Assembly: GCF_014174215.1 (NCBI RefSeq) | Contig: NZ_JABEQL010000009.1 | Location: 62,001 to 126,000, forward strand | Origin: Gluconacetobacter tumulicola | GTDB lineage: Bacteria; Pseudomonadota; Alphaproteobacteria; Acetobacterales; Acetobacteraceae | Direction of reading: 5' to 3' | Length of the DNA stretch: 64,000 nt | Shown here: positions 1-64,000 of the stretch, piece by piece | Position numbering within the stretch: position 1 is the stretch's first letter | Layout of the letters: the number at the start of each line of letters is the position of its first letter | The notes under the pieces: model-generated | Databases searched by the model: none | Seen by the model: only the letters and a program-made list of their open reading frames with translations | What the model was told of the DNA's origin: nothing | Made by a program: the position numbers and the translations under genes

Positions 1-1051
1 CGGCACCAAGGGTCGTGCCCTTCAGCTCGACGAAATTGCCCACATGGGCCGCCGCCCCGACATCGCTGCCCGGCCGCAGCCGCGCATAGGGCCCGATCAG
101 CGCCCCCGGCCCGACCACGCAGCCTTCCAGATGGCTGAAGGCACGGATTTCCGCCCCACGAAGCACGCGCACCCCCGGCCCGAACACCACATGGGGCTGA
201 ACCAGCACATCGGTCTCGAAAACCGTATCGACCGAGAGAAAGACCGTCTCCGGCGTCACCAGCGTCACACCGGCATCCATCGCCGCCGCGCGCAGCCGCT
301 TCTGGACGCAGGCTTCGGCCTCGGCCAGTTCGGCGCGGGAATTGATGCCGCGCAACTCGTCCTCAGGGGCCTCCACCGTGCGGACCTGCTGCCCTTCGGC
401 CACGGCCAGGGCCACCACGTCGCCCAGATAATATTCGCCCTGCGCATTGTCGTTGCGCACCATGGACAGCCAGCGCCGGAAGCTGCCGGCCTCGGCGCAC
501 AGCACGCCGGCATTGCACAAGCCGATCGCCCGTTCCTGCTCGCTCGCGTCCGCCCATTCCACGATCCGCCGCACCAGCCCGTCCTCGCTGACGATCCGGC
601 CGTAACGGCCCGGGTCACGGGGCCGCATCGCCATCAGCGCCAGCCCGACGCCGGGGGTTGCCCGGCAGGCCACCAGGTTGCGCATGCTCTCGGGCGTGAT
701 CAGCGGATTGTCGCCATACAGCACCGCGACATCGCCGTCGCCGAACAGATCGGCCGCCTGGGCCGCGGCATGGGCGGTGCCCAGCCGGTCGGCCTGCACG
801 ACGACCTGATGCGGCGCGGCAAGGGCCGCGACCTGCTCCATGCCCGGCCCGACGACGACCACGATCCGGTCGAACACCATGGCCGCGTGATCCAGCAGGT
901 AGCGCAGCATCGGCCGGCCGGCGAGCGGGTGCATCACCTTCGGCTGGTCGGATTTCATGCGCGTTCCCATCCCCGCCGCCAGGATGACGGCCGTGGCGGG
1001 ACGACGGGCGGCGGGGTCCGCTGGCGTCGCGGACTGAGGCTGGGCATTCAT
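1..1051 (-). CDS. glmU: Bifunctional UDP-GlcNAc pyrophosphorylase / GlcN-1-P acetyltransferase (partial, 3' end outside window)
   Basis: GlmU acetylates glucosamine-1-phosphate and uridylates the product to UDP-GlcNAc, the precursor of peptidoglycan and LPS, in the cytoplasm. About 350 residues are visible and the C-terminus runs off the left edge. The nucleotidyltransferase signature LAAGMGTRMK lies near residues 23-32, followed by a typical uridyltransferase domain with YGDNPLI and GEYYLGD. The visible end enters hexapeptide repeats of the left-handed beta-helix acetyltransferase domain. The ATG at 1051 was chosen because an in-frame stop lies just upstream. It diverges from gph across about 117 bp, which must hold both promoters. 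Identification is firm. Confidence 0.93.
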   Translation of the reverse strand, partial: MNAQPQSATPADPAARRPATAVILAAGMGTRMKSDQPKVMHPLAGRPMLRYLLDHAAMVFDRIVVVVGPGMEQVAALAAPHQVVVQADRLGTAHAAAQAADLFGDGDVAVLYGDNPLITPESMRNLVACRATPGVGLALMAMRPRDPGRYGRIVSEDGLVRRIVEWADASEQERAIGLCNAGVLCAEAGSFRRWLSMVRNDNAQGEYYLGDVVALAVAEGQQVRTVEAPEDELRGINSRAELAEAEACVQKRLRAAAMDAGVTLVTPETVFLSVDTVFETDVLVQPHVVFGPGVRVLRGAEIRAFSHLEGCVVGPGALIGPYARLRPGSDVGAAAHVGNFVELKGTTLGA

Positions 1052-1168
1052 GCCATGCGGGTAGCGGGCGGGCATCGGCCCTGTCAAATGAAGGGGTGAT
1101 CGCAGGCCATCACTTAGGTTTACGAATTACTGCATCCAGGCCGACAGGACCGCTTCCAGGAGAAGCCC

Positions 1169-1849
1169 ATGCCATCTGAGACCCTCCCCCGCCTCGCCAT
1201 TTTCGACATGGACGGCACGCTGCTGGACAGCCTGCCGGACCTCGCCGCCAGCGCCGACCGGCTGCTGAAAGGCTACGGCCTGCCCGGCATCGCGCCGGAA
1301 CTGGTGCGCGCCATGGTGGGCGACGGCGTGGCCGCGCTGGTGCGCCGCCTGCTGGCGCATGCCGGCCCCGAGGCGTCCGCGATCGACACACATCAGGCCG
1401 TGGAGCGCTACATGGCCGATTACACGCCCCGTTCCACCGAGCAGTCCCGTCTTTTCCCCGGCACGGATTACGCGCTGAACACGCTGCGGGCGCAGGGCTG
1501 GCGGCTGGCGATCTGCACCAACAAGCCGGTCGCCGCCGCCACGCGCATCATCGACGCGCTGGGGCTGGCGGGCATCTTCGATACGATCGGCGGTGGAGAC
1601 AGTTTCCCCGCCCGCAAGCCCAACCCCATCCACCTGCTCGGCACCATCCAGCAGGCACATGGAACGCCCATGCGCGCCGTCATGGTCGGCGATCATCACA
1701 ATGATATCGCGGCGGCCGAAGGGGCCGGCGTCCGCGCGATCTTCGCCCGCTGGGGCTATGGCCGCCCGGACATGGAAGCCGGCGCGACGGCGGGAGGCGA
1801 TTCGATCACCGAAATCCCGCATCTGGCCGACCAGCTTATCCCGGCATGA
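1169..1849 (+). CDS. gph: Phosphoglycolate phosphatase-like HAD hydrolase
   Basis: A 226-residue HAD-superfamily phosphatase, probably removing phosphate from 2-phosphoglycolate formed by DNA repair or oxygenase side reactions. The HAD motif I FDMDGT places the nucleophile at Asp13 and the general acid at Asp15. Motif IV is GDHHND near residues 173-178, and an alpha-helical cap lies between. An AGGAG ribosome binding site sits 7 bp before the ATG. The glmU-gph neighbourhood is common in alphaproteobacteria. The exact substrate is inferred from family and length. A short palindromic repeat begins directly after the stop codon. Confidence 0.85.
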   Translation: MPSETLPRLAIFDMDGTLLDSLPDLAASADRLLKGYGLPGIAPELVRAMVGDGVAALVRRLLAHAGPEASAIDTHQAVERYMADYTPRSTEQSRLFPGTDYALNTLRAQGWRLAICTNKPVAAATRIIDALGLAGIFDTIGGGDSFPARKPNPIHLLGTIQQAHGTPMRAVMVGDHHNDIAAAEGAGVRAIFARWGYGRPDMEAGATAGGDSITEIPHLADQLIPA

Positions 1850-1906
1850 GAACCTGTCCGTAAATGCGCGCTGGCGGCGAGCCGACGCGCGCTTCCGGCC
1901 AGGTTC
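1850..1906. repeat. Short palindromic repeat (57 bp) at the gph stop codon
   Basis: GAACCTG at 1850-1856 and CAGGTTC at 1900-1906 are perfect inverted ends. Inside are the family signatures GCGCGCTGGCGGCGA and a second GCGCGC, which can fold into a stem. It starts one base after the gph TGA. It lacks the internal core of the full-length copies near 45.1, 46.2 and 57.7 kb. It lies between two convergent genes and may act as a transcription terminator or mRNA 3'-end stabiliser. Confidence 0.6.
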
Positions 1907-1923
1907 CGGAGTGCAGCTTAGCC

Positions 1924-2733
1924 CTACGCGGTATCCGGCAGCAGCAGCACCGTCAGGTGCCCGAGCTTCGGATGGTCGAAGGCGATGCGTACGATCGTCA
2001 GCCCGTCGCCCGGCACGTCCTGAAACCAGACCGAGCCGTTGATCGGCTTGCGTGCCGCCGAATCCGGCCCATCGGTCTTGCGGAACCCGGCGATCTGCAC
2101 GTCGCTGAAATCACAGCGCAAGGCCGCCCCCCGATAGGGCTGATGGGAATCGCTCGCCATGTCCTGCGTGCCGACCGTGTGGGCATCCATCCGCAGCAGG
2201 CGCGCCCCGTCGAACACGGTGGCCGATCCGTCACATTGATGATGGCTCCGCACCGTCTGCTGCAGCCGCATCAGCGCACTGAGCGAATCCATCGCCGGCG
2301 CCAGATCGGTGGCGGGAATCGGGTCACGACTGGGCTCCGGTGGAGTCTGGAGGGCGATGTGCGTTTGCCCGCCAGTGTAATCGAGCACGACATGCCGGTC
2401 CGCCCCGCGCGAATAGCCCGCGCTGTCATAGGTCAGCGGCCGCACCCCATCGGGCACGAACTGCCCCGTCGCCTGGGACGTGATGTTCATGCGCACCAGC
2501 AGCCCCAGCAGGCCCCCGCTGCGGATCGTCGACCGCACGGCATAACCGTCCGGCGTCACCGCATAGCGCGCGGCAATCGTCAGCGCGCGGAACCCGTGAT
2601 TATAGACGCCATAGACATGCACGATCTGTGCGGGATCGTTCGCCGCCCGCGCCGCGGGCGCCCACACGCCAAGCATGGCCGCCAGCACCAGCGCGGGAAA
2701 TCCCAATGCCGGGAATCGACGTGACAGACGCAT
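1924..2733 (-). CDS. Secreted DUF3108-like protein
   Basis: A 269-residue exported protein of unknown function. The start at 2733 gives a clear signal peptide (Arg-rich n-region, hydrophobic core, AARA-AN cleavage region near residues 28-30) and has a GGAGAG ribosome binding site 7 bp upstream; a longer frame to 2823 would bury the signal. The mature part is rich in short beta-strand-like segments, and its layout fits the DUF3108 family of periplasmic or outer-membrane-associated proteins. The last residues (HLTVLLLPD) resemble the strand ending of that family. The family assignment is from memory of the pattern and is moderate. It is convergent with gph. Confidence 0.6.
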   Translation of the reverse strand: MRLSRRFPALGFPALVLAAMLGVWAPAARAANDPAQIVHVYGVYNHGFRALTIAARYAVTPDGYAVRSTIRSGGLLGLLVRMNITSQATGQFVPDGVRPLTYDSAGYSRGADRHVVLDYTGGQTHIALQTPPEPSRDPIPATDLAPAMDSLSALMRLQQTVRSHHQCDGSATVFDGARLLRMDAHTVGTQDMASDSHQPYRGAALRCDFSDVQIAGFRKTDGPDSAARKPINGSVWFQDVPGDGLTIVRIAFDHPKLGHLTVLLLPDTA

Positions 2734-2781
2734 CACTGCTCTCCACGAAACGAGGAAAAGGGAAGCCGGCCGATGGCCGTG

Positions 2782-2843
2782 GAGCCTGACTGAACGTGGG
2801 CTGGCGAGCGAACCCGCCGCCAACCCCCATTCCAGCCAGGTTC
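2782..2843. repeat. Short palindromic repeat (62 bp) abutting the gyrB stop codon
   Basis: GAGCCTG at 2782-2788 and CAGGTTC at 2837-2843 form inverted ends (one G-T pair). The element ends at the base before the gyrB stop triplet (2844-2846 on the plus strand). It has the same end sequences as the repeats at 1850 and 17356 but a diverged interior. It probably marks the 3' end of the replication-gene transcript. Confidence 0.55.
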
Positions 2844-6523
<3,680 letters not shown>

Positions 6524-6545
6524 GATGCGGCCAGCGCCTCCGCGA

Positions 6546-7670
6546 TCAGACCCGCATCGGCATCAGCACGTAAAGCGCCGACGGGCTGGCGACATCACGC
6601 ACGATGGTCGGGGCGGAACTGTCGGAAAAGGCGAATTCCACGTCGCGCTCGATCTGATCGGTGATGTCGTTCAGATAGCGGGCCTGAAAGCCGATCTCCA
6701 TCGGTTCGGCGTCGTAGGTCACGTGGTTTTCGTCCAGTTCCTCCTTCGCCGTTCCCTGGTCGGGGCTGACGGCCGAAAGCGTCAGGAGGTTGCGGCCGAT
6801 CGACAGCTTGACGGGGCGCGAGCGTTCCTGGCTGATCGCGGCGACACGCGCCACGGCATCGGAGAAATCCTTCTTGCCCACACGCAGGATACGGTCGTTG
6901 CCGCGCGGGATGACGCGATCATATTCCGGGAAGGTGCCGTCGATCAGCTTCGAAGTCAGCGTGACAGGCCCGACCGAGAACTGGATGCGGGTATCGGACA
7001 GGCCCACCACCACGTCTTCCGCCCCCTCGTCGAGCAGCTTGCGCAACTCGGCGATGGTCTTGCGCGGCACGATCACGCCCGGCATCTCTTCGGCCCCCGA
7101 CGGAACCTCGGTCTCGACCCGCGCCAGACGGTGGCCGTCGGTCGCCACCGCGCGCAGCATCGGCCCGGTATCCCCAGCCGCGACATGCAGATAGATGCCG
7201 TTGAGGTAGTAGCGCGTCTCCTCGGTCGAGATCGCGAAACGCGTGCGGTCGATCAGCCCGCGCAGCACGGCCGCCGGCACCGTGAAATGGTTGGGCAGCG
7301 TGCCCGCCGTCATCGACGGGAAATCGTCCACATCCAGCACATTCAGGCTGGTGGTATAGCGCCCCGCCCGCAGGGCCAGCGGCGCATCGCCACCCGCGTG
7401 ATCCAGCTCGACCGCCACCCCGTCGGGCAGCTTGCGGACGATCTCGTGCAGCACGGCGGCGGGCGCGGTCACCGCACCATTGCGGGCGGTCTCGGCGCCG
7501 ATTTCCTCGACCACCGCGATTTCCATGTCGGTCGCCGTCAGCGTCAGCCGACCATCCGCGACATTGATCAGGACGTTGGCGAGAATCGGAATGGTGTTCC
7601 GCTTCTCGGCGACGCTCTGGATATGCGCCAGAGCCTTCAGCAACGTCGCGCGGTCAGCCTTCAGCTTCAT
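6546..7670 (-). CDS. dnaN: DNA polymerase III beta sliding clamp
   Basis: The processivity clamp of the replicative polymerase. The 374-residue product begins MKLKADRATLLKAL and shows the three-domain clamp pattern, including RNTIPILANVLI and the C-terminal LMPMRV end that forms part of the hydrophobic peptide-binding pocket. The internal ATG at 7670 is preferred over the longer frame to 7727, since the family starts at this Met and an AGGAGA lies upstream. It sits between dnaA and recF, 22 bp from recF, probably in one operon. Confidence 0.95.
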   Translation of the reverse strand: MKLKADRATLLKALAHIQSVAEKRNTIPILANVLINVADGRLTLTATDMEIAVVEEIGAETARNGAVTAPAAVLHEIVRKLPDGVAVELDHAGGDAPLALRAGRYTTSLNVLDVDDFPSMTAGTLPNHFTVPAAVLRGLIDRTRFAISTEETRYYLNGIYLHVAAGDTGPMLRAVATDGHRLARVETEVPSGAEEMPGVIVPRKTIAELRKLLDEGAEDVVVGLSDTRIQFSVGPVTLTSKLIDGTFPEYDRVIPRGNDRILRVGKKDFSDAVARVAAISQERSRPVKLSIGRNLLTLSAVSPDQGTAKEELDENHVTYDAEPMEIGFQARYLNDITDQIERDVEFAFSDSSAPTIVRDVASPSALYVLMPMRV

Positions 7671-7839
7671 AGGTACAGACTCTCCTTGCCCGGCGTTCGC
7701 CACCGGGATCATGGCCGCCCCGGCCATACGCCCGGACCGCCAGATATGACCTTCGGTCCCGTGATTCTAGCAGCCCGCGCAGGGGGCGCAAAGGCCCACT
7801 GGGCTGCAACGGCATACAGGCCGGTTTGAAACCCGCCCC

Positions 7840-9285
7840 TCAGCTTTCCAGCATGCGGCGCAGCAGTTCAACGTCTTCGGCAAACGCGCTGTCCCGCTCC
7901 ATCAGTTCGGTGACCCGCGCCACGGCATGCATGACGGTCGTATGATCGCGGTTGCCGAACTTGCGCCCGATCTCCGGCAGGGACCGGCTGGTCAGCTGCT
8001 TGGCCAGATACATGGCGACCTGCCGGGGGCGCGCCACCGCGCGCGCACGCCGGGCCGAGGACATATCGGTCAGCCGGATATTCCAATGCTCGGCCACCTT
8101 GCGCTGAATTTCCTCGATCGTCACCCGCCGGTCATGCGCCTTGAGGATATCGTGCAGAACGTCCTGCGTCGCTTCCAGCGTCACCGGACGGCCGAACAGG
8201 TTGGCATGGGCGATCAGGCGGTTCAGCGCGCCTTCCAGCTCACGCACATTCGACGTGATCTTGTGCGCCAGGAATTCCAGCACCTTGGCCGGCACCGGCA
8301 CACCCGACGCCGCCGCCTTGGATTCCAGGATCGAGATCCGCAATTCGAAGGTCGTGGCATGGATATCGGCCACCATGCCGCAGCCCAGACGCGTACGCAG
8401 CCGGTCTTCCAGCCCCGACAGGTCGGACGGCGACTTGTCGGCAGACACGACGATCTGCCGCCCGGCGTCGACCAGCGCATTGAACGTATGGAAGAATTCT
8501 TCCTGCGTGTTGTCCTTGCCGATCAGGAACTGCAGATCGTCGATCATCAGCACATCGACCGACCGCAACTGCTCCTTGAACTCCATCGTGGATTGCGAGC
8601 GGATCGCGGCGATGAAACGGTACATGAACTTCTCGGCCGACATATAGGCGACCGAGACCTTGCCGCCCCGCGTCAGTTCCGAGCCGATGGCATGCATCAG
8701 ATGCGTCTTGCCCAGGCCCACGCCACCGTACAGGAACAGCGGATTGAAGCCGGGGCTGGAGGGCCGCTCCGCCACCCGGCGGGCGCAGGCATAGGCAAAT
8801 TCGTTGGGCTTGCCGACCACGAACGTATCGAAGGTGAAGCGCGGGTCCAACGGCGCGGCCAGGTCGTGACGGCTCAGTTCGCTCCGCGCCTCGGCCACCC
8901 GCTCGTCCACCGCGCCGGCGGCGGGCGCGGCATCGGCCGAACCGACCTCGTCACCCGCCGCACCCTCGGGCTCGGCGACCGGATCGGGCCGCCCCACCTG
9001 CAATTCCACGCGGCGGATCGACGGCAGCTCGGCATTCCACAGCGCGCTCAGCCGGTCGCCATACTGCGTGCGCACCCAGTCGCGCAGGAAACGTGTGGGC
9101 AGATTGAGCGTGATCTCGTCGCCATCGACCGGGCCGATGCTGATCTGTTTCAGCCAGGTACGATACTCGACCTCGCCAACCTCGGCCTGCAGGCGTGAAC
9201 AGATCCGCGACCAGTGGATGTCCAGAACGTTCCGGACCGAGCGGGCTTCCGCGACGGCATCATATCCACTCAGTTCGCCCGTCAT
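7840..9285 (-). CDS. dnaA: Chromosomal replication initiator DnaA
   Basis: Opens oriC and recruits helicase. Domain I is N-terminal (EVEYRTWLKQI), followed by a short Ala/Glu-rich linker. The AAA+ domain has Walker A GGVGLGKTH and Walker B MIDDLQFL. Domain IV carries the DnaA-box-binding signature RDHTTVMHAV near the C-terminus. At 481 aa the length is normal. The ATG at 9285 (MTGELSGYD) is preferred to the longer frame to 9417. No consensus DnaA boxes were seen in the upstream gap, so this locus need not be the origin. Confidence 0.95.
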   Translation of the reverse strand: MTGELSGYDAVAEARSVRNVLDIHWSRICSRLQAEVGEVEYRTWLKQISIGPVDGDEITLNLPTRFLRDWVRTQYGDRLSALWNAELPSIRRVELQVGRPDPVAEPEGAAGDEVGSADAAPAAGAVDERVAEARSELSRHDLAAPLDPRFTFDTFVVGKPNEFAYACARRVAERPSSPGFNPLFLYGGVGLGKTHLMHAIGSELTRGGKVSVAYMSAEKFMYRFIAAIRSQSTMEFKEQLRSVDVLMIDDLQFLIGKDNTQEEFFHTFNALVDAGRQIVVSADKSPSDLSGLEDRLRTRLGCGMVADIHATTFELRISILESKAAASGVPVPAKVLEFLAHKITSNVRELEGALNRLIAHANLFGRPVTLEATQDVLHDILKAHDRRVTIEEIQRKVAEHWNIRLTDMSSARRARAVARPRQVAMYLAKQLTSRSLPEIGRKFGNRDHTTVMHAVARVTELMERDSAFAEDVELLRRMLES

Positions 9286-9610
9286 GCTCAATCCCGGCCC
9301 CCCTGGAGACGGTAACCTCCCCGCGATGCGGAAAGATCCATCCCTACGTTTTCCGCCCCCCTCATACCGAACGCCCGCGCAATCCACCCGCCACCAGCCG
9401 TCACGCAAGGAGAACACGCCTCCCCTTGCCCGACACCGAAAAAGGCGCGGCCACTGTGTCCTGCTCAGTCGTCACGAAATGAAGAAGCCGAAGATAGGTC
9501 ACCGACCCGACCGAGGCAACGGAAAACTGGGGCGGCGAGGCGGGAAAATCCGGCGCCAAGCGCAACACGACCAGTCACCACAACCTGAAGCAGTCAGGCG
9601 GAACCCGCAC
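9286..9610. other. dnaA upstream intergenic region
   Basis: About 325 bp between the dnaA start and the rpsT terminator. It must contain the dnaA promoter. I saw no convincing TTATCCACA-type DnaA boxes, AT-rich unwinding element or small gene, only open frames without family resemblance. Confidence 0.4.
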
Positions 9611-9657
9611 AATAAAAGCAAAGGCCGCCCCTCTCCTTGAACGAGAGAAACGACCTT
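9611..9657 (-). terminator. Intrinsic terminator downstream of rpsT
   Basis: On the minus strand a 15-bp stem (arms 9643-9657 and 9621-9635, several G-T pairs) with a 7-nt loop is followed by a T-rich tract (complement of 9611-9617). It ends the rpsT transcript before dnaA. Confidence 0.75.
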
Positions 9658-9698
9658 CTGCCTAGTTCTGTACGTCTATTTGCCGGCCTTGAAGCAAT

Positions 9699-9718
9699 AC
9701 CGGCCGGCGCCGGCCGGT
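9699..9718. repeat. Perfect 20-bp palindrome at the rpsT stop
   Basis: ACCGGCCGGCGCCGGCCGGT is a perfect 20-bp palindrome and overlaps the first base of the rpsT stop triplet on the plus strand. It has no T tract, so it is not a classical terminator; a role in 3'-end protection or recoding is speculative. Confidence 0.6.
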
Positions 9719-9987
9719 CAGGCGGCGACGAGGGCCTTGATGCGGGCCGACAGACGCGAAATCTTGCGGGAAACGGTGTTGGCGTGAATCACACCCTTGC
9801 CCGAGGCGCGCTGCATTTCCGGCTGGGCCGCGCGCAGGGCGCTGGTCGCCTCTTCCTTGTTGCCCGAGGCAATCGCCGCCTCGACCTTCTTCACGAAGGT
9901 GCGCATGCGCGAGACGCGCGCCGTGTTGCGCGCGTTGCGGCGCTCGTTCTGACGGATGCGCTTACGCGCGGAAGCAGTGTTCGCCAT
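9718..9987 (-). CDS. rpsT: 30S ribosomal protein S20
   Basis: A primary 16S rRNA-binding protein of the small subunit. The 89-residue basic helical protein begins [18 protein letters not shown] and keeps the typical S20 pattern of Lys/Arg-rich helices with a hydrophobic Ala-rich end. Its place upstream of dnaA is usual for alphaproteobacteria. A palindrome and an intrinsic terminator follow it. Confidence 0.96.
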
Positions 9988-10128
9988 GGTTCTCAGTTCA
10001 AAAAAATATGGTTACGAGGTCCGTCGCCAGCAGGCCTCGGACATCCAGATCAGGGTGGCGATCTAGTCCAAGCCTTCCACCCCCGTCAAGACAACTCTTC
10101 CGCACGGCTGGAAATACCGCCATGCCGA

Positions 10129-11001
10129 TCAACCGGCCGCCGTCGGCGCGCCGGCCGGAAGGACCTGGCGCAGAGGGCAGAAGAAGGTCGAGCGCCCCGC
10201 CTGCTCGATCCGCACCACGCCGCCGCAGGCCTTGCCGCCGGGGCAATCCGGGCACCCCTGCCCCGCACGGCCATAGACACGCCAGGCATGCTGGAAATAG
10301 CCCAGTTCCCCATCCGGCTGGGCATAGTCGCGCAGGCTTGATCCACCGGCCGCGATCGCTTCCTCCAGCACCGCGCGGATCGCCTCGACCAGGCGCGCCT
10401 CCTCGGGCCCATCCAGCCCGCAGGCCATCCGGGCCGGATGGATCGCGGCACGGAACAGGGCCTCGGACGCGTAGATGTTACCAATCCCCGCCACCACCGA
10501 CTGATCCATCAGCGCCGCCTTGATCGAGGTCCGCCGCCGCGCGAGGGCATGATGCAGCCAGTCCTGCGAAAATCCGTTCCCCAGCGGCTCGGGACCGAGT
10601 CGGGCCAGCAGGCGGTGCTTTTCCTCATCCACTGTGGGCATCAGGTCCACGGTACCGAAGCGCCTGGGGTCGATCAGGCCGAAATGCGTGCCGTCCGTGG
10701 TTTCGAACGACAGATGCTCATGCCGGTCGGGCTTCGGCGCCTGGCCGGGCAGCGACAGCAGCACCCGCCCGGACATGCCCAGATGCAGCAGCATGGTCTC
10801 ACCCCGGTCCAGCCGCATCAGGATATATTTCCCACGGCGGGCAAAACCGCTGATCCGCGCGCCTTTCAGCCGGCTGGCCAGGTCGGCCGGAAAGGGCGTG
10901 CGCATACCGTCCCGACGCACCGCCACCCGGGCGATCGTCTTTCCGTCGAGATGCAACCGCATCCCACGCATCACTGTTTCGACTTCAGGGAGTTCCGGCA
11001 T
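10129..11001 (-). CDS. mutM: Formamidopyrimidine-DNA glycosylase (zinc finger lacks last Cys)
   Basis: A base-excision glycosylase/AP lyase for 8-oxoguanine and ring-opened purines. The N-terminal MPELPEVET supplies the catalytic Pro2 and Glu3, and the H2TH domain includes [12 protein letters not shown]. The C-terminal zinc-finger region holds CPDC, a further Cys, and [11 protein letters not shown]. In the family the last motif reads C-x2-C-Q; here the second Cys is Arg (codon CGC, one transition from TGC). At 290 aa the protein is otherwise normal. It diverges from ubiE with only 29 bp between starts. The enzyme call is firm; whether the finger still binds zinc is open. Confidence 0.93.
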
Positions 11002-11030
11002 GAGTGGATCTGAGGTTATATCCCTGAACC

Positions 11031-11825
11031 ATGACCGACAATACCACGCCCTCCGCCATCGACGCCGCCGCCGTCGCCCCCCCCTCCGGCGCGGAGACGA
11101 CCGATTTCGGCTTCCGCGACGTGCCCCTGGCCGAGAAGAAGCCGATGGTGCGCGCCGTGTTCGACAGTGTCGCCACCCGCTACGACATCATGAACGACGT
11201 GATGTCGCTGGGCATCCACCGGGCCTGGAAGAAAATCTTCGTGACCGAACTGGGCGCCCATCCGGACCTCACGCTGCTGGACCTGGCGGGCGGCACGGGC
11301 GACATCTCGTTCGGCTGGCTGCGCGCCGGCGGCGGCCGGGCCATCCTGTCCGACATCAATGCCAGCATGCTGTCCGTCGGGCGCGGACGGGCGCTGGAGC
11401 GCGGGCTGATTTCCAGCCTGAATTTCGCGGTGATGGATGCCGAGGCCATTCCCCTGCCCGACCGCTCGGTCGACCGGGTGTCGATCGCCTTCGGCCTGCG
11501 CAACTGCACCGACAAGGACGCCGTCCTGCGCGAGGCACGGCGCGTGCTGCGTCCCGGCGGGCGTTTCCTGTGCCTCGAATTCTCCCGCGTGCAGGTCGCG
11601 GCCCTGTCGCCGATCTATGACGCCTGGTCATTCCATGTCCTGCCGCGCATGGGCGCGGCCATCGCCGGCGACCGCGAGAGCTACCAGTATCTGGCCGAGA
11701 GCATCCGCATGTTCCCCGACCAGGAGACCCTGGCCACTATGATGCGCAATGCCGGACTGGAACATGTGACGGTCCGCAACCTCTCGGGCGGCATCGCGGC
11801 CATCCATTCCGGCTGGCGGATCTGA
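11031..11825 (+). CDS. ubiE: Ubiquinone biosynthesis C-methyltransferase UbiE
   Basis: A SAM-dependent methylation step of ubiquinone (and menaquinone) synthesis. The 264-residue protein carries the SAM motif [10 protein letters not shown] at about residues 82-90 and the UbiE signature [14 protein letters not shown] near residue 55, plus [12 protein letters not shown]. The usual alphaproteobacterial order is ubiE-ubiB-coaBC-dut; here ubiB is absent and coaBC starts 2 bp after the stop, so the three remaining genes look like one operon. Confidence 0.94.
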
Positions 11826-11827
11826 CG

Positions 11828-13084
11828 ATGCAAGCCGCCCCCACCCCGGTCGGCGGCCGCACGGTCCTGCTGATCGTCTGCGGGGGAATCGCCGCCTACA
11901 AGACGCTCGAACTCATCCGCCTGCTCACGAGGGCGGGCCTGCGTGTCCGCACGGTGCTGACGGCGGCAGGCAAACAGTTCGTCACCCCGCTCAGCCTCCA
12001 GGCCCTGACCGGCGAGAAAGTGTATGAAGACCTGTTCTCGCTGACCGACGAGAACGAGATGGGCCATATCGCGCTCTCGCGCTCCGGCGACCTGCTGGTG
12101 GTCTGCCCGGCCACGGCCGACATCATGGCCCGCATGGCCGCCGGACTGGCCGACGACCTGGCCAGCACGCTGCTGCTGGCCACCGACAAGCCGGTCCTGA
12201 TCGCCCCCGCGATGAATGTCCGCATGTGGGACCACGCCGCCACCCAGGCCAATCTGGCCACCCTGCGCGCGCGCGGCGTCATGGTGGTCGGCCCCGAAAT
12301 CGGGCTGATGGCCTGCAACGAGACCGGCCCCGGCCGCCTGGCCGAACCACCCGCCATTGCCGAGGCGATTTTCCGCCACCTCGCCGAACCGGCCATCCCT
12401 GGCCCGCTCGCCGGCCGCCACGCGCTGGTCACCGCCGGCCCGACCCACGAGCCGATCGACCCGGTGCGCTACCTCGCCAACCGCTCCTCCGGCCGCCAGG
12501 GTTACGAAGTCGCCCAGGCGCTCGCCGCCCTCGGCGCGCGCGTCACCCTGGTCAGCGGACCGGTCGACCTGCCTCCGCCCACAGGCGTCACCCTGCACCG
12601 GGTCGAAACGGCCAGGCAGATGCTGGCGGCCTGCCGCGACGCCCTGCCCTGCGACATCGCCGTCTGCGCCGCCGCCGTCGCCGACTGGCACGTGGCGGCG
12701 GAAGCGACGCGCAAGATCAAGAAGACGGCCGGCGCCCTGCCCCCGGCACTGACGCTGGTGCCCAACCCCGATATCCTGGCCGACCTGTCCACCCCCGGCC
12801 CCAACCGCCCGGCACTGGTGGTCGGCTTCGCCGCCGAAACCGATACGGTCGAGCAGCACGCGGCGGCCAAGCGACTTGCCAAGGGCTGCGACTGGATCGT
12901 CGCCAATGACGTGCGGCCGGAAACCGGCATCATGGGCGGCATGGAAAACGAGATCATCCTGATCACCGGCGACGGCGCCGAACAGTGGCCCCGCATGGGC
13001 AAGCAGGACGTGGCCACCCATCTGGCCGAGCGCATCGCCGCCTTCTTCACCCCCGATTTCTCTTCTGGCCGGAGTATTTCATGA
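11828..13084 (+). CDS. coaBC: Bifunctional phosphopantothenoylcysteine decarboxylase / phosphopantothenate-cysteine ligase
   Basis: Catalyses two consecutive steps of coenzyme A synthesis. The N-terminal flavoprotein CoaC half begins [13 protein letters not shown] and contains the substrate-binding PAMNVRMW motif. The CoaB half contains [20 protein letters not shown] and the IVANDV region. At 418 aa it has normal length. The stop overlaps the dut start (ATGA at 13081-13084), suggesting translational coupling. Confidence 0.94.
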
Positions 13085-13539
13085 CCGCCCCCATCGTTTC
13101 CGTCGCCGTCCGCCGCCTGCCCCACGCGGCCGACCTGCCCCTGCCCGGCTACGCCACCGCGGGCGCCGCCGGCATGGACCTGCTGGCGGCGGTAAAGGAA
13201 CCGGTCGAACTGGCACCCGGCGCCCGCATGCTGGTGCCCACCGGCCTGTGCGTCGCCCTGCCCCCCGGTTATGAATTGCAGATCCGCCCCCGCTCCGGCC
13301 TGGCGCTGAAGCACGGCATCACCCTGCCCAACACGCCCGGCACGATCGACGAGGATTATCGCGGCGAAATCGGAATCATCCTGCTGAACACGGGTGACGC
13401 CCCGCTGGCGATCACGCGTGGCATGCGCATCGCCCAGGCCGTGCTGGCCCCGGTGGTCCGCGTCGCGTGGCAGGAGGCCGAGAGCCTGGACGAGACCACC
13501 CGCGCGTCAGGCGGCTTCGGCAGCACCGGCACCGCCTGA
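13081..13539 (+). CDS. dut: Deoxyuridine 5'-triphosphate nucleotidohydrolase
   Basis: Hydrolyses dUTP to dUMP, keeping uracil out of DNA. The trimeric dUTPase motifs are in order: [30 protein letters not shown] and the C-terminal arm ASGGFGSTG. At 152 aa it is typical. It overlaps coaBC by 4 bp, and the Dut-CoaBC pairing is widely conserved. Confidence 0.95.
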
Positions 13540-13575
13540 CGGGCCGGAGGCATTGGGCAGACAGGAAAGAGGGTC

Positions 13576-15303
13576 ATGACGGCGCGTTGGCTTCCCGCCT
13601 TTTTATCCCGCGACAGCCGGCCCAACCTGTTCGATCTGGCCGCCCTGCTGTGCATGCTGGGGCTGGCCGTGCTGCTGGCCACGGCCGGGCGCCACATGCT
13701 GGCGCCCATCACGGCGCCGAATGCCGCCGCGATCCATCTCGATCCCGCATGGCTGCCCGGCTACGCCGTGCGCACGACCATGCGCATGTTCGCGGCCCTG
13801 GGCGCGTCGCTGCTGTTCACCTTCACCTATGCGGTCTGGGCCGCCAAGAGCCGCCGCGCCGCGCTGATCCTGGTGCCGGTGCTGGACGTGCTGCAATCGG
13901 TGCCGATCCTGGGGTTCCTCACCTTCACGGTCGTCTTCTTCATGGGCCTGTTCCCCGGGCGCATCCTGGGGGCCGAACTGGCGGCGATCTTCACCATCTT
14001 CACCAGCCAGGCCTGGAACATGGCCTTCAGCATGTACCAGTCGCTGCGCGCCGTGCCGCCGGACCTGGAAGAGGTCGCGCGCGGCTTCGGCCTGACGGCA
14101 TGGCAGAAATTCTGGCGGCTGGACGTGCCCTTCGCCGTGCCCGGCCTGGTGTGGAACGCCATGGTCTCGATGTCCGGCGGCTGGTTCATGGTGGTCTATT
14201 CCGAGACGATCACAGTCGGAAACACCGATATCCTGCTTCCCGGCATCGGCTCCTATGTCGGCACCGCCATCGCGCAGCGCGATCTGTGGGCGGTTCTCTA
14301 CGCCATCCTGACGATGCTGGTGGTGATCCTGGCCTATGACCAACTGCTCTTCCGGCCGCTGGTCGCCTGGTCCGCGCGCTTCGGCACCGCATCGTCCGAT
14401 AGCGCGCCCACGTCCGATCCCTGGATGCTGGTGCTGCTGCGCCGCACGGCCCTGCTACGCCGCATGACCGATGCCATCGGCGAGGGCCTGACCGCCATCG
14501 GCGGCCTGCCCCTCGGCCGCCGCCCGCACGAGGCACGGCGCGGTATCGTCGTGCCGTCTCGCCTGCTCGATCTGGGATGGAGCGCCCTGCTCGCCGGGCT
14601 GAGCCTGCTCGCCCTGTGGCAGGTATGGATCTACGCCCGCGCCACTTTCTCGCTGCCCGAACTGCTGCATGTCGTCGGGCTGGGCGGGCTGACGCTGCTG
14701 CGGGTGGTCGCCATGGTGCTGCTGGCCTCGCTGGTCTGGGTACCGGCGGGCATCTGGCTGGGGCTCGATCCCACCCGCGCCCGGCGCACGCAGTTCGTCG
14801 CCCAGTTCATGGCCGCATTCCCGGCCAATCTCTTCTTCCCGATCTTCGTGGTGCTGATCGTCCATTTCCGCCTCAGCAGCGATCTCTGGCTGACCCCGCT
14901 GATGATCCTGGGCACCCAGTGGTATATCCTGTTCAACGTCGTGGCCGCCGCATCCTCCTTTCCCGCCGACCTGCTGGAGGTCGCGCGCAGCCTGCAGGTG
15001 CGCGGCCCGCTCTGGTGGCTGCGGGTCGCCCTGCCGGGCATCCTGCCGCACTACATCACGGGGGCCATCACCGCCTCCGGCGGCGCCTGGAACGCCGCCA
15101 TCGCCGCCGAGGTCGCAAGCTGGGGCGACGACCATCTGGCCGCCCACGGGCTGGGCGCCTATATCGCCCGCGCCACGGTCGCGGGCGACACCGCCCATGT
15201 CGGGCTGGGCATGACGGTCATGGCGACGTCCGTTCTGCTGTTCAATCGCGCGGTGTGGCGCCCGCTGGCCGATTACGCCCGCCGCCACTTCGCCTTCGTC
15301 TGA
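13576..15303 (+). CDS. Fused double-domain ABC transporter permease (NitT/TauT type)
   Basis: A 575-residue inner-membrane protein with two tandem BPD-type permease domains. Each carries an EAA loop: EVARGFGLTAWQKFWRLDVP in the first half and EVARSLQVRGPLWWLRVALP in the second. About ten or more hydrophobic segments are visible, separated by a cytoplasmic linker around residues 275-320. The second domain resembles nitrate/sulfonate/taurine permeases. Fusion of two permeases is less common than a homodimer. It overlaps no neighbour but is followed after 20 bp by its ATPase. No solute-binding protein gene is nearby, so the substrate is unknown. Confidence 0.85.
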   Translation: MTARWLPAFLSRDSRPNLFDLAALLCMLGLAVLLATAGRHMLAPITAPNAAAIHLDPAWLPGYAVRTTMRMFAALGASLLFTFTYAVWAAKSRRAALILVPVLDVLQSVPILGFLTFTVVFFMGLFPGRILGAELAAIFTIFTSQAWNMAFSMYQSLRAVPPDLEEVARGFGLTAWQKFWRLDVPFAVPGLVWNAMVSMSGGWFMVVYSETITVGNTDILLPGIGSYVGTAIAQRDLWAVLYAILTMLVVILAYDQLLFRPLVAWSARFGTASSDSAPTSDPWMLVLLRRTALLRRMTDAIGEGLTAIGGLPLGRRPHEARRGIVVPSRLLDLGWSALLAGLSLLALWQVWIYARATFSLPELLHVVGLGGLTLLRVVAMVLLASLVWVPAGIWLGLDPTRARRTQFVAQFMAAFPANLFFPIFVVLIVHFRLSSDLWLTPLMILGTQWYILFNVVAAASSFPADLLEVARSLQVRGPLWWLRVALPGILPHYITGAITASGGAWNAAIAAEVASWGDDHLAAHGLGAYIARATVAGDTAHVGLGMTVMATSVLLFNRAVWRPLADYARRHFAFV

Positions 15304-15323
15304 TCACCGCTCGGGACCGCGCC

Positions 15324-16670
15324 ATGACCCTCTCGCCTTCCTCCCAGATCGAAGATCAGGAAGAGCTGATCCGCGTCACCGGCTGCCGCCAGGCCTACCA
15401 CAAGGGCGCCGCCGCCGACCTGGTGGTGCTGGACGACGTGAACCTGACCCTGCGCTCGGGCGAGATCGTCGGCCTGCTGGGCCGGTCGGGGTCGGGCAAA
15501 TCGACGCTGCTGCGCATCGTGGCCGGCCTGCTGCCCCCCACCGAGGGCAGCATCCTGTGGAAGGGCAACCCGGTCTCGGGACCGGTGCCCGGCATTGCGA
15601 TGGTATTCCAGTCCTTCGCCCTGTTCCCCTGGCTGAGCGTGCAGAAGAATGTGGAACTGGGGCTGGAGGCCAAGGGCATCGCCGCCGCCGAGCGCGACCG
15701 TCTGGCCGAGGATGCGATCGACCTGATCGGCCTGGGCGGCTACGAAAACGCCTATCCCAAGGAATTGTCGGGCGGCATGCGCCAGCGCGTGGGGCTGGCG
15801 CGGGCGCTGGTGGTCCAGCCCGACCTGCTGCTGATGGACGAGCCCTTCTCGGCGCTGGACGTGCTGACGGCGGAAAACCTCCGCACCGACCTGATCGAGC
15901 TGTGGGCCGAGCGCAAGCTGCCGGTCAAATCCATGCTGCTGGTCACCCACAATATCGAGGAAGCGGTGCTGATGTGCGACCGCATCCTGGTCTTTTCCTC
16001 CAATCCGGGCCGCGTGGCGCACGAACTCGCCGTTCCCTTCGCCCACCCCCGCAACCGCGAGGACCCGGCCTTCCGTCAACTGGTCGACCAGATCTACGCG
16101 CTGATGACCCGCCGGGCGCCGATCGTGTCCGAGGCCGAACTCCCCCTTGGCGAGGCCGCGCCACAGGCGGCGGCCCCGGTCCAGGTCGCCCTGCCCGAAC
16201 TGCCGATGAATACGATGGTGGGGATGATGGAAACCCTGGCCGCCGATCCGCTGGACGGGCGCGCCGACCTGCCGCTCCTCGCTTCACGCCTGCAACTGGC
16301 GCTTGACGATCTGTTCCCACTGGGTGAATCGCTGCAATTGCTGGAATTCGCCGAACTGGAGGATGGCGACATCCTGCTGACGACCGAAGGCGCCCGCTTC
16401 GTCCAGAGCAGCCACGACGAACGGCGGCAGATCCTCTGGCACAGCCTGCTGCACAACGTCCCGCTGGTGCGTGTGATCCGCTCGGTGCTGGACGAACGGC
16501 CGAACCACCGCGCCAGTGCCGAGCGGTTCCGCGAGGAACTGGAAGACAGCATGTCGCCCGACTATGCCAAGCAGACCCTGCAAACCCTGATCGGCTGGGC
16601 CCGCTACGCCGAACTGTTCGATTACGACGAGGAAGCGGACCAGCTCTTTCTGGACGACGAGACCGAATGA
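15324..16670 (+). CDS. ABC transporter ATPase with C-terminal AAA-associated domain
   Basis: A 448-residue ATP-binding subunit. The nucleotide-binding domain occupies about residues 8-270, with Walker [11 protein letters not shown]-loop [12 protein letters not shown], signature [10 protein letters not shown], Walker [12 protein letters not shown] and an H-loop. It is NitT/TauT-like. About 170 further residues, acidic and helical (ending [17 protein letters not shown]), match what I know of the AAA-associated C-terminal domain (PF09821), whose function is not established. The ATG at 15324 is chosen because the frame upstream lies inside the permease gene. It pairs with the permease above. Confidence 0.85.
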
Positions 16671-16677
16671 TCCCCCG

Positions 16678-17250
16678 TTACTGGCGGGCCAGCGCCAGCC
16701 GGTCATAGAAAACCCGCCGCACCTTCGCCACCTTGGGCGCGATCACCGCCGCGCAATAGCCGCGCTCCGGGTGCTTGGCGAAATAATCGTGGTGATAGGC
16801 CTCAGCCTCGTAGAACTGCGTCAGCTTCTGGATCTCGGTCACGATCGGATCGGGCCACACTTGCGCCGCCGTGATCTCGTCCCGCACCTCACGCGCCACC
16901 CGCTCCTGCTCCGGCGTCGCGTAGAAGATGACCGAGCGATATTGCGTGCCGACATCCTCCCCCTGCCGATTCAGGGTCGTCGGATCGTGTATCGTGAAGA
17001 AGATCCGCAACAGATCGGCATAGGACAGCACGTTCGGGTCAAACGTCACGCTGACAAGTTCGGCATGACCGGTCCGGCCGGTGCATACCTGCTCGTAGCT
17101 CGGGTTCGCGACATCACCACCGGCATAGCCGGGCATCACGTCCTCGATCCCCGCCAGTTCGCGCAAGGCGGCTTCGGTACACCAGAAGCAGCCACCCGCC
17201 AGATAGGCGGTCTGCCAGGATGGGTCACGCCCCTTCGTTCCGTTCGTCAT
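16678..17250 (-). CDS. msrA: Peptide methionine sulfoxide reductase MsrA
   Basis: Reduces methionine-S-sulfoxide in proteins. The signature GCFWCTE places the catalytic Cys at residue 21 of the 190-residue product. Downstream are GYAGG, the HAELV region, and YCAAVIAPK, whose Cys is a candidate resolving residue. ATG 17250 is favoured by an AGGAGA ribosome binding site 7 bp upstream; the longer frame to 17277 lacks one. It is convergent with the ABC ATPase, only 7 bp away. Confidence 0.93.
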   Translation of the reverse strand: MTNGTKGRDPSWQTAYLAGGCFWCTEAALRELAGIEDVMPGYAGGDVANPSYEQVCTGRTGHAELVSVTFDPNVLSYADLLRIFFTIHDPTTLNRQGEDVGTQYRSVIFYATPEQERVAREVRDEITAAQVWPDPIVTEIQKLTQFYEAEAYHHDYFAKHPERGYCAAVIAPKVAKVRRVFYDRLALARQ

Positions 17251-17355
17251 CTCATCTCTCCTGCCGCGGATTCGCACCGCACCGTTCGAAGATGTGATGC
17301 TCCGACAGGGATTGAAAGAGAAGCGATCGTGATGGAGGGAACGTGACCACCCGCG

Positions 17356-17412
17356 GAGCCTGACCGAACATGCACGCCGGACGCCAATCCGACGCGTGTT
17401 TCGGTCTGCCCC
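17356..17412. repeat. Short palindromic repeat abutting the valS stop codon
   Basis: The ends GAGCCTG and ACCGAA (17356-17368) are mirrored by TTCGGT (17400-17405), with GCACGC/GCGTG inside. The element ends just before the valS stop triplet (17413-17415). It is related in its ends and position to the copies at 1850, 2782 and 34842. Confidence 0.5.
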
Positions 17413-20109
<2,697 letters not shown>

Positions 20110-20223
20110 CGCAAAACCAGACCTGAGCATGAAGGAAAATCGGCCGGACAGGGCAAACCCCTCCGGTCCGCCGCTTATAGCGAACTTCGTCCCGAAAGAA
20201 ACGCCGGGCCGGCGGGAATGGCC

Positions 20224-20640
20224 TCAGCGGGTCATCAGGGGACTCGATCCTTCATACGCCTCGCCGAACGGCGCCAGGTAGGTCCCCGTTACCGGATCAT
20301 GATGCGGGTCTGGCCCCCCACCGCCCCCCAGACGGAATTTGCCCAGCGGACCGAGCGGAATGTCGAAACCATCGTCCCCCGCCGGCTTGCGGACCCGATG
20401 GTCCGGCACCGGCGCCGCTGCGTAAACCGTCCGCTTGCCCACGACGTCCAGCCGTTCTCCCCCGCCATCCGGCAACGTCGTGGCCGTAACGGACGATGAA
20501 GCCGGCACGGCCTGCGACGGAATGGCGACATAGATATTGGTATCGAAGGGACGATGGGCGGGCCGCGCGGCAACCGCACTTGGGGCCGCCGGCATCACGA
20601 GCACCAGCAAGACCATGCTTCGGCACGCCATCCTGGCCAT
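20224..20640 (-). CDS. Small secreted hypothetical protein
   Basis: A 138-residue product of unknown function. An N-terminal signal peptide is clear (MACRSMVLLVLVMPAAPSAV within the first 24 residues, then AARP). The mature part is Pro/Gly-rich with a GGGGGPDPHHDP stretch and little predicted secondary structure. An AGGGGG ribosome binding site is well placed for ATG 20640. It lies between tolC and valS, in the same direction, 43 bp after tolC, so it may be co-transcribed with tolC. Confidence 0.6.
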   Translation of the reverse strand: MARMACRSMVLLVLVMPAAPSAVAARPAHRPFDTNIYVAIPSQAVPASSSVTATTLPDGGGERLDVVGKRTVYAAAPVPDHRVRKPAGDDGFDIPLGPLGKFRLGGGGGPDPHHDPVTGTYLAPFGEAYEGSSPLMTR

Positions 20641-20683
20641 TTCGCCCCCTGGTCACCGTTGCCCGGCAGTGGCCGGAATGACA

Positions 20684-22117
20684 TCAGCGCCCCGGCTGGT
20701 TCTCCGCCTGGTCGCTGATCCCCCATAGCCGGTCCTTGACCGCCTTGTAATAGGCGGTCTCGTCATAGCGCGGCACATCCAGCTTCAGATCCTGCGCCGT
20801 CAGCCGGCCGATGGCGGCCGCCACCCCATAGGATGCGGTCACAAGGTTGCTCAGGCTCTGCACCAGCGCCACCTGTGCCTGAAGCAGGGTCTGCTGCTGC
20901 TGCAACACTTCCAGCGTCGTGCTGGTGCCGACGATCGCCTGGCGTTCGACACCATCCAGGGCGACGATGTTCGATTCAATGGCGATCCGGTTGCTCTTGA
21001 TCGCCGCCGTATAGGCCACCAGCTGCTGCCAGTTCGACGAGGCAAGCTGCATCGCCGCGCGGCGCGCGATATCCACCGCGCGATGCGCCTCGGATACCTG
21101 CTGGCGCGCCTGCCGCACGGCGGCATATTCCGACCCGCCCTGATAGAGCGGGAACTGGATGTTCACCGTCGCATATTTGTCGTCCATCAGAGAGCGGCCA
21201 CTGCTCTGGTTGAGCCCGTGCTCGTAGCTCGCCTCGGCCGAGATCTGGGGCATGATCGCGGCCATGGCCACGCCGACCGCGTCCTTCTGCGATGCCTCGG
21301 TAAACAGGGCACCGATGACGTTCGGATTGTTCTGCACCGCCTGGGCGATCGCCTCGTTCTGCGAATGCGCCGGCAGCACCAGTGGCTGCGGCGGTACCAG
21401 ATTGGGCGGCGGCGACATGCCGATGACCTGGGCATAGGTCGCCTGGGCCGTCTGCAACGTGCCTTCGGCCTCCTGGCGGGAGGCGCGGGCGCTGGCCAGC
21501 GCGGCCTCGGCCTGGGCCACATCGGTCCGCGTAATCTCGCCGACCCGGAATCGCTCCGAGGTCGCACGCAGCTGTTCCTGCAGCACTTTTTCGTTATTGA
21601 TATTGAGCTGCAGCAGCTGCTCATTCTCGATCACGCCGACATAGGCGCTGACCACGTCGCTGAAGACCTGCTGTTCGGTCGCGATCAGTTGCGCCCGCTC
21701 GGCCATCACGGCATTGACCGCCTTATGGGTGCTGGCCGTGGTCCGCCCGCCGGAATAGAGCGGCTGCGAGATCGTGACCCCGGCCGTATAGCCGGGGACA
21801 TCATATTTGCGGCTGTAACCGGCATAGCCGTTCTGCGCGGCCATGGTGCTGACGCCGGAAAAATAGGTCATGCCGGCATTGCTGGTCACGGTGGGCCGCC
21901 AGCCGGCCAACGCAGTGGGCACCTGCTCGTCGGTCGCGCGCAGGGTCGCGCGCTCCTTCTGCAAGGTGGGGTTGGTCAGGTAGGCCGCGGCCAGGGCCTC
22001 CTGCAATGTATGAGGGACGAAGGTCGGCGACCCGCTGCCGTCATAGCGCTGCGCCCACGCGGCCGAACTGCACAATAGGGCAGCCATCCCAGCCCCAATT
22101 CCGCACCCGCGCTTCAT
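20684..22117 (-). CDS. tolC: TolC-family outer-membrane efflux/secretion channel
   Basis: The outer-membrane factor of tripartite efflux pumps or type I secretion. The 477-residue product has a signal peptide (LLCSSAAWAQ) and the two repeated coiled-coil and beta-strand OEP units typical of TolC, for example TLQEALAAAYLTNPTLQKER at the start and the TDVAQAEAALASARA coiled coil. ATG 22117 has a GGGGAGAG ribosome binding site; the longer frame would push the signal inward. A pcm-like methyltransferase lies directly upstream, a conserved pairing in alphaproteobacteria. No inner-membrane pump genes are adjacent. Confidence 0.9.
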   Translation of the reverse strand: MKRGCGIGAGMAALLCSSAAWAQRYDGSGSPTFVPHTLQEALAAAYLTNPTLQKERATLRATDEQVPTALAGWRPTVTSNAGMTYFSGVSTMAAQNGYAGYSRKYDVPGYTAGVTISQPLYSGGRTTASTHKAVNAVMAERAQLIATEQQVFSDVVSAYVGVIENEQLLQLNINNEKVLQEQLRATSERFRVGEITRTDVAQAEAALASARASRQEAEGTLQTAQATYAQVIGMSPPPNLVPPQPLVLPAHSQNEAIAQAVQNNPNVIGALFTEASQKDAVGVAMAAIMPQISAEASYEHGLNQSSGRSLMDDKYATVNIQFPLYQGGSEYAAVRQARQQVSEAHRAVDIARRAAMQLASSNWQQLVAYTAAIKSNRIAIESNIVALDGVERQAIVGTSTTLEVLQQQQTLLQAQVALVQSLSNLVTASYGVAAAIGRLTAQDLKLDVPRYDETAYYKAVKDRLWGISDQAENQPGR

Positions 22118-22194
22118 TCGTCTCTCCCCGGAAATGCTACCCGGGGTTGGGTATCGCATTTCCAGGTAAAGAATATATCAAACGGTATCAGGCT

Positions 22195-22875
22195 TCAGAA
22201 CGCAAAGGCCGGCGCCGGTTCCAGTTCGGGCAGCAGCGGCAGCGCGACATCGAACACAGGCCGCGTCGCCAGCCCGGTCGCGGAGGCTTCCCCGATGCTG
22301 GCCGCCGCCACGCCACCTTCGGGCCAGATCACACAGACAATCCTGCCATGCGGCGCAAGCTGATCTACCAGGGCCGATGGCACCGCACGCACGGCACCGT
22401 CGATCAGGATCAGGTCGAACGGCGAATCGCCCGCCGCGCCCGCCGCCAGCTTGCCGTCCCGCCACACCACGTCCGGCGCCTCGGCAGCACAGAATGCTTT
22501 ACCGATCGCGCTCAGGGCCGCATCCGACTCCAGCGCCACGACCTTCAGGCCCAGACGCGCCAGCAGGGCCGCGATGTATCCGGTCCCCGCCCCCACCACC
22601 AGCGCGCGCTGCCCGGCCACGGGCTCGGCGATCTGGACCATGCGGCCGGCAATGCGCGGCTCGGTCAGCACCCGGCCGTGGCCCAACTCCAGGCTCTGGT
22701 CGGCATAGGCGATGGTCCGCAGCGAAGCCGGGACACAGGATTCGCGCGGCAGCACACGCATGGCGGCGACGATTCGCGGATCATTGATCTGCACGGGACG
22801 GATCTGGGCATCCACCATCCGCTGCCGCGCGGCATCGTAATCGAGGATGGCATCTCCAGGCGCGGACTGGTTCAT
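22195..22875 (-). CDS. pcm: Protein-L-isoaspartate O-methyltransferase family protein
   Basis: A 226-residue SAM-dependent methyltransferase with the Pcm-like N-terminus DYDAARQRMVDAQIRP, motif I LVVGAGTGYIAALLARLG near residue 93, and the FDLILIDGAV motif. The VVGAGTGY motif departs slightly from the usual IGTGSGY. Proteins of this group next to tolC often diverge from true isoaspartate repair enzymes, so the substrate is uncertain. It is 77 bp upstream of tolC. Confidence 0.8.
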   Translation of the reverse strand: MNQSAPGDAILDYDAARQRMVDAQIRPVQINDPRIVAAMRVLPRESCVPASLRTIAYADQSLELGHGRVLTEPRIAGRMVQIAEPVAGQRALVVGAGTGYIAALLARLGLKVVALESDAALSAIGKAFCAAEAPDVVWRDGKLAAGAAGDSPFDLILIDGAVRAVPSALVDQLAPHGRIVCVIWPEGGVAAASIGEASATGLATRPVFDVALPLLPELEPAPAFAF

Positions 22876-23006
22876 GGCGTTCCCTTCGCAACGTAACCCA
22901 CGGCACGGGCCCCATCTTCGGTGGTTCCCTGGGGCATTTCCCTAGCCTGAGCCCGTTTTATGTCCCCGTGCGCCATCTGCCTAGCAGGCCCCCTGCACAC
23001 AACGGC

Positions 23007-23035
23007 TTGACCAACACCGCAAGAGCGTGGATATA
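23007..23035 (+). promoter_or_regulatory. Candidate sigma-70 promoter of tRNA-Cys
   Basis: TTGACC at 23007-23012 and GATATA at 23030-23035 are separated by 17 bp, and the tRNA begins 17 bp later. Spacing and sequence fit a housekeeping promoter. Confidence 0.5.
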
Positions 23036-23052
23036 GCCAACGCACCATGTCG

Positions 23053-23126
23053 GGTCCGGTGGCAGAATGGTGATGCAGCGGACTGCAAATCCGCGTATGT
23101 GGGTTCGATTCCCGCCCGGACCTCCA
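23053..23126 (+). tRNA. tRNA-Cys (GCA)
   Basis: A 74-nt cloverleaf with encoded CCA. The 7-bp acceptor stem pairs 23053-23059 with 23116-23122, the anticodon stem GCGGA/TCCGC encloses CTGCAAA with anticodon GCA at 23085-23087, and the T arm has GGTTCGATTCC. Its 3' end faces the cellulose locus. Confidence 0.95.
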
Positions 23127-23397
23127 CCCGACAAGTTCATCGTCATGATTTTCAGCAGACGAATGCTAAGGTCTTGATATGACGTCAGATAACGCCTCAG
23201 ATAGACTGATCGTCGCCATCCGGTGTCATGGGAGGGCGAAATAGCCGCCACCGCCGCGTTATCGTTCTTGGGCAACGGGCTGGCCGGATATCAAGAATAC
23301 AATGTTATCTTATGCCCGCGTGGAGCACGTAATGGGCCGCCCCAGGGAAGACGCTCCGAGTGATTACCGTTCGGTGTGAACAACGGATCGCAACGAA
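23127..23397. other. Intergenic region between tRNA-Cys and the bcs operon end
   Basis: A stretch without a supportable gene. The frames in it are short and show no family features. I saw no copy of the tRNA-Cys 3' end that would mark an attachment site. Confidence 0.4.
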
Positions 23398-23438
23398 ATG
23401 CCACGAGGCCTTGCACTATCTGCAAGGCCTCGTGGCAT
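23398..23438 (-). terminator. Strong intrinsic terminator of the cellulose operon
   Basis: A perfect 18-bp inverted repeat, arms 23398-23415 and 23421-23438, with a 5-nt loop. On the minus strand it lies 13 bp after the stop of the last operon gene and is followed by TTCGTT. The perfect stem is much stronger than others in the window. Confidence 0.85.
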
Positions 23439-23451
23439 GGCGGGGGCTGGA

Positions 23452-24099
23452 TCAGGATTTATGAACTAATAGCGGTATGATCTGGGCTGACAGGGCGGCG
23501 CTCCATTTCTGATATTCGGCGGTTGTCAGATGGATACCGTCTTCAGTTTCAACGTGCCCGCGAGACATCAGGGTTGTCGAATCAATGTAATGACAAGGCT
23601 GAACGTCTTTTTTCAAAAGAGCAGCCAATTGAAGCGTCCGCTCGTCGGTCTTGCCGTAACGGGGGTTATACGCCCCCCAAGTCGGCCCGACCCATATGCA
23701 GTTGGTTGAACCGACCTGATCGACCAATGCATGGACCTGATCGTCAATCCAATTGGTCGGCATATCCTTCTGCCCATACCCGGCCATCGCGTCGCCAAAG
23801 ACGACGATCACCGCATTGGGATGCCATTTTTCCAGCAGGGCCGGAATATTGGGCGGCACATCCCCGGGCTGCATCGACAGGGTAATGGGCTCGACGCCAA
23901 CCCGCATGGTGGATCCACACGTGTTGGTCGGTTTTTCATCCACCCAGTCCTCCGGCTTCGAAGAACAGAGGCCATAGCTGATGACCTTGGCCCCCTGGCG
24001 CGTCAGTTCGTCCGGAAGCGTGGCCAGAAGCGTGTTTTTAAACGTCACGTGGCTATCGCCAACCAGCAGAATGGTCAAACCAAGAAGAAGCGGCGCCAA
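23452..24099 (-). CDS. SGNH/GDSL-type hydrolase, last gene of cellulose operon (BcsX-like by context)
   Basis: A 215-residue hydrolase of the SGNH fold. GDSH at residues 14-17 supplies the nucleophile Ser16, and DGIH at 187-190 supplies the Asp and His of the triad. The block III oxyanion motif, normally GxND, reads GDAM (102-105), so the Asn is missing. The start is TTG at 24099 with an AAGGA 8 bp upstream. No clear signal peptide precedes the first strand. It lies 93 bp after bcsD and before the operon terminator. Komagataeibacter bcsII operons encode an SGNH protein (BcsX) with an acyltransferase (BcsY); this one may remove or transfer acyl groups on cellulose. That role is inferred. Confidence 0.7.
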   Translation of the reverse strand: MAPLLLGLTILLVGDSHVTFKNTLLATLPDELTRQGAKVISYGLCSSKPEDWVDEKPTNTCGSTMRVGVEPITLSMQPGDVPPNIPALLEKWHPNAVIVVFGDAMAGYGQKDMPTNWIDDQVHALVDQVGSTNCIWVGPTWGAYNPRYGKTDERTLQLAALLKKDVQPCHYIDSTTLMSRGHVETEDGIHLTTAEYQKWSAALSAQIIPLLVHKS

Positions 24100-24192
24100 A
24101 GAAACTTTCCTTCACAAGGTCAATGACAGAAAGGTGGGCGCACCGATCCGTTTCCATATCTTATGGCGCAGCCGTCACCGTACTGCGAAGGA

Positions 24193-24630
24193 TTATTTTT
24201 GCGCCATTCCATATTCGAGAACAATAGTTCCGTCGCTGCAATCCTGACCGGCATCCCACGAAATCACGCAACCAGGCGTTGCATCGGGCTGTCGTCCAAT
24301 CCATGTTTCATATAGCCCGGCAAGGCACGCCAGAAGCCAGGTCCCGGCGGGCGCACCCAATCCACCAACCTTGGGCAGCCCTACATGACGGATCAGCAGC
24401 CGCCGACTGTCCCGATCCATGTGCAGCGAGGCCGTGCCCCACTGTATCAGCGCTAACGCGGCGTTCAACTCAAGTTCCAATGCCTCGATCGTCGCGCAGG
24501 GGGGAAGCAACAGCCGTTCGGCCATCCGGGTACCGACAACACGCAGGAAGCGGTCACGCGCCGCCTCCCCCACCTGCTCGTCGAAACTACCCGCAAATGT
24601 CCGAAGAAATAACACGTCAGAAAACATCAT
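24193..24630 (-). CDS. bcsD: Cellulose synthase subunit D (periplasmic BcsD)
   Basis: A 145-residue protein resembling AxCeSD, which forms periplasmic rings that guide glucan chains into crystalline ribbons. Family features visible are the MAERLLLPPCATIEALELEL region, IQWG, APAGTWLLACLAGLYETWI and a final beta-strand near TIVLEY. ATG 24630 overlaps the bcsC stop as ATGA, indicating translational coupling; a longer frame to 24684 would lie inside bcsC. BcsD marks type I cellulose operons. It lacks a signal peptide, as does the known BcsD. Confidence 0.9.
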   Translation of the reverse strand: MMFSDVLFLRTFAGSFDEQVGEAARDRFLRVVGTRMAERLLLPPCATIEALELELNAALALIQWGTASLHMDRDSRRLLIRHVGLPKVGGLGAPAGTWLLACLAGLYETWIGRQPDATPGCVISWDAGQDCSDGTIVLEYGMAQK

Positions 24631-27600
24631 GGCGTCCCAAGCAGAGAGTAATGAAGCGAAAGGCCGGCGGTCGTCTCGTTCCACGGCCCCGCCTTCTGAT
24701 ACTGAAAATCGCCGGAAACGCGCAGCGCCGACGTCACCTGATAAGACAGGTGACCGCTCGCACCGCCGACCAAACCGGAATCGGATGCGCCCCCTGCTAC
24801 GGCCGCAGTCGGATCAGCAATATCCAACTGCTCCTGCAACTCAGGTCTGGTCGGATAGAACAACGAGGAACGCGAACTATAGGACTGATAACCGATCGAA
24901 CCATTAACATTCCACAGCCAATTTCCGGAGTGGCCCGAATAGCGCACCGGCACCAGCAGCGCGAAATAAGACTGTGGAGAGAAATATCCACCATTGCCGA
25001 GACTGAACAGATACTGGTTGTTGTTATATTTAAACCAGGTCAGGTCCACGCCCAGCCGAACCTCGTTTGTCGTATCCTTGAAAACCGAAACGCTGCCACC
25101 GGCGCCAGATTCATATTCCTCATTGTCCTGGACGTTATGCCCCTGGATATAGGCGAAGCCTCCACGAACATAGAAATTGAGCAGCGGATCCCCGTATTCC
25201 AATTGCCCGTTCAAACGATTGCGGACCACCCCTCCCCAATTGCTGCCCGTCAAACCATCATGCAGGCCGGCATAGGCCAGCACGCTATCGGTCACTGCCC
25301 GCCGGTCGGCGGCAACCCGAATACGCAGCTGGTTAGTGATCTGCGGGCTGACCTCCACCCCGGCCAGTACATTCGTCTCACGGAAACCCAGGGGAGACGA
25401 TCCAACGTCCACCTTCAGCCATTTCCATGCATAGGCCAGATTTGTTCCCACGCCGACAGCGTGGAAGCGGTTGGCCACGGCGCCATATTCCTTCGTTAGC
25501 GCCGCAGTCCCGATTTCACGCAGCCCCTCCACGTAATCCATGCTGCCAACACCCGATGCCAGAACGGTCGGCGTCACATTCAGCGACATCCGCCCTGTGC
25601 CAAGCGCAAAGGAGCCTGTGATCGGCAGATCACCCTCGGTCAACTGGTTCAGGCCCGTGCCGGAACGTCCCCGAAAGATCGGTCCAGCATCAACGAAGGG
25701 AGCGAATTCCTGCGTTGTGCTCGCGATATCGCTATCAATGTTACGCAGGATTGGATCCTGCGTTCCGACTCCGCCATCTGTCTTGGCCTGTGCCGTGTTG
25801 CGGAAGGGATTGATCCGGGCACTCTCGCCGTCGATCAACACGCCGCCATCGCGTCCGCCTCCCGCCCGCTCCTGATTGCCGATTTGCTGCATTCTCAGAT
25901 CACGGGCTCTGGCAAGGTCGCTGAGGCTGGCAGTCCAGTTACCGCCCGCACGATGAAGCGTCGCTGAAGCCAGCCAGGTACGCGGATCGGCGGGCGCCTC
26001 CTCCGTCATGAAGCGAAGCTGCTCTTCAGCCAATGCGAAGTCATCGTTCTGCAACGCCAGCCGCACCACTGCCAGCCGGGCATCCAGATCGTTAGGATAT
26101 CGCGTGATGACCGCACGGGCGATCGACAGCGCCTTACGCGTCTGGTTCGCCGACTGATAGAGGCGCGCCAACGCCAGCCGCGCCGCCGGATCAGGCTGGT
26201 CGGTCGTCAGGGCCGGTGCCAACGCGTCATACGCATCGGCACGGCGCCCTTCGGCATTCAGGCGATCGGCCGTCATGATCGCAAGCCCTGCCTGGATATT
26301 CCGCAGCGCAACGCTGTCATCCGAGGTCAGGCTGGAACCTTCTATCCTTTCAAGGAGATAGCGCGCGCGCTCCGGTTCCTGCATGCGCATGAACAAACCA
26401 GCATAGGCAATCCGCTGGCGGACTGTCAGCGAACCTGCGTTCATGAAAGTCTGCAAGACAGCGCTCGCTCCTTTTGGATCGTCGCGATCCAGCAGAGCAG
26501 TGGCGATCATCCGGCCTCGCTCGCCATCAGGATCATTGCCGCGGCGCGCGATCTGCATGAAATACAATCGGGCCTCTTCCGCATCCGGTGGCGCGTCCTG
26601 GACCAGTTGCAGTTCCTCAACCCTGTCCGCGATGCGCCGAATATCGGGCGTACGGCTCCCGCGCGGCAGCCGCTGCAGCAATTGTCGCGCGGCAGAAAAG
26701 TCATTCGCCTGGTTGGCAAAATAGATCCCGGCCTGCAATTCCGCCACGGACGCCGCTCTACCTAGCGACAAGAGCGGAGCCATCACCTCTCGCGCTTCGG
26801 TCCGCTGGTCGGCCTGCAGAAGAGCCTGCGCCAAGCGGAGGCGCAGCCAGGGATCATTCCCCCGGTCCTCCAGCCCCTGCCGCAACAGGGAAATACGGTC
26901 GTCAAGCGTCGTCGCCCGTTCCGCCTGCGCGATCAGCTCGTTCCCCGCCATCTGCTGTTCGAATGCCGGTGACAGACGCCGTATCCGGGCGATCAGCATA
27001 TCGGCTTCCTGCGTGCGGCCGGATTCGCGCAGGATCTGGTATAAACCTTCCAGCGCCACCACGTTGTCAGGCTCGGTGCGTATCGCCTGACGATATGACG
27101 CTTCAGCCTCTGCCGTCCGGCCGCGCCGCCGTGCGATTTCGCCTCGCAGCGCCACCAGCATGGTTTGTGATGGATCGACTTGCAGGGCGGCGTCGACTGC
27201 CCGGCCTGCGGCATCATACTGCCCCTGCTCCATCAGGCGGCGCACCTGCTCGTATGAGCCGGAAACCTTTGTGGCATTCAGCGCGCTTTGCCACCTTGCC
27301 GCCGAAGAGGGATCGGCTTGCATTGCCTTTTCCAGCAGATCCCGGGCTTGCGCCATCTGCCCCTGGCGCATACGCACCAATCCCAGTCCGCCCAAAGCAT
27401 CAGCATCGTTCGGCGCCTGGGCTAGAGCATTGCTGAAATGCTTGTCGGCGTCCGTGATTTCACTGGTGGACAGGTCCTGATAGGCTTGAGTGCGCTCCAG
27501 CACCGCATGTTCGGATTCGGCAGCCGATGCCCGCTGCCGCAGACGGCTGATTTCATTATCGCTGGGATTCACCTTCAGCCAAGCATCGAAATAAGGGGTG

Positions 27601-28400
27601 CTTTCCGGCACCTCGGGCAGCCAATGCAACGCCTCCCGCCAGTCTCGCCGCACGGCCGCGAGATCATCCGCGGAGAGACTGGATATCGATGCCAGCTTCG
27701 TTAAGCGCGTCAGCCCGTCCTGACGGGTGGCGGGGAGCCATGTCAAAGCCTGCGCATAGGCGAGTTGGGCAGCCATATCGTTCGGGTTGGCCGCAACCAG
27801 CGCACGAAGCCCCTCGCGCCCCCGATCACGATACCCCACGGCTCCAGCGAGGGTCTGATAATATTCCACGGCATATTGCGGAGGCGGCCCGTTAGGAAAC
27901 AGGCGCCGGTAGCCAGCCGCAGCCGCAGCCGTTCGTCCTGCCTGTGCCAGGGCACGGATCGCGGGTAATTCACCCTGCGACGTATCTTGCAAATGGAGCG
28001 CCTGATCGAGCCGTATGGTTTCCGGCGCGTCCGGAGCCAATGTCCGAAGGGAAGCCGCGACGCGTAGCGCCCCGCCAAGATCCCCCTGCCGTAGAGCCCA
28101 CTGGCCGGTCAACGCCAGAACGCGAGGATCATTGGGGGCGATTTGCTTGACCTGGCTCAGCGCATCCTGCGCGTTGCCGTAACGCCCCTGATCATACCAA
28201 TATTGCGCCCGCTGGATCAGCAACGGCACCAACGACCCGGCGGAAGCGCCTGCAGCGGCCGAGCTTGCGGCCGGCGGCGGCGGGAGCTCGCCCCCTTGCC
28301 CCGCATTCTGAGCCTGGGCGTGAACCGGCACGGACACAACCGTCCCGCCGCCTATCAGCAGCAGCCCCAGGCGAACAGTTAGACGACCGCTAACCGTCAT
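24627..28400 (-). CDS. bcsC: Cellulose synthase outer-membrane protein BcsC
   Basis: Exports cellulose across the outer membrane. The 1257-residue protein has a signal peptide (hydrophobic 10-24, VHAQAQN near 26-32), a long periplasmic superhelix of tetratricopeptide repeats to about residue 850, and a C-terminal beta-barrel of about 330 residues (GGYFSPQSYFALLVPVRYSG). The TPR part shows repeats such as ALGGLGLVRMRQGQMAQARD and ALRGEIARRRGRTAEAEASY. Start and stop overlap bcsAB and bcsD by ATGA. A GGGAAG ribosome binding site lies within the end of bcsAB. Confidence 0.95.
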   Translation of the reverse strand: MTVSGRLTVRLGLLLIGGGTVVSVPVHAQAQNAGQGGELPPPPAASSAAAGASAGSLVPLLIQRAQYWYDQGRYGNAQDALSQVKQIAPNDPRVLALTGQWALRQGDLGGALRVAASLRTLAPDAPETIRLDQALHLQDTSQGELPAIRALAQAGRTAAAAAGYRRLFPNGPPPQYAVEYYQTLAGAVGYRDRGREGLRALVAANPNDMAAQLAYAQALTWLPATRQDGLTRLTKLASISSLSADDLAAVRRDWREALHWLPEVPESTPYFDAWLKVNPSDNEISRLRQRASAAESEHAVLERTQAYQDLSTSEITDADKHFSNALAQAPNDADALGGLGLVRMRQGQMAQARDLLEKAMQADPSSAARWQSALNATKVSGSYEQVRRLMEQGQYDAAGRAVDAALQVDPSQTMLVALRGEIARRRGRTAEAEASYRQAIRTEPDNVVALEGLYQILRESGRTQEADMLIARIRRLSPAFEQQMAGNELIAQAERATTLDDRISLLRQGLEDRGNDPWLRLRLAQALLQADQRTEAREVMAPLLSLGRAASVAELQAGIYFANQANDFSAARQLLQRLPRGSRTPDIRRIADRVEELQLVQDAPPDAEEARLYFMQIARRGNDPDGERGRMIATALLDRDDPKGASAVLQTFMNAGSLTVRQRIAYAGLFMRMQEPERARYLLERIEGSSLTSDDSVALRNIQAGLAIMTADRLNAEGRRADAYDALAPALTTDQPDPAARLALARLYQSANQTRKALSIARAVITRYPNDLDARLAVVRLALQNDDFALAEEQLRFMTEEAPADPRTWLASATLHRAGGNWTASLSDLARARDLRMQQIGNQERAGGGRDGGVLIDGESARINPFRNTAQAKTDGGVGTQDPILRNIDSDIASTTQEFAPFVDAGPIFRGRSGTGLNQLTEGDLPITGSFALGTGRMSLNVTPTVLASGVGSMDYVEGLREIGTAALTKEYGAVANRFHAVGVGTNLAYAWKWLKVDVGSSPLGFRETNVLAGVEVSPQITNQLRIRVAADRRAVTDSVLAYAGLHDGLTGSNWGGVVRNRLNGQLEYGDPLLNFYVRGGFAYIQGHNVQDNEEYESGAGGSVSVFKDTTNEVRLGVDLTWFKYNNNQYLFSLGNGGYFSPQSYFALLVPVRYSGHSGNWLWNVNGSIGYQSYSSRSSLFYPTRPELQEQLDIADPTAAVAGGASDSGLVGGASGHLSYQVTSALRVSGDFQYQKAGPWNETTAGLSLHYSLLGTP

Positions 28401-31400
28401 GCATTCTTCCCGCTGCCACTTGCATCCAGATAGGCCTGCCGCCGCGCCGCGCGCAACGATAATCCCTTATGCAGTGACAGACCGACGACCAGCGAACCCG
28501 CGATAGAGAGAAGGATCACGCGCAAAGGGTGCTCGCGCAGGAACCAGTCGGACCATAGCCACCAGGGCAATGAACCGATCGTGTAGGTCTTGCCACTGCG
28601 TGAAGCGATGATCTTTTGCCCATTGACGACGGTAAGGTCACCCTGCACCCCTTTTTGCAGGGTGGTATCCCGTATCGTATGAATCAGGTCCTCCAACCCT
28701 TGCGGCGTACCACCCAGCATCATTACGACAGACCGATTGGCCGCAAAGGGCGACTGGGCGCCGATCAGCGCGCCACCTCCGCCCAATGATGCTGATCCCT
28801 CCAGCGCCGCCGTATCGGGCTGGGACGATTTGCTTTCGGGAAAAGCATAGCGAATGCCGTCCAGGAGAGAACGTTCCGCAAGGCGTAGCTGGCCGTTTTC
28901 GAGCCGATATGGTGTACCCGCCAAAATGGATGACACAATATCGCTGCCCGGCAGCGTAGCCATGACGATCAGATCGTCATCCTGCACCGCCTCCAGGCCA
29001 TTCGGTCCCACGATCGTTATCCCTTCGGTCGGATACCAGGTGAAGGAACCGAACATGCCCATCAAGTCCAGATAGGCGGTCAGGAATGCGGTCCCAGGCC
29101 GGGAAGGCAATACGATCGCTGTCTGCGATAGATCGGCCATGCGGGTAAAGGGAAAGCCACTATTCGCGAAATAGGCCAGATTGGGCATCGTCGCCAAATG
29201 ATAGGCCCGCCGGAAATCCAGAGTTGAATCCGGATCGATTCCAACGGTCAGATCTTGCGGAATCGCACTGCAGTCCCGCCGCGCCAACGGGCGTCCGTCA
29301 AAATAGAACTTCAACTGATTCTGGCCATAAACGCTCCACAGCGGCAGGTTCACCTTATCCCTATGGATCTGTGAAGCATGTGGCAGAAACCGGCTGATCC
29401 AGCTCGGCAGACGATCCGGCAAAGCCCAGGAATAGCTGCGCAGATAAACGTCGTTCAGGCTTACATCCACTCGGGACTGGGCCATGTCGATTATGCTGCC
29501 CAGCGGCGTCCGAATCTGGAAATCGGCCTCGAAGGATCTGCCGCGCCATGTATAGAGATCCGGGGAGATCCGGAAAGGTATCGCCAGCGTACCCGGAACA
29601 TAACCATGGCCCTGCAGGTTGCCAAGGTTGACCAGCTCGCCAAACCGGACCAACCGATCAGTCGGCAGGAAAGCTGGCGCGTCGTATGGTTTCCGATGGG
29701 ACAAGGTGACAGGGGCAACCGTCAGGCTCGATACATCGCCAAATGTGTTGGACATGAAGGCAAGCCCGCGCGCCGCGGTCAGCAGTTCTGCTTCATTCCT
29801 TCCGCTCACCACCAGGATTGTACCGAACGGGTCGCTCGGATTGGCAATTTCCGCCACCGTGGGGCCAACAACATTTACGGCTTTGGCTATTACGGGCGGC
29901 AGGCGGTTGAGCACACCGATCGCCACCGCATTTCCCCCCAGCGGAACCTCCTCCGAAACCGGAAAGGTGACATGATGGAAGTCCACGATCCTGCCGAACC
30001 AGGACGAAACCACGGATGCCGCTTTCAACACCGCAATGTCCTGCTGCGACGACGTATCGAGCTTTGCGGGCATGATGACAGGAACAACGGCGCGCTCGTT
30101 CATCGCCGTATCGAGAAACGGCGCAGGCAGAGCGGACAGGATGCGCCGCGCGGGCAAAGGAGCTGTCGTAATGCTGATGGTAGACTGCCCCGAAATCTCA
30201 CCCCATAGAGCAGGGCTGATTTCGTTACCGCACGTTTCCGAATACTGGCCTGCAAAGGTAAAGTTGAGCGTATTCTTGCCCATGAAAAAGGCCGGATTAA
30301 CCGCAAAAGTCAGCGGCCCGAATTCCGGATGATCGCGATTGACAGGAATCGTTCCAACATACTGATCATTTAGTCGGATCGTAATACTGCTACTCTGCGG
30401 CAGCAAGGAAGGCGACAAAGAACCGCTGAACGTGACATGAGCGTCGGTCACAAGCTGGCTGGGCGGCAGGCCGAAATCGAGGCCCTGGATCGAGGCAAAA
30501 GGCGTCATGCGCAGGGACGCGGGAGCGCCCAGTTCCTGCAGGGTCCATGTCCGCGTAGACGTGCCGGGAAGTTCCACATTTCCGACGGCAGTGGACGCTG
30601 TGGCAGTCGGTCCGGGGTTACCCATGATCAGCGGAGCCCCACCAGCCGAAGGACTTGCGGCATGCTCTCCCGCATTCGGCAAGGGCAGCGTGTCGTCTCC
30701 ACCTCCCGTCGCAGGCGCGTCCAAAGACGGAGGAGAAGCCTGAGCCCCGCTGATGCTTAAACCAAGGGCGAGCAAGCCGATCATCGTAATGTTAGTCTTA
30801 CGCGGTCTCAGGCTTACGGCGCGCCGCTCACTTCTGCCCACGGCCTGGCTGGCGCGCAGGCGCGCCGCAATCGCTTCCCTATGGCGCTGGGCGCTCGCCG
30901 GCTTGTCACGTCGAACGCTCAGGTTGCGAATGGAACTGACTGCAAGCCACAGACTACGGAGCGGACGGTCGGGGGGATAGTCGGACCAGTTAACCCATGC
31001 ATCGGCGCGTCCGAAGGCGAAGCGGATGCTCCGTGCTTCATCACGAAGCGTAGCGGGTTGCCATTCCAAGCTCATCACTCCGTCGCGCACTGTCGCAACC
31101 CGGGCTGGAATAGGCCCCTCATGTAATTCGACGTGCACTTTTAGTTCTGCACCAGTTCTAAACGACTTCACATCCGCAGGATCCAGATGCACTCGGCATC
31201 CTCCGCGCGAGAGATCAACCGTCATCCCCCTGACAAGCCGCCCGTCATCACCGCCTATCGTCACGGGGAGCACGGCATGAATGCGCGCGTTGCGGCGTAA
31301 CTGGCGCGTCTCATGCCCCACGGTGATAGCAGCAAGCACGATTATCGTACTGACTGAAATCCACAGTTCGTTCATCCACAATGCATTGAACGTTATGGTG

Positions 31401-33031
31401 TCATTATGCATCAGGACCAAGCGTAGGAGTCCCCATGCCAGACCGGCCACCAGGGCCGTACAAAGGAGGATATTCGGGTAAAGCGCCCGCCAATCCGTAT
31501 ATGCACTCTGGAGCGTTCCACCCTTCTCGGTCACATTGAACTTACCGTGCCTGGGAAACAGCAAGGTAATAATGGTCACTCGCACGAGAAAGAGCGCAAG
31601 CACCGTTTCGTAAATCTCGCTCCAGAACGAATAGCGCCAGTTCTTCTGCACGCGCGCCGACGTCCCGATCGAATGAAAAAAATGCGGGAAAGCATAGGCC
31701 AGAAACGCCTCGGGTGATGCAGCGATCAGGGTCTGGTTGAACAGCAGATAGGCGAGCGGGGAGACCAGAAAGATCAGACGCGGAATAGCGAACAGAAATC
31801 CAGCCATGGCAGAAAAATAACATAGCCGTTGAGCAATCTTCAGACCGGGTCCGAACAATGGATTATCCAGCCGCAGAATCTGCAACATTCCACGCGCCCA
31901 CCGCATGCGCTGGCCGATATGCAGAATGAGCCGTTCGGTTGCCAGACCCGCGGCAAGTGGCATGGTCAGAAATGCCGTGGACCATCCCCGGCGCTGTAGT
32001 TTCAGCGCCGTATGGCAATCCTCGGTTACCGTTTCAGTCGCGATCCCGCCAATCTGCTCCAACGCGGTGCGCCGCAGCACGGCACAGGATCCACAAAAAA
32101 AAGTTGCATTCCAAAAATCATTTCCATTCTGCAACAGACCATAAAATATGTTGCCTTCAGGCGGCACGTTCTGTCCGTTGGCGAGATTCCGCTGGAACGG
32201 ATCCGGGGAATAGAAATGATGCGGCGTCTGCATCATGGCCAGGGTCGGATCGACTATAAGCCATCCTATCGTCGCCTGCAGAAACGCCCGCACAGGTACA
32301 TGGTCGCAATCGAAGATGGCAATATATTCACCACTTGTCTGCGTCATCGCATAATTCAGGTTGCCGGCCTTGGCATGTATATTATTGGGTCGGGAAATAT
32401 AGCCCACCCCGACCTCGCGCGCGAATTCAAGAAAATTGTCACGATGTCCATCATCCAGGATGTACACGTTCAATTTGTCCGCCGGCCAATCCATTCCTAT
32501 ACAGGCCAGTACGGTAGCACGGACGATATCCAGATCCTCATTATATGTCGGAACATAGACATCGACTATGGGCCAGCATGCCAAATCGGCAGGCATCGGT
32601 ACCGGCTTGCGGTTGAGCGGCCGTATCGTCTGGAAATAACTGAGCAGCAGCATCATCAGAGCGTAAAGTTCCGCGCCGCACAGAGTCAGAACCAGAATCA
32701 TCTGGAACAGAGAACTGAATGCGAGCGTTTCCGTCAGTCTCCATGTGAGATAGCGCGCGGAGACGACGAGCGACATGACCTGCAAAAACAGCGTCGCCTC
32801 GCGGCCCGGAAAACGACTGACCAAGAAGAACAACGCAATGCCCGCCACCGCGACAATCAATTGCGCGTCGTCGGACAGCAGTGCCATGCTGGCCATTGCC
32901 AGACAAGCCCCGCCCAGCACCACGAAGCTACCAAGAATGGCGTGGCTATATCGTCCTTCTATGACAGGTTGACAGGCCCGGCCGATCGCATCCATCCGCG
33001 CGCGAGCACCCGAAAGAATGCCGCTCACCAT
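28397..33031 (-). CDS. bcsAB: Fused cellulose synthase BcsA-BcsB
   Basis: A 1544-residue fusion of the catalytic and the periplasmic subunits. The BcsA half has N-terminal membrane helices, a GT-A domain with DDG (about 193-195), DCD (241-243), TED (336-338) and QRMRW (374-378), more helices, and a PilZ domain with RQLRR (576-580) and DLSRGG (606-611) that binds cyclic di-GMP. A hydrophobic segment near 748-766, MIGLLALGLSISGAQA, leads into the BcsB half with its carbohydrate-binding and flavodoxin-like domains and a C-terminal anchor helix (PLRVILLSIAGSLVVGLSL). ATG 33031 follows GAGGAG by 9 bp; a TTG at 33040 overlaps the bcsQ stop. Fused BcsAB is typical of Komagataeibacter. Activity should depend on c-di-GMP. 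Confidence 0.96.
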   Translation of the reverse strand: MVSGILSGARARMDAIGRACQPVIEGRYSHAILGSFVVLGGACLAMASMALLSDDAQLIVAVAGIALFFLVSRFPGREATLFLQVMSLVVSARYLTWRLTETLAFSSLFQMILVLTLCGAELYALMMLLLSYFQTIRPLNRKPVPMPADLACWPIVDVYVPTYNEDLDIVRATVLACIGMDWPADKLNVYILDDGHRDNFLEFAREVGVGYISRPNNIHAKAGNLNYAMTQTSGEYIAIFDCDHVPVRAFLQATIGWLIVDPTLAMMQTPHHFYSPDPFQRNLANGQNVPPEGNIFYGLLQNGNDFWNATFFCGSCAVLRRTALEQIGGIATETVTEDCHTALKLQRRGWSTAFLTMPLAAGLATERLILHIGQRMRWARGMLQILRLDNPLFGPGLKIAQRLCYFSAMAGFLFAIPRLIFLVSPLAYLLFNQTLIAASPEAFLAYAFPHFFHSIGTSARVQKNWRYSFWSEIYETVLALFLVRVTIITLLFPRHGKFNVTEKGGTLQSAYTDWRALYPNILLCTALVAGLAWGLLRLVLMHNDTITFNALWMNELWISVSTIIVLAAITVGHETRQLRRNARIHAVLPVTIGGDDGRLVRGMTVDLSRGGCRVHLDPADVKSFRTGAELKVHVELHEGPIPARVATVRDGVMSLEWQPATLRDEARSIRFAFGRADAWVNWSDYPPDRPLRSLWLAVSSIRNLSVRRDKPASAQRHREAIAARLRASQAVGRSERRAVSLRPRKTNITMIGLLALGLSISGAQASPPSLDAPATGGGDDTLPLPNAGEHAASPSAGGAPLIMGNPGPTATASTAVGNVELPGTSTRTWTLQELGAPASLRMTPFASIQGLDFGLPPSQLVTDAHVTFSGSLSPSLLPQSSSITIRLNDQYVGTIPVNRDHPEFGPLTFAVNPAFFMGKNTLNFTFAGQYSETCGNEISPALWGEISGQSTISITTAPLPARRILSALPAPFLDTAMNERAVVPVIMPAKLDTSSQQDIAVLKAASVVSSWFGRIVDFHHVTFPVSEEVPLGGNAVAIGVLNRLPPVIAKAVNVVGPTVAEIANPSDPFGTILVVSGRNEAELLTAARGLAFMSNTFGDVSSLTVAPVTLSHRKPYDAPAFLPTDRLVRFGELVNLGNLQGHGYVPGTLAIPFRISPDLYTWRGRSFEADFQIRTPLGSIIDMAQSRVDVSLNDVYLRSYSWALPDRLPSWISRFLPHASQIHRDKVNLPLWSVYGQNQLKFYFDGRPLARRDCSAIPQDLTVGIDPDSTLDFRRAYHLATMPNLAYFANSGFPFTRMADLSQTAIVLPSRPGTAFLTAYLDLMGMFGSFTWYPTEGITIVGPNGLEAVQDDDLIVMATLPGSDIVSSILAGTPYRLENGQLRLAERSLLDGIRYAFPESKSSQPDTAALEGSASLGGGGALIGAQSPFAANRSVVMMLGGTPQGLEDLIHTIRDTTLQKGVQGDLTVVNGQKIIASRSGKTYTIGSLPWWLWSDWFLREHPLRVILLSIAGSLVVGLSLHKGLSLRAARRQAYLDASGSGKNA

Positions 33032-33036
33032 GCTTA

Positions 33037-33789
33037 TCAACTCCTCACCAGGGCGGTCAGACGATGCGAGATCAAGGTCAGATCATGATTGGCCTGCGAC
33101 CGCGGGGCATAAGCGGCCAGTGACTTCTGTGCAGCCAGCGCCTCGCCGACATGCTCATCCCGATGTACCACCCCCACCAGCCGGTTACCCATCCGTGCAC
33201 TTAGATTGCGCACGATCGTCGGCCCCAGGCGGGTCATCGGATCGAATTGGTTGATAACAAAACATTGGCGCCCACCGTGCCCCAGCCCGTACGCTCTGCC
33301 GGACTCGATGTCTGTAAATAGCGCCATCGAAGCCGCGTCCGCCGCCAGCACCGTCAACAGCAGGTCAATGCGCGGCAGAAGCGCCCGCAATGCAGCAGAA
33401 GGGCCCGGTTCCGTATCAACAATAACCAGAGCGTGAGGATCGGCTGCGATCTGGCGCAGGGGCTCAGCCAACAGCTCCGGAAAATTCTCCAGTTCCGCCG
33501 AGGCATGAAGCGAAGTCGCCATATCCATTGTGCCGTATGGCAGCACCATGACGCCCTCTGCCGTGTCCTGCAGAGCATGCTGCCACAATTGCGGCTGACG
33601 CAGCATCTGCATGAAACCCCGCCCCTCTCCCAGCGGCACACCCAAATGAAGCCGGAGCATATTCTGGGGATCCAAATCCACCGCGATGATGCGATGGGAG
33701 CGCAGACGAGCCAAATTAACCGCCAGATTGGCGGCTATCGTGCTTTTACCCACGCCGCCCTTCGGCGAAACGCAACAGATCAGGGGCAT
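33037..33789 (-). CDS. bcsQ: Cellulose biosynthesis ATPase BcsQ (MinD/ParA family)
   Basis: A 250-residue deviant-Walker ATPase. PKGGVGKST at residues 9-17 has the signature Lys10, and VDLDPQN follows at about 39-45. In enterobacteria BcsQ (YhjQ) is needed for cellulose secretion and polar localisation of the synthase complex. Its stop overlaps the TTG preceding bcsAB. The ribosome binding site is weak. The standard Komagataeibacter bcsI operon lacks bcsQ, so its presence before a BcsAB fusion is notable. Family is secure; the role is from position. Confidence 0.9.
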   Translation of the reverse strand: MPLICCVSPKGGVGKSTIAANLAVNLARLRSHRIIAVDLDPQNMLRLHLGVPLGEGRGFMQMLRQPQLWQHALQDTAEGVMVLPYGTMDMATSLHASAELENFPELLAEPLRQIAADPHALVIVDTEPGPSAALRALLPRIDLLLTVLAADAASMALFTDIESGRAYGLGHGGRQCFVINQFDPMTRLGPTIVRNLSARMGNRLVGVVHRDEHVGEALAAQKSLAAYAPRSQANHDLTLISHRLTALVRS

Positions 33790-33850
33790 CGAAAGGCGTC
33801 AGTCACAGCATGGCCGATCATGAAAAAATCTATCTGTCCCGAATTATCTG

Positions 33851-34411
33851 TCAGCGGAATATATCATGCAGGCCCGATCCTGCCTGACGGCCCGTGGCTA
33901 CGCCGCCAAGCACCCTAAACATGTCGGCCAATCGCATACGACGCGCCTCCGATGCCGACATGGGAACAGACGCTATACCCACCTGCGGGGCCGCACGAAA
34001 GGCTGCAAAATCATCACCAGATTCCTGCCGGGCGGCCGAAGGCACTTTACCTGAGTCCATCGGCGCAGCAGAGGGCGAAGGCGTCGTGAAAGCGCCGCCA
34101 AACAACGAGAATGGCGCGGAAGATGGCCGAGGCGCGGACCGTCCGGAAAGACCATCGACGGCAACACGGCTGGCCGGGGAAAAGGCCATGGGCGCGCCTT
34201 GCTCTTCCGACACAACCTTGTCAGTCACACCGGAGGCCATCGAACGGCCGGGAATCCGATCCATATTATCAAACGACCAATATGGCAGCCCCGGTGAATC
34301 GACTGCGGCCCGCAACCCGGGAATATCGACACCGTCATCCCTATGCCCCTCCCGAACCTTGGGCATGGCATCGGCAATCAGAGGGAATTCAGGCCCTGCG
34401 TCACTAGTCAT
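33851..34411 (-). CDS. Small Pro/Ser-rich cellulose operon protein (BcsP/BcsO/BcsH-like by position)
   Basis: A 186-residue protein first in the core bcs operon, 61 bp before bcsQ. It has no signal peptide or membrane segment. The middle (about residues 85-135) is low-complexity, rich in Pro, Ser and Ala with SLFGGAF. The C-terminal 30 residues look ordered and amphipathic: ARRMRLADMFRVLGG then GLHDIFR, a repeated L-x-D-(M/I)-F-R pattern. Pro-rich accessory proteins BcsP and BcsO of BcsQ-type operons, and BcsH (CcpAx) of Komagataeibacter, occupy comparable positions and have short terminal helical motifs. I cannot decide which, if any, it matches. Confidence 0.65.
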   Translation of the reverse strand: MTSDAGPEFPLIADAMPKVREGHRDDGVDIPGLRAAVDSPGLPYWSFDNMDRIPGRSMASGVTDKVVSEEQGAPMAFSPASRVAVDGLSGRSAPRPSSAPFSLFGGAFTTPSPSAAPMDSGKVPSAARQESGDDFAAFRAAPQVGIASVPMSASEARRMRLADMFRVLGGVATGRQAGSGLHDIFR

Positions 34412-34841
34412 CCCACCCTCTCCCAGCTTCGCTACAATGGGGCAAACCCGACTATCTCATGCTTATGAAATTTCGTCACGTCGCCGATCAAGACATTTCT
34501 ATACCAAGAAAATCAAATGGCGCGCACCAAAATTCATCAAAAAAGAAAGAATTAGACAATAAAGCCGAAGCAGACGCTTCACAGAAAACGCAAAAAAATT
34601 ATCCGTTTTGAATGCAACAAAAAAATTGTTCGCCAGCATGGCACGAAGATTGGCAACCGTACCCGAGAAAGCTGAATGCCCGCATGCTTCAGCCGACAGG
34701 CTGTCCGCCCGGATCACCTCGGTCTGCTACAAAATATTTCAGAACAAACAGAGGATACGCCATGTGAGAAAGGTAAACCGCGCTTGACCCTACCCTCATA
34801 ACGATCACAGATTTTGAATACCCGTCGCTGAAAATCGCTCA
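34412..34841. other. AT-rich intergenic gap upstream of the core bcs operon
   Basis: A region of visibly lower GC than its neighbours, with A/T runs on both strands around 34490-34640. It probably carries the promoter of the core bcs operon. The best pair I can see on the minus strand (TTGTCT, 17 bp, TGAATT) is weak. A 72-codon frame at 34499-34717 has no support. Confidence 0.4.
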
Positions 34842-34890
34842 GAGCCTGTTTGCAAATGCGCGCAGGCGGCGATCCGCATTTCCCGACACC
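34842..34890. repeat. Short repeat copy near the endoglucanase stop codon
   Basis: GAGCCTG at 34842-34848 is followed by AAATGCGCGCAGGCGGCGAT (34854-34873), which matches the copies at 1850 and 57695 closely. The second inverted end is not evident, so it is a degraded or truncated copy. The endoglucanase stop triplet lies a few bases further (34895-34897). Confidence 0.5.
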
Positions 34891-34894
34891 CCCT

Positions 34895-35965
34895 TCAGAA
34901 CGCGCCCTTCTGCTGAACGACACCATATGCCAAGCCGCCCAAAATCAGCGAAGATAACAGCGTCAGCGAAGCCGAATAGTAGTTCGAACTCGCAGCCAAG
35001 GCAGGGAAAGGCACATTTCCGGCACCGGGCATATCCAAAAGACCACTAGCGATTCCAACCGCATAGAAACCTAGTGGCGCATTATAGGGCGCAGTCATAC
35101 CACTACGCAGATCCACCCAGGCCGGCATTCCCCCCTCCCCCCAGGCATTCCAGTAGCGCATAAACCCGCTTCTTAAATCCGCGTCCAATAATCCGGCCCA
35201 TTGCAAATAAAGCGGCACACGCACTGCATCATAGGAGAAACGCGCCGGATGACCGCGGGCAATCGTGACGACTTCACTCGTCACCTGCATCCAATCCGGC
35301 GGCAGGTTCCAGCGCCCAAACCGCCCCTGCCGAAGCAGATCCAGCCCATCATGGATAACCCGCTGCCAGATATCATGATCATCCAGATCCGACGCAGCCA
35401 TCAACGAGGGCATGATATAATAAGAAGGGTTTATAACCACATGATTCGACGACGAAAATCCATAAAGCCCGGGCAGAAGCAGCATGCGATGCCCGACCGT
35501 GACCACGACCTGCGCCCGCAGCGCAGCATAGATCGCTCGAGCGGATTCGATCAGGTCGGAACGCCCCCAACGCCGGCCCGCCAACACCAGTGCCAGGGCG
35601 ATCAGCAGATCACCATCCGTGGCATTGTTCTGGTCCGGAACATGAGGCGAAGCATCAGGCAGATAATGCCATGCATGCAATGCATCATCCGGACGCTTCA
35701 AAGTCTGCTCAGTCCACACGAACATACGGTCGAAAGTGGCACGGTCGTCAAAGGCCTGAGCGAACAGCAGTCCATATCCCTGCCCTTCGCTGTGGGACTG
35801 CATACCATTGCCATTGTCAGTAACCCGGCCGTCCGATGCAACAAAGCGCTGACAATACAACGACCAGTCATCCGGCGTCGCTGCCCGGCCCGCACTGCCG
35901 AGAGGAAGACTCAGCCCACCGGCAATCGTCTGAAACAAGCGGCGCCGGACGAGGGAAAGGGTCAT
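34895..35965 (-). CDS. bcsZ: Endo-beta-1,4-glucanase, glycoside hydrolase family 8 (CMCax/BcsZ type)
   Basis: A secreted glucanase that trims mis-assembled cellulose and is needed for normal fibril assembly in Komagataeibacter. The signal peptide is short (LFQTIAGGLSLPLGSAGRAA). GH8 motifs are HSEGQGYG with the likely acid Glu60, and NNATDGDLLIAL with Asp117. At 356 aa it is slightly longer than CMCax; the end carries an unusual hydrophobic stretch (LTLLSSLILGGLAYGV) that could anchor it or form part of the fold. It precedes the core operon by 483 bp and so may have its own promoter. Confidence 0.92.
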   Translation of the reverse strand: MTLSLVRRRLFQTIAGGLSLPLGSAGRAATPDDWSLYCQRFVASDGRVTDNGNGMQSHSEGQGYGLLFAQAFDDRATFDRMFVWTEQTLKRPDDALHAWHYLPDASPHVPDQNNATDGDLLIALALVLAGRRWGRSDLIESARAIYAALRAQVVVTVGHRMLLLPGLYGFSSSNHVVINPSYYIMPSLMAASDLDDHDIWQRVIHDGLDLLRQGRFGRWNLPPDWMQVTSEVVTIARGHPARFSYDAVRVPLYLQWAGLLDADLRSGFMRYWNAWGEGGMPAWVDLRSGMTAPYNAPLGFYAVGIASGLLDMPGAGNVPFPALAASSNYYSASLTLLSSLILGGLAYGVVQQKGAF

Positions 35966-36145
35966 GTTTTGAGGCCATATGATCGCAGAATGACACGGTT
36001 AAGCTATATACAAACCTCGGCAGTGCCTACCCAACCCTGAAAGAGATTTTACAGTCCACGCCATAAAAGAAAATTTCCCGCGCGCCCGGGCCGCCTGCAC
36101 ACCATTCAAATAATGATAAAAAACACCGCCAGCGGCCAAACGATC

Positions 36146-37276
36146 TCACCGAATACGTGAAACCGCCGATACGATGAACAGTCCGAAAGCAATAAGCACA
36201 CTATTTCCCACCAACATTACGAGCTTACGCAGCCTCGTTTCGGGAGAGGCGCGCTTCTCATATACCAGCCCTACGCGCTCGATACAGACATAACTGAAAA
36301 AACTTGCAACCAGCGACAGGATCAGCACACCGGCCATCACCCATCCATGCACATAAAAAGCCGTTACATAATTAGCCAAAACAATAACCGGCCAATGCCA
36401 TAGATAGACGGAATAGGACATCACACCGAGCGGAGATAGAATTGGCAAGGCATGACGCGAGACCAAGGTCTGAGGCATGACGATTAACGCCGCGGTCGCC
36501 ACACAGGGCAATATCGACAGAGGAGATGGGCAAGCAAAGCTGATGGAATAGAATATCCCCGCCAGAACGATCGTCAGGCAAGCCGCGGCAGCGACCAGAT
36601 TTGCGACAAGGGAAGACAAACGCAACGGCGGCAAAAGCCAGATCATCGTTCCAAGCAGGAACTGCCACATCCGGTCGAAAATATTATAATATGCCGTTCC
36701 GCCCCCATGCAGATGCTCAGCCACGTCAAAAATGAGGGACAGAATAAAAATACCCACGATTGCCCAGCCACGATGCCTTACATATGGCAGGAAAAGCGCC
36801 ATCAGAAATATAATGGCGTAAAACTGCATCTCCAGCGACAAAGACCAGGTATGCAGGAACGGGTAAGCAATACTCTGCCCCTCAAAATACCCAACATGCC
36901 TGGCCGCAAAAATATTTGACAAATATACAAGCGCATAAGCGCCATTGAGCGCAATGTCAGCACGATCGCTAGGCAGAACCCACCACAACATTGCTGCAGA
37001 AACCACAACAATCATACCAAGCAGAGCGGGCAACAGGCGATAGACACGCCGGCAAATAAAATCGACAGGCCGAAAGGGCACCTGAAACAGGGCTGAACGC
37101 CCCATGAAATATCCAGAAATTACGATAAAAACGTCAACGCCGACAAAACCGCCGCGCAGCCATCCCGCATGAAACAGGACCACCAGCAAAACAGCCAGCC
37201 CACGTAGCCCATCGACGTCCCGTCGACGATCTACAGGAAAGAGAGCGGAAAAGACTGGCAGTATCCTGAAGTGCAC
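36146..37276 (-). CDS. Acyltransferase-3 family membrane protein (BcsY-like by context)
   Basis: A 376-residue multi-pass protein of the OafA/NodX acyltransferase-3 family. The hallmark R-x10-H pair is Arg25 and His36 in RGLAVLLVVLFHAG, followed by GGFVGVDVFIVISGYFMG. About ten hydrophobic helices are visible. Such proteins transfer acetyl or succinyl groups to extracytoplasmic polysaccharides. The start is a GTG at 37276, in a poor ribosome-binding context. Base composition is much lower in GC than the housekeeping genes, suggesting transfer. Its location ahead of the GH8 gene suggests it acylates cellulose, as proposed for BcsY, but it could serve another surface polymer. Confidence 0.78.
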   Translation of the reverse strand: MHFRILPVFSALFPVDRRRDVDGLRGLAVLLVVLFHAGWLRGGFVGVDVFIVISGYFMGRSALFQVPFRPVDFICRRVYRLLPALLGMIVVVSAAMLWWVLPSDRADIALNGAYALVYLSNIFAARHVGYFEGQSIAYPFLHTWSLSLEMQFYAIIFLMALFLPYVRHRGWAIVGIFILSLIFDVAEHLHGGGTAYYNIFDRMWQFLLGTMIWLLPPLRLSSLVANLVAAAACLTIVLAGIFYSISFACPSPLSILPCVATAALIVMPQTLVSRHALPILSPLGVMSYSVYLWHWPVIVLANYVTAFYVHGWVMAGVLILSLVASFFSYVCIERVGLVYEKRASPETRLRKLVMLVGNSVLIAFGLFIVSAVSRIR

Positions 37277-37381
37277 ATTCGCACCATGAGCGTGAGACTG
37301 TATTTATCAAGGATATTACAAATATCCAACAATAGGACCGGAGCCGGCCAGCAGCCCGATCTTATTTCTTTGCCATGAGAA

Positions 37382-37457
37382 TGGCGTCCCGTACGGGATT
37401 CGAACCCGTGTTACCGCCGTGAAAGGGCGGTGTCCTAGGCCTCTAGACGAACGGGAC
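37382..37457 (-). tRNA. tRNA-Glu (TTC)
   Basis: A 76-nt tRNA with encoded CCA. The acceptor stem GTCCCGT/ACGGGAC closes at 37457 and 37386, the anticodon arm CCGCC-CTTTCAC-GGCGG gives TTC, and the T arm is GGTTCGAATCC. Its 3' end points toward the cellulose locus. Confidence 0.95.
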
Positions 37458-37564
37458 GTTGGACGAGGCAGCTTCTATGACATCGCGAGAGGGGACGCAA
37501 CCCACCCGATACATGAAAATTGGCTTGCGGTGCTTTTTTTCCAAGATCGAAGCTTTTCAGGCGA

Positions 37565-37960
37565 TTACGGAGCGGGCGCGCCCTGCCCGGCGGCCGCATT
37601 CAGGACCAGGCGCGCGATGATTCGCCGATGCTGGACGTCCCACAGCAGCACCCGGTCCGGACCGCCCCCGGCCAGCGCGACTGCCAGCAGCCCCCCATCC
37701 TGCCGAACCATGCCGGTAACATGCGTGCCGGCAGGCTCGCCCAGCTCCAGTTCGCCATAATCGCCCGCCGGCAACGCCACCGGCTCGGCGGCAGGCCGTG
37801 CAATCGCCGCCGGCCGCGGATGCGCGATTCGATGGACCAGCACACCGACCAGCACCAGCGAGCCCGCCGCCAGCAGCACGCCCATGCCGATCACGGCCGC
37901 CAACAGCCCTCTGGAGACCGTCGGAGCAGATCCCGTCTCCCTCACGCCCTGTCCATTCAT
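37565..37960 (-). CDS. Small membrane-anchored protein (DUF6476-like)
   Basis: A 131-residue protein with one strong N-terminal membrane helix (GLLAAVIGMGVLLAAGSLVLV, about residues 18-38), then a Pro/Ala linker and a C-terminal domain of alternating short beta strands (GGLLAVALAGGGPDRVLLWD) ending IIARLVLN. Proteins of this layout (DUF6476) are found divergent from rluD in alphaproteobacteria; function is unknown. ATG 37960 is chosen because the longer frame to 38074 overlaps the rluD start and has no support. Confidence 0.6.
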   Translation of the reverse strand: MNGQGVRETGSAPTVSRGLLAAVIGMGVLLAAGSLVLVGVLVHRIAHPRPAAIARPAAEPVALPAGDYGELELGEPAGTHVTGMVRQDGGLLAVALAGGGPDRVLLWDVQHRRIIARLVLNAAAGQGAPAP

Positions 37961-38026
37961 GATTGTCCTGATCCATCCTGGCCCGGCATGATGTTCCGAC
38001 CGGGCGATTTCCGTTAAGAGCCGTAC

Positions 38027-38995
38027 ATGACCGACGACACGCCCCCCATCCGCCTCACCGCGACCGAAGAGCATGCCGGCCAGCGGACCGACCGCTTCCT
38101 TGCCGACGCGCTCGATACGCTGTCACGTTCGCGCGTCAAGGCCCTGATGGAGGCCGGCCACGTTCTGCGCGACGGCCAGATCCTGCGCGAGCCCGCCGAT
38201 CCGGTGCGGCCCGGCCTGTGTTATGAAATCAGGGTGCCCCCGGCAATCCCCGCCACACCCCAGGCCCAGAGCATTCCCTTCACCATCCTGTACGAGGATG
38301 CCCACCTGATCGTGCTCGACAAACCCGCCGGGCTGGTGGTCCATCCGGCACCTGGCAACGAGGATGGCACGCTGGTCAACGCCCTGCTGGCCCATTGCGG
38401 CGACAGCCTGACGGGAATCGGCGGTGAACGGCGGCCGGGCATCGTGCACCGACTGGACAAGGACACGTCGGGGGTCATGGTCGTCGCCAAGACCGAACAG
38501 GCCCACACGGCACTGTCCGACGCCTTCGCGACGCGCAATATCGACCGCACCTATCTTGCCCTGGCATGGGGATTGATGACCCCTGCCAGCGGCGGGTTCG
38601 AAGGCGCGATCGGCCGTGACAAGCGCGACCGCAAGCGCATGGCCGTGGTGACACATGGCGGCAAGGCGGCGCTGACACATTACCGCACCCTCGCCACCCA
38701 TCATGGCGGCCTCAGCCTGGTGGAATGCCGGCTGGCGACCGGCCGCACACATCAGATCCGCGTGCATTTCTCCCATGGCGGCCACCCGCTGGTCGGCGAT
38801 CCGGTCTATCTGCGCCGCATCCCCGCAGCCGCGCGCACCCTGCCGGACGACGCACGGCGCGCCGCGCTGGATTTCCCGCGCCAGGCCCTGCATGCTGCGC
38901 GGCTGGGCTTCACCCACCCGGGCACGGGCGAAGCGATGCTCTTCGAAACCGCCCCGCCTGACGATTTCAAGGCGCTTCTGGCAAAGATTGCTTAG
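38027..38995 (+). CDS. rluD: Ribosomal large subunit pseudouridine synthase, RluD type
   Basis: Modifies uridines of helix 69 in 23S rRNA. The 322-residue protein has an N-terminal S4 domain (TDRFLADALDTLSRSRVKAL) and the catalytic motif HRLDKDTSGVMV containing the Asp nucleophile. Downstream are the RTYLALAWG and RTHQIRVH motifs. It precedes rpoH in the same direction, the order seen in many alphaproteobacteria. Confidence 0.9.
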   Translation: MTDDTPPIRLTATEEHAGQRTDRFLADALDTLSRSRVKALMEAGHVLRDGQILREPADPVRPGLCYEIRVPPAIPATPQAQSIPFTILYEDAHLIVLDKPAGLVVHPAPGNEDGTLVNALLAHCGDSLTGIGGERRPGIVHRLDKDTSGVMVVAKTEQAHTALSDAFATRNIDRTYLALAWGLMTPASGGFEGAIGRDKRDRKRMAVVTHGGKAALTHYRTLATHHGGLSLVECRLATGRTHQIRVHFSHGGHPLVGDPVYLRRIPAAARTLPDDARRAALDFPRQALHAARLGFTHPGTGEAMLFETAPPDDFKALLAKIA

Positions 38996-39022
38996 TTTTA
39001 AGGCAATAATCGTGGAGCTTCC

Positions 39023-39051
39023 TTGACGCTCCCAGACCTGACCGATAGGCT
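39023..39051 (+). promoter_or_regulatory. Candidate promoter upstream of rpoH leader
   Basis: TTGACG at 39023-39028 and TAGGCT at 39046-39051 with 17-bp spacing. The -35 is good and the -10 weak. Transcripts would start near 39058, ahead of the structured leader. Confidence 0.35.
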
Positions 39052-39067
39052 CGAACAATACTCCAGC

Positions 39068-39157
39068 GGGTGACGCTACCGCCGGAATGGACGTCCCGTG
39101 GTGGCGCAGCCCTCTGAGGGGGTGCCCCGCGGGGACGTGAAGTCCATCCACGCGTCA
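39068..39157 (+). ncRNA. Structured rpoH leader or small RNA candidate
   Basis: A nested rod-like fold is visible: TGACGC (39071-39076) pairs with GCGTCA (39152-39157), TGGAC (39088-39092) with GTCCA (39142-39146), then GTCCCGTGG with the facing arm at 39127-39136 (one bulged G), and an inner hairpin 39106-39125 closing on a TGA loop. An asymmetric bubble separates the outer and inner stems. It sits 90 bp before the rpoH start. It may be an untranslated regulatory leader or an independent RNA; no family was recognised. Confidence 0.4.
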
Positions 39158-39245
39158 TACGGGCAGCCCATGCAACCCTCTCACCAGATGTGCCTTTAGG
39201 ACATCAGCGGGGCATGGCCTCCCTCAGGGAAAAGGAGTCCGACCA

Positions 39246-40133
39246 ATGGTCTCTTCCGTTCTCAATGTTGGTCCTGAGACCAACCTTTCAAGGTACCTCC
39301 AGGATATCCGCAAGTTTCCGATGCTCTCGCCGGAAGACGAGCAGCGTTTGTCGCGGAGCTGGCGGGACAAGGGCGACAGCAAGGCCGCGCATGCGCTGGT
39401 CACGTCGCACCTGCGGCTGGTCGCCAAGATCGCGATGGGATATCGCGGCTATGGCCTGCCGCTGGGCGAATTGATCAGCGAGGGCAATATTGGGATGATG
39501 CAGGCGGTCCGCCGCTTCGACCCCGATCGCGGCTTCCGGCTGGCAACCTATGCGATGTGGTGGATTCGCGCCGCTATCCAGGAATATATCCTGCATAGCT
39601 GGTCGCTGGTGAAGATGGGCACCACCGCCGCCCAGAAGAAGCTGTTCTTCAACCTGCGGCGCCTGAAAGGCCAGATGCAGGCCATCGATGATGGCGACCT
39701 GCAGCCCGAACAGGTGAACCAGATCGCCAAGTCGCTGGGCGTGCCGGAACAGGACGTCATCAACATGAACCGCCGCCTGTCGGCGCCCGATCACAGCCTG
39801 AACGCCCCGCTCCGCGCCGACAGCGAAGGCGAATGGCAGGACTGGCTGGTGGACGAGCACGACAACCAGGAAGAAACGCTGGCGGAAAGCGAGGAATTCA
39901 GCGGCCGCAAGGCCCTGCTGGACAACGCGCTGAAGACACTGAACGAGCGCGAGCGCCACATCCTGACCGAACGCCGGCTGAAGGACGAACCCTCGACGCT
40001 GGAAGATCTGTCGCACACCTACAACATCTCGCGCGAGCGGGTGCGACAGATCGAGGTCCGGGCCTTCGAGAAGGTCCAGGCCGCGATGAAGGCCGAAGTC
40101 GAGGCGCATCGCGGTGCCAGCATGGCCGACTGA
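39246..40133 (+). CDS. rpoH: Heat-shock sigma factor RpoH (sigma-32)
   Basis: Directs transcription of chaperone and protease genes. The 295-residue protein has region 2 (TSHLRLVAKIAMGYRGYGLP, RLATYAMWWIRAAIQEYILH), the RpoH box QKKLFFNLR at residues 130-138, and region 4 (TLNERERHILTERRL and the helix-turn-helix ISRERVRQIEVRA). An AAAGGAG ribosome binding site lies 8 bp before ATG. The 195-nt leader carries a stable structured element. It ends at a bidirectional terminator. Confidence 0.95.
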   Translation: MVSSVLNVGPETNLSRYLQDIRKFPMLSPEDEQRLSRSWRDKGDSKAAHALVTSHLRLVAKIAMGYRGYGLPLGELISEGNIGMMQAVRRFDPDRGFRLATYAMWWIRAAIQEYILHSWSLVKMGTTAAQKKLFFNLRRLKGQMQAIDDGDLQPEQVNQIAKSLGVPEQDVINMNRRLSAPDHSLNAPLRADSEGEWQDWLVDEHDNQEETLAESEEFSGRKALLDNALKTLNERERHILTERRLKDEPSTLEDLSHTYNISRERVRQIEVRAFEKVQAAMKAEVEAHRGASMAD

Positions 40134-40152
40134 CCGGCCATACGACCCAACG

Positions 40153-40188
40153 AAAAAAGGGCCGGACCATCAGGTCCGGCCCTTTTCA
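40153..40188. terminator. Bidirectional intrinsic terminator between rpoH and purA
   Basis: A perfect 14-bp stem (40155-40168 with 40173-40186) around a 4-nt loop, flanked by an A tract on the left and a T tract on the right, so it can stop transcripts from both convergent genes. Confidence 0.9.
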
Positions 40189-40196
40189 TATGGACC

Positions 40197-41486
40197 TCAG
40201 CCCTCGAACGGGTCGCGCATCAGGATGGTGTCGTCGCGCTCGGGGCTGGTGGAGAGCAACGTCACCGGCGCCTCGACCAGTTCCTCGATCCGACGGACAT
40301 ATTTGATCGCCTGCGCCGGCAGGTCGGCCCACGAGCGCGCGCCTCGGGTGCTGTCGGTCCAGCCTTCCATCGTCTCATAGACCGGCCTGACACGGGCCTG
40401 TGCCGCCGGGGCCGACGGAAAGCTGCGGATTTCCTTGCCGTCCAGTTCATAGCCGACGCAGACCTTGATCTCGGGCAGCCCGTCCAGCACGTCCAGCTTA
40501 GTCAGCGCCAGACCGTTGATGCCGCCAACGCGCACCGCACGGCGCACCAGCATGGCATCGAACCAGCCGCAACGGCGCGGACGCCCCGTCACCGTGCCGA
40601 ATTCATGCCCGCGCGTGCCCAAAGTACGCCCCATCTCGTCATGCAGCTCGCTGGGGAACGGCCCCTCGCCCACGCGGGTCGAATAGGCCTTGGCAATGCC
40701 CAGCACGAAACCGACGGTGCCCGGCCCGACACCGCTGCCGGTCGCCGCATTGGCCGCGATGGTGTTGGAGCTGGTCACGAACGGATAGGTCCCGTGATCG
40801 ACATCCAGCATGACGGCCTGCGCACCTTCGAACAGGATGCGGCGCCCGGCCCGGCGCGCGTCGTCCAGCAGGTCCCACACCGTGTCCATATAGGGCAGCA
40901 CGCGCGGGGCCAGCGCGTTCATATGCTCCAGCAGCTCCGCCTTGGTGAAGGTCGGCGCGCCCAGGCCGGCCAGCAGCGTGTTATGGTGCAGCAGCAGCTC
41001 GTCCAGCTTCCAGTCCAGCGTTTCGGGCTCGGCCAGATCGCACAGGCGGATGGCCCGGCGGGCCACCTTGTCCTCGTAGGCCGGGCCGATGCCACGGCCG
41101 GTGGTGCCGATCTTGCGGTCGCCGCGGGCTTCCTCGCGGGCGCGGTCGATCGCACCATGCACCGGCAGGATCAGCGGCACGTTCTCGGCAATCCGCAGGG
41201 TCTTCGGCGTCACCTCCAGCCCCTGCGCCGTCACGCGGTCGATTTCCTTCAGCAGGGCTTCGGGATCGACGACGACGCCATTGCCGATCACGCCCATCTT
41301 GCCACGGACCAGGCCGGAGGGCAGCAGCGACAGCTTGTAGGTCTGGTTACCGACCACCAGCGTATGGCCGGCATTGTGCCCACCCTGGAAACGGACGACG
41401 ATATCCGCGCGGCTGGCAAGCCAGTCGACGATCTTGCCCTTTCCCTCGTCACCCCACTGGGCGCCGATCACGGTGACGTTGGACAT
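40197..41486 (-). CDS. purA: Adenylosuccinate synthetase
   Basis: The first committed step from IMP to AMP, using GTP and aspartate. The 429-residue protein begins with [18 protein letters not shown], the GDEGKGK signature, and holds QGGHNAGHT and [14 protein letters not shown]. The C-terminal GTP-binding region is also present. It follows hisZ, 87 bp apart, the usual alphaproteobacterial order. Confidence 0.96.
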
Positions 41487-41573
41487 CAGAAGCTCCTCAG
41501 AAAAACGGTCCGGCCGGAACGCAGCACAAAAGGGGCGACACTGGCCGCCCAGCCGCCCGGCTTAACAGGCGCG

Positions 41574-42719
41574 TCAGTTCAGCGCCACCACTCCATCGCC
41601 GGCTACGATCATATCGCATTCCAGGCGCCTTGCCTCAGCCACGCTGTCCGCAACGGGCGCCAGCCCATCGACGGTCGCATATCCCTCGGTCCGCAGCCGT
41701 CTGCCCAGTGCGGGATCACTGCCCACGGGCAGGAACACGCGCACACGCCCTGCCCTGGCAGGCGCCGCACGCAGCAGGGCCTCGGGGCGCAGGGTCAAGC
41801 CGCAGGCCGGCTCGTCATTATTGGACACATAGCGCCCGCCACGGCCCAGCTCTTCATGCTGGCCACGGGCATACACTGTCACGCAGACGCCGGTATGATA
41901 GTGCAGGCCCCGGAATTCGACCGGATCGATGGTCACGCGAATGTCCGGCACCCGCGCCTTGATCGCGGCAAAGGTGGCGGCCAGACGTTCGCTCAGCACC
42001 CGCACCGGTTCGGGCAGGACCAGCCCGCCCAGGACCGAGAGTGCACGCTCGGCCGGTCCGGCCGCATGCAGCAATTCGGTCAGCACGGGCGCCAGCCCGC
42101 CGGCCAGCTTCGCCACCGCCGCCGCATCCTTGCGGTCCAGCGCGCGCATCAGCGCCTGCCGCTCGGCCGGGGTAAAGCCGACCTCCGCAATCAGCGCCGG
42201 CGCCAGCGGCGGCATCGTCAGGTCGAACGACACACCGGGCACCCCAAGCACCGCCAGCGCCTCGGCACCCAGCGCCACCACTTCGGCATCGGCTTCGGGC
42301 GTGTCGGGACCGATCAGCTCGATACCGGCCTGGGAAATCTGCCGGTCGCTCTCCCGCGCCCCGCCACTCGCCTGCACGCACAGCCCGGTATAGGACAGGC
42401 GCAGCGGGCGCGGCGCGTCGGCCAGCCGGGTCGCGGCAATGCGGGCGATCTGCGGCGTGATATCGGGGCGCAGCGCCATCATGCGCCGCGTGTCCGGGTC
42501 CATCAGACGGAACGCCTGCTCGGCCACCGCCGCCCCGGACCCGCTCAGCAGCGTGTCCTCGAATTCCAGCAAGGGCGGCTTCACCCGGCTGTAGCCGTGC
42601 GAGGCGAAGACCCGCATCAGGCTTTCCATGCCGGCGGCCTCGGCCTCGGCATCGGAAGGCAGCAGATCGACAAAGCCTGCGGGCAGCAGGGCGGGATTGG
42701 GAGGCGGATCGTCCGTCAT
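41574..42719 (-). CDS. hisZ: ATP phosphoribosyltransferase regulatory subunit HisZ
   Basis: A class II aminoacyl-tRNA-synthetase-like protein (381 aa) that, with short-form HisG, opens histidine synthesis. It has the HisRS-like N-terminus PAGFVDLLPSDAEAE, motif 2 area ALRPDITPQIARIAATRL, and GRGGRYV toward the end. It lacks the C-terminal anticodon-binding domain of HisRS. It sits upstream of purA. Confidence 0.9.
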   Translation of the reverse strand: MTDDPPPNPALLPAGFVDLLPSDAEAEAAGMESLMRVFASHGYSRVKPPLLEFEDTLLSGSGAAVAEQAFRLMDPDTRRMMALRPDITPQIARIAATRLADAPRPLRLSYTGLCVQASGGARESDRQISQAGIELIGPDTPEADAEVVALGAEALAVLGVPGVSFDLTMPPLAPALIAEVGFTPAERQALMRALDRKDAAAVAKLAGGLAPVLTELLHAAGPAERALSVLGGLVLPEPVRVLSERLAATFAAIKARVPDIRVTIDPVEFRGLHYHTGVCVTVYARGQHEELGRGGRYVSNNDEPACGLTLRPEALLRAAPARAGRVRVFLPVGSDPALGRRLRTEGYATVDGLAPVADSVAEARRLECDMIVAGDGVVALN

Positions 42720-42777
42720 GCGCGCGCCTATACCATCCTTGCGGTCATTCGTCAGCCCACGCGCGGGCAGGAACGTA

Positions 42778-43962
42778 TCAGGCGAACTCCGCGCGCACTT
42801 CGGATTCGGCCCAGTCCAGCCACGGCGTCAGCGCGCGCAGATCATCCGCCTCCACTGTCGCACCACCCCACAGCCGCAGGCCCGGCGGCGCATCGCGATA
42901 GCTACCGATATCCAGCGCCACGCCCTCCGCCTCCAGCAGACTGACGATCCGCTTGGCCGCCTTGGCCTGCGTCGCCGCATCCAGCGCCACGAACCAGGGC
43001 GCCACGATGGTCAGGCAGATCGCGGTGCTGGACCGTTCGGCCGGATCGGCGGCCAGGAACGCAGCCCAGCCGGAGCGCGCCACCCAGTCGGCCACCACCG
43101 CCAGATTGGCCTGGCTGCGGGCAATCAGGGCCGGCAGGCCACCGATCGCCTCGGCCCAGCGCAACCCGTCCAGCGCGTCCTCGACACAGAGCATGGAGGG
43201 CGTGTTGATCGTATCGCCCTTGAAAATACCCTCGATCAGTCGCCCCTTCGCCGTCAGGCGAAAGATCTTCGGCAGCGCGCGCGGCGCCGATGCCTCTTCC
43301 AGCCGGCGCACCGCACGCGGCGACAGGGCCAGCATGCCGTGCGCGGCCTCGCCGCCCAGCACCTTCTGCCAGGACCAGGTCACGACATCCAGCCGATCCC
43401 AGGGCAGATCCATCGCGAACGCAGCCGAGGTCGCGTCGCAGATCACCAGCCCGTCGCGCTCCGTGGGGATCGCTGCCCCGTCGGGAATGCGCACGCCCGA
43501 CGTCGTGCCATTCCACGCCAGCACCACGTCATGCGCCCAGTCGACCTGCGCCAGGTCCGGCAGACAGCCATAATCGGCCTTCAGCACCCGCGCGGCCGGC
43601 GCGTGCAACTGGTTGACGATATCGTCGGCCCAGGTCGCCGAAAAACTCTCGAACGCCAGCACGTCGACCGGGCGTTCGCCGACCAGCGACCACAACACCA
43701 TCTCCACCGCGCCGGTATCCGACGCCGGCACGATCCCCAGCTTCCAGTCTTCGGGCAGGCCCAGGATGGCACGCGAGCGGGTAATGACCTCGTTCAGCCG
43801 GGCCCGCCCTTCGGGCGCGCGATGCGAGCGACCCAGCAGCGCGCCGGACAGCACGTCCAGCGACCATCCCGGACGCTTGGCGCAAGGGCCGGAGGAAAAA
43901 CAGGGATTGGCGGGGCGCACGCCCGGCTTCGCGATCGCGTCGGGAGAGAGAGCAGACATCAT
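42778..43962 (-). CDS. serC: Phosphoserine aminotransferase
   Basis: A PLP enzyme making phosphoserine from 3-phosphohydroxypyruvate. The 394-residue protein begins near [17 protein letters not shown], characteristic of the alphaproteobacterial long form, and carries the PLP lysine region [19 protein letters not shown]. Start is at the double ATG 43962/43959, because the longer frame to 44082 runs through tRNA-Leu. The gene begins 14 bp after the encoded CCA of that tRNA, so both probably share a transcript. serA is not adjacent. Confidence 0.92.
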
Positions 43963-43976
43963 CCTGTCCGGAGAAA

Positions 43977-44060
43977 TGGTACGAGAGAGGGGACTCGAAC
44001 CCCTATGCCTTGCGGCGGTCGATTTTGAGCCGACTACGTCTACCGTTCCGTCACTCTCGC
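43977..44060 (-). tRNA. tRNA-Leu (CAA)
   Basis: An 84-nt class II tRNA with encoded CCA and a long variable arm. The acceptor stem GCGAGAG pairs with CTCTCGT (terminal G-T), the anticodon arm GTCGG-CTCAAAA-TCGAC gives CAA, and the T arm is GGTTCGAGTCC. It lies directly upstream of serC on the same strand. Confidence 0.92.
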
Positions 44061-44121
44061 CTGCGGGCCTGCTTATCAGCAAAACGGGCCGAGAGGCAAT
44101 CGCACAACCGGAACCCGACGA

Positions 44122-45066
44122 TCATCCGGCCCGCGGTGCCGGCGGTGCCAGGCCCAGCATCAGGGCGATATTCTGGATCGCGGCGCCCGAGGCGCCCTTC
44201 CCCAGATTGTCCAGCCGCGCGGTCAGCACCGCCTGTCGCCGCGATTCGTTGGCATGGACCCGCAATTCCATCAGGTCGGTCCCCGCCAGCGTTTCGGCGG
44301 ACAGGCCCGGCACGGAATCGGCCACACTGATCCGGTCAGAACCGGCATAGAAATCGGCCAGCACCGCCCGCAGATCGCCCCCCGTCGCCGGCCGGGCCAG
44401 CAGGTCCAGATGCAGCGGCACCGAGACGATCATGCCCTGCGGGAAATGCCCGACCGAGGGCACGAAGACAGGCGGACGCGTCAGCCCCGCATAGCGGGTG
44501 ATCTCGGGCAGATGCTTGTGTTCCAGCCCCAGCCCGTACAGTTCGAAGGCCGGCCCGCCTTCCCGCTCGTGCGCCTCGATCATCGCGCGGCCGCCGCCGC
44601 TATAGCCACTGACCGCGTTGATCGTCAGCGGCGCATCCGGCGCGAGCAGCCCGGCCTGAACCAGCGGCCGCAGCAGCGCGATCGCCCCGGTCGGATAGCA
44701 GCCAGGGTTCGAAACCCGCGCCGCCGCCGCGACCTGCGCCGCGAATCCGTCCCCCATTTCCGGAAAACCGTAAACCCAGTCCGGATCGACGCGAAAAGCC
44801 GTGCTGGCGTCCAGAAGCCGGGGCGCCCGGCCACCGGCAGCCGCGATCTCCGCCGCCATCGACGCCGCCTCGCGCGACGCCGCATCGGGCAGGCACAGCA
44901 CCACCAGATCGACCGATTCCATCATCGCGCGGCGGGCAGCGGCATCCTTGCGGTGTTCCGACGCGATCGAACGCACCGTCACCGGCAGCGCATCCAGGCG
45001 CTGACGAATGCCCAGCCCCGTCGTGCCAGCCTCGCCGTCAATGAAAACCGTCGCCTGTTCGCTCAT
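44122..45066 (-). CDS. argC: N-acetyl-gamma-glutamyl-phosphate reductase (type 2)
   Basis: An NADPH-dependent step of arginine synthesis. The 314-residue protein starts TVFIDGEAGTTGLGIRQRL, the dinucleotide-binding region of the short type 2 family, and has the catalytic Cys in SNPGCYPTG and the GYSGGGR motif. ATG 45066 is chosen by family; the longer frame to 45387 runs through a repeat element and is a shadow. A 163-bp repeat starts 57 bp upstream and may influence its promoter. Confidence 0.92.
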   Translation of the reverse strand: MSEQATVFIDGEAGTTGLGIRQRLDALPVTVRSIASEHRKDAAARRAMMESVDLVVLCLPDAASREAASMAAEIAAAGGRAPRLLDASTAFRVDPDWVYGFPEMGDGFAAQVAAAARVSNPGCYPTGAIALLRPLVQAGLLAPDAPLTINAVSGYSGGGRAMIEAHEREGGPAFELYGLGLEHKHLPEITRYAGLTRPPVFVPSVGHFPQGMIVSVPLHLDLLARPATGGDLRAVLADFYAGSDRISVADSVPGLSAETLAGTDLMELRVHANESRRQAVLTARLDNLGKGASGAAIQNIALMLGLAPPAPRAG

Positions 45067-45122
45067 GGTACCCCCTGGTCCTGGGCGCGGGACTATAATC
45101 CCTGTCCGACCCGCCATCCAGA

Positions 45123-45285
45123 GAGGCTGTTTCAAAAGCCCCGCTGGCGGCGGCCTGACGGCGGTTTCCTGCGCTTCGGTGCTCACGGCCATCAAGGCCG
45201 CTCCACTCCGATGCTCAGAAACTACCGCCAGACGCATGGCTGGCGCCACGCTTCCACTCACCATCGGAACTTTTGAAATAGCCTC
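45123..45285 (+). mobile_element. Full-length palindromic repeat copy A (163 bp, MITE-like) between argC and mazG
   Basis: The ends GAGGCTGTTTCAAAAG and CTTTTGAAATAGCCTC form a 16-bp inverted repeat with one mismatch. CCAGA is present on both sides (45118-45122 and 45286-45290), consistent with a 5-bp target duplication. The core TTTCCTGCGCTTCGGTGCTC is at 45165-45184. It encodes no transposase. Copy B, inverted, lies on the other side of mazG. Confidence 0.75.
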
Positions 45286-45381
45286 CCAGAGCATCCGCAC
45301 ATCGCGCCACGCTGGACGAGCCCGCGGCGCCGGTGCAGACATGGGGCGATCCCGCCGCCCCATGCACGGAGCCCCCCCCGG

Positions 45382-46170
45382 ATGCAAGACGCCGCCCAGG
45401 CCCTCTCGCGCCTTCTCGACATCATGGCCCGCTTGCGCGACCCCGTCAGCGGCTGCCCCTGGGACCGCGAGCAGGATTTCGCCTCCATCGCTCCCTATGC
45501 GATCGAGGAAGCCTACGAGGTCGAGGACACGATCGCCCGGCAGGACTGGGCCGCCCTCCCCGACGAGCTGGGCGACCTGCTACTCCAGGTCGTCTATCAC
45601 GCCCGCATGGGCGAAGAGGCCGGCTGGTTCGATTTCGCGACCGTCGCCGGCATGATCGGCGACAAGATGGTCCGCCGCCATCCCCATGTCTTCGGCGACG
45701 CCGCACCGGCCCCCGGCCAGTGGGAGGACGGCAAGGAGCGGGAACGCCTCGCCCGGCGCGAGAGCGGCACCCTGGCCGGCATCCCCACCGCATTGCCCGC
45801 CCTGCTGCGCGCACGCAAATTGTCGGCCCGCGCCGCCCGCGTCGGCTTCGACTGGCCCGATGCCAGGGACGTCGCCGAAAAAGTGGATGAGGAAATCGCG
45901 GAACTGAAGGTCGAACTGGAAACGGGCGACCGCGAACGAATCGCCGACGAACTGGGCGACGTGCTGTTCACGCTCGCCACCCTGGCCCGCAAGCTGGATC
46001 TGGACCCCGAAGCCTGCCTGCGCCAGGCCAACGCCAAATTCACCCGCCGCTTCACCGGGGTCGAACACCATCTGGCCGAACGCGGCCTGACACCGGCCGA
46101 CAGCACGCTGGCGGACATGGAAGCCGCCTGGCAGGCGGTCAAACGGCAGGAACGCGACGACGACGCATAA
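45382..46170 (+). CDS. mazG: Nucleoside triphosphate pyrophosphohydrolase MazG
   Basis: A 262-residue house-cleaning NTP pyrophosphatase with two MazG domains. The first has CPWDREQDFASI and the metal-binding EEAYEVEDTI with ELGDLLLQVVYHA; the second has EEIAELKVELE and DELGDVLFTLATLA. It is an intact gene bracketed by two 163-bp inverted repeat copies, and the nearest upstream sequence (96 bp) separates it from copy A. Confidence 0.92.
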   Translation: MQDAAQALSRLLDIMARLRDPVSGCPWDREQDFASIAPYAIEEAYEVEDTIARQDWAALPDELGDLLLQVVYHARMGEEAGWFDFATVAGMIGDKMVRRHPHVFGDAAPAPGQWEDGKERERLARRESGTLAGIPTALPALLRARKLSARAARVGFDWPDARDVAEKVDEEIAELKVELETGDRERIADELGDVLFTLATLARKLDLDPEACLRQANAKFTRRFTGVEHHLAERGLTPADSTLADMEAAWQAVKRQERDDDA

Positions 46171-46180
46171 GCGAGACGCA

Positions 46181-46343
46181 GAGGCTGTTTCAGAAGCTCC
46201 GATGGTGCGTGGAAGCGTGGCGTCAGCCATGCGTCTGGCGGTGGTTTTTGAGCATCGGAGCGGAGCGGCCTTGATGGCCGAGAGCACCGAAGCGCAGGAA
46301 ACCGCCGTCAGGCCGCCACCAGCGGAGCTCCTGAAGCAGCCTC
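46181..46343 (-). mobile_element. Full-length palindromic repeat copy B (163 bp, MITE-like) downstream of mazG
   Basis: Same length as copy A but inverted. The inverted ends GAGGCTGTTTCAGAAGCTCC and its near-complement at 46324-46343 match at 18 of 20 positions. The family core lies on the minus strand at 46282-46301. The element ends exactly before the stop triplet of the next gene (46344-46346). No target duplication was seen. Confidence 0.75.
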
Positions 46344-47180
46344 TCAGCCCGGGTCCAGCAGCAGGTCACGCAGATCCTGCCAGCTCGCCCGGTCGGGGGC
46401 GTAGAGCAGCCCCCCGGCGCGATCGGTCAACCGATAGGGCTCTCCGTCGAAATGGGCGCAATAACCGCCGGTCTCGTGATGGATCAGCCAGCCGGCCAGA
46501 TGGTCCCACGGCATGGTGCGGTTGAAGAGCAGGAAATGGCATTTCCCGTCCACCAGCATCAGATATTCATGCGCGGCACAGCGAAAATCCCACGATCCCA
46601 TCACGCGCGGCAGATTGCGGGCCACCAGGTCGCGAATCGGCGGGGGCAGGTAGCGCCACGAGGCATTACCGGTCATTTCGGCCGCTGGCACGGGCCGCGC
46701 GCAACATAGCGGGCGCTCGGCATCGTCTGGCCCGACCTGCCATGCCCCCTCGCCCCGCACCGCCAGCGCCGCGACATTGCAGATCGGGTCGAGAATCGCC
46801 GCCCCCACAACCTCGCCCCGACGCAGGATCGCGACCATGACGCCGAACAGCGGCACACCCGCCGCATAATTCGCCGTACCGTCGATCGGATCGATGACAT
46901 AGGCGAGGTCCGCACTCTCGATCGCGTCCAGCAGGCCGGGCCGGGCACAGACGGCTTCCTCGCCGATCACCACCGCGCCGGGCGAAAGACGCAGGAAGGC
47001 CTCGGTCATGTCATGCTCGGCCGCTTCGTCGGCCACGGTCACCACGTCCAGCTTGCTGGTCTTGCACCGGATGGCGTCCGCATCCAGCCGGCGGAAGGAT
47101 GGCATGATCCGATCCGCCGCCGCCTGCCGCATGATGTCCAGAACCGTACGCATATGCGCGCGCGAAACCGCGACCGTCAT
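46344..47180 (-). CDS. Inositol monophosphatase family protein
   Basis: A 278-residue metal-dependent phosphatase. Motif 1 is DPIDGTANY (about residues 97-105) and motif 2 is PWDHLAG near the C-terminal third; GEEAV carries a further metal ligand. Substrates in this family include inositol phosphate, histidinol phosphate and PAP, and sequence alone does not decide; a role in histidine synthesis (HisN-like) is possible. The stop codon abuts repeat copy B. Confidence 0.82.
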   Translation of the reverse strand: MTVAVSRAHMRTVLDIMRQAAADRIMPSFRRLDADAIRCKTSKLDVVTVADEAAEHDMTEAFLRLSPGAVVIGEEAVCARPGLLDAIESADLAYVIDPIDGTANYAAGVPLFGVMVAILRRGEVVGAAILDPICNVAALAVRGEGAWQVGPDDAERPLCCARPVPAAEMTGNASWRYLPPPIRDLVARNLPRVMGSWDFRCAAHEYLMLVDGKCHFLLFNRTMPWDHLAGWLIHHETGGYCAHFDGEPYRLTDRAGGLLYAPDRASWQDLRDLLLDPG

Positions 47181-47222
47181 GACATCATTCTCCCTTCCCG
47201 CCCATCCGGCGCGGGCGGGCGC

Positions 47223-48509
47223 CTACCGCTCGCGACTGGCCAGTTGCTGTTCGAACCGCGCGCGATCGGCCGGCAACAGCCGCACCGTCACCACGATAGC
47301 CTGCTCGCCATCATCGCGCGACGTCACTTCGCCATGAGCATACAGCCACGCCAGCAGCGCGCCGTCCTTCACCGGAATGGTGTACTGGACAATCTCCATC
47401 GCCTCGGTCAGGCGCTGGTCGATCGCCGCCAGCAATTCGGGCAGCCCGTCGCCGGTAATCGCCGAAATCGCGACACTGCCCGCCCGGGGCGGCACCGCAT
47501 CGCGGCCGCCCAGCAGGTCGGCCTTGTTCTGCACCTCGATCACCCGCCGGCGCCAGTCGCTCTCCAGCGTTCCGCTGGTCGCCATGCCCTCCAGCACCTC
47601 CTCGACATCGGCGCGCTGCGCCGTAGTGTCGGGGTGGGAGATATCGCGCACATGCAGGATGATGTCGGCCTCGGCAACCTCCTCCAGCGTGGCGCGGAAG
47701 GCGGCAATCAGTTCCGTCGGCAGGTCGCTGATGAAGCCCACCGTGTCGGACAGGATGATCCGCCGGCCCGATGGTAGGCGAATGCCGCGCATCGTCGGGT
47801 CCAGCGTCGCGAACAGCTGGTCCTGCGCATAAACGGTTGCCCCGGTCAGGGCATTGAAAAGGGTCGATTTTCCGGCATTGGTATAGCCGACCAGCGCCAC
47901 GACGGGAAACGGCACCCGCCGCCGCGCCGCACGATGCAGTCCGCGCGTGCGCCGCACCTGCTCCAGCTCGCGCTTCAACCGCACGATGCGGTCGCCGATC
48001 ATGCGGCGATCGGCCTCGATCTGGGTCTCACCCGGCCCGCCGAGGAAGCCGAAGCCGCCGCGCTGCCGCTCCAGATGGGTCCAGGTCCGGACCAGACGGC
48101 TGCGCTGATATTCCAGATGCGCGAGTTCGACCTGGAGCGAACCCTCCTTGGTGGCGGCGCGCTCGCCGAAAATATCCAGGATCAGGGCCGTACGGTCGAT
48201 GACCTTGCAGCCCAGGGCCTTTTCCAGATTCCGCTGCTGCACGGGCGTCAGGCGCGTATCCACCACCACAACGGCAACACGATCCTCCTGCACCGCCTGG
48301 CGCAGCGATTCCACCTGCCCGCTTCCCAGCAGCGTGGCCGGCCGGCGGGCGCGCAGCAGAAGCACGGCCTGCCGCACGATCACCAGCCCGATCGACGCCG
48401 CCAGGCCCACGGCTTCTTCCAGCCGGGCTTCAGCGGCGCGAACCTCGTCCTGACGGTCCGGCCGCTCCCATGGCAGGATGACGGCCGCCCGCGTGGGCGA
48501 CTGCGCCAC
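47223..48509 (-). CDS. hflX: GTPase HflX
   Basis: A ribosome-associated GTPase that splits stalled 70S ribosomes under stress. The 428-residue protein has the N-terminal HflX domain with VVVVDTRLTPVQQRNLEKAL, a glycine-rich linker (GGFGFLGGPGETQIEADRR), and G motifs GYTNAGKST, DTVGF and NKAD. It starts 7 bp after hfq, the conserved hfq-hflX pair. Confidence 0.94.
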   Translation of the reverse strand: MAQSPTRAAVILPWERPDRQDEVRAAEARLEEAVGLAASIGLVIVRQAVLLLRARRPATLLGSGQVESLRQAVQEDRVAVVVVDTRLTPVQQRNLEKALGCKVIDRTALILDIFGERAATKEGSLQVELAHLEYQRSRLVRTWTHLERQRGGFGFLGGPGETQIEADRRMIGDRIVRLKRELEQVRRTRGLHRAARRRVPFPVVALVGYTNAGKSTLFNALTGATVYAQDQLFATLDPTMRGIRLPSGRRIILSDTVGFISDLPTELIAAFRATLEEVAEADIILHVRDISHPDTTAQRADVEEVLEGMATSGTLESDWRRRVIEVQNKADLLGGRDAVPPRAGSVAISAITGDGLPELLAAIDQRLTEAMEIVQYTIPVKDGALLAWLYAHGEVTSRDDGEQAIVVTVRLLPADRARFEQQLASRER

Positions 48510-48516
48510 GGAAACC

Positions 48517-48813
48517 TCAGACGAGATCGGAATCCCCCGCCAGATCCTTGTCCGACGGCTCCGCCGAGGCGCCCTCGGGGCGCGAGGGGTCGAACAGCAC
48601 CACCGGCGTCGCCGGCATCACGGTGCTGATGGCGTGCTTGTAGACAAGCTGCGTGTGCCCATCACGGCGCAGGAGCACGGAAAAATTGTCGAACCAGGTG
48701 ATGATGCCCTGCAACTTGACACCATTGACCAGAAACACCGTGACCGGCGTCTTGGAGCGCCTGACATGGTTGAGAAAAACATCCTGAACGTTCTGCGTAG
48801 GGTCTTTTGCCAC
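48517..48813 (-). CDS. hfq: RNA chaperone Hfq
   Basis: An Sm-like hexameric protein that matches small RNAs to mRNAs. The 98-residue product has the Sm1 region [20 protein letters not shown], followed by NGVKLQG and [12 protein letters not shown], and the Sm2 signature VYKHAIST, then an acidic disordered tail ([17 protein letters not shown]). It lies downstream of ntrX and before hflX. Confidence 0.96.
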
Positions 48814-48926
48814 GGTTGGGCCTTACTTGCTCTGTCGGCGAAGACGAACGCCGCGCAAGCTGCTCCGTTCCCCGCCAATAATTCGGTTGGCTCTCTCTAG
48901 CAGGCCCTTCCCCGAGGGGCAAAACC

Positions 48927-50318
48927 TCATCCCGCTCCCCGCTCGTCGGACGTCACGCCCAACTGCTTCAGCTTGCGGTGCAGCGCACTGCGCTCCATGC
49001 CCACAAAGCCGGCGGTGCGGCTGATATTGCCGCCGAATCGCAGCAATTGCGCCTGCAGATACTGGGTCTCGAACAGGTCGCGCGCCTCGCGCAGCGGCAG
49101 ACCCATCACATCGGCGGCGGGGTCGAACTTCAGCAGGGTCGGCGCTCCCTGCCCCACCGACGGCGGCAGCATCTCGGCGCGGATCGGATCAGTGCCGTTC
49201 CCCGGCATCATGATCAGCAGCCGTTCCATCAGGTTGCGCAGCTCGCGCGAATTGCCGGGCCAGTCATAGCTCTGCAGGGCCGCGATCGCGTCGCCCGACA
49301 GGTCGCGCAACGGCAGGCCGGCATTCTCCGCCGCCCGGTGCAAAAACATCCGCGCCAGGCCAGGAATATCCTCCCGCCGTTCCCGCAGGCTGGGCACGCG
49401 CAGCGGCACCACCGCCAGCCGGTAATACAGATCCTCGCGGAAGCGCCCGGCGGCGATCGCCTCCTGCAGGTCGCGGTTGGTCGCCGCCAGCACGCGGACA
49501 TCGACCTTTACCCGCGTGGCGCCCCCCACACGCTCGAAACTCTGGTCCTGCAACGCGCGGACGATCTTGCCCTGGGTCTCGATCGGCATGTCCGCCACTT
49601 CGTCCAGCAGCAGCGTGCCCCCATGGGCGCGCTCCAGCACGCCGGTGCGCCGCCCGCTGCCATCCGCGGCGCCCTCGATGCCGAACAGCTCCTCCTCGAA
49701 CCGGCCCGGCGCCAGCGTGGCGCAGTTCAGGGCGACGAACGGCCCTTCGGCACGGCGCGACCGGGCATGGATCATCCGCGCCGCAACCTCCTTGCCCGCG
49801 CCGGCGGCGCCGGAAATCAGCACCCGCGACCCGCTGGGGGCCACGCGCTCGATCTGGTTGCGCACGGCGGCAATGGCCGGGCTGTCGCCGAACAGCATGG
49901 CGTCCGGTCCCGCGCGCAGGCGCAGTTCCGCATTCTCCCGCGCCAGGCGCGAGGCCTCGAGCGCACGCCTGACGACCAGCAGCAGCCGATCGGACTGGAA
50001 AGGCTTTTCGATAAAATCGTAGGCGCCATGCTGCAGCGCGGCCACAGCCGTCTCGATGGTGCCATGGCCGGAAATCATGATGGTCGGGACAACCGGTTCC
50101 TCGCCCTGGATCGCCTGCAGGATGCCCAGCCCGTCCAGGCGCGACCCCTGGAGCCAGACATCCAGGATCACCAGCGACGGCCTGCGCGCCCTGAACGCGC
50201 TGATCGCGGAATCCGAATCTCCCGCCAGCCGGGTCTCATAGCCCTCATCCCGAAGAATGCCCTCGATGAGCAGCCGGATATCCGGTTCGTCATCAACGAT
50301 CAGGATTTCATGCGCCAT
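48927..50318 (-). CDS. ntrX: Nitrogen-regulation response regulator NtrX
   Basis: A 463-residue response regulator with the sigma-54 AAA+ domain. The receiver phospho-acceptor is Asp53 (VILDVWLQG), Walker A is GAAGAGKE, and the C-terminal Fis-type helix-turn-helix is NISRTAGFVGMERSALHRKL. The GAFTGA loop that contacts sigma-54 is missing (FGIEGAADGSGRRTG at that place), as in other NtrX proteins, so it probably acts without sigma-54. It overlaps ntrY by 11 bp. Confidence 0.93.
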   Translation of the reverse strand: MAHEILIVDDEPDIRLLIEGILRDEGYETRLAGDSDSAISAFRARRPSLVILDVWLQGSRLDGLGILQAIQGEEPVVPTIMISGHGTIETAVAALQHGAYDFIEKPFQSDRLLLVVRRALEASRLARENAELRLRAGPDAMLFGDSPAIAAVRNQIERVAPSGSRVLISGAAGAGKEVAARMIHARSRRAEGPFVALNCATLAPGRFEEELFGIEGAADGSGRRTGVLERAHGGTLLLDEVADMPIETQGKIVRALQDQSFERVGGATRVKVDVRVLAATNRDLQEAIAAGRFREDLYYRLAVVPLRVPSLRERREDIPGLARMFLHRAAENAGLPLRDLSGDAIAALQSYDWPGNSRELRNLMERLLIMMPGNGTDPIRAEMLPPSVGQGAPTLLKFDPAADVMGLPLREARDLFETQYLQAQLLRFGGNISRTAGFVGMERSALHRKLKQLGVTSDERGAG

Positions 50319-52581
50319 GCTCGTCCTTTACTGGCAGTATCAAGACCGAAACAGCTCCCCGTCCATCCTGCCTGTCTTCCAGACGGATGCTTCCCCCGTG
50401 ATCTTCCAGAATTTTCTTGACGATCGCCAGCCCCAGCCCGGTTCCCTTCGGCTTGTGGGTCACATAGGGCTCGGTCAGTCGCTGCCTGTCTTCTTCAGGC
50501 AGACCGATCCCATCGTCGACAACCGCGATATGGGCGGCCGTTCCTTCGATACGCAAGACAATCCGGACAGTGCCGACCGGTCCGGTCGGGCGATCGGCAG
50601 CATCACCATCTTTCGGAAGCATTGCAATGGCATCGGCGGCATTTTGCAGCAAATTGGTCAACGCCTGCCCGACCAGCCGCCGGTCGCACGACACGATCGG
50701 CCCATGGTCGGGCAGATCGGTGTCGTAACGGATCTCGGGATGGGCGGTGCGTTGCAGGATCAGCGCCTCGCGCACGATTCGCGACAGGTCCTCGGGCCGG
50801 ATGATCGGTTGCGGCATCCGCGCGAACGCCGAGAATTCATCCACCATGCGCCCGATATCGCCGACATGCCGCACGATCGTATCCGCGCACTGGCTGAACG
50901 TCTCGGGGTCGGAGGTGATTTCGCGCAGGAAGCGGCGCTTCAGCCGTTCGGCCGCAAGCTGGATCGGCGTGAGCGGATTCTTGATCTCATGCGCGATCCG
51001 CCGGGCAATGTCGGCCCACGCCGCCTTGCGCTGAGCCGCCTGCAAGGCCGTGATGTCATCGAACGTCACCACATACCGATCAGGCGCCCCGCCGCTGATC
51101 TCGCCGCCGATACGGACCAGCAGCGTACAGGCCTTCGTGCCCGACCCGACGTGAATCTCGCCCGTCCACACCCGGTCGGGGGCACTGGCCGCCTCCTTCA
51201 GCATCGGGCCGAACTCGGGCACGACATCGACCAGTTGCCGCCCGACGGCGGCCGGCAGGTCCTTTTGCAGCAGAACGCCGGCGGCGCGATTCGGCAGCTC
51301 GATCACCTGCTGGGCATCCAGGCCGATCACCCCGGCGGACACGCCCGACAGCACGGCTTCGGTAAACCGGCGGCGCTCATTGATCTGGCTGTAGGCGATC
51401 ATCAGTTCGGAGCGCTGGCTGGAAAGCTGGTCGGTCATGCGGTTGAAGGCGCGCGACAGGCTCGATACCTCGTCATCCCGCTCGCCCTCCGGCACCCGCA
51501 CCTTCAGGTCGCCATCGCTGATGCGCTCCGACGCCAGGATCAGCAGCCCCAGCGGCCGCACGATCTGGTTGGCCAGCACCAGCCCCACCAGCACGGCGGC
51601 GAAGAGAACCAGCAACCCCACCAGCGCGAAGATCAGCACGAAGGTGAACTGGATCTTGGAGCGGTTCCGGTTCAGCCGCTGATAATCCGCCACCACCATT
51701 TCGGTCTTGTGCATATGGTCGAGGATCGACGGATCGACGGGGCGGGTAATCACCAGCATCAGCGCCGGCGTGTCGCCCAGCGAAATCACCGCCCGCACCG
51801 TCTTCTCGTCCGGCGAATCGAGAATCGCGATCTCGTTGGTGCGCGCCATCATGGTGGCCGAGGGCGGCGGCAGAGCCTGCATGTCGCCCGGCCGGCTCAT
51901 CAGCCCCCCTTTGGCGACCACGGTGTTGGTCAGCGGGTCATAGATCACCGCTTCGTTCAGCCCGCGCAGGGTCGCCTGCGAATCCAGCACCTGGTCCAGC
52001 GCCTCGGGGTCATGCATCAGGTCCGACCCGGACCCTTCCAGGCTGTTCGCAGCCCCGGCCAGGTAATTGGCCAGCGAGAACGCCTCGGTCCGGATATTGG
52101 CGTTATGTTCCTGCAGATATCCGCGCGAGGCCTGCAATGCCTCGTTCAGCGCCGTGTTGACCCGATCGCTGAACCAGATCTGGATGCCATAATGAAAGAA
52201 AACGGCGGCAAACGTGCCGACGACCACCGTCGGCGCCACCGCGACGATGCCGAACAGCGTCACCAGGCGCACATGCAGCCGCGCCCCGGCCAGGCCAAGG
52301 CGCCGATCGGCCATCACCCGCCCCAGCCGTTCCGCCAGCGCCAGCGCCAGCAGCAGCAGGACCAGGAAGTTCAGGATAAAGATCAGGGCCTGGATGCGCG
52401 GATAATGCGTCACCGACATGCCGCCCGACAGCACGACGAAAGTGGCGACGCCGAAACATAGCGCCAGCGCCACCAGGGCAATGGCGACATTGCGCCGCGC
52501 CAGCAGCCCGAACAGCCCGCGCATCAACCCCACCCCCGACACCAGCCGCCGGATATTGAAACCGTGCCTTGGGGTCAGCAC
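50308..52581 (-). CDS. ntrY: Sensor histidine kinase NtrY
   Basis: A membrane sensor (757 aa) partnered with NtrX. Several N-terminal membrane helices flank a periplasmic region, then a HAMP domain (VGLVLANQIVRPLGLLILAS), PAS domain, the phospho-accepting H-box IAHEIKNPLTPIQLAAERL and the GHKL ATPase (DDGIGLP, GTGLGLAI). The start is taken as GTG 52581, the longest frame; no ribosome binding site supports it, and ATG 52524 is an alternative. Confidence 0.92.
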   Translation of the reverse strand: MLTPRHGFNIRRLVSGVGLMRGLFGLLARRNVAIALVALALCFGVATFVVLSGGMSVTHYPRIQALIFILNFLVLLLLALALAERLGRVMADRRLGLAGARLHVRLVTLFGIVAVAPTVVVGTFAAVFFHYGIQIWFSDRVNTALNEALQASRGYLQEHNANIRTEAFSLANYLAGAANSLEGSGSDLMHDPEALDQVLDSQATLRGLNEAVIYDPLTNTVVAKGGLMSRPGDMQALPPPSATMMARTNEIAILDSPDEKTVRAVISLGDTPALMLVITRPVDPSILDHMHKTEMVVADYQRLNRNRSKIQFTFVLIFALVGLLVLFAAVLVGLVLANQIVRPLGLLILASERISDGDLKVRVPEGERDDEVSSLSRAFNRMTDQLSSQRSELMIAYSQINERRRFTEAVLSGVSAGVIGLDAQQVIELPNRAAGVLLQKDLPAAVGRQLVDVVPEFGPMLKEAASAPDRVWTGEIHVGSGTKACTLLVRIGGEISGGAPDRYVVTFDDITALQAAQRKAAWADIARRIAHEIKNPLTPIQLAAERLKRRFLREITSDPETFSQCADTIVRHVGDIGRMVDEFSAFARMPQPIIRPEDLSRIVREALILQRTAHPEIRYDTDLPDHGPIVSCDRRLVGQALTNLLQNAADAIAMLPKDGDAADRPTGPVGTVRIVLRIEGTAAHIAVVDDGIGLPEEDRQRLTEPYVTHKPKGTGLGLAIVKKILEDHGGSIRLEDRQDGRGAVSVLILPVKDEHGA

Positions 52582-52618
52582 CCGATTGTCGCCCGACGCA
52601 TCAAAAGACTCATGGACG

Positions 52619-54067
52619 TCAGTTTACGCCGCGTACGACAGGAATTTCCAGATCCCGGATCTTCTTGCGCAGGGTATTGCGGTTCAGGCCCAGCATCGCC
52701 GCGGCCTTGATCTGGTTGCCCCTCGTGGCGGCCAGCGTCATCTGGATCAGCGGCCGCTCGACCTCAGCAATCACGCGATCATAGATATCGTGCAGCGGCA
52801 TGCCGTCCTGCCCCGCCGCCAGGAAATGCCGGATATGCCGGGCCACCGCGTCGGCCAGCGGTTCCTTGGCCAGGATCTCCGTCGTCTCGGCCTCCTGATC
52901 GTGCGATGCCTCCGCCAGTTCCTGATCGACGAGGTCACCGGTAATCGTCTCCTGCGGATACAGGGCCGCCAGACGGCGCATCAGGTTTTCCAGCTCGCGG
53001 ACATTGCCCGGCCAGCGGCTGGCCTGCAGGCGCTCGAGCGCACCATCGGCCAGCATCTTGGCCGGCAGCCCATCCTCGCGGCACCGGTCCAGGAAATGCC
53101 GCGCCAGCAGCGGAATGTCCTCGACCCGTTCGCGCAGCGGCGGCAGGCGGATCGGCACCACGTTCAGGCGATAGAACAGATCCTCGCGGAACGTCCCGTT
53201 GCGAATCGACTGGCGCAGGTCGCGATGCGTGGCCGCCACGATCCGGACATTGGCCCGAATCGGCTGCCGACCGCCGACGGTCGTGAACTCGCCTTCCTGC
53301 AGCACGCGCAGCAGGCGCGTCTGCGCCTCGGGAGGCATGTCACCGATCTCGTCGAGAAACAGCGTGCCGCCCGTCGCCTGCTCGAACCGCCCCGGATTGC
53401 GGCTGGTCGCCCCCGTAAAGGCGCCGCGCTCATGCCCGAACAGCTCGCTCTCGATCAGCTCACGCGGAATCGCCGCCATGTTGACGGCGACGAACGGGCC
53501 ACCCCGCCGGCGGCCATAATCATGCAGGGCGCGCGCCACCAATTCCTTGCCGGTGCCGCTTTCGCCATTGATCATCACCGTCAGGTCCGACGTCGTGAGC
53601 CGCGCGATGATGCGATAGATGTCCTGCATCACCATCGACCGGCCGATCAGCGGCATCCGCTCTTCGGTCTCGGGCGGCGCCGGCTCGGCCAGCGTGCGGG
53701 CCGGCGAGGCCAGCGCCCGCTCGACCACCGACAGCAGTTCCTTCAGATCGAACGGCTTGGGCAGATATTCGAACGCCCCGCGCTGGGTCGCCTTGACGGC
53801 GGTCATCAACGTGGATTGCGCGCTCATCACCAGCACCCGCATGTCCGGCCGCGCCCGCTTGATGCGCGGAATCAGGTCCAGGCCGTTCTCGTCGGGCATC
53901 ACCACGTCGGTAATGACCAGATCGCCCTCGCCTTCCTCGATCCACTGCCACAGGGTCGCAGCGCTGGCGGTGGTACGAACCTGATAGCCGGCGCGCCCCA
54001 GCGCCTGGCTGAGAACGGTGCGGATGGAACGGTCGTCATCGGCAACAAGAATAGTCGGAAGGGGCAT
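52619..54067 (-). CDS. ntrC: Nitrogen-regulation response regulator NtrC
   Basis: A sigma-54 enhancer-binding activator (482 aa). Receiver Asp54 ([10 protein letters not shown]), Walker A GESGTGKE and the sigma-54 contact loop GAFTGA (in [13 protein letters not shown]) are all intact, as is the C-terminal Fis helix-turn-helix [20 protein letters not shown]. It is 37 bp upstream of ntrY and 63 bp after ntrB, so the two systems are likely co-transcribed. Confidence 0.95.
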
Positions 54068-54130
54068 ACGAAATCCGCTCTCTCAGTCGAAACGCGCAAT
54101 AAAATAACGAAAAAACGGCAACCTGGCGGG

Positions 54131-55249
54131 TCAGGGCTGCCCCCGTCCCTCCGCCACCACAGGCAGATGCAGCAGCACTTCGGTGCGGCCAGGACGGCTG
54201 TTGACCTCGATCACACCACCATGATCGCCGATGATCTTGCCCGCCAGCGCCAGCCCCAGGCCGCTCCCCCCCGCCTTGGTGGTCAGGAAGGGCTCGAACA
54301 GATGGGGGCGGATGCTCTCGGGAATCCCCGGGCCGCTATCGCGCACCGAAACCACCAGCGGCAGCTCGACCCGCTGCTCCATGCCCGGCACGGCCAGACG
54401 CACGCCATGCCGATAGGCGGTGCCGAGCGTGATTTCCCCTGCCTTGCCCTCCCCGGCCATCGCCTCGGCGGCGTTCTTGACCAGGTTCAGCAGCACCTGC
54501 ACCAATTGGTCGCGATTGCCCCATACCGGCGGCAGCGACGGGTCATATTCCTCGACAAAACGGATATTGGCGGCAAATCCCTGCTGTGCCAGCAGCCGGA
54601 CATGCTCCAGCACGCGATGAATGTTCACCGGCCGCCGCTCCAGCGGCTTGTCGCTGAAGATTTCCATCCGGTCGACCAGGTCGCGAATCCGGTCTGCCTC
54701 GTCCCGGATCAGGATCGCCAGCTCCCGGTCGCTCTCGCAGACCGAGCCCTCCAGCAACTGCGCCGCCCCCCTGATGCCCGAGAGCGGATTCTTGACCTCA
54801 TGCGCCAGGATCGCGGCCATGCCCGAGACGCTGCGCGCGGCGGAACGGAATGTCAGTTGCCGGTCCAGCGCGCGCGCCGCCGAGGAATCGTGAAAGGTCA
54901 GCAGCACCCCGTCCGGATGCTCGGCCACCAGCGTCCCCTGCACGGTGATGCCGCTGCGATGCAGGCGGGGACCATCCAGCGTCAGCTCATGCTCCGCGAT
55001 CGTCACCCCGTCGCGCCGCACCTGCTCCACCAGCAGGAAGATCGGATGATCGGCCGCCAGCACGTCGGAGAGATGCATCTGCACCAGATGCTGGCTCGAC
55101 ATGCCGAAGAACGGCTCGGCCGCGCTGTTGACGTGGCGAATGCGGTTGTTCCTGCCCACCAGCATCACCGGCATGGGCATGGCGTCCAGCAGCGCCGCCC
55201 CGTCCGGCCGGGGCAGTTCGTCGGACGGCGGGTCCGCCAGCATGGGCAT
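54131..55249 (-). CDS. ntrB: Nitrogen-regulation sensor kinase NtrB
   Basis: A cytoplasmic PII-responsive kinase/phosphatase for NtrC (372 aa). A PAS domain spans about residues 20-120, the H-box is ILAHEVKNPLSGIRGAAQLL, and the ATPase has the RDSGPGIP and GSGLGLALAGKI motifs. Its ATG overlaps the dusB stop by one base (TGATG), a sign of translational coupling. Confidence 0.93.
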   Translation of the reverse strand: MPMLADPPSDELPRPDGAALLDAMPMPVMLVGRNNRIRHVNSAAEPFFGMSSQHLVQMHLSDVLAADHPIFLLVEQVRRDGVTIAEHELTLDGPRLHRSGITVQGTLVAEHPDGVLLTFHDSSAARALDRQLTFRSAARSVSGMAAILAHEVKNPLSGIRGAAQLLEGSVCESDRELAILIRDEADRIRDLVDRMEIFSDKPLERRPVNIHRVLEHVRLLAQQGFAANIRFVEEYDPSLPPVWGNRDQLVQVLLNLVKNAAEAMAGEGKAGEITLGTAYRHGVRLAVPGMEQRVELPLVVSVRDSGPGIPESIRPHLFEPFLTTKAGGSGLGLALAGKIIGDHGGVIEVNSRPGRTEVLLHLPVVAEGRGQP

Positions 55250-56310
55250 CAGGCCGCCTGGGCGGCGTCCTGGCCGCCCGACGAACCACCCCTGCGCTCG
55301 CGGCGCGAACCGGCTTCGATATGCCGGTCATAGAAGTCGCCGATCATCGCGATCGCCACGGCGGCTTCGTCCACCCGATTGATCGCGGCCCGGAAACCCG
55401 CCGAATCCGGCAGGCCGGCGGAGTACCAGGACACATGCTTGCGGGCCAGACGCAGGCCGGGATGCGCCCCGAAATGCGACAGCATCATATCGTAATGTTC
55501 GAGCACGATCGCCTTTTCCGCCGCCAGCGCCGGGTCGGGCACGTCCTCACCGGTCGTCAGGGCATGACCCACCTGCGCCAGGAACCACGGGCGGCCATAG
55601 CAGCCGCGCCCGATCATCACCCCGTCGGCGCCCGACTGCGCCAGCGCCCGCCGCGCATCATCGACCGTCAGGATATCGCCATTGACGATCACCGGCAGCG
55701 ACACCGCCTCCTTCACCCTGCGGACGAAGGCCCAGTCGGCCGTGCCGTTATAGAATTGCTGCCGCGTGCGGCCATGCACCGTAACCATGCGGATACCAGC
55801 CTGTTCTGCCATCCGCGCCAGCACCGGCGCGTTCAGGCTGGCATGATCCCAGCCCATGCGCATCTTCAGCGTCACCGGCACGTCCACGGCCCGCACCACG
55901 GCTTCCAGCAGCCGCCCCGCCAGCGCCTCATCGCGCATCAGCGCCGATCCCGCCTGCTGGCCGACCGCCACTTTCTTGACCGGACAGCCAAAATTGATGT
56001 CGACCATGTCCGCACCGCGATCGACCGCAATGCGCGCCGCCTGGGCCATCGCCTCCGGCTCGCACCCGGCAAGCTGCACCGCGTTCGGCCCGTCCTCGTC
56101 CGCGACCTCGGCCATGCGCAGCGTCGCCTGGTTCTCGCGCACCATGGCCCAGGACGCGATCATCTCGGACACCACCAGCCCGGCCCCGAGCCGGCGCGCC
56201 AGACGACGGAACGGCAGGTCCGTCACGCCCGACATCGGGGCGAGAATGACCGGGGTGCGCAGCACCACGCCCCTACCCAGATCGACTGGACGCAACAACT
56301 CGGACGACAT
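55249..56310 (-). CDS. dusB: tRNA-dihydrouridine synthase (DusB/NifR3 type)
   Basis: An FMN enzyme reducing uridines in tRNA. Of the 353 residues, [20 protein letters not shown] begins the TIM barrel, and [19 protein letters not shown] carries the catalytic Cys region. [11 protein letters not shown] and [16 protein letters not shown] follow. Start ATG 56310 ([12 protein letters not shown]) is by family; the frame to 56712 has no support. dusB/nifR3 upstream of ntrBC is standard in alphaproteobacteria. Confidence 0.92.
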
Positions 56311-56542
56311 GAACGGCACTACCCCCATCTGGGCTGACAGATCCTGCCTTCGTCCCAACGACAATGCGCCGGGTTGGACGAATTTCCAGCATGGATGCTC
56401 AGGATTTGAGCAGAATATCGAATTCAAGAGCATCACGCAATCGCGATAGCAGCCCCACGGAACCCGGAATGGCCGGCAGACACCTTGAAACAAATGCGCA
56501 CCGGCGCTTGACGACGAAGGATGTCCGCCGCATTGCTCCGCC

Positions 56543-57697
56543 ATGCGTGTTGCAGCCATTCTTCTTGCCGCGGGCGTGGGCCGACGTTTCAGCGCCACGA
56601 CGGCATCGCCTGTCGCCAAGCAGTATCTGACGCTCGGCGGCCGGCCCATCATCCGCCACGCGGCGGATGCCCTGAGTCCCCATGTGGACCTGCTCCAGCC
56701 GGTCGGTGACACCGACGCGCTGGCCGAGGCCCTGCACGGGCTGGATACCCTCCCGCCCGTCGCGGGCGGCGCGACCCGGCAGGAAAGCGTCCGCGCGGGG
56801 CTGGAAGCGCTGGATCGCCTGCCCGCGGCCGAACGGCCCGACCTGGTCCTGGTCCATGACGGCGCCCGCCCCTACGTGCCGGCCGAGGTGACCCAGGCCG
56901 TGATCGCCGCCCTGGCGACCCATCCCGGCGCCATCCCGGCGGTCCGGGTGGCCGACACGCTCAAGCGCGGCCATGACGGCGTCATCACGGCAACCGTCCC
57001 GCGTGAGGATCTGTATCGCGCCCAGACGCCCCAGGGCTTCCGCTTCGCGCTGCTGCGCGACCTGCATCGCGGCGCGGCCGCCACCGACGCGACCGACGAC
57101 GCCGCCCTGCTGGAAACGGCGGGCCACACGGTCGCGCTGGTTGCCGGCTCGGAAGACAATATCAAGCTGACCTACGAGGAAGATCTGATGCGCCTGGAAC
57201 GGCTGATCGGTCCGACATTGCTGCCGCGCACCGGCATCGGTTACGACGTGCACGCCTTCGCCGAGAACCGGCCGCTGATCCTCTGCGGCATCACCGTGCC
57301 CCACGATCGCGGCCTGGCCGGCCATTCGGACGCCGATGTCGGCATCCACGCCCTGTGCGACGCCATCTACGGCGCACTGGCCGAAGGCGATATCGGCCGC
57401 CATTTCCCGCCCAGCCAGAACGAATGGAAAGACGCCGACAGCGCGCGCTTCCTTGTCCATGCCGGCGAGCGCATCCGCGCCCGCGGCGGCATGCTGGTCA
57501 ACGCCGACGTCACGCTGATCTGCGAGCGTCCGAAGATCGGCCCGCATTCCGAAGCGATGCGCCAGCGCCTGGCCGACCTGCTGAATGTGGACATCGACCG
57601 GATCTCGGTAAAGGCCACCACCTCCGAACGGCTGGGCTTCACCGGCCGCGAGGAAGGGATTGCCTGCACCGCCAGCGCCACCGTCCTCGTCCCCTGA
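56543..57697 (+). CDS. ispDF: Bifunctional IspD/IspF isoprenoid synthesis enzyme
   Basis: Fuses MEP cytidylyltransferase (IspD) with MECDP synthase (IspF) of the non-mevalonate pathway. IspD has [28 protein letters not shown] and APQTPQGF-like AQTPQGFRF. IspF begins [20 protein letters not shown], with [15 protein letters not shown] as zinc ligands, and [19 protein letters not shown]. At 384 aa it has normal length. It is divergent from dusB. The stop codon TGA is part of the terminal repeat of repeat copy C. Confidence 0.95.
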
Positions 57698-57862
57698 TAG
57701 CCTGAATGGAAACGCGCGCTGGCGGCGATCCAGCGCGCGTTTCCTGCGCTTCGGTGCTCACGGCCATCCAGGCCGCTCCGCTCCGATGCTCGGAAACACA
57801 CGCCGGCCGCGGCCCGATGGGCCGCTCTCGCTCACCAGCCCCCATTTCCATTCAGGCTATCA
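57695..57862 (+). mobile_element. Full-length palindromic repeat copy C (168 bp, MITE-like) at the ispDF stop codon
   Basis: Its ends TGATAGCCTGAATGGAAA and TTTCCATTCAGGCTATCA are a perfect 18-bp inverted repeat, and the first three bases are the ispDF stop codon. GCGCGCTGGCGGCGATCC follows near the left end. The core TTTCCTGCGCTTCGGTGCTC (57740-57759) is identical to copies A and B although the outer ends differ. No coding capacity. Confidence 0.75.
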
Positions 57863-57982
57863 ATGCAATCCGACAGGGCGCCCGGCCACGGTGATGCCCA
57901 CGATTTTCGGAACATCTGAGCATCAGACTAAAACTCTCGTCAGATCGCCATCAGCGCATGGCTGCACGCGCTCTCCGGCAGA

Positions 57983-58195
57983 TCAGCCGTCGATTGCCAT
58001 GATGACGACGATGACGGGCACGATCGCCAGCAGGGCCCATGCGCCCATCGCGCAGGTCGCGACCCAGTGGGCGACGCGCTGCCTCACGCGGCGCGACGAT
58101 ACAGGGCGATCAGCCTGACCCCTCGATGCCCGGTCGATCTCATGTCCGACAATACCAGGCATTTCCGAAAGCGGCCGCCAGTCGATCAAGGCCAT
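57983..58195 (-). CDS. Small tail-anchored membrane protein
   Basis: A 70-residue protein with a soluble, Arg-rich N-terminal part and one C-terminal membrane helix (WALLAIVPVIVVIMAI, ending IDG). A good AGGAGA ribosome binding site 8 bp before ATG supports translation. No family recognised; it is on the minus strand, downstream of the rarA operon, with a 132-bp gap after the ATP12-like gene. Confidence 0.6.
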   Translation of the reverse strand: MALIDWRPLSEMPGIVGHEIDRASRGQADRPVSSRRVRQRVAHWVATCAMGAWALLAIVPVIVVIMAIDG

Positions 58196-58327
58196 GCGAT
58201 ATCTCCTGACTCGTCGTGGTGTCCGTTCCTTCTAACGCGAAGCTCTGTAACAGAGTGTTTGGCTCGGTGTCGGAACGCAAGCCGGAAGCTGCCGATACTT
58301 TATGGCGGTTCCATGACCGCCCGATCG

Positions 58328-59089
58328 TCACGAATCGGCGCGCAGCAACGCCAGAAACGAGGCCGCGTCCACAACATCCAGCCCCAGCGTCTCCAGCCGG
58401 CCAGCCTGCTCGGCATCGTGCCCCCAGAGTTCCATCTGGGTCCGCTCGTCGAGGGTCGCGCACGCAATCGCCTGCTCGGCCGTCAGCCGCCCGTCCGCCA
58501 GTGCCAGGCCCAGCACCAGACTGCCCAATGCCGGCACCGCAACCCCCAGGGCAGCCAGCACCCCGTCCGACAATGCCTCCAGCACCGCCTGCAGTCCCGC
58601 CAGCGCGCCGGCGGGCTGATCGACCGGCATCACCCCGTCTGTCGTCCGCAAGGCAACTCCGTACCGGGTGCGCAGCCAGTCCAGCCACGGGTCCCATTCC
58701 TGCTGCTGCCGCTCCACCAGCAGTGCAGGATAACGCACCCGGTAGCACAATAGTTCATGGCGCGCGTATCCCAGCAGCACGCCGATCACGGCCGCACGGT
58801 CGGGCGCGATTCGCTCCAGCATCGTGCCGGCAATCCGGGTCAACTTCAGCTCAGAGGGCGTGAAATCGCCCCCCTTCCCGCCGCCGCCCGCATCCTGCCA
58901 CTCCCCGGCCAACGCCTCGGCCAACGCACGACTGCCAACCCGCAGCACCGTCCCGCCCGGCAGGCGCACCGGCCGCCCATCCAGCCGGACGGCAAATCCA
59001 TCCGGCTCCGCCACCACATCCGTACGGTCCCAGAACCGGCGACGGGTGGCGGGAGAAGAGGGTTGAGGCGTCACAGGCTTACGATTCAT
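58328..59089 (-). CDS. ATP12-family F1-ATPase assembly chaperone
   Basis: A 253-residue protein of the ATP12 family, which in mitochondria chaperones the F1 alpha subunit. Family landmarks are RRFWDRTDVV near the start, GFAVRLDGRPVRLPGG, DLLCYR-like HELLCYRV and the C-terminal ACATLDERTQMELWGHDAE. ATG 59089 overlaps the asmA stop (ATGA), so it is the last gene of a coupled four-gene operon. Function in bacteria is inferred from the eukaryotic homologue. Confidence 0.88.
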   Translation of the reverse strand: MNRKPVTPQPSSPATRRRFWDRTDVVAEPDGFAVRLDGRPVRLPGGTVLRVGSRALAEALAGEWQDAGGGGKGGDFTPSELKLTRIAGTMLERIAPDRAAVIGVLLGYARHELLCYRVRYPALLVERQQQEWDPWLDWLRTRYGVALRTTDGVMPVDQPAGALAGLQAVLEALSDGVLAALGVAVPALGSLVLGLALADGRLTAEQAIACATLDERTQMELWGHDAEQAGRLETLGLDVVDAASFLALLRADS

Positions 59090-61551
59090 CGAAACAATCC
59101 AAGACCACGCAGAACATCCATCACCTTCGGCGCCTTGCTCTTGGGCGCGGCATCCGGCGCCGGACCGGGCTGTTCCTCGCGCGCCGCCTTCAATGTGTCG
59201 GGGCACGGATCGGCAATCCCCGCCGACGGGCCGATGGTGAGCATGAAGCGATGCCCCGGCCCCGCCGGTTCCGGCCGGGGCTGCGGCGCCAGGATGGTAC
59301 CGGCAACCATGATCGGCATCGTGGCGCCTGTTCCGCCGATCAGCAGTTGCGGCAGCAGGTGCAGGTCCAGATCCTGTCGCGCCAGGCCGATCGTTCCATG
59401 CCCCGTGACCGCCAGCCGATAGGTCTGCAACCCGATCGTATCCAGCGCCGCCCGCCCGTCACCCAGCGTCATATGCAGGCCAAGACACCGCAGCGCGACC
59501 GAGGTCCCCCGCGTGGCGGCAGAAGCGTCCGGCCCCAGCAGCCGACCCAGCATATTACCGTCGACCTGTCCCTTGACCATCGACAGGCCCAGATGCCCCC
59601 CCAACTGCTCCCGCAGCGCGGCGCGATCATTCCCCTGGGTCTGGACACTGCCGACAAGCTGCAGGCTGCCGCGCAGCATCGGGCTCAGGTCGAACGCCCT
59701 GGCCACCCAGTCGGCCGGCAGAACCAGGGTCCGCACATCGGCCGAAAGCCGGGGCACCGCGCCCGACGCATCAATGGAGAGCATGGCGTCCAGGCTACGC
59801 CCCACACCATCGGCATGCAGCGGATCGATTGTCAGGTGCCCGCCACGCAGCACGAAATGAGCCTCGGCCGCGTGATAATCCTCGCCATACAGCCGCATCT
59901 GGTCCGCCGCCAGGTCCAGATCCCCGTCCATCCGCCGCAGACGCTCGAAGGGAAGCGGCGCATCGGCTGCCGTCTCATCCGTCGGCGGCGGCTGCGCGGG
60001 CGTACTGGGCGCGACCCCGTCATCGGGCGCCTGCCCGGCCGGCGCGGAGCCCCGCAGCGTATCGACATCCAGTCGGCTGGCATGCAGCCGCCCATTCAGC
60101 AACGGAACACCATTCGTCCCGCCCTGCCGCAGAAACGACAATTCCCCATCCAGCGTCATCTGGGCGGAATCCAGCCGCAGTCCGGTCAGCCTGATATCGG
60201 TTCCGCCCCGCATGGCCAGATGAGCATCGGCCGTCAGGTGATCCAGCACCAGATCGCCGGGAAGCGCGAGCCGCCCGGCGATCAAATGCCCGTCCAGCGC
60301 CGATTGGCCGCCGCCGACCGTTCCCCCCAGACGCAGCGTTCCACCGGCGGCATCCACCACCAGATCCAGCGGCATCGCGCTGGCCAGAAGGCTGCGCGCC
60401 GCGGCCAGGGTCTCGGCCGGCGTCCCCACCGTGCCACGCAGCGCGAAAGGCCGGCCGACATAATGCCCCGCCGTCTCGATCGCCACATGATCGGCCGACG
60501 TCGGCGCATCGACCGCCAGATGGTCCAGCGTCAGCCCGCCAACCAGCGGCACGCTGTCGATCGCCCCTGTACGTAGCCGCACCTGGCGCAGACCGGGCAT
60601 CGGCACGGCGTCCGATCCCAGATCCACCACCCGCGCCGTCAGGTCGATATCGTGAACGGCAGGCAGATTCGCATGCACGAACAGCCGGTCAACATCGGTC
60701 AGTTGCCCGATCGCCGTATGCACAGCGATATCATAGCCACGCAGCCGCATGGGGTCGGAGAGCGTCCCCTCCAGCGTGGTACTCCCCGCATCCCGCCCAT
60801 CCACCCGGAATGCAGCCTGCAACCGGACAGGCCATGCCGAGGGCTCCGAGCTGAAGAGCCGCCCCGATTGCCCCGACACCGTGACAACAGCCGAGGGATC
60901 ACCCTGTCTATGCCCCTGCGCGGCGATCGAAGGCGTGGCGCCGGTCAGCCCATACAGATCGAGCCTTTCCAGCGTCACCGCCCCGCTGGCATGAACCCGC
61001 TTATCATCCCAGCGCAGGTCGGCATCCTGGATACGGACGCTGCCGATACGGACCCGCCATGGCGTCGAGGGGGCGGACATCCCACCCGGCGGCCGATCGG
61101 ATTCGGCGGGCGGCTGCATCTGCCAGTTGGCCCGCCCATCCGCCAGCCGTTCGACCAGCAGGTCGGGATGGGTCAGCCGGACCTCTTCCAGCCGGATTTC
61201 ATGCCGCAGCAGCGGTATCAGGGCCAGCCGCGCCTCCAGCCCGGCAGCCGTGAGCATGTCCGGCCGCGCCCCGCCCGGCATGTCCGACAGCGCCAGATCG
61301 CGAACGGAGAGCGACGGATAAGGCAGGATATGCACCTGCACCGCCCCCACCCGCAGCACGCGGCCGGTCTGGTGCCACACCGCCGCCACCACCTGCGCGC
61401 GCAACGCGGCTGGGTCGATCAGCACCCGCGCGGCCAACACGCCCCCGGCGGCCAGCCCCCCCACCACGGCCACGGCCGCCAGCAGGGGCCAGCGCCGCCG
61501 TTTCGGTCGCGGCGGCGGCTTCGGTGCCCCTTCCCACACGACCGGCAGCAT
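59086..61551 (-). CDS. AsmA-family membrane-anchored protein
   Basis: An 821-residue protein with an N-terminal basic segment and one membrane helix (LLAAVAVVGGLAAGGVLAARV) followed by a very long beta-strand-rich periplasmic region with the AsmA N-terminal pattern (VGAVQVHILPYPSLSVRDLAL) and C-terminal AsmA repeats (VGSVQTQGNDRAALREQLGG). AsmA-like proteins bridge the envelope and are linked to outer-membrane lipid homeostasis. It starts 3 bp after the rluC stop. Confidence 0.85.
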   Translation of the reverse strand: MLPVVWEGAPKPPPRPKRRRWPLLAAVAVVGGLAAGGVLAARVLIDPAALRAQVVAAVWHQTGRVLRVGAVQVHILPYPSLSVRDLALSDMPGGARPDMLTAAGLEARLALIPLLRHEIRLEEVRLTHPDLLVERLADGRANWQMQPPAESDRPPGGMSAPSTPWRVRIGSVRIQDADLRWDDKRVHASGAVTLERLDLYGLTGATPSIAAQGHRQGDPSAVVTVSGQSGRLFSSEPSAWPVRLQAAFRVDGRDAGSTTLEGTLSDPMRLRGYDIAVHTAIGQLTDVDRLFVHANLPAVHDIDLTARVVDLGSDAVPMPGLRQVRLRTGAIDSVPLVGGLTLDHLAVDAPTSADHVAIETAGHYVGRPFALRGTVGTPAETLAAARSLLASAMPLDLVVDAAGGTLRLGGTVGGGQSALDGHLIAGRLALPGDLVLDHLTADAHLAMRGGTDIRLTGLRLDSAQMTLDGELSFLRQGGTNGVPLLNGRLHASRLDVDTLRGSAPAGQAPDDGVAPSTPAQPPPTDETAADAPLPFERLRRMDGDLDLAADQMRLYGEDYHAAEAHFVLRGGHLTIDPLHADGVGRSLDAMLSIDASGAVPRLSADVRTLVLPADWVARAFDLSPMLRGSLQLVGSVQTQGNDRAALREQLGGHLGLSMVKGQVDGNMLGRLLGPDASAATRGTSVALRCLGLHMTLGDGRAALDTIGLQTYRLAVTGHGTIGLARQDLDLHLLPQLLIGGTGATMPIMVAGTILAPQPRPEPAGPGHRFMLTIGPSAGIADPCPDTLKAAREEQPGPAPDAAPKSKAPKVMDVLRGLGLFR

Positions 61552-61554
61552 GGC

Positions 61555-62532
61555 TCAGCTCCGCCGTGGGGCCGGCGTGGCCCCGGCCGTGAACCCGAGC
61601 TGCTTGAAGGTCTCGCGCATATGGGTCGGCAATTCGGCCGACACCTGCAGGCGCCCCCCCGCCGGATGCGGCAGGTCCAGCGACCGGGCATGCAGATGCA
61701 ACCGATCGACGAACCCCTCGGGATGCGCCTTGTCCCCCCCATATTTCGGGTCGCCCAAAATCGGCGTGCCCAGTGCCTCGCAATGCACGCGCAACTGATG
61801 GGTCCGTCCCGTCAACGGCGACAGCGCCAGCCAGGACAGTCGGCGCCCGGCCGCATCCAGCACCTCGTATTCCGACAGCGCGTGGGCCGCATCCTCGTCC
61901 TTGCGCGACGCCACCACCGTCAACGCGCCCGGCCCCGCCCCCAGCCGGGCCAGCGGCTGGTCGATCACGCCGCTGGCCGGGGTGGGCCGCCCCACCACGA
62001 CCGCCCAGTAGGTCTTGCGCACATCGCGTCCACGAAAGGATGCCGCCAGCTTCGCCGCCACGCCGGGCGTGCGCGCCAGCAGCAGCAGGCCCGACGTGTC
62101 ACGGTCGATCCGATGCACCAGGCGCGGGCGCGGATCGTCGTCATTCTCCTTCAGCGCATCCAGCATGCCGTCGACATGGTGGGTAATGCCCGGGCCGCCC
62201 TGTACCGCCAGCCCGGCAGGCTTGTTCAGGACGATCACCTGCGCGTCGCTGTACAGCACCATGCCCCGGATCTCGCGCACCAGGCGGTCGTCCAGCACCG
62301 GCCGCGGCGGCGGGGCCGGCCGCGCGGCGGCAGGGATCGGCGGCACGCGCACCGCCTGCCCCGGCACCAGCCGGGTCGCGGTGTCGGCGCGCTTGCCATC
62401 CACCCGCACTTGGCCCGTGCGACACAGTTTCTGCAATGCCCCCTGGGTCAAATGGGGGTAATGGCGGCGAAACCAGCGGTCGAGGCGGATATCGGCTTCG
62501 TCATCGCTGACGGTCAGGGTCACTACACTCAT
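61555..62532 (-). CDS. rluC: Ribosomal large subunit pseudouridine synthase, RluC type
   Basis: A 325-residue synthase for pseudouridines of 23S rRNA. An N-terminal S4 domain (RLDRWFRRHYPHLTQGALQK) precedes the catalytic motif HRIDRDTSGLLLLA with the Asp nucleophile, and RTHQLRVHCEALG. ATG 62532 overlaps the rarA stop (ATGA). The second Rlu protein of the window besides rluD. Confidence 0.9.
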   Translation of the reverse strand: MSVVTLTVSDDEADIRLDRWFRRHYPHLTQGALQKLCRTGQVRVDGKRADTATRLVPGQAVRVPPIPAAARPAPPPRPVLDDRLVREIRGMVLYSDAQVIVLNKPAGLAVQGGPGITHHVDGMLDALKENDDDPRPRLVHRIDRDTSGLLLLARTPGVAAKLAASFRGRDVRKTYWAVVVGRPTPASGVIDQPLARLGAGPGALTVVASRKDEDAAHALSEYEVLDAAGRRLSWLALSPLTGRTHQLRVHCEALGTPILGDPKYGGDKAHPEGFVDRLHLHARSLDLPHPAGGRLQVSAELPTHMRETFKQLGFTAGATPAPRRS

Positions 62533-63905
62533 GACTGACGGCTTTCCCGCAGTCTGGCCCACCTGTCCAGCCGTCGCGCGATTTCCGCTTCGAATCCCCG
62601 GCCCGTCGGGCGGTACAGCGCCTCACGCCGCATCTCGTCCGGAAAGTAGTTCTGGCCGGAAAATCCCTCTTCGGCATCGTGGTCGTATTCGTATCCCTTG
62701 CCATAGCCCAGCTCTTTCATCAGGCCGGTAGGCGCGTTCAGGATATGGGCCGGCGGCATCAGGCTGCCGGTCGCCTTCGCCAGCCGCCGCGCGGCCTTGT
62801 AGGCGGTATAGACGGCATTCGATTTCGGCGCCGTGCCCAGGTGCACGACCAGTTGCGCCAGCGCCAGTTCGCCCTCGGGCGAACCGAGTCGCTCGTATGT
62901 TTCCCACGCCGCCACGGCCAAAGGCAGCGCCTGCGGATCGGCCATGCCCACATCCTCGGCCGCGAAGCGGGTCAGCCGCCGGGCGATAAAGCGCGGGTCC
63001 TCCCCCCCTTCGAGCATGCGGGCGAACCAGTACAGCGCCGCATCGGGGTCGGACCCCCGCAGCGATTTATGCAGCGCCGAGATCAGATTGTAATGTTCCT
63101 CGCGGTCCTTGTCGTACAGCACCGCGCGCCGCGCCAGCAGGCTGGACAGGCCCTGCGCATCCAGCCTCCGGTCATCCGGCAGCGCCAGCACCTGCTCGAC
63201 CATGTTCAGCAGATAGCGCCCGTCGCCATCGGCCATCGCGCGCAGGGTCGCCCGCCCATCCGGCGTCAACGGCAGGGGCCGCCCGCACTCGGTTTCCGCC
63301 CGGCACAGCAACCGTTCCAGCGCCTCGTCATCCAGCCGGCGCAGCACCATCACCTGACAGCGCGAGAGCAACGCCCCATTCAGCGCGAAGGACGGGTTTT
63401 CGGTCGTCGCCCCCACCAGCACCACCGTCCCGTCCTCGACCACCGGCAGGAATCCATCCTGCTGGGCCCGATTGAAGCGATGGATCTCGTCCACGAACAA
63501 CAGCGTGCCCCGCCCCGTGCCGGCCCATTGCCGCGCATCGTCGAACACCCGCTTCAGATCCGCCACGCCGGAGAAAACAGCCGAAATCTGCACGAATCGC
63601 AGCCCCGCCGCATCGGCCAGCAGGCGGGCAATGGTCGTCTTGCCGACCCCCGGCCCACCCCACAGGATCAGGCTGGCCAGCGTGCCCCGGTCCAGCATCC
63701 GCCGCAGGGCACCCTCCGGCCCCAGCAGATGGTCCTGCCCCACCACCTCATCCAGCGAAGCCGGGCGCAGCCGGTCGGCCAGGGGCTGGGTACGCGGCGG
63801 CGCCGAACGCATGCGGCGCGCCCCGGCCGGGGCATCCCGCGCCTCCGGGGCTACCGGACCACCGAACAGATCCCCGCTTCCCCGTTCATCCCGCCTGCCT
63901 GCCAT
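62529..63905 (-). CDS. rarA: Replication-associated recombination protein RarA (MgsA)
   Basis: A clamp-loader-like AAA+ ATPase (458 aa) acting at stalled forks. PLADRLRPASLDEVVGQDHL starts the domain; Walker A is GGPGVGKTT, Walker B FVDEIHRFN, sensor 1 GATTENPSF. The C-terminal tetramerisation region (HILNAPTGLMKELGYGKGYE) is intact. ATG 63905 is preferred to the GTG at 63938. First of the rarA-rluC-asmA-atp12 operon. Confidence 0.93.
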   Translation of the reverse strand: MAGRRDERGSGDLFGGPVAPEARDAPAGARRMRSAPPRTQPLADRLRPASLDEVVGQDHLLGPEGALRRMLDRGTLASLILWGGPGVGKTTIARLLADAAGLRFVQISAVFSGVADLKRVFDDARQWAGTGRGTLLFVDEIHRFNRAQQDGFLPVVEDGTVVLVGATTENPSFALNGALLSRCQVMVLRRLDDEALERLLCRAETECGRPLPLTPDGRATLRAMADGDGRYLLNMVEQVLALPDDRRLDAQGLSSLLARRAVLYDKDREEHYNLISALHKSLRGSDPDAALYWFARMLEGGEDPRFIARRLTRFAAEDVGMADPQALPLAVAAWETYERLGSPEGELALAQLVVHLGTAPKSNAVYTAYKAARRLAKATGSLMPPAHILNAPTGLMKELGYGKGYEYDHDAEEGFSGQNYFPDEMRREALYRPTGRGFEAEIARRLDRWARLRESRQS

Positions 63906-64000
63906 GCCACCCTGCCCGCCCGTCTCGCACCTGCCCACCCATCCGATATCACGGACACAGTCATCGACAGAAATGGGATCGCCGCACGGCGAATGCCATA

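What the first reader, a model, noticed from the sequence alone, without database searches (positions are those of the whole stretch)
23452..37276. Mosaic cellulose locus combining BcsD, GH8, BcsQ, a BcsAB fusion and an acyltransferase/SGNH pair
The genes present are seen directly: acyltransferase-3, GH8, small Pro/Ser-rich protein, bcsQ, bcsAB fusion, bcsC, bcsD, SGNH hydrolase. Known Komagataeibacter operons split these: bcsI has GH8, CcpAx and BcsD but no BcsQ, while bcsII has BcsX/BcsY (SGNH/acyltransferase) but no BcsD. BcsQ belongs mainly to enterobacterial and betaproteobacterial types. A single cluster with all of these may secrete a crystalline but acylated cellulose, or be an ancestral form from which the two operon types split.
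Basis: partly seen in the sequence, partly recalled or inferred. Interest (0 to 1): 0.72.

Follow-up and report, generated by a model that had tools for sequence, protein, structure and literature searches.

The report
Cellulose operon with captured acyltransferase gene
A vinegar-bacterium relative carries a standard cellulose-making gene cluster of its family, with one unusual extra gene, an acyltransferase usually seen in a second kind of cellulose cluster, all sitting in what looks like a swappable slot between two tRNA genes.

Summary
All eight genes are present, intact and on one strand (23452-37276, minus). The core (GH8, small adaptor-like protein, BcsQ, BcsAB, BcsC, BcsD) is not a mosaic. 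It is a common Acetobacteraceae Type I order: 40 of 56 evaluable BcsD loci carry BcsQ. The SGNH gene behind BcsD also recurs, in G. johannae, G. tumulisoli, G299 and four Acetobacter genomes.

The unusual part is the acyltransferase in front of GH8: a BcsY, which elsewhere sits in a separate bcsII operon. The draft assemblies of the window genome and of one near-identical relative show no bcsII, yet keep BcsY, under purifying selection, beside bcsI. BcsY and SGNH come from different gene lineages, so they are not one inherited pair, and the locus is not the ancestor of bcsI and bcsII.

In close relative G174, 97% identical flanks stop at the two flanking tRNA genes and Wzx/Wzy-type polysaccharide genes fill the slot. 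With its low GC3, the locus looks like an exchanged polysaccharide cassette.

Likely function: crystalline-type cellulose secretion with acyl tuning of fibres. Acylation is inferred; none was seen by FTIR in a bcsY-bearing Komagataeibacter (PMC10106347). New variant of a known kind.

The parts
36146..37276 (-). AT3 acyltransferase, BcsY ortholog displaced from bcsII (376 aa, GTG start); carries R-X10-H (residue 25) and RxxR (residue 77)
   Evidence: PF01757; 77% identical to BcsY of the G174 bcsII operon; tree 100/100; motifs, and 143 of 153 residues invariant in 16 other BcsY-type rows kept
34895..35965 (-). GH8 endoglucanase (CMCax/BcsZ type), 356 aa
   Evidence: PF01270; tree with Gluconacetobacter bcsI GH8
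33851..34411 (-). probable BcsH/CcpAx-BcsP-type adaptor, 186 aa: BcsR-like N-terminal motif (DIPGLRAAVDSPGLPYWSF) and C-terminal LADMFRVLGG...LHDIFR motif
   Evidence: profile-profile, Gluconacetobacter/Acetobacter set against Asaia/Kozakia (probability 96.5%, E 8e-10), Roseomonas-type (85%, 6e-6), Komagataeibacter-type CcpAx (27%, 7e-4), burkholderial BcsP (0.7%, 0.08); with control families 0.13 or worse. Single-profile searches not significant for the window protein
33037..33789 (-). BcsQ, MinD/ParA-like ATPase, 250 aa
   Evidence: TIGR03371 over its cut-off; tree
28397..33040 (-). BcsAB fusion, 1547 aa (GT2, PilZ, BcsB)
   Evidence: TIGR03030, PF07238, PF03170; the only PF03170 match in the genome
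24627..28400 (-). BcsC, 1257 aa (TPR plus outer-membrane barrel)
   Evidence: PF05420 and TPR families; no BcsC tree was built
24193..24627 (-). BcsD, 144 aa from ATG 24627
   Evidence: PF03500; start read
23452..24099 (-). SGNH-type protein of the bcsI-terminal clade, 215 aa, TTG start, no signal peptide evident by eye, four invariant Cys
23398..23438 (-). hairpin behind SGNH (18-bp perfect stem), likely terminator
   Evidence: same stem read in G277
37382..37457 (-). tRNA-Glu(TTC), one edge of the exchange slot
23053..23126 (+). tRNA-Cys(GCA), other edge of the exchange slot

Best explanation
This is a family-typical Type I (BcsD) cellulose secretion operon that carries a stand-alone BcsY acyltransferase of bcsII origin and its own terminal SGNH protein. 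BcsAB makes the glucan under c-di-GMP control and BcsC exports it. BcsQ, the BcsH/P-like adaptor and BcsD form the cytoplasmic scaffold that lines up synthases, and GH8 trims. BcsY would pass acyl groups from acyl-CoA across the inner membrane, and an SGNH enzyme, probably the operon's own, would place or remove them on nascent chains, loosening fibre packing. The whole locus arrived as a low-GC cassette in a slot between tRNA-Glu and tRNA-Cys where other genomes of the genus hold other gene clusters. Shown: gene content, order, phylogeny, slot break points, purifying selection. Inferred: acyl transfer, BcsY-SGNH partnership, co-transcription, export of SGNH, the adaptor's role, arrival from outside.
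For: Gene identities. GH8-BcsQ-BcsAB-BcsC-BcsD is widespread in the family. BcsY tree: window and G277 sister to BcsY of G174/G302/G301, 100/100; SGNH in a bcsI-terminal clade of six rows, 99/99. One BcsB each in the G000 and G277 assemblies, so no second synthase for BcsY to serve; one AT3 and one SGNH match in each. BcsY dN 0.18, dS 1.6 against G174, similar to BcsAB against G042 (0.20, 1.5), and 143 of 153 invariant residues kept. G174 flanks 97% identical up to W23130 and from W37373, with sugar transferase, WecG, export and flippase-type genes in the slot, and Wzy- and Wzz-like matches just under Pfam's cut-offs. A K. hansenii bcsY deletion thinned fibres from 160 to 67 nm and raised Young's modulus from 145 to 235 MPa (PMC10106347, passages). 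WecH, an AT3-only protein, worked with the soluble SGNH protein PatB (PMC9558356, passages).
Against: No acetyl groups were seen by FTIR in K. hansenii cellulose, and deleting the bcsII synthase there had similar fibre effects (78 nm, 284 MPa), so the bcsY phenotype need not be acylation of bcsI cellulose (PMC10106347, passages). The SGNH protein shows no clear signal peptide by eye; for the related BcsX, predictors disagree (PMC9318390, passages). Four Cys invariant in 30 of 30 rows hint at an oxidising compartment. BcsY and SGNH did not descend as a pair. About 480 bp separate GH8 from the adaptor gene, so AT3-GH8 may be a transcript of its own. dS is near saturation in the dN/dS estimate.
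Confidence: 0.58

Rival explanations
1. The AT3 is a leftover of a lost bcsII operon. In a tandem bcsII-bcsI locus deletions removed the bcsII synthase and left BcsY in front of GH8, now with no cellulose role or acting on another glycan.
For: Tandem loci exist: SGNH-AT3-BcsC-orf-GH8-...-BcsD in L062, and AT3-BcsC-orf-GH8-...-BcsD in L065; bcsI followed by bcsII-type genes in Acetobacter G365, G430 and G412. The G000 and G277 assemblies show no bcsII.
Against: The gene is intact, keeps its AT3 motifs and 143 of 153 invariant residues, with dN/dS near 0.11 against G174 and near 0.1 (few changes) against G277. It is the only match to this AT3 in the genome.
Confidence: 0.25
2. The locus is an ancestral all-in-one operon from which bcsI and bcsII split.
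For: It holds genes of both types in one cluster.
Against: The bcsII BcsAB rows form their own clade (100) and the window core is inside the Gluconacetobacter bcsI group. BcsY is nested in Gluconacetobacter BcsY. The exact order is found in two near-identical genomes only among 80 loci. Low GC3 and tRNA break points mark recent arrival.
Confidence: 0.03
3. The AT3 modifies something else (lipid A, another exopolysaccharide) and is only physically beside the bcs genes.
For: 180 bp gap to GH8 and no transcript data; AT3 proteins act on many glycans (PMC9558356, passages).
Against: Its orthologs sit inside bcsII operons in the six other Gluconacetobacter genomes that have it (L139-L144) and beside bcsII genes in the Komagataeibacter-type and Acetobacter loci read (L285, L286, L295, L296, L299). 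Other ortholog loci were not read in full.
Confidence: 0.12

Closest known systems
Komagataeibacter bcsI (cmcAx-ccpAx-bcsA/B-bcsC-bcsD-bglAx)
   Same: GH8, a small adaptor-like protein, synthase, BcsC and BcsD in the same order; also next to tRNA-Glu and rluD in L057
   Different: The window locus has BcsQ and fused BcsAB, adds AT3 in front and SGNH behind, and no beta-glucosidase-sized ORF lies between SGNH and tRNA-Cys
bcsII (bcsAB-bcsX-bcsY-bcsC-bcsZ)
   Same: The AT3 is a BcsY ortholog; the SGNH is a distant paralog of the bcsII SGNH (54-57% identity within the genus)
   Different: The bcsII operons read have no BcsD, BcsQ, adaptor or GH8, and X and Y are neighbours inside the operon
Gluconacetobacter johannae/tumulisoli and Acetobacter orientalis bcsI with terminal SGNH
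   Same: BcsQ-BcsAB-BcsC-BcsD-SGNH, same SGNH clade
   Different: No AT3 in front. Both Gluconacetobacter species and G299 carry a separate bcsII (L142-L144), as does A. orientalis (L299). GH8 lies behind SGNH in A. orientalis
Tandem bcsI-bcsII loci (Acetobacter G365, G430, G412; L062, L065)
   Same: BcsD-type and bcsII-type genes in one cluster
   Different: bcsII synthase ORFs are present in the Acetobacter tandems; L062/L065 show one synthase in the stretch read and lack BcsQ; gene order differs
Pseudomonas wss cellulose acetylation system
   Same: Proposed acyl transfer to cellulose
   Different: wss uses the MBOAT protein WssH with alginate-type partners (PMC9558356, PMC7112194, passages), not an AT3 protein

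Membership tests
Type I (BcsD-positive) Bcs system | BcsD encoded with the synthase | tested here: met
   PF03500 126 bits, directly behind BcsC; definition from PMC11470070 passages
Type I (BcsD-positive) Bcs system | Pro-rich BcsH/BcsP-type adaptor | tested here: inconclusive
   strong profile match to the Asaia/Kozakia and Roseomonas-type proteins of the same position, weak to CcpAx (27% probability, E 7e-4), none to burkholderial BcsP; single-profile tests not significant; 10% Pro
Komagataeibacter-type bcsI | GH8, small gene, bcsAB, bcsC, bcsD in this order | tested here: met
Komagataeibacter-type bcsI | no BcsQ in the operon | tested here: not met
   BcsQ present; absent in 9 of 9 evaluable g60/g73 loci
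Komagataeibacter-type bcsI | bglAx behind bcsD | tested here: not met
   SGNH, tRNA-Cys and pcm follow
bcsII (acylated-cellulose) operon | bcsAB-bcsX-bcsY-bcsC without BcsD | tested here: not met
   only BcsY is of bcsII lineage
AT3 acyltransferase (PF01757) | R/K-X10-H and RxxR motifs | tested here: met
   residues 25 and 77; motifs named in PMC9558356
SGNH hydrolase superfamily | Ser block I, Gly block II, Asn block III, His block V | tested here: inconclusive
   Ser16 invariant in the 29 of 30 rows that reach it, Asp187 and His190 in 30 of 30; where block III is expected I read GD, not GxN; no Pfam hit; fold hits to 1yzf (E 2e-5) and PatB (E 5e-4), TM-scores up to 0.59, from a model of mean pLDDT 61
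Cellulose acyl transfer system | acyl groups on the product | not testable with these tools
   needs polymer analysis

The most novel reading that the evidence does not exclude
A crystalline-cellulose machine (BcsD, adaptor, BcsQ) has captured the acyl-export enzyme of the amorphous-cellulose machine, replacing two separate synthases by one that secretes acyl-tuned crystalline cellulose. The genus swaps such surface-polysaccharide programmes as whole cassettes between two tRNA genes.
Probability: 0.3. Interest if true: 0.6.

Novelty: new variant of a known kind. Interest (0 to 1): 0.36.

Why it matters
BcsY has no proven product; where it was studied (K. hansenii) it comes with a second synthase and its own polymer, which blurs mutant phenotypes. 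A strain with one synthase, one BcsY and one SGNH protein would make the question testable with single gene removals. The family survey also suggests that Komagataeibacter bcsI is a BcsQ-less form of a common Acetobacteraceae operon, and hints that CcpAx belongs with the adaptor-like proteins encoded at the same position.

Tried and rejected
Ancestral all-in-one operon: rejected by trees and composition. BcsQ as a recent import: rejected. Plasmid origin: six plasmid records match AT3, at 34% identity or less and at most 80% coverage. For BcsQ 28 records match, the best Kozakia baliensis at 49%, the other listed ones 39-40% (8 not listed). att-like direct repeats spanning the bcs locus: none convincing (20 of 56 families shown). 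Promoter and terminator scan: counts near those of shuffles. Rfam: the two tRNAs, plus a sub-threshold hit on the terminal hairpin. Sequence search of solved structures: one chance antibody hit (E 0.1) for SGNH, none for AT3. Single-profile tests of the adaptor motifs: a profile from other families' N-termini gave the window protein E 43, and a CcpAx C-terminal profile E 1.4, neither significant; only profile-profile comparison worked, on sets that I picked by hand from proteins chosen by residue composition. The N-terminal pattern found in 81 of 133 selected proteins (0.035 expected in shuffles) was written after looking at these proteins. The BcsR residues D21, L25, F29, L31, Y36 of PMC11470070 (passages) are the independent yardstick: the window has D, L, V, S, Y at these spacings. 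Quick trees have SH-aLRT support only; no BcsC tree was built. Acetobacter orientalis is the window's nearest neighbour, with weak support, in the BcsD and SGNH trees (82; 90/72), so an Acetobacter-like donor for part of the locus is not excluded. Dropped rows: the weak second BcsD hit of G015; 14 loci with short upstream sequence and 10 without BcsAB on the fragment; 9 of 142 small-protein candidates.

Result against my reading in print: PMC13028821 (passages) reports bcsQ on the same contig as bcsA in 17 of 18 Komagataeibacter genomes, by best hit; I find none inside bcsI in 9 of 9 evaluable g60/g73 loci. The names Komagataeibacter and Novacetimonas for g60/g73 are inferred from gene content, not given by a call.
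Full report
Observation. The eight genes are present, complete and collinear on the minus strand between tRNA-Glu (37382-37457) and tRNA-Cys (23053-23126). From 5' to 3': AT3, GH8, small protein, BcsQ, BcsAB, BcsC, BcsD, SGNH. A perfect 18-bp hairpin follows SGNH. The window genome (a 90-contig draft) holds one BcsB, one match to this AT3 and one to this SGNH.

Organism. The genus is Gluconacetobacter. Contigs of relatives G123 and G303 have the same lengths as named records of G. johannae LMG 21312 (91815) and G. tumulisoli LMG 27802 (422465). The species was not identified. In the same way g31 is Acetobacter (G413 contig 60, 136857 bases, as in A. orientalis 21F-2).

The core is ordinary for the family. 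BcsD occurs in 79 of 299 Acetobacteraceae genomes sampled. I fetched 79 loci and compared them with the window. Of 56 loci with more than 2.5 kb upstream of BcsAB (window included), 40 carry BcsQ and 16 do not; nine of those 16 are g60/g73, the Komagataeibacter-type genera by gene content. Of 515 named BcsQ relatives the best 80 were kept. Most are Roseomonas, Roseococcus, Siccirubricoccus, Asaia and other Acetobacteraceae, many with the order GH8-BcsQ-BcsAB-BcsC-BcsD; the query was an acetobacterial alignment. Trees of BcsAB, GH8 and BcsD put the window with Gluconacetobacter bcsI loci (and A. orientalis in or beside them), apart from the Komagataeibacter-type bcsI. The BcsQ tree, which holds no Komagataeibacter-type row, does the same with weaker support (89). 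In the BcsAB tree the four bcsII rows are a clade of their own. The Asaia paper PMC8156966 (passages) already names BcsQ, BcsB, BcsC and BcsD in operon drawings.

The small protein. Sets of proteins from the same position were compared profile to profile. The Gluconacetobacter/Acetobacter-type set matches Asaia/Kozakia (96.5% probability, E 8e-10), Roseomonas-type (85%, 6e-6, N-terminal) and, weakly, Komagataeibacter-type CcpAx (27%, 7e-4, C-terminal). Asaia/Kozakia matches CcpAx at 61%, 8e-5. There is no match to burkholderial BcsP (E 0.08), nor between Roseomonas-type and Asaia/Kozakia (0.07). The five sets against three control families gave 0.13 or worse; two controls against each other gave 0.011. 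The window N-terminus, DIPGLRAAVDSPGLPY, has D, L, V and Y at the spacings of the BcsR residues D21, L25, F29 and Y36 in PMC11470070 (passages); the place of L31 is Ser. I read it as the BcsH/BcsP-type adaptor that ties BcsD to the synthase; this is likely, not proven. Single-profile searches did not reach significance for the window protein.

The SGNH gene. It belongs to a clade (99/99) with the SGNH genes behind BcsD in G277, G. johannae, G. tumulisoli, G299 and A. orientalis, distinct from the SGNH of bcsII. In Acetobacter, 4 of 49 genomes have a match of 65-69% (G413, G430, G365, G412), and these four sit directly behind BcsD. Across the family sample, 21 of 299 genomes in 8 genera have some relative at E 1e-10 or better. 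All 30 aligned sequences keep four Cys, Asp187 and His190, and Ser16 is kept in the 29 that reach it. In the window, L033, L145, L146 and L139 the reading frame has no earlier start codon. By eye the first residues look like the first strand of the fold and not like a signal peptide; no predictor was run. For the related BcsX, SignalP and Phobius disagree (PMC9318390, passages). A low-confidence model (mean pLDDT 61) matches the SGNH hydrolase 1yzf and the periplasmic O-acetyltransferase PatB.

The acyltransferase is the odd part. Its orthologs (E 1e-60 or better) occur in 26 of 397 family genomes, in 4 of 102 genera. In the six other Gluconacetobacter genomes that have it, beside the window genome and G277 (8 of 14 searched), it sits in a bcsII operon, BcsAB-SGNH-AT3-BcsC-orf (L139-L144). 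The window gene and its 99% identical copy in G277 are sister to BcsY of G174, G302 and G301 (100/100). G000 and G277 show a single BcsB each, so no bcsII in these draft assemblies. Among the 80 BcsD loci (some of them fragments), AT3 relatives appear in four: the window, L032, and L062 and L065, where bcsII genes stand in front of GH8, as PMC9318390 (passages) describes for K. saccharivorans. Acetobacter G365, G430 and G412 have bcsI followed directly by bcsII-type genes; AT3 was read in G365 only, because the stretches fetched for G430 and G412 end at the second SGNH gene. Tandem joining of the two operons followed by deletion is therefore a plausible route to the window order. AT3 keeps 143 of 153 residues invariant in 16 other BcsY-type rows, and dN/dS is about 0.11 against G174, with dS near saturation.

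The slot. Against G174 (pcm 99%, rluD 98% identical) the DNA is 97% identical up to W23130 and from W37373, that is, to the two tRNA genes, with no blastn match between. G174 has sugar transferase, WecG, export, GH44 and flippase-type genes there, and Wzy- and Wzz-like genes whose matches lie just under Pfam's cut-offs. Next to the same tRNA-Cys, G301 and G302 carry sugar transferase and WecG genes. G300 has an integrase gene beside tRNA-Glu, a MobA gene and a Wzy-type gene. G042 has pilus/secretion genes and a glycosyltransferase in the slot. GC3 of the eight bcs-locus genes is 0.55-0.67, and of seven flanking genes 0.75-0.86. The distant genus member G305 and the Komagataeibacter-type L057 have their bcsI beside the same tRNA-Glu/rluD side, so the site seems old even though the present occupant looks recently exchanged. 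The donor is unknown.

Mechanism. Cellulose synthesis and scaffolded export follow from the families. Acyl transfer is inferred: AT3 proteins carry acyl groups across the membrane, and an AT3-only protein can work with a soluble SGNH protein (PMC9558356, passages). In K. hansenii, bcsY deletion thinned fibres and raised stiffness, but deletion of the bcsII synthase did much the same and FTIR saw no acetyl groups (PMC10106347, passages). Whether SGNH reaches the periplasm is open.

Literature. Searches with bcsD/bcsQ/bcsX/bcsY (9 papers), bcsQ/bcsD/Acetobacteraceae/acyltransferase/bcsH (13 papers), BcsD/BcsH/BcsQ/scaffold, Gluconacetobacter/bcsQ and Acetobacter orientalis/bcsII (15 of 71 listed) showed no paper whose title or abstract start describes this arrangement. 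Only passages of seven papers were read. The library lacks most subscription papers, including the main operon review.

Verdict. A real and intact locus, ordinary in its core, with a captured BcsY and an exchangeable genomic slot as the points of interest.

Noticed in passing
L032:15980-16310 (G277): Beside tRNA-Cys about 250 extra bases lie between two copies of a ~14-bp tRNA-Cys 3'-end repeat, with a short frame resembling the start of a tyrosine integrase (likeness recalled, not confirmed by a scan); the window lacks this stretch.
   Followed up: partly
L267, L268, L269, L148, L151: The tRNA-Glu/tRNA-Cys interval of related Gluconacetobacter genomes holds polysaccharide, pilus/secretion or mobilisation genes, as if it were a cassette-switching site.
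   Followed up: partly
L271:15215-15499 (G305): BcsQ of this Gluconacetobacter relative is a 94-aa ORF only, apparently truncated; an IS1595-type transposase lies behind BcsD.
   Followed up: no
   Followed up: no
L301:5674-10350 (G412): BcsAB is split into four overlapping ORFs; frameshifts or assembly errors.
   Followed up: no
L299 and L295 (Acetobacter): The bcsII synthase appears as separate ORFs of about 870 and 700 aa at the two ends of the operon, by size BcsB-like and BcsA-like.
   Followed up: no
L034:15086-16300 (G042): A tyrosine integrase gene lies directly behind BcsD of this relative's bcsI operon, which is not at the tRNA-Cys site.
   Followed up: no
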